The notes below the pieces were generated by a model, which saw nothing but the letters and a program-made list of their open reading frames with translations, did no database searches and was not told where the DNA came from. 22,816 nt of DNA from a bacterium (GTDB taxonomy: Bacteria; CSSED10-310; JAJRTK01), in contig JAJRTK010000236.1 of the NCBI GenBank assembly GCA_024278345.1, positions 1-22,816 on the forward strand, in the 5' to 3' direction. The first letter of the stretch is position 1. Each line of letters opens with the position of its first letter. Shown piece by piece: positions 1 to 22,816 of this stretch. A program made the position numbers and the translations under genes.

Positions 1-1
1 C

Positions 2-646
2 GGGGCATTCTACCGCCGATTCGACCGGGGGCTCTATCTGGATCAGGTGATGGAATCGGGGCTTGCCTCTCTTTGCGGCCAATATGTCAGTTGGGGGCAA
101 ACACTGCTGGACTACGACAATGACGGGGACCTGGATCTGTTCGTGGCGAATGGCGGGCTTCACCATCTTGTGAGCTGGGAGGATCTGCTTTTGCGGAACA
201 CTGGAAAGGGCAAGTTTGAGGATGCAAGCATCGATGGGGGGCCGGTTTTCCAGAGGCGGCACGTGGGCCGGACAGCCATCACCGGCGACTACGACAACGA
301 CGGAGATGTCGATATCTTCGTGACGAACCTCGAAGGTCCGCCCCTCCTGCTTCGGAACGACCTTGGCTCGGGGGCTAGCTGGATCACGCTCGATCTGGTG
401 GGTAGAAAAGGCCGCGACGCCTTTGGATCGCTTGTGGAGATCATTGCGAATGGAAAAAAACAGACCGCGGTGAGCCGGTGCAAGACCGCCTATCTGGGCC
501 AGGGAGACCAGCGCCTCCACTTCGGCCTCGGCATGGGCGTACAAAAGGTCGAGACGATTCGAATCACCTGGCCGGGCGGAAAACAGACCCTGCTGGAGAA
601 GATCACCACAGGGCAAATCCTCCGGTTGGTGGAGGCGGCCCCATGA
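2..646 (+). CDS. ASPIC/UnbV (CRTAC1-like) VCBS-repeat protein, 3' end
   Basis: The reading frame is open from the left edge of the window, so this is the C-terminal part (about 214 residues) of a longer secreted protein. Two calcium-binding-type repeats are visible (DYDNDGDLDLFVANG and GDYDNDGDVDIFVTN), as in FG-GAP/VCBS integrin-like propellers. A C-terminal ASPIC/UnbV domain follows, with the GSLVEI, YLGQGDQRLHFGLG and ITWPGGK segments. Such proteins are exported and usually bind Ca2+; their biochemical role is mostly unknown. The stop overlaps the next start as ATGA, so it is probably co-translated with the HzsA-like gene downstream. The family call is secure; no function can be assigned. 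Confidence 0.88.
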   Translation, partial: GAFYRRFDRGLYLDQVMESGLASLCGQYVSWGQTLLDYDNDGDLDLFVANGGLHHLVSWEDLLLRNTGKGKFEDASIDGGPVFQRRHVGRTAITGDYDNDGDVDIFVTNLEGPPLLLRNDLGSGASWITLDLVGRKGRDAFGSLVEIIANGKKQTAVSRCKTAYLGQGDQRLHFGLGMGVQKVETIRITWPGGKQTLLEKITTGQILRLVEAAP

Positions 647-2268
647 AACACCGACTCACCGCATTTTTTCTGCTTGCTCTGCTGGCCATCCGCCCCAGTG
701 CCGGAGAGGTTTCCGTGCCCGCCGCGGAAGAAGATCCTTTGTCCATCGTGGTCACCCAGGTTCCCCGGAGTTCCGATGGCTCCTGGAATCGGGCGATGGC
801 GCTGGAGAAGCGCTACCCCGCCGGAAGCCGGATTGCTCTTGTGAGGACGGGGCCGGCAACGAGTACGTTCATTCTGAGCCGAGGCTTGGAAGCGGCCGGC
901 GAACCAGCGGTTTCGTGGAACGGGAAATCGGTCCTCTTCACAGGACGCAAAGCCGGCAAGACGAACTGGGCCATCTATGAAACCGACCTCACCAGCGGCA
1001 AGCCGAAGTTAAAGGTGCAAACAGAAGGGGATTGCGCGGCACCGGCCTACCTTGCGAAAAACCGGCTGGTCTTCGCCTGCTCGGAAGGCGGGGGGGATTC
1101 GGAATACCAGCGCTGGCGCATCTACAGCGCCAGCTCCCATGGGACCGGAATCGAGCAAATCACCTTCGGGCCCGCGTCCGCGACGGATCCCGCACTACTC
1201 CTGGATGGGCGAGTCCTCTTTTCCATGGGCCGGAAATCGGCCATGGGGCAGTCAAGAAAACCGGGGGATTCAGAGACAAAGGCTTTCCAAAGTCGGCCAC
1301 TGCCGGTTGAAGGCCACCCGGGAATAGACCTTGGGCGCCAGAAATGGAGCGGGTTCGGGCTCCTCACTATCAATCCTGACGGAACCAGTCTCAATTCTTT
1401 CACTGGAAGCCACCGCCCGCCTTTCTACAAGCTCCGCCCGCGGCAGACAGCGGACGGGAAGCGAGTGGTTTTCGTCGCCGGCGGGACAGGTGAGCGGGGT
1501 TGGCGCGCCGGACAGACCGAAATGGGTCGGCCGCTGACGGCTCTGTCGGAGCTTCCCGTAGGGCTAGGGAAATCTGGAGGCGTGGCGCCGGAGAGACTTT
1601 CGCTTGGGGCGGTGGAGCCTCTTCCCGGCGGCGGTTTTCTGGTGGCGGCGCTGCCCGGGGCAGGCGGCAAGAAGAGCTGGGGAATCTACCGGGTTCCAAA
1701 GGGTGGGACCAAAGCCGCCGCTCTTTTTGACACGGAGGATTGGAACGAGGTCGAGGCGGTGCTGGCCGCCCCGCGCATGGAGCCCAAGGGACGCCCTTCC
1801 AGGGTGAAGCCATCCAAGAAGAGCGCTCTCCTTCTCTGCTACGACGGGTTGGGCACCCGTGAAGAAAATCCCGGCGCCTCTCGGGCGGCCAAGATCCTAG
1901 TGGAGGGCTGGACCGCCGAAAAGCTGGAAGCCGGGAAGAGCTCCACGTCCAGCCTCCAGGAGATCCAGGCCCAAAGGGGAAAGGCCCGGGCGATGCCAAA
2001 AGGGCCGCTCTCGGCGGTTGTCGAGGTTCCTCTGGAGAAGGACGGCTCCTTTTTCCTGAAGATTCCGGCTGATCGGGCCATCCGGATCTGGACGGCCGAC
2101 GCCGAAGGACGGACCATTGCGGCCTGCAACTGGATCTGGGCGCGCAAAGGGGAGATCCGGGCATGCTTCGGCTGCCACGAAAATCCAGAGACGGCGCCGG
2201 TCAACCGTCTCATCGAGGCGACGAAAAAGGAGCCCGTTTCGGTGGAGTTCCAGGAGGCGCGGCCATGA
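643..2268 (+). CDS. HzsA-like exported beta-propeller protein with one c-type haem motif
   Basis: I start the gene at the ATG that overlaps the previous stop (ATGA), because it opens directly into a signal peptide (MKHRLTAFFLLALLA, then a polar stretch). The frame continues upstream but without a plausible leader. The 541-residue product has TolB/WD40-like propeller segments (WAIYETDLTSGKP, WRIYSASSHGTG, PALLLDGRVLFSMGR). Near the C-terminus lie a DGSFFLKIPADRAIRIWTAD block and a CFGCH motif at about residues 508-512. This layout resembles proteins annotated as related to the hydrazine synthase alpha subunit (HzsA). True hydrazine synthase activity is not implied: only one haem motif is present and no hzsB or hzsC is visible. 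A periplasmic or surface electron-transfer role is inferred. Confidence 0.75.
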   Translation: MKHRLTAFFLLALLAIRPSAGEVSVPAAEEDPLSIVVTQVPRSSDGSWNRAMALEKRYPAGSRIALVRTGPATSTFILSRGLEAAGEPAVSWNGKSVLFTGRKAGKTNWAIYETDLTSGKPKLKVQTEGDCAAPAYLAKNRLVFACSEGGGDSEYQRWRIYSASSHGTGIEQITFGPASATDPALLLDGRVLFSMGRKSAMGQSRKPGDSETKAFQSRPLPVEGHPGIDLGRQKWSGFGLLTINPDGTSLNSFTGSHRPPFYKLRPRQTADGKRVVFVAGGTGERGWRAGQTEMGRPLTALSELPVGLGKSGGVAPERLSLGAVEPLPGGGFLVAALPGAGGKKSWGIYRVPKGGTKAAALFDTEDWNEVEAVLAAPRMEPKGRPSRVKPSKKSALLLCYDGLGTREENPGASRAAKILVEGWTAEKLEAGKSSTSSLQEIQAQRGKARAMPKGPLSAVVEVPLEKDGSFFLKIPADRAIRIWTADAEGRTIAACNWIWARKGEIRACFGCHENPETAPVNRLIEATKKEPVSVEFQEARP

Positions 2269-4331
2269 AAGTGGGAAAGAAAGGCTCTCTTTGGCGGTTT
2301 CTGGTTCTGCTGGCTCTGGCGGCGGCGGCGGCGGGATTTTTCGGCCTTGAAGTTCTCTTTCCCCGCCATCTCCGGGCGGTGACGGGCCGCTCCGACATTG
2401 GCCTCATGCGCTGCACGTACTGCCATCGGAAGGTCTTGGAACCGCCGAGGGGAGGGAACCACGTGGGCCTTGACTACATGTCTCCGGCGGGACTTGCGGT
2501 CTCCCCGGATGGCAAGACGCTCTACGTCGCGGCCGAAGGAGCGGACCGGCTGCTGGTGGTCGATCTAGGCGAGAAACGGGTCCGAAGCAGCCTCCCCATC
2601 CAGGGGCGCCCGCATGGAGTGGCAGTCTCCTCTGACGGGGAAAGGCTTGCGGTGACCGGGCGCGACGGGGATCGGGTTCTTCTTCTGGATGCGGCGACCC
2701 TGGAGACCGTGGAGACTTTGCCCACGGGATACGAACCTCTTGCGGCAGCCTTCCGGCCGCTGATGGCCCGGAACGACAGCCTTGGCGGAGCGGCCGAGGC
2801 CGCTGAAAAAAGCACCCTACAACCGGGCGAAGGCGGCGGGACCGGCAGCCGCCAGGAGAATCTATACACCGTCAATGGAACCAGCGGGGACCTGTCGATC
2901 CTGACTCCTGGCAGGCCCGGCCAATCTCTTCGTCTGAGGGCTGGAACCAGTCCCTACGGATTGGCCGTCGCCGCTGATGGCCGCCTTCTGGCGGTGGCGA
3001 ACCGCATGGCGGACCCAGGGCCTCCCCGGCGCGTTCCAGCCTCGGAAGTCACCCTGGTGGACCTCACCCGGAACCGGGTTACCGATCGCCGGAAACTTGT
3101 GTCGGCTCATTTGAGCGAGGGGATCGCGCTCTCGTCCGACGGGAGCTTTGCTCTGGTGGGCGCCGTCCGGGTGCGGAATCTCCTCCCGCTGACCCAGGTG
3201 GCCCGGGGCGCCGTGATGAACAGTGTCCTTGTCTATCTGGAGACGAAACCGGATGGCCGGACGGTCCAGTTTCCCTTGGGCGACGTGAATAGCTACTTCG
3301 CCGATCCTTCGGGGGTGGTTCTGACGCCGGACGACCGGATCGCCTTTGTGGCGGCCGGCGGGGCAAACATCGTGATAGCCGTCGATGTAGAGGCGCTCCA
3401 GAACCTGGTTCAGGGTTCAGGGAAGAGCGAAATTGCTTCGGTGGGGGAAAACCTGGCTCTTTCGGCGGGGTACATCCTGGCCCGGATTCCCACTGGGGAG
3501 AATCCCCGGCAGATGGTCCTCTCGCCGGAAGGGGGACTGCTGTACGTTGCGGAGCGCCTCAACGACTCCATCGCCGTCATCGATGTGAAGTCCCTGACCT
3601 TGACAGGCCGGATCGATCTTGGCGGCCCGAAAGAGTTGACGCCGGAACGACGGGGTGAACGAGTCTTTTCCAACGCCTCGGTCACATTCCAGGGCCAGTT
3701 TTCCTGCCGATCCTGCCATCCCGACGGTCACCACGATGGACTGGTTTATGACTTCGATATTGACGGCATCGGGCGCAACCTTTTAGAAACGAGATCCTTG
3801 CGAGGAATCCGAGACACGGCCCCCTTTAAGTGGAACGGCAAGAACCCGGATCTGGCCACCCAATGCGGGCCTCGCTTCGCCCTTGTCTTGACCCGGAGTG
3901 ACCCCTTTCCACCGGAGGATCTCCAAGATCTGGTGCGGTACATCGAGTCGATCCCCTTGCCGCCGGTGCGGCTACCGAAGTCTCTGGCCAAGGCACGGGA
4001 AGAGGGCCGAAAAATCTTCCACCGGGCAGAGACCAAGAAGGGCGCGGAAATCCCCGTTGCCGACCGATGTCCCACGTGCCACAGAGAGCCACTCTTCACG
4101 GACCGCCTCATGGCTGATGTAGAATCAGGGGCTCCCACGGATAGTGGGCGCTCCTTTGACGCGCCGCACCTCTTGGGAATCGCGGCCTCCGGTCCCTATC
4201 TCCATGACGGTCGGGCCCTGTCGCTTGAAGAGATCTGGACCCGGTTCAACCCCAACGATACTCACGGTGTGACCAACGATCTTGACAAGGTGCAGCTCAA
4301 CGATCTGATCCTCTACCTCAGGAGCCTGTGA
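2265..4331 (+). CDS. YVTN beta-propeller fused to cytochrome-c-peroxidase-like tri-haem protein
   Basis: The start at the ATGA overlap gives a basic N-terminus and one hydrophobic segment (about residues 11-29), so the 688-residue protein is probably anchored or secreted. Three haem c motifs are visible: CTYCH (50-54), CRSCH (481-485) and CPTCH (602-606). Between the first two lies a YVTN/40-residue propeller (SPDGKTLYVAAEGADRLLVV, SPEGGLLYVAERLNDSIAVI). The C-terminal half resembles MauG/di-haem peroxidase proteins: it follows CRSCH with a DGHHDG and TRSLRGIRDTAPFKWNG stretch, and ends with an ASGPYLHDGRALSLEEIW segment. The family is exported and redox active; the substrate cannot be read from sequence. 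It is coupled to genes on both sides. Confidence 0.85.
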   Translation: MKVGKKGSLWRFLVLLALAAAAAGFFGLEVLFPRHLRAVTGRSDIGLMRCTYCHRKVLEPPRGGNHVGLDYMSPAGLAVSPDGKTLYVAAEGADRLLVVDLGEKRVRSSLPIQGRPHGVAVSSDGERLAVTGRDGDRVLLLDAATLETVETLPTGYEPLAAAFRPLMARNDSLGGAAEAAEKSTLQPGEGGGTGSRQENLYTVNGTSGDLSILTPGRPGQSLRLRAGTSPYGLAVAADGRLLAVANRMADPGPPRRVPASEVTLVDLTRNRVTDRRKLVSAHLSEGIALSSDGSFALVGAVRVRNLLPLTQVARGAVMNSVLVYLETKPDGRTVQFPLGDVNSYFADPSGVVLTPDDRIAFVAAGGANIVIAVDVEALQNLVQGSGKSEIASVGENLALSAGYILARIPTGENPRQMVLSPEGGLLYVAERLNDSIAVIDVKSLTLTGRIDLGGPKELTPERRGERVFSNASVTFQGQFSCRSCHPDGHHDGLVYDFDIDGIGRNLLETRSLRGIRDTAPFKWNGKNPDLATQCGPRFALVLTRSDPFPPEDLQDLVRYIESIPLPPVRLPKSLAKAREEGRKIFHRAETKKGAEIPVADRCPTCHREPLFTDRLMADVESGAPTDSGRSFDAPHLLGIAASGPYLHDGRALSLEEIWTRFNPNDTHGVTNDLDKVQLNDLILYLRSL

Positions 4332-5710
4332 TGAAGGGAAGCCACTGGATTGACTGGAACTTCTTTTCGGCGGTGGGCGCGGGGCAGTGCTCGAGCAGCC
4401 GGGAGAAGCCGAACGGATGGAGAGAGGCCCGCTGCCGGGTTTCGGCGGCGGGGCAGGAGCGTGGTGACGCCCGCGGGCTTGATGGCCGAATCTTGGGCCG
4501 GCGGGGTCTCGTTGGTTTTCTTCTTTGTTCCGTGGCGACGGTTCTTCTTTCGGTGGTAAGCGCCGGGCCGGCGAAGAGTGCGACAGTTCGCGCGGCGGAG
4601 GGATCCGGCGGCGGGGCTGGTTCCGCCGATCCGACCACCGGGGACAAAGGCCGCTCCCAGCCTTCTTCAGAGCTTGAGGAGGTCGCCACGGTAGAGGGGA
4701 GAGCTCCGGCTCTTTCTTGCTGGAAGACCCTTGGGACCGCCGACGGGCTGCCATCGGAGAAGGTCTTCGCAGTGGCCGTGGAGGGGGAACGGGTCTGGGC
4801 GGGAACGGAAAAGGGGCTTGCCCTGGTGGAAAACGGCGTAGTCCGCAAAGTCTACGGCGTGAAAAACGGCCTTCCCTTCCAGGCGGTTACGGCACTGGCG
4901 GTAAGCCCATCCACGGGGGACCTTTGGGTCGGAACCATGGGAGGGCTCGCACGGTTTAGCGGGGGGCGGTTCGACACCTTCACACAGCTTGACAGCGGGT
5001 TGGTGAACGATGTCATCTACGGCATTGCCGTGGATGGCCCCGTCATCTGGATCGCCACGGCGGCGGGACTCAACCGGTATGACACGGAAACCGGAGTCTG
5101 GGAGATCTACGACACGACGAACACCTTGATGCACGAGCCCTGGTGTTACGCCGTCACCGCTTCGGATGGCCGGGTCTACGTCGCTGTTTGGGGCGGCGGA
5201 ATCGTAGTCCGGGACGGAAAAACAGGCCGATTTCGAGAACATCGAGACCCGGACAAGGAATTGGAGATCGATCTGTTCCGGGACGATGGCCTGGTCCACG
5301 ACGTCACCTCGGCCGTGGCGGTGGACGAAGGAATCACGTGGGCTGGAACTTACTTCGGCCTCAGCCGTTACGACGGCCGCCGCTGGCGGAGCTACAACCA
5401 ATCCGACAGCGGGTTGGCAGGGGATTTTATTAATTATTTGAAGACTCGCGCCGGTGTTCTCTGGATCGCCACCGATCAGGGCTTGGGCTGGTTCGATGGG
5501 ACCCAGTGGCAAACTTGGCGGAAGGGCAAGGAGGAATCGGAATTTCGGTGGTTGTTCACCGATTCGAAAGGAAAAACCCATTCTTTCCCCACGGAATCCG
5601 GGCCGCCCAGCAACACAATCTTCGGAATCGAGCTTGATGGCGAAGGCAATCCCTGGCTGGCCACGGCCAAGGGCTTGACCCACGCCTGGTCTTGCTCCGG
5701 AAACCCATGA
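4331..5710 (+). CDS. Two-component-regulator-type beta-propeller protein, membrane anchored or exported
   Basis: The start overlaps the upstream stop as TGATG. The 459-residue protein repeats a pattern of the form DLWVGTMGGLARFSGGRFDTF, with variants such as WIATAAGLNRYD, WAGTYFGLSRYDGRRW and WIATDQGLGWFDGTQW. This is the signature of Reg_prop propellers, found as sensor domains of some hybrid kinases. No kinase, cyclase or DNA-binding domain follows, so it is a stand-alone propeller. A hydrophobic segment lies at about residues 59-77 behind a 54-residue arginine-rich leader. A TTG at 4493 would instead give an ordinary signal peptide, but no ribosome site is seen there. The role is unknown; it is probably part of the exported redox cluster upstream. 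Confidence 0.75.
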   Translation: MKGSHWIDWNFFSAVGAGQCSSSREKPNGWREARCRVSAAGQERGDARGLDGRILGRRGLVGFLLCSVATVLLSVVSAGPAKSATVRAAEGSGGGAGSADPTTGDKGRSQPSSELEEVATVEGRAPALSCWKTLGTADGLPSEKVFAVAVEGERVWAGTEKGLALVENGVVRKVYGVKNGLPFQAVTALAVSPSTGDLWVGTMGGLARFSGGRFDTFTQLDSGLVNDVIYGIAVDGPVIWIATAAGLNRYDTETGVWEIYDTTNTLMHEPWCYAVTASDGRVYVAVWGGGIVVRDGKTGRFREHRDPDKELEIDLFRDDGLVHDVTSAVAVDEGITWAGTYFGLSRYDGRRWRSYNQSDSGLAGDFINYLKTRAGVLWIATDQGLGWFDGTQWQTWRKGKEESEFRWLFTDSKGKTHSFPTESGPPSNTIFGIELDGEGNPWLATAKGLTHAWSCSGNP

Positions 5711-5827
5711 CAGCGAAATCAAGGCGTGGGCGGCGGCTGCAAGCGACAGGTGCCATTGCAAAGCCGTTTGCCAAAGAAAAAACGAAGCCAACACGGCAGA
5801 TCATTTTCACCAGAAGGAACCAAACCC

Positions 5828-6433
5828 ATGACCATTGCCAACGCCAGCCAGACGGCTGGCAACGAATCGCCCCTCGCCTTGACCCAGGATGCCTGGACCG
5901 AGCTCGAGGCCATGGGCTTCGACTCCAACAGCGCCGCATTGACCAAGCCCATGAAGGGGCTCCGCCAAGTGGAAGGCCGGCCGTTGATCCCAAGAAAGGC
6001 GATAAGCGCTCCGGAGATCCTCAACGAGGCGCACGAGTACCAGCCACGGCCTTCCTCCTTCAGCCGCGGCCTGCGGGTAGAGCTGCCCGGCGCGACGATG
6101 CTCTTTCTTTCGGGAACCGCCAGCGTCGATGAACAGGGGCGCAGCATCTACGTGGGCGATTTTCAGGCCCAATGCCTGCGGACCTTCAGAAATCTCACGG
6201 CGCTCTTGGCCGCCGAAGGCGCGAGCTGGCACGACATCGTCCGCACAACCTGCTACATCCGGGACATCGAGCGCGATTACGACACTTTCAACGACGTTCG
6301 GACCCTATTTATGAACGCACTGGGCCTCGATCCCCTTCCGGCGAGCACGGGCATCCAGGCCCGGATCTGCCGATCAGACCTCCTGGTGGAGATCGAAGCG
6401 ATGGCCATCATTCCCCACGAGAATGCCGGATGA
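5828..6433 (+). CDS. Rid-family (YjgF/YER057c/UK114) protein with N-terminal extension
   Basis: The ATG at 5828 is chosen because AGAAGGA lies nine bases upstream. The product is 201 residues, against about 130 for a standard Rid protein. The Rid fold covers roughly residues 75-195 (LFLSGTASVDEQGR, FRNLTALLAAEGASWHDIVR, TCYIRDIERDYDTFNDVR, ASTGIQARICRSD, VEIEAMAI). Arg179 aligns with the arginine that RidA enzymes use to bind the carboxylate of reactive enamine/imine intermediates. The first 70 or so residues are not recognised. RidA proteins deaminate or quench 2-aminoacrylate-type products. Its place at the head of an operon with amino-acid-type binding proteins and DAHP synthase fits amino-acid or shikimate metabolism, but the substrate is unknown. 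Confidence 0.82.
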   Translation: MTIANASQTAGNESPLALTQDAWTELEAMGFDSNSAALTKPMKGLRQVEGRPLIPRKAISAPEILNEAHEYQPRPSSFSRGLRVELPGATMLFLSGTASVDEQGRSIYVGDFQAQCLRTFRNLTALLAAEGASWHDIVRTTCYIRDIERDYDTFNDVRTLFMNALGLDPLPASTGIQARICRSDLLVEIEAMAIIPHENAG

Positions 6434-7773
6434 TTCGATCGAGTCACATTTTTCCCGGTGTCCTGGCCCTGTTTTTCGTCTGCCTCGGTGGCTCGGCGTG
6501 GGGGGAGTCTTCTACAGCGGCGGGCTCTACGGTTTCGGCGGGCCCGGCTGAGACAGAAGTCCCTTCCGCTTCTCCGGCCCTGTCAAGCGGCGGTGGAGAA
6601 TCCGGTCACTACGGCCGGACGCCAGCCAAGCTGGTTCCTTACGGCAAAGGGAGGGCGCCCTACCGGCGGTTCTTCCTGGAGCCTCCGCCCTACCGCGGCG
6701 AAGGGCGATCCGCGGCGGAACCCGGAGAACTTTCCACCGTCCGGATCGGTCTTCTGGCCCCGCTGGAGGGGACTCGCCTGGATCACCTGGGCAAGAGCGT
6801 CCTGCAAGGCGTCGAGCTTGCGCTGGAGGAAGCCAACCAAGCCGGCGGTTTTCAAGGCCATCCCTTCGAGCTGGTGGTGAAGAATGATCGGCTGCTGTGG
6901 GGCGGCTCTGGAAACATCTTGGTGGATCTGGCCTATGGGGAGCATGTTTGGGCTCTTATCAGCTCCATCAATTCCAACAGCACCCACGTAGCTCTGCGGG
7001 CGGCACTGAAAGCCGAGATCCCCATGGTGGACGTCTGGAGCACCGACCCCACCATCACGGAAACCGGGATTCCCTGGATACTGCGCTCCACGCCGGATCA
7101 CCGCCAGACGAGCTACCGCCTGGCGCAGCTCCTGTTTCAGAATCGTGGTTTGAGCCGCGTGGCCGTTCTTCGCTCCAGTAACCGCTACGGCCGGCTGGGA
7201 GTGGGGGAGTTTCGGGATGCGGCGCAGCGGCTCTCGAAACCTCTGGTCATGGAGGCTCAATTCACTCCCGGAGCTGATGATTTCTCCGCTCAGCTTCGCC
7301 GGATCGCCGCCAGCAAGCCCGAGGCCGTAGTTCTCTGGGCAGACGCCGAGGATGCCGCACGGATCGTCCGCCAGATGCGTGAGAAGGGGATGGACCAGCT
7401 CGTGGTGGGAAGCAACAGGATTGTGTCGCCGCGCTTCCTGGATTTGGCTGGAAAATCGGCCGAGGGCGTGATGGCGACCTTTCCCATGAACCTGGATAGC
7501 GGCGGTGAAGACTGGAAGAAGTTCGTGGAGAAGTTCCGGCAAAAGACCGGCGGCCCACCGGATGCTTTCGCGGCCTACAGCTACGATGCCGCAAATCTTC
7601 TTATGGAAGCCATCCGGAAGGCGGGCCTCAACCGGGCTCGGATCCGGGACGAGCTGGCAAGCCTTCAAAAATGGCGCGGCGTTACCGGAGAATTCGTTTT
7701 CGACGCCACCTCCAACAACGTGGCTCCTCTCTTCCTGGCCCACGTGAAAAACGGGAGATTCGTCTTTGAATAG
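6430..7773 (+). CDS. ABC-type amino-acid-family substrate-binding protein (LivJ-like)
   Basis: The start overlaps the Rid stop as ATGA and opens into a signal peptide (MIRSSHIFPGVLALFFVCLG). A low-complexity Ser/Gly/Ala/Pro linker follows to about residue 55, then an aromatic-rich stretch (RRFFLEPPPYRGEG). The binding-protein fold begins at TVRIGLLAPLEG and shows typical segments: LQGVELALEEANQAGG, YGRLGVGEFRDAAQ, PGADDFSAQLRRI, YSYDAANLLMEAIRKAG. The length, 447 residues, is somewhat above the family norm because of the linker. Such proteins capture branched-chain amino acids, amides or similar ligands in the periplasm. No permease or ATPase gene lies in the window, so it may serve a distant transporter or act as a stand-alone sensor. 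Confidence 0.85.
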   Translation: MIRSSHIFPGVLALFFVCLGGSAWGESSTAAGSTVSAGPAETEVPSASPALSSGGGESGHYGRTPAKLVPYGKGRAPYRRFFLEPPPYRGEGRSAAEPGELSTVRIGLLAPLEGTRLDHLGKSVLQGVELALEEANQAGGFQGHPFELVVKNDRLLWGGSGNILVDLAYGEHVWALISSINSNSTHVALRAALKAEIPMVDVWSTDPTITETGIPWILRSTPDHRQTSYRLAQLLFQNRGLSRVAVLRSSNRYGRLGVGEFRDAAQRLSKPLVMEAQFTPGADDFSAQLRRIAASKPEAVVLWADAEDAARIVRQMREKGMDQLVVGSNRIVSPRFLDLAGKSAEGVMATFPMNLDSGGEDWKKFVEKFRQKTGGPPDAFAAYSYDAANLLMEAIRKAGLNRARIRDELASLQKWRGVTGEFVFDATSNNVAPLFLAHVKNGRFVFE

Positions 7774-8992
7774 GCGGTTTTCATCCATCGTTCTTCTTGC
7801 CGTGACGCTCTTTGGAGGCCCCATGGGCTGGGCGAAGAGTGCCGCCGACCCGGCTCGTGGAGCGGCAAGTGCCGCGACCAACGGACTTACGGGTACCGTG
7901 ACCAACGGGCTGGAGGGTGATGGGACAGGCAGGGCTGCGGGAAAGCCCGCCCTTCAGCCGGTTGGGCCACAAGCCATCCGGCAGGCGGAAAAACCCTTGT
8001 CCATCGCACTTGTAGGAACGGGGACGGCCCTGGATCGGTGCATCGCCTGGGGCGCCGAGCTTGCCCTCAAAGAGCTCACGGCAAACAGCCAGTCCAGGCC
8101 TCCTTTCCGCCTGGAAACCCTGGAATCTCCAAGCCCGTGGAGGAGCGGGGCCTCTCTCATCTCTCGGCTGGCCTTCCAGGAGGAGGTTTTGGTCCTGCTG
8201 GGACCGGCCCAGGGAGCAGCGGCCCACTTGGTGGCCCAAATCGCCACGCGGCGGCGTGTGGCGGCAGTCCTCTTTTCGGCGGAGGAATCCCTGACGCAGG
8301 CCCACGATCCCTGGGTCTTCCAGGCGGTCCCCAGCGACGAAGAGCAGGCTGGAGCACTCCTGGACTGGGCGAGGAAAACCGAGCACCTGGAGAAGGCCCT
8401 GGCCATCGTTCCGCCCGGCCGCGAAGGCCGGGAGCGCTTCTCCGCTCTGGGCCGGGCATGTGCCAAGCGAGGAATTCCGTTGGCCTTCTTCCGGCAGGGC
8501 GCCCCTGGAACCAAGAAGGGAACCGTCTTGTTGCTATGGCTCGACCCCGGTCCGGCCCTCCAATTCTTGAGGAACCTCCCTCAAAAGCAAGTCCCGAAGC
8601 TCATTCTGGGGAGCCATCGTCTGGACCACTTCCCTTTTCTTGAAGGCGCTCCCAACCGCTTTTCTCTCCTTGCCATGCCCCGCCTGGGAGAGGCCGGCGG
8701 CGATTTCGGCGAGCGGTTGGGCTACGACATGATCTCGTTCCTGGCGCCGGGACTGAGCAAGGAAGAAGTAGGCGCGGAGGAACTCCGGGACTTCCTCTCC
8801 ACAAGAAGTGCAATGCAAGGTAAAACGGGCTCCTTCCGATTCGGACCTACCGGTCGCCGGCAGGGCTCCATGGAGATAGGCCTCCTAGATGGCGGCCGGC
8901 TCGTTCCGGCTGGGCGGCGGCCAGGGAAAAGGCCGGGCGCCACAACAGGTGGAACAGCTTCTCCCCACGACATTCCCGAGGAAACGCCATGA
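7766..8992 (+). CDS. Divergent periplasmic binding-protein-like protein
   Basis: A TTG start at 7766 overlaps the previous gene by eight bases and gives a good signal peptide ([21 protein letters not shown]). The 408-residue protein has the outline of a type 1 periplasmic binding fold: [90 protein letters not shown]. It is much less conserved than its upstream neighbour, and the ligand-pocket residues are not recognisable. Two adjacent binding proteins suggest duplication and divergence, or a heteromeric receptor. A relation to the binding-protein-like components of PQQ/quinoprotein systems is possible but not shown by the sequence. Confidence 0.7.
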
Positions 8993-9879
8993 CTCGACGA
9001 ATGCCAGAACTCTCGATCCTCAGACAAACCTGGTCCCCCTATTCCGATCCTCGCTCGACCCATACCGTCCAGGTAGGCAAGGTCCGCGTGGGCGGCGCCA
9101 GACCCATCGTCATCGCCGGTCCTTGCGCCGTAGAGTCTCTGGACCAGACTCTGGAAATCGCCCACGCCATCAAGCGCGCGGGAGCCGATCTCCTCCGAGG
9201 AGGCGCCTTCAAGCCCATAACCAGTCCCCATTCCTTTCAGGGACTTGGCATAAAGGGACTGGAAATCTTGTCGGAAGTCCGCCGTATCACGGGACTCGGC
9301 ATCGTTACCGAGGTCATGGACCCACGGCTGGTGAGCGAAGTGGCTGAAGTGGCCGATATCCTTCAGATCGGTTCTCGGTCGATGCAGAACTTTCCTCTCT
9401 TGACAGAGGTGGGCCGCGCTGGCCGTCCGGTCCTCCTCAAGCGCGCCTGGAGCGCCACGTTGGAGGAATGGCTCTGCGCCGCCGAATACATCGCCGTCCA
9501 AGGCAACCGGAACATCATTCTCTGCGAGCGGGGAATCCGAACTTCTTGCCATTGGGAGTATTCCCGGAACATCCTGGATCTCAACGTCATCAAACCGCTC
9601 CGCCAGGCGACCCCTCTTCCGGTGATCGTCGATCCGTCCCACGCCACGGGCCAGGCCCACCTGGTTCCGGTCATGAGCCAGGCGGCGTTGGCCGCCGGGG
9701 CCCAAGGGCTCCTCATCGAGGTCATCGCGAAGGAAGCCAGCCGCGTCCAGGCCAGATGCGACGGAGAGCAAGGTATCTTTCCCGAAGAGCTGGAGCAGAT
9801 CGTCGCCCTCACCCACCAAGGCGCACCAGCGGCAAGCTTCAACAGCGCGGCCTCCCTCGTGGGTGGGCTGGCAAAATAA
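8989..9879 (+). CDS. 3-deoxy-7-phosphoheptulonate synthase-like protein (class I beta type)
   Basis: The gene starts at an ATGA overlap and encodes 296 residues: the bare barrel without the regulatory domain seen in longer DAHP synthases. Family motifs are [72 protein letters not shown] and LLIEV. The expected metal ligands (Cys in GPC, His in PSH, Glu in IEV, Asp in RCDGEQ) can be matched. DAHP synthase joins phosphoenolpyruvate and erythrose 4-phosphate at the head of the shikimate pathway. Two deviations matter: the usual KPRTSP reads KPITSP, and the segment after RGIRT carries about two extra residues (SCHWEYSRN). The substrate may therefore differ. The fold is certain; the exact reaction is less so. 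Confidence 0.85.
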
Positions 9880-10104
9880 AGGTCCAAGCTGGTTCGTTCC
9901 TGAACCGGCAGGCCTCCACCGGCTGGCGGGTTTGCCCGGCCTTCGGAGGAAGAAGAACGGGCCGGGGGCGATACGAGGCGAACAGCGCGCAACGGATGTG
10001 AGCGATGGAAGCGGAAGGCAACCCAAAAGGCAGAGCACGGTTTGCCAAAACCATGCCCCGCAAGGGTGAGACAGACCAACTTTCCGACCCCAAAAAGGAA
10101 CGCC

Positions 10105-11007
10105 ATGACAAGGGCAGAGGTTTCGGAGATTTTCGACCCCGCTTGCTGGAAAGCGGTGGATGGCTTTGAGCTCACGGATATCACCTACCACCGGGCCATC
10201 GATCAGGGAACCGTCCGGATCGCCATCCACAGGCCGGAGGTGCGGAATGCCTTCCGGCCGCACACCGTGGACGAGCTCTTTCGCGCCCTGGATCATGCAC
10301 GCCAGACGCCGGATGTGGGGTGCGTGCTCCTCACGGGCAATGGTCCTTCTGCCAAGGACGGTGGCTGGGCTTTCTGCTCCGGGGGTGACCAGCGCATCCG
10401 GGGACAAGACGGTTACCGGTACCAAGGGGCAAGCGGCCTTGATCCGGCGCGGTTGGGGCGGCTTCATATCCTGGAGGTCCAGCGGCTCATTCGCTTCATG
10501 CCCAAAATCGTCATCGCCGTGGTTCCCGGCTGGGCCGTGGGCGGGGGCCACAGTCTTCACGTCATCTGCGATCTGACTCTGGCCAGCCGCGAACACGCCA
10601 TCTTCAAGCAGACCGATCCCGACGTGGCCAGCTTCGATTCGGGATACGGCTCAGCCTACCTTGCCCGGCAGGTGGGGCAGAAACGGGCCAGGGAGCTCTT
10701 TTTCCTGGGTTTTGATTACTCGGCCCAGGAGGCCTACGAGATGGGCATGGTCAACAAGGTGGTGCCCCACGTCGAGCTTGAGAACGAGGCCTTGGAATGG
10801 GCGCGGCTCATCAACTCCAAGAGCCCCACGGCCATGCGGATGTTGAAGTTTGGGTTCAACCTCCTAGACGACGGCCTCGTAGGGCAGCAGATCTTTGCGG
10901 GAGAGGCGACCCGCCTGGCCTACGGAACACCGGAAGCCCAGGAGGGCCGCGACGCCTTCTTGGAGAAACGACCCCAGGACTATTCTAGTTTTCCGTGGCA
11001 TTTCTAG
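10105..11007 (+). CDS. menB: 1,4-dihydroxy-2-naphthoyl-CoA synthase (MenB)
   Basis: The ATG at 10105 follows AAGGA five bases upstream. The 300-residue crotonase-fold protein carries MenB hallmarks: CSGGDQRIRGQDGY, VPGWAVGGGHSLHVICDLTL, IFKQTDPDVASFDSGYGSAY, ARQVGQKRARELFFLG, MLKFGFNLLDDGLVGQQIFA, and the terminal EGRDAFLEKRPQDYSSFPW. MenB closes the second ring of the naphthoquinone head group in menaquinone synthesis, in the cytoplasm. Asp171 in QTDP marks the type in which an aspartate replaces the bicarbonate used by enzymes with Gly at that position. Other men genes are not in the window. A 225-bp gap separates it from the DAHP synthase gene, whose product feeds chorismate, the menaquinone precursor. 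It converges with ttuA. Confidence 0.95.
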   Translation: MTRAEVSEIFDPACWKAVDGFELTDITYHRAIDQGTVRIAIHRPEVRNAFRPHTVDELFRALDHARQTPDVGCVLLTGNGPSAKDGGWAFCSGGDQRIRGQDGYRYQGASGLDPARLGRLHILEVQRLIRFMPKIVIAVVPGWAVGGGHSLHVICDLTLASREHAIFKQTDPDVASFDSGYGSAYLARQVGQKRARELFFLGFDYSAQEAYEMGMVNKVVPHVELENEALEWARLINSKSPTAMRMLKFGFNLLDDGLVGQQIFAGEATRLAYGTPEAQEGRDAFLEKRPQDYSSFPWHF

Positions 11008-11019
11008 GGGGTCGTGGGA

Positions 11020-12015
11020 CTAGCCGCACAACCCGCTTGGCGCGGGAGAGGCGGGTTCCGGTTCGATTTTACGGGGTTTTGGCGGACCGTCATGGACCTC
11101 CTCCTTGCTGGCCGCCACCCGATGGAGCAGCCGGCAATAGGAACAGACCTCGTTGGTGGTGGGCATGGCGCAGCGGTGGCAATAGGCCAGCTCCGCTGGC
11201 GGTTTGGCCTGCTCGAAGATCTCGCGGTTCCTCAAGAATTCCTTGTAGAAGCGTCGCTTGGAGCCCGGGCTGTCTCTTTCGAGGCGACTGAAAAGCTCTT
11301 TGTGCTTGATGGAGGTCGCTCCCCGGGCGTGGGGGCAATCCTCCCGCATGGTCCGAATACCGCTCAGCATGGTGTACGCCAGGACCTCGCGCTCACTGAA
11401 ATGACAGAGCGGTTTCACCTTCTTGATGAGCTTCGGGCCTCTCTGAGGTGAAACGGGCGATTGGTGGGCAAGGCGCTGCAAGTCCCAGGTCAGCACGTTG
11501 GCAAAAAGCATGGCGATTTCGTCATCCAGATTGTGGCCCGTGGCCAACACGTCGTAACCACCCTCCAGCGCCTCTCGGTTCATCAAATACCGCTTCGTGA
11601 GCCCGCAGCTCGAACAGATCTTCCGCCGTAGAATGCCTTCCAGCTCCGGGACCGACGCTCCAGTCTCCGCAAGGACTCGGACAACCTTCAGGGGACGTCC
11701 CAGCTTGCCGGCCATCTCCCGGCAGGCATCCTCTCCCAAATCGGAATAGGGAAGCTCATCGTGGCCGATCCCCTGGGCAATGTAGAGGCCATCCGCCTCC
11801 AGGTCGATCTCCACCAGTAGGCGCCAAAGCGCCAGGGAGTCCTTGCCACCGGAAACCCCAACAAGCACGCGATCTCCGGCCTTGAACATCCGAAACCGCT
11901 TCACTGTCCGCCGGAAATTCTTCTGGAACCACCAGAGGTAGTCCTCCTTGCAAAAGGCGGTGTTGTGGGATGGCAGCTTGACCGCGGCCTTCTTCCTGCA
12001 AATACGGCATTTCAA
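11020..12015 (-). CDS. ttuA: tRNA-5-methyluridine(54) 2-sulfurtransferase (TtuA)
   Basis: The start is a TTG at 12013-12015, five bases after the ttuB stop and nine bases after a GGGAGG site. The 331-residue product has an N-terminal zinc knot (Cys3, Cys6, His17, Cys22) and a PP-loop ATP site SGGKDS (55-60). Three cysteines suited to the [4Fe-4S] cluster follow: Cys134 and Cys137 in KICSSCG, and Cys227 in EDCPHA. The C-terminal zinc site is CHRC (279-282) plus CSYC (291-294). This matches TtuA, the subgroup of TtcA/Ncs6 enzymes that thiolates U54/T54 in the tRNA T-loop using the carrier TtuB. ttuB lies directly upstream, which supports this over TtcA or TilS. A Pro/Lys-rich tail of about 30 residues closes the protein. 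Confidence 0.92.
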   Translation of the reverse strand: MKCRICRKKAAVKLPSHNTAFCKEDYLWWFQKNFRRTVKRFRMFKAGDRVLVGVSGGKDSLALWRLLVEIDLEADGLYIAQGIGHDELPYSDLGEDACREMAGKLGRPLKVVRVLAETGASVPELEGILRRKICSSCGLTKRYLMNREALEGGYDVLATGHNLDDEIAMLFANVLTWDLQRLAHQSPVSPQRGPKLIKKVKPLCHFSEREVLAYTMLSGIRTMREDCPHARGATSIKHKELFSRLERDSPGSKRRFYKEFLRNREIFEQAKPPAELAYCHRCAMPTTNEVCSYCRLLHRVAASKEEVHDGPPKPRKIEPEPASPAPSGLCG

Positions 12016-12020
12016 CGAGC

Positions 12021-12209
12021 TTAGCCTCCCGAGATGGCCCGGACGATCTCGACGTCGTCTCCAGGCTGGGCAAAGTCGTCCTCCGTGACAACCTCGCCGT
12101 TGATGGCGACGATGACGGTCTCGGGGTTGATCTCCCGCTCCTCTAGAATACGCCAAACAACCATTCGGCGATCTTTTTCCCACCTCTCCGTTCCATACCG
12201 GATCTTCAT
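12021..12209 (-). CDS. ttuB: Ubiquitin-like sulfur carrier protein TtuB (ThiS/MoaD family)
   Basis: This 62-residue protein starts at an ATG overlapping the trmI stop (ATGA) and ends in Gly-Gly, the C-terminus that is adenylated and thiocarboxylated in ThiS/MoaD/TtuB carriers. The core pattern VVWRILEEREINPETVIVAINGEVVTEDDFAQPGDDVEIVRAISGG is ThiS/TtuB-like (quoted here in family order; the beta-grasp fold spans the whole chain). Its position between trmI and ttuA identifies it as the sulfur donor for 2-thiolation of tRNA position 54, although sharing with thiamine synthesis cannot be excluded. The activating E1-like enzyme is not in the window. The last codons contain the ribosome site of ttuA. 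Confidence 0.9.
   Translation of the reverse strand: MKIRYGTERWEKDRRMVVWRILEEREINPETVIVAINGEVVTEDDFAQPGDDVEIVRAISGG
12025..12030 (-). promoter_or_regulatory. Ribosome binding site of ttuA inside the ttuB end
   Basis: GGGAGG on the minus strand overlaps the two glycine codons that end ttuB and lies nine bases before the TTG at 12015. It decides the TTG as the start of ttuA and suggests translational coupling of carrier and enzyme. Confidence 0.7.
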
Positions 12210-13321
12210 GGCGCCTCTTCCTTCGAAGCTTCCAGAGCGCCCGACAACGGCTGCCCTGCCTTAAACTCAGTCTCCACGGCGCCAGACACGGAAAGATCCG
12301 CCGGCGCCTTCCCTGCCGATCCACCAGCTAATCCAGCGCCTAATCCACCGCATAATCCGCTGGTTTCCGCCCCGCCGGCCGCCAGTTTCGGCAAAGGAAG
12401 AGCCTCCGCCGGAAGAACAGCCTCCACGTCGCCATCCTGGACCTCCGCCTCCCCGCTGGAGACGACAAGTTCGATGGTGTCAGCCAACTCTTCGGGAACC
12501 GATTCCTCCGCCTCGGCCGCATCCGCCTCTTTCCCGCGTGCAGGAGGCAGCCTTCCCGTCCGCGCCGCGTAGACCAGGAATTCCGTGTGACCCACCATCC
12601 GCTGTTCGGGCCGCGTCTTCCCCGCCCGCGCCAAGATCCGCCGAAACAAAATCTCTTCCGCCTCGATGAGAGCGTAGCCATGGTGGTGCAGCTCCGTCGC
12701 TAACCGCTCGATCTGGTTGTAAGTGGGGTTGAGGCTCGCCAACCGACCGCCCAACATCAAAGTCTCCCGCAGCGCCTCGATCTCGTCCCAAGGCTGCGGA
12801 ATGTCGAGAATCACCGCCTCCACACCCGTCTGGGCAAAGGGATCCCCGGGCCCACGCAAAGCAAACTCCACCCGATCCGACAGCAGCGCGTCCGAGACAT
12901 TTTGCCGGGCACGCTCCAGGTGGTCCTCTCGCACGTCGTACGTGTAGATGCGACCCGCGGAACCCACCGCCCGAGCCAATGCAATGGTCAGCGCACCCGA
13001 TCCCGTTCCCACCTCGAGCACCCGAGAACCAGGGATAATCCCCAACCGCAGAAGAATCTGCGCCGCGTCCTTCGGGTAGACGATATTGGTCTTCCGGCGC
13101 ACCTTCATCATCAGGTCGTGGGTCGTGGGCCGCAAGATTAGCATCAACCGCCCAATATGCGAACGAATCCACTCGCCCGGCCGCCGACCGATGATATCAT
13201 CGTGACGAAAACTCCCCTGGTGCGTCGAGAAAGTCGCCCCCGGCTTCATGCGGAGAAGATAGCTCCGCGAGAGATCCTGGCAGAGCAAGATTCGCTCGCC
13301 AACCTGGACAAGTTCTTCCAT
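12206..13321 (-). CDS. trmI: tRNA (adenine-58-N1)-methyltransferase TrmI with long C-terminal tail
   Basis: The ATG at 13321 is chosen over upstream in-frame starts because a GGAAGAGG purine tract lies about ten bases before it and the family N-terminus begins here. The 371-residue protein shows the TrmI head (THQGSFRHDDIIGRRPGEWI), the S-adenosylmethionine site VLEVGTGSGA (101-110), and the catalytic-Asp motif LDIPQPW (Asp173). TrmI methylates N1 of A58 in the tRNA T-loop. The usual fold ends near residue 260. The remaining 110 or so residues are Ala/Glu/Gly-rich, low in complexity, and not recognised. It leads an operon with ttuB and ttuA, whose products modify the neighbouring position 54. 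Confidence 0.92.
   Translation of the reverse strand: MEELVQVGERILLCQDLSRSYLLRMKPGATFSTHQGSFRHDDIIGRRPGEWIRSHIGRLMLILRPTTHDLMMKVRRKTNIVYPKDAAQILLRLGIIPGSRVLEVGTGSGALTIALARAVGSAGRIYTYDVREDHLERARQNVSDALLSDRVEFALRGPGDPFAQTGVEAVILDIPQPWDEIEALRETLMLGGRLASLNPTYNQIERLATELHHHGYALIEAEEILFRRILARAGKTRPEQRMVGHTEFLVYAARTGRLPPARGKEADAAEAEESVPEELADTIELVVSSGEAEVQDGDVEAVLPAEALPLPKLAAGGAETSGLCGGLGAGLAGGSAGKAPADLSVSGAVETEFKAGQPLSGALEASKEEAP
12328..12363. repeat. Three tandem 12-bp units in the trmI tail
   Basis: Three adjacent 12-bp units (CTAATCCAGCGC, CTAATCCACCGC, ATAATCCGCTGG on the plus strand) lie in the part of trmI that encodes the low-complexity tail. In protein they give a Gly/Leu/Ala-rich stretch (SGLCGGLGAGLAGG). 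Slippage expansion is a likely origin. Confidence 0.6.
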
Positions 13322-13360
13322 ACATCGAACCTCTTCCGCGTGACGTTTCAGGGAACCGTG

Positions 13361-13390
13361 AGTATAGCAGCCCCCAAGGAAATCGTGGAA
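13361..13390 (-). promoter_or_regulatory. Probable sigma-70 promoter of the trmI operon
   Basis: On the minus strand, TATACT (13366-13361) is preceded by TGC, making an extended -10 element. A weak -35, TTCCAC (13390-13385), lies 18 bases further upstream. A transcript would begin near 13354, leaving a leader of about 33 bases before the trmI ATG. Confidence 0.45.
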
Positions 13391-13531
13391 AGCAAAGCAA
13401 ACAATCCGGGTTGCGTTCCGCTCAGGCCGCTCGCAGCCGCTCCCGTCCATCGCCCGGACCACCGGGATCCCAGTCAACCACCGACCAGCCGGGCTTACCC
13501 GCTTGATGCCGAAGCTACTATTCCGCCAACC

Positions 13532-13606
13532 TTACCGTGAAAGTACACTCCGATCCGGGGGGCCGGAAGGCCTCCAGGCGAAAAGATTGCCGTGAAAGTA
13601 CACGCC
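13532..13606. repeat. Two 20-bp direct repeats 55 bp apart, resembling insertion-sequence end sites
   Basis: The sequence TTRCCGTGAAAGTACACKCC occurs at 13532-13551 and again at 13587-13606, in the same orientation with two mismatches. On the minus strand each reads GTGTACTTTCACGG. IS21-family elements commonly carry several copies of a similar short sequence at their ends, so this may be the leftover end of such an element. No istA or istB sequence is present nearby. Confidence 0.5.
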
Positions 13607-13771
13607 ATGGTCTCGCCGCGCTCCGCATCCCGTCCCCTGGCAGGGATTCGCCGCATGGAAGGTCAGAAGCGGCGCTCCGGCTCGGGGCGAGTGGCGGCGG
13701 ACGGGGGGAACTCGCGCCGAAGGCGCGGGTCGTGGCGCCGCGAGCGGACGACAACCCAAAGAAAAAAAAAG

Positions 13772-13972
13772 GGCCTCGGTCATGGTACCGGCCACGGTTC
13801 AGATTTCAGACGCCGCCCCGGGGCTTACAGCCCTGGAACCCGGCGGAGGCGCCGCCTCCGGACCTCCGCTGGGAGCGCCGCTCCCAGACCCACGCCAGGG
13901 AGCCAGCTCCCTGGACCCACATCTTTGTGCGCTGCGCGCTTTTTTCGGGTGGCCGGTACCATGACCGAGGCC
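13772..13972. mobile_element. 201-bp hairpin-rich element with 24-bp terminal inverted repeats (copy 1)
   Basis: The element is bounded by perfect 24-bp inverted repeats at 13772-13795 and 13949-13972, beginning GGCCTCGGTCATGG. It has no coding capacity, so it resembles a MITE or a compound REP-like element. Its interior contains four successive perfect hairpins centred about 25-27 bp apart. Near the right end a short GCGC stem is followed by six T residues (13940-13945), which could stop transcription. A second copy in opposite orientation begins at 22658. Target-site duplication could not be recognised. Confidence 0.8.
13821..13914. repeat. Array of four short palindromes inside copy 1
   Basis: The stems are GGGCT/AGCCC (13821-13833), GGAGGC/GCCTCC (13845-13859), CTGGGAGC/GCTCCCAG (13869-13887) and CCAGGGAGC/GCTCCCTGG (13895-13914). 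Loops are two or three bases. Linkers between stems share an ACCC or ACCT core. Spacing of the centres is nearly regular at 25-27 bp. Such arrays are known as intergenic repeats in several bacterial groups, but I cannot name this family. Confidence 0.8.
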
Positions 13973-14080
13973 AAAAAAAGCATTTTGGCAGAATTGTTCC
14001 CTGTGGGAGTCTCACAACCTGTTGTTCGAGGCAAGCTCGGCCATCGCCGATGGACAGGAATGACTGAAACTGGATTCCTT

Positions 14081-14110
14081 TTGGAGTGATGCTGACAAAA
14101 AGAGTATAGT
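14081..14110 (+). promoter_or_regulatory. Possible sigma-70 promoter of the hydrogenase operon
   Basis: TTGGAG (14081-14086) and TATAGT (14105-14110) are separated by 18 bases, about 175 bp before the hydrogenase small-subunit start. The match is moderate and would imply a long leader. No convincing sigma-54 site was found. Confidence 0.35.
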
Positions 14111-14284
14111 CTCTTCTAAGTTTCCCACTCCCAAGCGTGACCATGCATACCGGGGCAACTGGGCCAAGAACCATGGACCCGCCGATTTGGGGGTGGACCG
14201 CGTTTTTCCATGAGCCGAAAGAGGGCCGAACCGGCAGAGAAGGGTGGGCGGGCCTCTTGAAGTCGGGACTTGACTGGAGGAATC

Positions 14285-15223
14285 ATGGGCAGCTCGCTCT
14301 ATTGGTTGCAGTGTGGGGGATGCTCCGGTGACACCTGGTCCTTGTTCGGCTCCGAGACACCGGACGTGGTGGAATTGTTGGAGCTTTTGGAGATCGAGGT
14401 TCTTTGGCACCCTTCGTTGAGTGTGGCTTCCCCCGTGGAACATCGGCGGATTCTACAAAGAATTGTGGATGGTGAGCTGGAGCTCGACCTGCTCTGCGTG
14501 GAAGGGGCCATCATTCGGGGACCGGGCGGCACGGGGATGTTTGACACGTTCCATGGCCACCCGAAAAAGGACCTGGTGAGCAAATTGGCAAATCGGGCAG
14601 GAACAGTCCTTGCCATGGGCACATGTGCTTCCTTTGGGGGGGTGCCGGCCACTGGAGAGATTGAAGCGACGGGCTTGCAGTTTCACCGGAAGGTCACGGG
14701 AGGTTTCTTGGGGGAAAACTTCCGAAGCCGGAGTGGGTTGCCAGTCATCAACCTCCCGGGTTGTCCCTGCCACGGCGAAGTCATGTCCGGAGTTCTCACC
14801 GCGCTGGTGACTGGCGGACAGCTCGTTCTCACCGCCAACAACGTCCCTGAGCAATGGTATGGTATGTTGGTCCACCAAGGCTGCGTTCGCAACGAATATC
14901 ACGAGTTCCGCGTGGAAGAACACGACTTTGGTGAAAAGGGGTGCCTCTTTTTCCACATGGGCTGCCAGGCCCCCATGACCTACGGCGTTTGCAACAAGGT
15001 GCTTTGGAATCGCCGGAATAGTAAGACATCGGCGGGAGTCCCGTGTTTGGGATGCACTCGACCCGATTTCCCCCGGGAACACCCCTTTTTCAAATCCGAA
15101 TCTATCGCAGGTGTGCCACTCAAGCTCCCCATCGGAGTGGACAGGGCTCACTACCTGGCCTACAAGGGGCTGGCCGCCGCGGCTGCTCCCCAACGGCTGC
15201 TCAGGCGTGAAACGCGAGTGTGA
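14285..15223 (+). CDS. [NiFe]-hydrogenase small subunit, soluble group 2-like
   Basis: The ATG at 14285 follows GGAGG four bases upstream; an earlier TTG would only add five residues. The 312-residue protein has no Tat signal, so it is cytoplasmic, unlike group 1 enzymes. Proximal cluster ligands are Cys10, Cys13, Cys114 and Cys160 (LQCGGCSGD, GTCASFGG, GCPCHGE). The distal site is His197, Cys200, Cys220 and Cys227, with the six-residue spacing seen in group 2. The medial site is Cys236, Cys254 and Cys257, with no fourth cysteine at the usual place, suggesting [3Fe-4S]. VLWHPSLS and the absence of a signal sequence also fit group 2. The subunit passes electrons to or from the active site in the next gene's product. 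Confidence 0.93.
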   Translation: MGSSLYWLQCGGCSGDTWSLFGSETPDVVELLELLEIEVLWHPSLSVASPVEHRRILQRIVDGELELDLLCVEGAIIRGPGGTGMFDTFHGHPKKDLVSKLANRAGTVLAMGTCASFGGVPATGEIEATGLQFHRKVTGGFLGENFRSRSGLPVINLPGCPCHGEVMSGVLTALVTGGQLVLTANNVPEQWYGMLVHQGCVRNEYHEFRVEEHDFGEKGCLFFHMGCQAPMTYGVCNKVLWNRRNSKTSAGVPCLGCTRPDFPREHPFFKSESIAGVPLKLPIGVDRAHYLAYKGLAAAAAPQRLLRRETRV

Positions 15224-15239
15224 GAAGCGGAGTAGGAAA

Positions 15240-16772
15240 ATGGGGAAAGTTCGCATCACCGTGCCGATGAACCGTGTGGAAGGGGATCTGGAGGTCCGGG
15301 TGGAAATCGCCGATGGAGTCGCGGTGGATGCCTGGTGCTCGGGAACGATGTACCGTGGATTCGAACGGATACTGGAAGGGCGGGGGGCGCTGGACGGCCT
15401 GGTGCTCACGCCCCGCATCTGCGGGATCTGCGGCATCAGCCATCTACGAGCGGCCGCGACGGCCCTGGAGAACCTGGCGGGAATTACGCCGCCGCCAGAC
15501 GCCACCAGGATTCGAAACCTCACCGTCATGACGGAGCATGTCCAGAGCGATATTCGCCAATCTTTTCTTATGTTTGCCGTGGATTTCCTGAATCCGGTTT
15601 ACGAGGCCACCCCTCTCTACGGGGAGGCTCTGGCCCGATTTCAACCTTTCAAGGGCGAAACCGTGCGCCAGGTGATCCGGGAGACGAAGAAAATCCTGGA
15701 GATCATCGCTATTCTTGGTGGTCAATGGCCTCACTCGCCCTTCATCGTTCCCGGTGGCCTGGCATCCCAACCCACGGGCGAAAGCCTCTTGCGCTGCCGT
15801 CTTATCCTGGAGCAATTCCGACGGTGGTACGAAAGGCGGATTTTGGGATGTGAGCTGGAACGCTGGCTGGAGATCCTAGATTCCGATGATCTTGACGGCT
15901 GGCTGGAAGAGCGAGAGGAGCACTGGAAAAGCGATCTGGGACTTCTTCTGCGCCTGGCCCGACAACATGGGCTGGACAGGATCGGCGGCGGCCACGACAG
16001 CTTTTTGAGCTATGGTGGCTTCCCGGAACCGGACCAAGAGAAGAGCAAGGGGAAAAATGGGCTTTTCCCCGCTGGCTTCTTGCTGGACAATGAGGTCCAC
16101 GCCTTGGACGAAAAAAGAGTCACCGAGCATGTCGCCTACTCGTGGTACGTGGACTACAAAGGAGGCAAACACCCTGGAGACGGTGAAACCCAGCCCTATG
16201 CCACGGGCGCCGAGGGCGACAAGTATTCCTGGGCTAAGGCACCTCGCTATGACGGACGGCCGGCGGAAACAGGGCCTCTCGCCAGCATGATGGTCGCGGG
16301 AAACCCCCTCTTCCAGGATCTTGTCAGGCAAAACGGCCCAAACGCCATGGCTCGACAGTTGGCCCGCCTTGTGAGGCCGGCCTATTTCCTTCCGGCCATG
16401 CAACGATGGCTGGCAGGCGTCTCTGGGGATGAGGAATTTTATCGATCGAACGGCGAGATTCACGATGGAACTGGCTGCGGCCTCGGTGAGGCCGCTCGCG
16501 GAGGGCTGGGACACTGGGTAACAATCGAACGAGGCAGAATCAAAAAATACCAAATCGTGACTCCCACGGCATGGAACGCTTCACCGCGGGATTCGGACGG
16601 TACGCGTGGCCCCATGGAAGAATCCTTGGTGGGGACACCGGTGAGGGATCCCGAAAACCCGGTGGAGCTGAGTCACGTTGTACGGTCGTTCGATCCCTGC
16701 CTGGTTTGCACGGTTCATGCCGTGGGGCGGGGCAAGAAACTGGGACGACTGCGGCTCTCCATGACGAAATGA
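15240..16772 (+). CDS. [NiFe]-hydrogenase large subunit, group 2-like (possibly group 2c)
   Basis: The ATG at 15240 lies 16 bases after the small-subunit stop, behind a GCGGAG site. The 510-residue protein keeps all four nickel-iron cysteines: RICGICGISH (Cys61, Cys64) and DPCLVCTVH (Cys487, Cys490). It begins with the PMNRVEGDLEVRVEIADG segment (usual VEGH reads VEGD). It catalyses or senses H2 oxidation. A 17-residue extension follows His493, as in hydrogenases that need endoproteolytic maturation, and a protease gene follows directly. Classical H2 sensors HupV/HoxC lack such an extension. The downstream kinase and cyclase suggest the histidine-kinase-linked clade called group 2c, but a tree is required for this assignment. 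Confidence 0.92.
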   Translation: MGKVRITVPMNRVEGDLEVRVEIADGVAVDAWCSGTMYRGFERILEGRGALDGLVLTPRICGICGISHLRAAATALENLAGITPPPDATRIRNLTVMTEHVQSDIRQSFLMFAVDFLNPVYEATPLYGEALARFQPFKGETVRQVIRETKKILEIIAILGGQWPHSPFIVPGGLASQPTGESLLRCRLILEQFRRWYERRILGCELERWLEILDSDDLDGWLEEREEHWKSDLGLLLRLARQHGLDRIGGGHDSFLSYGGFPEPDQEKSKGKNGLFPAGFLLDNEVHALDEKRVTEHVAYSWYVDYKGGKHPGDGETQPYATGAEGDKYSWAKAPRYDGRPAETGPLASMMVAGNPLFQDLVRQNGPNAMARQLARLVRPAYFLPAMQRWLAGVSGDEEFYRSNGEIHDGTGCGLGEAARGGLGHWVTIERGRIKKYQIVTPTAWNASPRDSDGTRGPMEESLVGTPVRDPENPVELSHVVRSFDPCLVCTVHAVGRGKKLGRLRLSMTK

Positions 16773-17227
16773 AGGCTCAACGGATCATCTGCGTGGGAAA
16801 TCGGTTCGTGGAGGCTGATGCTCTGGGCGGGCTTGTTTTCGATTACCTTCGCAGGCATGCCCCACCAGCTTCGGTCCAGGTGTTCGATGGCGGACTGGCG
16901 GGCCTCGATCTCTTGCGCCTCGTGGAGGGAGCTGGGCGCGTGGTTTTTGTGGATAGCATGGCAAACGTAGAAGTTCCTGGAGAAATCATCGTGCTGGACG
17001 AGGCCGGACTAAGAGAAATCGCTCCAGATGCCTACGACCATGGCGCCGGGCTTCCCTACCTCGTAAGGGCTCTTCCCTATGTCTGCGACGACCCGATGCC
17101 GGAGCTGCTCCTCGTTGCCGCACGCACGCCGTGCCAGCCGGAAACCGTGAGAAAAGCTGCTGACTTGGCCATCGAAATCGCACTTCAGGGGTGGCGTGCG
17201 GAAGTGGCGGCAAGGGAGGAAGCCTGA
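16769..17227 (+). CDS. Hydrogenase maturation protease (HyaD/HupD, M52 family)
   Basis: The start overlaps the large-subunit stop as ATGA. The 152-residue product begins with the family glycine-rich motif in the form IICVGNRFVEADALGG. Plausible nickel-sensing ligands are Asp17, Asp62 (VFVDS) and His91 (DAYDHGAG), matching the Asp/Glu, Asp and His of HybD-type enzymes. These proteases check nickel insertion and then cut the C-terminal extension of the large subunit after the His of the DPCxxCxxH motif. The gene probably processes the enzyme encoded immediately upstream. Divergence from well-known HyaD/HybD sequences is marked, but context and motifs agree. Confidence 0.85.
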   Translation: MKAQRIICVGNRFVEADALGGLVFDYLRRHAPPASVQVFDGGLAGLDLLRLVEGAGRVVFVDSMANVEVPGEIIVLDEAGLREIAPDAYDHGAGLPYLVRALPYVCDDPMPELLLVAARTPCQPETVRKAADLAIEIALQGWRAEVAAREEA

Positions 17228-20167
17228 ATGAACGAGCTCTTGGAGCACCGGAGCCAAGAGAAGCTCTTGGAGGAAAACCGACTACTCCTCGAAGAAGTGC
17301 TGGTTTCCCGTAAAGCCTCCAGTATCACCGCCAACCTGGTGATCGAGCAGTTTGTCAAGATCGACGAAATCCAGCGAGTCCTGGAGAAAAAGGTCGCCAA
17401 CGAGAAGCGTTTGAACAAGTATTTCAGCGCTCTTCACGAAACGGCCCTGGGGCTGCTCCGCCGACTCGATGTCAACGAATTGCTGCGGTCTCTCGTCTCA
17501 AGGGCGGCCCAGCTCACCGAAGCGCCCTACGGGTTTGTCTACCTGTTGGACGACCAGAAAGCCGCCTTGGAATGCAAAGTTGGCGTCGGCGCCTTCGCCG
17601 AAGAGATCGGATTTATTCTCCAGAAAGGCGAGGGGTTGGCCGGCCGTGTCTGGGAGACCGAACAATCAGTCAGTGTGAGCAGTTACGACGATTGGGAAGG
17701 ATGCTCCCCAAAGGTGAAGAAAAACCGCTTCGGCGCGGTCATCGGCCTGCCTCTTTTCTCAAGGGCCTGTTTTCTGGGCGTCATCGGCTTGGCCCACAGC
17801 CGGGACTCCCATCGCGTTTTCGGAGATGAGGAGCAGGCGGTTCTAGGCCGCCTTGCCGAGCTGGCATCCATCGCTCTTGACAACGTCCACCTGTACGCTG
17901 AGACCCGGGAAGCAAGAGAGGCCGCGGAAATCGCGAATCTCCACAAAAGCGAGTTCCTGGCCAACATGAGCCATGAGATTCGCACGCCGATGAACGCCAT
18001 TCTCGGGATGTCCGAGCTGGCCCGAAAGCTGGAGATGCCGCCAAAACTGCGAAACTACATCGATGTGATCCGCACATCGGCTCACTCGCTTCTGGGCATT
18101 CTCAATGATATTTTGGATTTCTCGAAGATCGAGGCTGGCCGCATCGTGCTGGAAGAGGTGGACTTCCAGCTCCGTCCAGTCTTGGAGGGCCTCTCCGATC
18201 TGTTTGGAGAACGCGCCGCCAGAAAGGACATCGAGCTCCTGTTGGCCATCGATCCCGATGTGCCCAACGAGCTTAGGGGGGACCCGCTTCGGCTGGGACA
18301 GATCCTCATCAACCTCACGAATAATGCCCTGAAATTTACCCAGGCCGGGGAGATCGTCATTCAAGCTCGCTGCGTGGAAAAGGATGACACCGGAGTTCGG
18401 TTGGAATTCTCCGTGGCCGATACCGGCATTGGAATCAGTCAAGAACAGTTGGGCAAGGTCTTTTCCACGTTCCATCAAGCCGATCCATCCATCACCAGAA
18501 ACTACGGAGGTACCGGGCTTGGCCTTTCTATCTCCAAAGGGCTGGTAGAGGCGATGGGGGGGAGGATTTGGGCGGACAGCACTCCTGGCGAAGGCAGCAC
18601 CTTCCGTTTTCAGGCCCCGTTCGGCCTGGCAGGCGAGGGCTCCGAGAAGAGCCTCCTTCTGCCGCCGGAGATTTCTTCCGCTCGGGCTCTCGTGGTGGAC
18701 GACAACGAGACGGCTCGATGGATCATCAGTGAGATGCTCGAAAGATTCTCCTTCCGCGTCACACAAAGCTGCTCGGGTGAGGAGGCCCTCACTCTTCTTG
18801 CCCAAGCGGAAAGCCAGGGCGATCCTTTCCGGTTGGTGCTCATGGATTGGAGAATGCCCGGCCTCGATGGGCTGACCACGTCTCAGACCATCAGAAGCGA
18901 CGAACAGCTTGGGGAGACAAAGATCATCATCATGACCGCGTACGGTCGGGAAAAACAGGCTGAAAAAGCCGAGGCCATCGGCGTAGACGCGTTCTTGTTC
19001 AAGCCGATCAAGGAATCGCTGCTGTTCGATACGATCATGGATGTCTACGGGGCGCCAGGGCCCAGGGCCACGCCGAGACGATCCTACGAGCTCCAAGACG
19101 CGTCAAGAGCGGAACGGCTCGGGGGGCGGAAGGTCCTTCTTGCCGAAGACAACGCCATCAACCAGCAGGTGGCCGTGGGGCTGCTTGAAGGGGCTGGCCT
19201 CCTGGTCGAGGTAGCTGGAAACGGGGAAGAAGCGGTTCGTATGGCGAAACAATCGACCTTCGACGTCGTTTTGATGGACCTTCAAATGCCCGTGATGGAC
19301 GGGCTGGAAGCCACCCGCGAGATCCGACGCACGCCTGGACTGGAGGACCTCCCCATCATCGCACTGACCGCACACGCCATTTCGGGCCAACGGCAGACCT
19401 GTCTGAATGCCGGAATGAATGATTTCGTTAGTAAGCCCATAGAAACCACCGAGCTTTTTTCCGCGTTGCAGCGGTGGATCGAACCTTCTGAAACCAGGCA
19501 GGTGGGGCCTCGTGAAACCGGCTTGACGGAAGAGCCGTGCCCGGCCCGCCAAGATCTTCCGGGCATTGATGTTGAGAACGCGCTGAGGCGGCTCGGCGGC
19601 AACAGAGAGCTCCTGGAGAATCTGCTCATCCGGTTTTGCCGCGACTACGCTGACGCCGGCCAAGAAGTGCGGGCAGCCCTCGAATCGAACGATAGGGAAG
19701 CCGCCCGAGCCCTGGCCCACACGCTTAAAGGCGTTGCCGGTAACTTGGGAATCAGTGAGGTTTTCAGGTTGTCAAGTGATCTCCAAGCGGCGCTCGATTC
19801 GGGAGACGAGCCGTCGATCCGTTCGATTGTACCAGCGCTGGAAAAGGCTATTGAAGAAGTGATCGAGCTCCGACCGCTTCTGGAAAAACCCTCTTTCCAC
19901 GCAGCACGGGCCGCGGTGCCAGAAGACGGGCCATTGCCGAAGGCCACAAGAGGACAATTGCGCGAGCTTCACCTTCTTCTCCAGGGAAACGACTTCGGGG
20001 CACGGGATTGTGTGACCGCTATCCTGAAGGATCTCCGCCAATCGCCTGCCTTCCATGAGCTTCAACGGGTGGCGGATGAGTTGGACCGATTTGACTTTGA
20101 TGGCGCCCATCGCGTGCTGCTGGAACTTTGTGGGAATCTCGGCCTCGACCTTGACCAAGGGAGCTGA
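17228..20167 (+). CDS. GAF-domain hybrid sensor histidine kinase with two receivers and HPt
   Basis: The ATG directly follows the protease stop, with GGGAGGA upstream. The 979-residue protein has no membrane segment, so it is cytoplasmic. Domains in order: a leucine-rich helical N-terminus (1-70, likely coiled coil), GAF (about 72-222), HisKA with phospho-His249 (NMSHEIRTPMN), and HATPase (INLTNNALKF, DTGIG, GGTGLGL, about 345-465). Then come receiver 1 (Asp540, Lys592), receiver 2 (Asp684, Lys736), HPt with His831 (AHTLKGVAGNLG), and an 80-residue helical tail. All phosphorelay residues look intact. Being in one operon with a hydrogenase, it probably receives the H2 signal through protein contact or a redox cue at the N-terminus or GAF. 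The nearby receiver-cyclase is its likely target. Confidence 0.93.
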   Translation: MNELLEHRSQEKLLEENRLLLEEVLVSRKASSITANLVIEQFVKIDEIQRVLEKKVANEKRLNKYFSALHETALGLLRRLDVNELLRSLVSRAAQLTEAPYGFVYLLDDQKAALECKVGVGAFAEEIGFILQKGEGLAGRVWETEQSVSVSSYDDWEGCSPKVKKNRFGAVIGLPLFSRACFLGVIGLAHSRDSHRVFGDEEQAVLGRLAELASIALDNVHLYAETREAREAAEIANLHKSEFLANMSHEIRTPMNAILGMSELARKLEMPPKLRNYIDVIRTSAHSLLGILNDILDFSKIEAGRIVLEEVDFQLRPVLEGLSDLFGERAARKDIELLLAIDPDVPNELRGDPLRLGQILINLTNNALKFTQAGEIVIQARCVEKDDTGVRLEFSVADTGIGISQEQLGKVFSTFHQADPSITRNYGGTGLGLSISKGLVEAMGGRIWADSTPGEGSTFRFQAPFGLAGEGSEKSLLLPPEISSARALVVDDNETARWIISEMLERFSFRVTQSCSGEEALTLLAQAESQGDPFRLVLMDWRMPGLDGLTTSQTIRSDEQLGETKIIIMTAYGREKQAEKAEAIGVDAFLFKPIKESLLFDTIMDVYGAPGPRATPRRSYELQDASRAERLGGRKVLLAEDNAINQQVAVGLLEGAGLLVEVAGNGEEAVRMAKQSTFDVVLMDLQMPVMDGLEATREIRRTPGLEDLPIIALTAHAISGQRQTCLNAGMNDFVSKPIETTELFSALQRWIEPSETRQVGPRETGLTEEPCPARQDLPGIDVENALRRLGGNRELLENLLIRFCRDYADAGQEVRAALESNDREAARALAHTLKGVAGNLGISEVFRLSSDLQAALDSGDEPSIRSIVPALEKAIEEVIELRPLLEKPSFHAARAAVPEDGPLPKATRGQLRELHLLLQGNDFGARDCVTAILKDLRQSPAFHELQRVADELDRFDFDGAHRVLLELCGNLGLDLDQGS

Positions 20168-20170
20168 CCG

Positions 20171-21616
20171 GTGGGTAAAAACAGAACCAGATTGCTCATC
20201 ATCGACGACGCGCCCACGAACATCGCGATTTTGGGCGAGGGCCTGAAATCGGAGTTCCAGCTCGCGGTGGCCACAAACGGGACCACCGGATTGAAGCTTG
20301 CGCGAGGGGAACCCCGTCCTCACCTCATTCTTCTTGACATCGTCATGCCGGGAATGGACGGCTACGAAGTTTGCCGTACCCTGAAGTCGGATCCAGCTAC
20401 GAAAAATATCCCAGTCATCTTCATCACGTCCAGAAGTGACGTCGAAGACGAAACTCGCGGGCTACAGATCGGCGCCGTCGACTACATCACCAAGCCGTTC
20501 AACCTAGACATCGTTCGGGCTCGCATCCAGACCCACCTGGAGCTGCAACAGCGGACTCGTGAGCTCAGGCGTGCTCTGAGCGAACTGGAAATCCGCAACC
20601 AGTTCATCCGCCAGACCTTTGGGCGGTATCTTTCCGACGAGATTGTCCATGAGATATTGGAAAAGCCCGAGGGCCTGCGCCTGGGGGGCGAGACCCGGGA
20701 AGTGACCGTTCTCATGGCGGACTTGCGAGGATTTACGGCGATCTGCGAAAAACTGCCGGCGGAAGATGTCGTGGGGCTCATCAATATCTTCCTGGGTGCC
20801 ATGACCGAAATCATCGTCGGCCACAACGGCACCATCGACGAGTTCCTTGGCGATGCGATCCTGGCCATCTTCGGAGCACCGGTCAAGCGCGAGAACGACG
20901 CGCAGCACGCAGTGGCCTGTGCTCTGGAGATGCAACGCGCCATGGCGGAAGTCAACCGGAAGAACGCCAAAAGAGGCTATCCGGAAGTCTCCATGGGAAT
21001 CGGTATCCACACCAGCCAGCTCATCGTGGGCAACATCGGCTCCAAGAAGCGGATCAAATACGGTGTCGTTGGACATGGCGTCAATCTGACGGCTCGTATC
21101 GAGTCCAGTACAGTTGGCGGCCAGGTCCTGATCTCTGAAAAAACCCGAGAGTTCTGCGGTGACCTTCTGCGAATCGACTCGCGGATGGAAATCCTCCCAA
21201 AGGGCGTGCAAGAGCCGCTGGCCATTTACGAAATCGGGGGCATCGGCGGGGAGTTCAAGATCCACCTGCCGCCGAAAGAGGAGGGCGAGTTGAAGCCTCT
21301 CCAGCCCCCGCTGGCGGTGCGCTATGCCCCCTTGCTCGGGAAACACGGGCTTGGGGAAACCTCTGATGGAACCCTGCTCGCCGTCGCGCAGCCAAGGGCT
21401 GATCTCCAGTCGGCGGAGCCACTGGCCTCCCTGTCCAACCTCAAAATCTCCTTGTTGGACGAAGATGGCCAGGAGGCGGTTTCAGGACTCTACGCTAAGG
21501 TTATCCGAGAGCTGTCCTCTTCTCCCGGACAGTATCGGATTCACTTCACTTCGGTTTCAGCCGAGGCGCGGCATTTTTTCGCGGCGCACATCCGAGGAGG
21601 GAAGAATGCCCAGTAA
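20171..21616 (+). CDS. Response regulator with class III adenylate/guanylate cyclase output
   Basis: The GTG at 20171 lies three bases after the kinase stop and seven bases after AAGGGAG. The 481-residue protein has a receiver (Asp56 in LLDIVMPGMDG, Lys108), a helical linker (about 120-165), a class III cyclase domain (about 175-355) and a C-terminal region (360-481). Metal ligands Asp184 (MADLRGFT) and Asp228 (FLGD), and the transition-state pair Asn305/Arg309 (VNLTAR), are present, so it should be active. Glu224 sits where adenylate cyclases usually have Lys, and Gly298 where they have Asp or Thr. The nucleotide made is therefore uncertain. The C-terminal region is unassigned; its pattern is vaguely PilZ-like but lacks the c-di-GMP motifs. 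Confidence 0.92.
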   Translation: MGKNRTRLLIIDDAPTNIAILGEGLKSEFQLAVATNGTTGLKLARGEPRPHLILLDIVMPGMDGYEVCRTLKSDPATKNIPVIFITSRSDVEDETRGLQIGAVDYITKPFNLDIVRARIQTHLELQQRTRELRRALSELEIRNQFIRQTFGRYLSDEIVHEILEKPEGLRLGGETREVTVLMADLRGFTAICEKLPAEDVVGLINIFLGAMTEIIVGHNGTIDEFLGDAILAIFGAPVKRENDAQHAVACALEMQRAMAEVNRKNAKRGYPEVSMGIGIHTSQLIVGNIGSKKRIKYGVVGHGVNLTARIESSTVGGQVLISEKTREFCGDLLRIDSRMEILPKGVQEPLAIYEIGGIGGEFKIHLPPKEEGELKPLQPPLAVRYAPLLGKHGLGETSDGTLLAVAQPRADLQSAEPLASLSNLKISLLDEDGQEAVSGLYAKVIRELSSSPGQYRIHFTSVSAEARHFFAAHIRGGKNAQ

Positions 21617-21618
21617 CA

Positions 21619-21664
21619 GCCATGGGCTGAAAAGAGCGCCACTGGCTTGGATGGTGCCCATGGC
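21619..21664. terminator. Possible bidirectional hairpin between convergent genes
   Basis: GCCATGGGC (21619-21627) pairs perfectly with GCCCATGGC (21656-21664), just after the cyclase stop and before the end of the opposing response regulator gene. There is no T-tract and the loop is 28 bases, so it is only a candidate. Confidence 0.35.
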
Positions 21665-21759
21665 GGGGCATAAAGCGCAACTGTTGGAGTTTGGCGGCCC
21701 TTGACACTCGCCGCTCATCGCCCTGGACGGAAGTAGGGGCACGGCGCGTCGTGGCCCTC

Positions 21760-22518
21760 TCAGGAGCGGTCACTTTCATCCTGGAGGCGGGCGGCTTCCA
21801 GGAGAAGATGAGTGACAGAAAGATCGCCGAACTCGCTTGCTCCTTCTACGGGAACCCTTTCGAACTCGAAGACTCCGCTAATCCATCGGCAGGTCTCGTA
21901 GATCACGGCGGCATTCCTGGGCTCCCCCTGCCCCACAATGTTGGCTCGGATGACGATGCCATCTCTGAAAAAGACTCTGGCGTGCCGCTTTCGATTGGTG
22001 GAGACGATATTCAAAATCCCCGTCTTCCTCTCCAGCTCGAAGATTGAGAGAAGCGTCGGCAGACCGAAATCGCCAAGGGAGCCTTGGAGAGCCCTCTCCA
22101 TCGAGTTTTCCGTCTCCTTTGGGTGCAGGTGGCTCTCCAGCTCGCGGCGATGCTCCAGGCACTTTTTGATCCGGATCTCCACTTCCTCAAAGTGGAAGGG
22201 CTTGGGCAAATAGTCGTCCGCGCCGAGCTTGAATCCCCGCAGGCGATCCTCCGCCGAGTTCAGCGCGGTCAGGAAGATGACGGGCATCAGGGCAAAAGAG
22301 GGCTCGGCTCGGAGTTTCTTCACAAGCTCCCAGCCGGCCATTTTGGGCATCATAATGTCGGTGATGAGAAGATCGGGCTTCCCTTCCCCAGCCTTTTCGA
22401 AGGCATCGACGCCATTCTCGGCCACCAAGACATCATAGCCCCGGGCTTCCAAGAGCGTCGAGAGCATCCGGCGAATCCACTGGTCGTCGTCTACAATCAA
22501 AATGCGCGCCTTCTTCAT
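21760..22518 (-). CDS. Response regulator with receiver and PATAN/DUF4388 domain
   Basis: I choose the ATG at 22518 (MKKARILIVDDDQ) because AAGGGA lies eight bases upstream; another ATG three codons earlier has no room for a ribosome site. The 252-residue protein has a receiver (acidic pocket at 10-12, Asp54 in LLITDIMMPKMAGWE, Lys106 in LPKPF). A PATAN/DUF4388-type C-terminal domain follows (about 145-248), with GSLGDFGLPTLLSIFELERK, FFRDGIVIRA and SGVFEFE segments. PATAN regulators have no DNA-binding domain and act by protein contact, often in motility control. It faces the hydrogenase-kinase-cyclase operon and may be a second receiver for the same kinase, but that is inference. Confidence 0.88.
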   Translation of the reverse strand: MKKARILIVDDDQWIRRMLSTLLEARGYDVLVAENGVDAFEKAGEGKPDLLITDIMMPKMAGWELVKKLRAEPSFALMPVIFLTALNSAEDRLRGFKLGADDYLPKPFHFEEVEIRIKKCLEHRRELESHLHPKETENSMERALQGSLGDFGLPTLLSIFELERKTGILNIVSTNRKRHARVFFRDGIVIRANIVGQGEPRNAAVIYETCRWISGVFEFERVPVEGASEFGDLSVTHLLLEAARLQDESDRS

Positions 22519-22622
22519 CGATCCCATCCCTTAAACCACACGTTGCTTCTTCGCGTTGGCCCCAGGCGAAGCCTGCTCTGCCCGCGAACAGCATTGCCCT
22601 CACATCCCCCTCTACATTGGAG

Positions 22623-22653
22623 TTTATACCATAAAATGAAGGTCATCGGAAAA
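22623..22653 (-). promoter_or_regulatory. Weak candidate promoter of the receiver-PATAN gene
   Basis: On the minus strand TATAAA (22628-22623) follows TTTTCC (22653-22648) by 19 bases, about 105 bp upstream of the start. The AT-rich patch stands out in this GC-rich region, but the -35 match is poor. Confidence 0.25.
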
Positions 22654-22657
22654 AACC

Positions 22658-22816
22658 GGCCTCGGTCATGGTACCGGCCACCCGAAAAAAGCGCGCAGCG
22701 CACAAAGATGTGGGTCCAGGGAGCTGGCTCCCTGGCGTGGGTCTGGGAGGCGCTCCCAGCGGAGGTCCGGAGGCGGAGCCTCCGCCGGGTTCCAGGGCTG
22801 GTAGCCCCGGGGCGGC
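22658..22816. mobile_element. Hairpin-rich element, copy 2, inverted and cut by the window end
   Basis: Bases 22658-22681 are identical to the 24-bp terminal repeat of copy 1. The remaining sequence is the reverse complement of copy 1 (13811-13972) with few differences, which fall mainly in hairpin loops. The far terminal repeat would lie about 40 bp beyond the window. The copy sits upstream of the receiver-PATAN gene, with an A-tract just outside its end. Confidence 0.85.

Follow-up and report, generated by a model that had tools for sequence, protein, structure and literature searches.

A group 2c-type [NiFe]-hydrogenase operon as a candidate cytosolic H2-sensing module with a nucleotidyl cyclase output

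Group 2c hydrogenases have been catalogued without a settled role. In the window analysed here (the whole 22,816-nucleotide stretch of bacterial DNA), a five-gene operon is likely, in our judgement, to encode a cytosolic H2-sensing module, in which a group 2c hydrogenase would be coupled through a helix to a histidine kinase and a relay would lead to a cyclase, with cGMP as the most likely product. The partner proteins of related hydrogenases share one conserved motif that is nearly one-to-one with the 2c enzyme across many phyla, which makes this signalling mode open to direct test.

Operon layout

The five open reading frames (14285-21616, all on the + strand) encode the two hydrogenase subunits, a protease, a hybrid kinase and a receiver-cyclase, with intergenic gaps of 16, -4, 0 and 3 bp in that order.

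14285-15223, + strand: [NiFe]-hydrogenase small subunit (312 aa; Pfam Oxidored_q6 and NiFe_hyd_SSU_C; 12 Cys; cytosolic, no Tat-like leader)
15240-16772, + strand: group 2c-type [NiFe]-hydrogenase large subunit, assigned with the tree (510 aa; Pfam NiFeSe_Hases; L1 RICGIC; L2 SFDPCLVCTVH; 17-aa C-terminal peptide)
16769-17227, + strand: hydrogenase maturation protease (Pfam HycI, TIGR00072)
17228-20167, + strand: soluble hybrid histidine kinase (979 aa; N-terminal helix motif, then the Pfam domains GAF, HisKA, HATPase_c, REC, REC and Hpt)
17261-17392, + strand: 44-residue N-terminal helix motif of the kinase (profile match), a candidate hydrogenase-coupling element
17465-17881, + strand: GAF domain of the kinase (Pfam GAF_2, aa 80-218)
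20171-21616, + strand: receiver and class III nucleotidyl cyclase (481 aa; Pfam Response_reg and Guanylate_cyc; E-G substrate pair as in Cya2)
20693-21205, + strand: class III cyclase catalytic domain (Pfam Guanylate_cyc, aa 175-345; E224 and G298)

Reading frames and Pfam domains agree with an earlier reading of the sequence alone, which had described five genes in series and a soluble GAF hybrid kinase with two receivers and an HPt domain. The catalytic residues of the encoded proteins are in place. The phospho-site and other motifs of the kinase start at residues 248 (SHEIRTP), 539 (MDWRMPG), 683 (MDLQMPV) and 830 (AHTLKGVAG). No segment in the system is hydrophobic enough to cross a membrane (the highest mean over 19 residues is 1.9), and the small subunit has no Tat-like leader; the system is therefore read as cytosolic. 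Moreover, the same gene order was found again in other phyla, so that the arrangement is not attributed to chance.

Hydrogenase clade and neighbours

The large subunit carries RICGIC (L1) at residue 59, DPCLVCTVH at 485 and 17 residues beyond L2. Its SFDPCLVCTVH at 483-493 fits the published group 2c consensus SFDxCLVCTVH (PMC4853749). In a quick maximum-likelihood tree, it belongs to a clade of 71 members (SH-aLRT 99) that is separate from 2a, 2b and group 1; the 2c label of the clade comes from the L2 motif and from its GGDEF-EAL-linked members (L100, L101, L103 and L117) rather than from HydDB reference rows. Ten loci taken as 2a references (L104-L113) were dropped as such, since the tree puts them with group 1, and served only as outgroup. 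A signalling gene adjoins the hydrogenase in 71/71 clade members and is absent from the loci used for comparison, which are group 1-like and 2a-like.

The enzyme thus resembles catalogued group 2c members in its L2 motif, its cytosolic location and its downstream signalling gene. The sequence-only reading had rightly suggested 2c, while its description of that group as histidine-kinase-linked belongs to 2b; HydDB gives that description for 2b and lists 2c as 'diguanylate cyclase-linked (putative)' (PMC5037454). The catalogued output is a diguanylate cyclase/phosphodiesterase, whereas a hybrid kinase and a receiver-class III cyclase are found here, and GGDEF is one of several outputs in the clade, so the diguanylate cyclase linkage does not hold clade-wide.

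The 2b systems HoxBC-HoxJ and HupUV-HupT likewise place a hydrogenase beside a soluble histidine kinase, have Ile at the first gas-channel position and share with this operon the proposed H2 sensing. Several features set them apart: in 2b the large subunit stops at the L2 His and has no C-terminal peptide, whereas here the peptide and a protease are present; the gas-channel pair is Ile/Phe in 2b and Ile/Met here; Q replaces the H found here after the L1 motif; HoxJ-type kinases have a PAS domain and a different N-terminal helix, whereas this kinase has a GAF domain and no PAS; and the 2b output is a sigma-54 regulator instead of a receiver-cyclase. Of these differences, the retained peptide and protease and the Met at the second gas-channel position weigh against a sensor role.

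An uptake hydrogenase merely co-transcribed with unrelated signalling genes would also retain a C-terminal peptide and a maturation protease, as energy-conserving enzymes do, and the closest solved large subunit is that of Huc, a group 2a uptake enzyme. Huc feeds electrons to menaquinone. Against this reading stand the signalling neighbours throughout the clade and the specific partner motif; nothing recognisable as an electron-acceptor subunit lies between the large subunit and its partner, and the same genome also encodes a distinct group 1 hydrogenase linked to cytochrome b. We set it aside on the tree and the neighbours and hold it to be highly improbable; the earlier view of a sensory-type enzyme holds, the tree grouping it with sensory and not with energy-conserving hydrogenases, and the result named beforehand as fatal to that view, an uptake clade whose relatives lack such neighbours, did not appear.

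The 44-residue N-terminal motif

What the earlier operon account, sound as to its genes, had overlooked is a shared 44-residue N-terminal helix motif that ties this operon to a family: profile searches found it on the partner protein in 67/71 clade loci. The GGDEF-EAL-linked L100, L101, L103 and L117 have no recognisable motif (weak traces in two of the four). The kinase motif is the single significant profile match in its own genome (E 6.8e-19). In one class, represented by 291 genomes, the motif occurs in 37 genomes, among them every one of the 34 that encode a 2c large subunit (hypergeometric p ~3e-41, a value that ignores relatedness), and 36 of its 39 copies adjoin the large-subunit gene. 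It is present once or twice per genome, and genomes with two hydrogenases (G191, G252 and G069) have two motifs. The motif and the hydrogenase are linked genes, so joint inheritance may account for part of their co-occurrence. One copy, in G234, is an exception: the 3.9 kb upstream of it contain no hydrogenase, and the rest of that genome yielded none either.

Searches of Pfam, NCBIfam and PDB gave chance-level matches only; the motif did not match 2b kinases and, at three 2a-like loci, was not found among the annotated neighbours. A tblastn search of plasmids gave no match, 44 residues being too short a query to be informative, and no report of the motif was found in the open-access literature. 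A parallel may exist in 2b: the HoxJ/HupT N-terminal helix profile has one match among 4454 ORFs, namely the partner protein in L102, a locus with a large subunit that the tree places with 2b. The HucM scaffold of Huc also offers a precedent for a helical non-hydrogenase subunit that organises a group 2 enzyme (PMC10017518).

This distribution indicates that the motif is probably a hydrogenase-coupling element. It might instead be a dimerisation coiled coil of this kinase lineage, as AlphaFold predicts one long helix across it, with low confidence there (mean pLDDT 74 for the kinase N-terminus). We find this improbable, because the motif is common to kinases, diguanylate cyclases and nucleotide cyclases, has only one or two copies per genome, and contains near-invariant polar residues (E5, N6, E12, R17 and Q30) that a plain coiled coil would not usually have.

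Signalling outputs and the nucleotide product

Behind the motif, the output varies: kinases relay to regulators of the GGDEF, HD-GYP, cyclase or sigma-54 type, and in some proteins the motif is fused directly to a GGDEF or cyclase domain. Mapped onto the large-subunit tree, 4 output types call for a minimum of 8 changes while the motif stays constant, which suggests that the motif-bearing relatives form a plug-in H2-sensing module with an exchangeable signalling partner. In L064 and L066, the 2c hydrogenase, motif-kinase and sigma-54 regulator lie directly before a second hydrogenase, as expected of an H2-responsive regulator. A broader proposal, which we advance tentatively and hold somewhat short of an even chance, is that 2c is a general H2-input module plugging into kinases, diguanylate cyclases and nucleotide cyclases via one docking helix undescribed in Pfam, NCBIfam and PDB, and that here it drives an H2-to-cGMP pathway.

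In L032, a motif-cyclase fusion of 420 aa, the motif runs to residue 50, the FGRY element of the cyclase begins at 72, and the stretch separating them holds no sensor domain. An AlphaFold model of a motif-cyclase fusion scored poorly (mean pLDDT 45) and was left out of account. Such motif-cyclase and motif-GGDEF fusions would be compact H2-controlled second-messenger enzymes. L032 also bears on a coupling by electron transfer, in which electrons from H2 would pass to the partner or an unknown carrier, kinase activity would be set by a redox change at or close to the GAF domain, and the helix would only tether. In 2b, H2 sensing is believed to depend on ongoing turnover of H2 together with the transfer of protons and electrons (PMC10073562), and the 12 Cys of the small subunit are consistent with an Fe-S relay. 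Nevertheless, the kinase has no evident redox cofactor site, and outputs such as L032 lack GAF and PAS domains; we regard electron coupling as rather unlikely.

In the preferred reading, the co-encoded protease would mature the hydrogenase heterodimer, which would turn over H2, and the state of the hydrogenase would reach the partner via the dedicated helix docking on it, carried here by the GAF hybrid kinase. Phosphate would then pass from His through the receivers and HPt to Asp56 of the receiver-cyclase (counted by eye) and alter cyclic-nucleotide synthesis, most likely that of cGMP. That the kinase phosphorylates this particular receiver is assumed from gene adjacency.

The cyclase has metal-site motifs at 184 (DLRGF) and 226-228 (LGD), with the metal-binding Asp residues present. 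Its best PDB matches are 2w01 and 6fht, and the best solved match is Cya2, the guanylyl cyclase of Synechocystis (213-246 bits), which is alike in catalytic domain (213 bits) and in the substrate-specifying E-G pair (E224/G298 here); Cya2 has a CHASE2 membrane sensor, whereas this cyclase lies under a receiver domain. Owing to this similarity and this pair, cGMP rather than cAMP is predicted, and from sequence the product is probably cGMP; the 'cAMP or cGMP' proposed earlier is narrowed accordingly, its cyclic-nucleotide output retained. The pair is typical of guanylyl cyclases and does not settle substrate choice (PMC4215837). The cyclase might thus make cAMP, or the kinase might not drive it, the circuit then running from H2 via the kinase to another regulator. 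Cyclases of related loci do have adenylyl cyclase-type pairs (K-D in L044, K-T in L077), and class III cyclase matches are numerous in the genome. We find this alternative doubtful, given the E-G pair and the Cya2 similarity, the 3-bp gap between kinase and cyclase, and the same position of the REC-cyclase in L035, L041 and L044.

No report of an H2-cGMP link was found in the open-access literature. To our knowledge, characterised bacterial guanylyl cyclases are few, and a cGMP output would therefore be notable. Elsewhere in the genome, the C510 receiver-cyclase has no hydrogenase in view, although its contig is cut, and nine cNMP-binding domain matches could receive the signal.

The operon and its place among the [NiFe]-hydrogenases

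The gene content and spacing that the sequence-only reading had claimed for this operon were borne out, and all the catalytic and phosphorylation residues checked are present in its products. The features of the window are as follows.

14285-21616, plus strand: five genes for the hydrogenase small and large subunits, a maturation protease, a GAF hybrid kinase and a receiver-class III cyclase
17261-17392, within the operon: 44-residue motif at the start of the kinase
21760-22527, minus strand: receiver-DUF4388 protein, converging on the operon at its 3' end
13772-13972, plus strand: ~200-bp repeat with 24-nt terminal inverted repeats
22658-22816, minus strand: the same repeat in opposite orientation, so that the two bracket the operon

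In the window genome, a 6.06-Mb draft of 550 contigs, about 40 near-complete copies of this repeat were scored (92-99% identity; 495 first-look candidates), many of them at contig ends. The repeat resembles a MITE-type element at which the assembly breaks.

Within the phylum, a close large subunit is present in one relative only, G003 (locus L068; 54% identity). The L2 motif of the window enzyme, SFDPCLVCTVH, is identical to the group 2c consensus quoted previously (PMC4853749). A two-row profile scan of 84,980 species genomes gave 80 loci. A quick maximum-likelihood tree was built from 96 large subunits, and in it the window enzyme joined 70 others in one clade (SH-aLRT 99), separate from 2b enzymes of the HoxC/HupV type, from the three 2a-like enzymes included and from group 1. 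The large subunit of one locus, L102, clustered with 2b instead. We name the clade 2c because the L2 motif matches, 2b is excluded and it holds GGDEF-EAL-linked members, on which the HydDB description of 2c is founded (PMC5037454), the tree itself being built without the HydDB reference set. By its own criterion, the sequence-only reading would have been refuted had the enzyme fallen in an uptake clade lacking kinase and cyclase neighbours; the window enzyme stands apart from the 2a-like enzymes and group 1, and a signalling gene directly adjoins the hydrogenase or its protease in all 71 clade members.

A shared N-terminal helix

The N-termini of the window kinase and of the G003 cyclase match, but the remainder of the two proteins does not. 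A profile derived from the window kinase N-terminus describes a helix-forming motif of 44 residues (ELxxENxLLRxEIRVARxAAEITAxLVVxQFxKTExILxRLExA), carried by the partner protein in 67 of the 71 loci, which had been picked by large subunit alone, the motif playing no part. It lies at the extreme N-terminus of the partner, typically within ~100 bp of the preceding gene, and had no match beyond chance in Pfam, NCBIfam or PDB chains. At L099 (2076-2501), a 141-residue protein without any Pfam domain found consists of the motif and a cysteine-rich tail with CxxC pairs.

The window genome has a single significant motif match, the second (E 0.97) being at chance level. The motif occurs once per genome in 12 other genomes, G069 excepted, where the second copy likewise adjoins a second 2c hydrogenase. 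Among 291 genomes of one class, in which 2c large subunits were called at an author-set threshold of E below 1e-80, the motif was found in 37 and the large subunit in 34, all 34 within the 37 (hypergeometric ~3e-41, which ignores shared ancestry and is a guide only); G191 and G252 each carry two motifs and two such large subunits. Judged by coordinates, the hydrogenase adjoins 36 of the 39 motif places in this set. Those of G235 and G271 lie <0.8 kb from a contig end, and in G234 (contig C277, L190) no hydrogenase was found in the 3.9 kb upstream; this motif kinase is possibly an orphan left after hydrogenase loss. L190 (959-4390, minus strand) encodes the motif-bearing hybrid kinase, then a REC-GGDEF gene.

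Exchange of outputs and the predicted cyclase product

The kinase relays run to GGDEF receivers in 11 loci, to receiver-cyclases in the window, L035, L041 and L044, to a cyclase without receiver in L077, to HD-GYP proteins in five loci and to sigma-54 regulators in L064 and L066; the remainder end in receivers or at cut contigs. Direct partners of the hydrogenase are GGDEF (five), GGDEF-EAL (four) and class III cyclase (one, L032) proteins. Ten of these output or partner proteins were checked with Pfam. For 33 loci scored by hand from gene content, the tree needs at least eight changes among four output types, and thus outputs have been exchanged repeatedly; the cyclase state changed at least five times. 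L035 (1-8445) has two motif-bearing kinases in one operon, flanking the protease gene on either side.

The best solved-chain matches to the window catalytic domain are Cya2 (6fht, a phytochrome-Cya2 chimera, 246 bits; 2w01, 213 bits). With E224 and G298, the window cyclase has the E-G substrate pair used by Cya2 (PMC4215837). Since E-G favours GTP, yet some E-G enzymes accept both nucleotides, cGMP is a moderately probable prediction for its product. The pair is E-G in the L032 fusion, D-S in L041, K-D in L044, K-T in L077 and H-S in L035, and therefore cyclases of different predicted substrates have been recruited. The L032 motif stops at residue 50, and the FGRY transducer element of its cyclase (PMC5995499) starts at residue 72, so that the motif feeds directly into the cyclase helix.

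Comparison with group 2b and proposed scheme

The 2c motif was not found in HoxJ and HupT kinases, which have in common another N-terminal helix, unlike it. A profile of that helix from five such kinases had one match among the 4454 ORFs of the 2c survey, the L102 partner (E 3.9e-5). As this kinase (L102 4327-6288), from the one locus whose large subunit clusters with 2b, has the HoxJ/HupT-type helix and no PAS in its identified parts, the comparison suggests that hydrogenase recognition may lie in the helix preceding the PAS domain and not in PAS itself. Unlike 2b, the window enzyme retains a C-terminal peptide along with its protease, and its second gas-channel position is Met, where 2b has Phe. 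Two 2c large subunits, those of L041 and L092, resemble 2b sensors, stopping exactly at the L2 histidine without C-terminal peptide, and no protease gene was detected ahead of the partner gene. In L064 and L066, the module with its sigma-54 regulator is placed ahead of a second hydrogenase, a layout which is that of 2b circuits and counts toward a sensor role.

In the proposed scheme, the hydrogenase would turn over H2, the resulting change would be transmitted through the docked helix to bring the kinase under control, and a phosphorelay would then control the cyclase. What is established of this scheme goes no further than the inventory of parts and the evolutionary coupling; the other steps are proposed. 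A possible target of regulation in the window genome is a group 1 hydrogenase of Tat type, which is encoded together with cytochrome b and a maturation protease (contig C194; L033 4813-9320).
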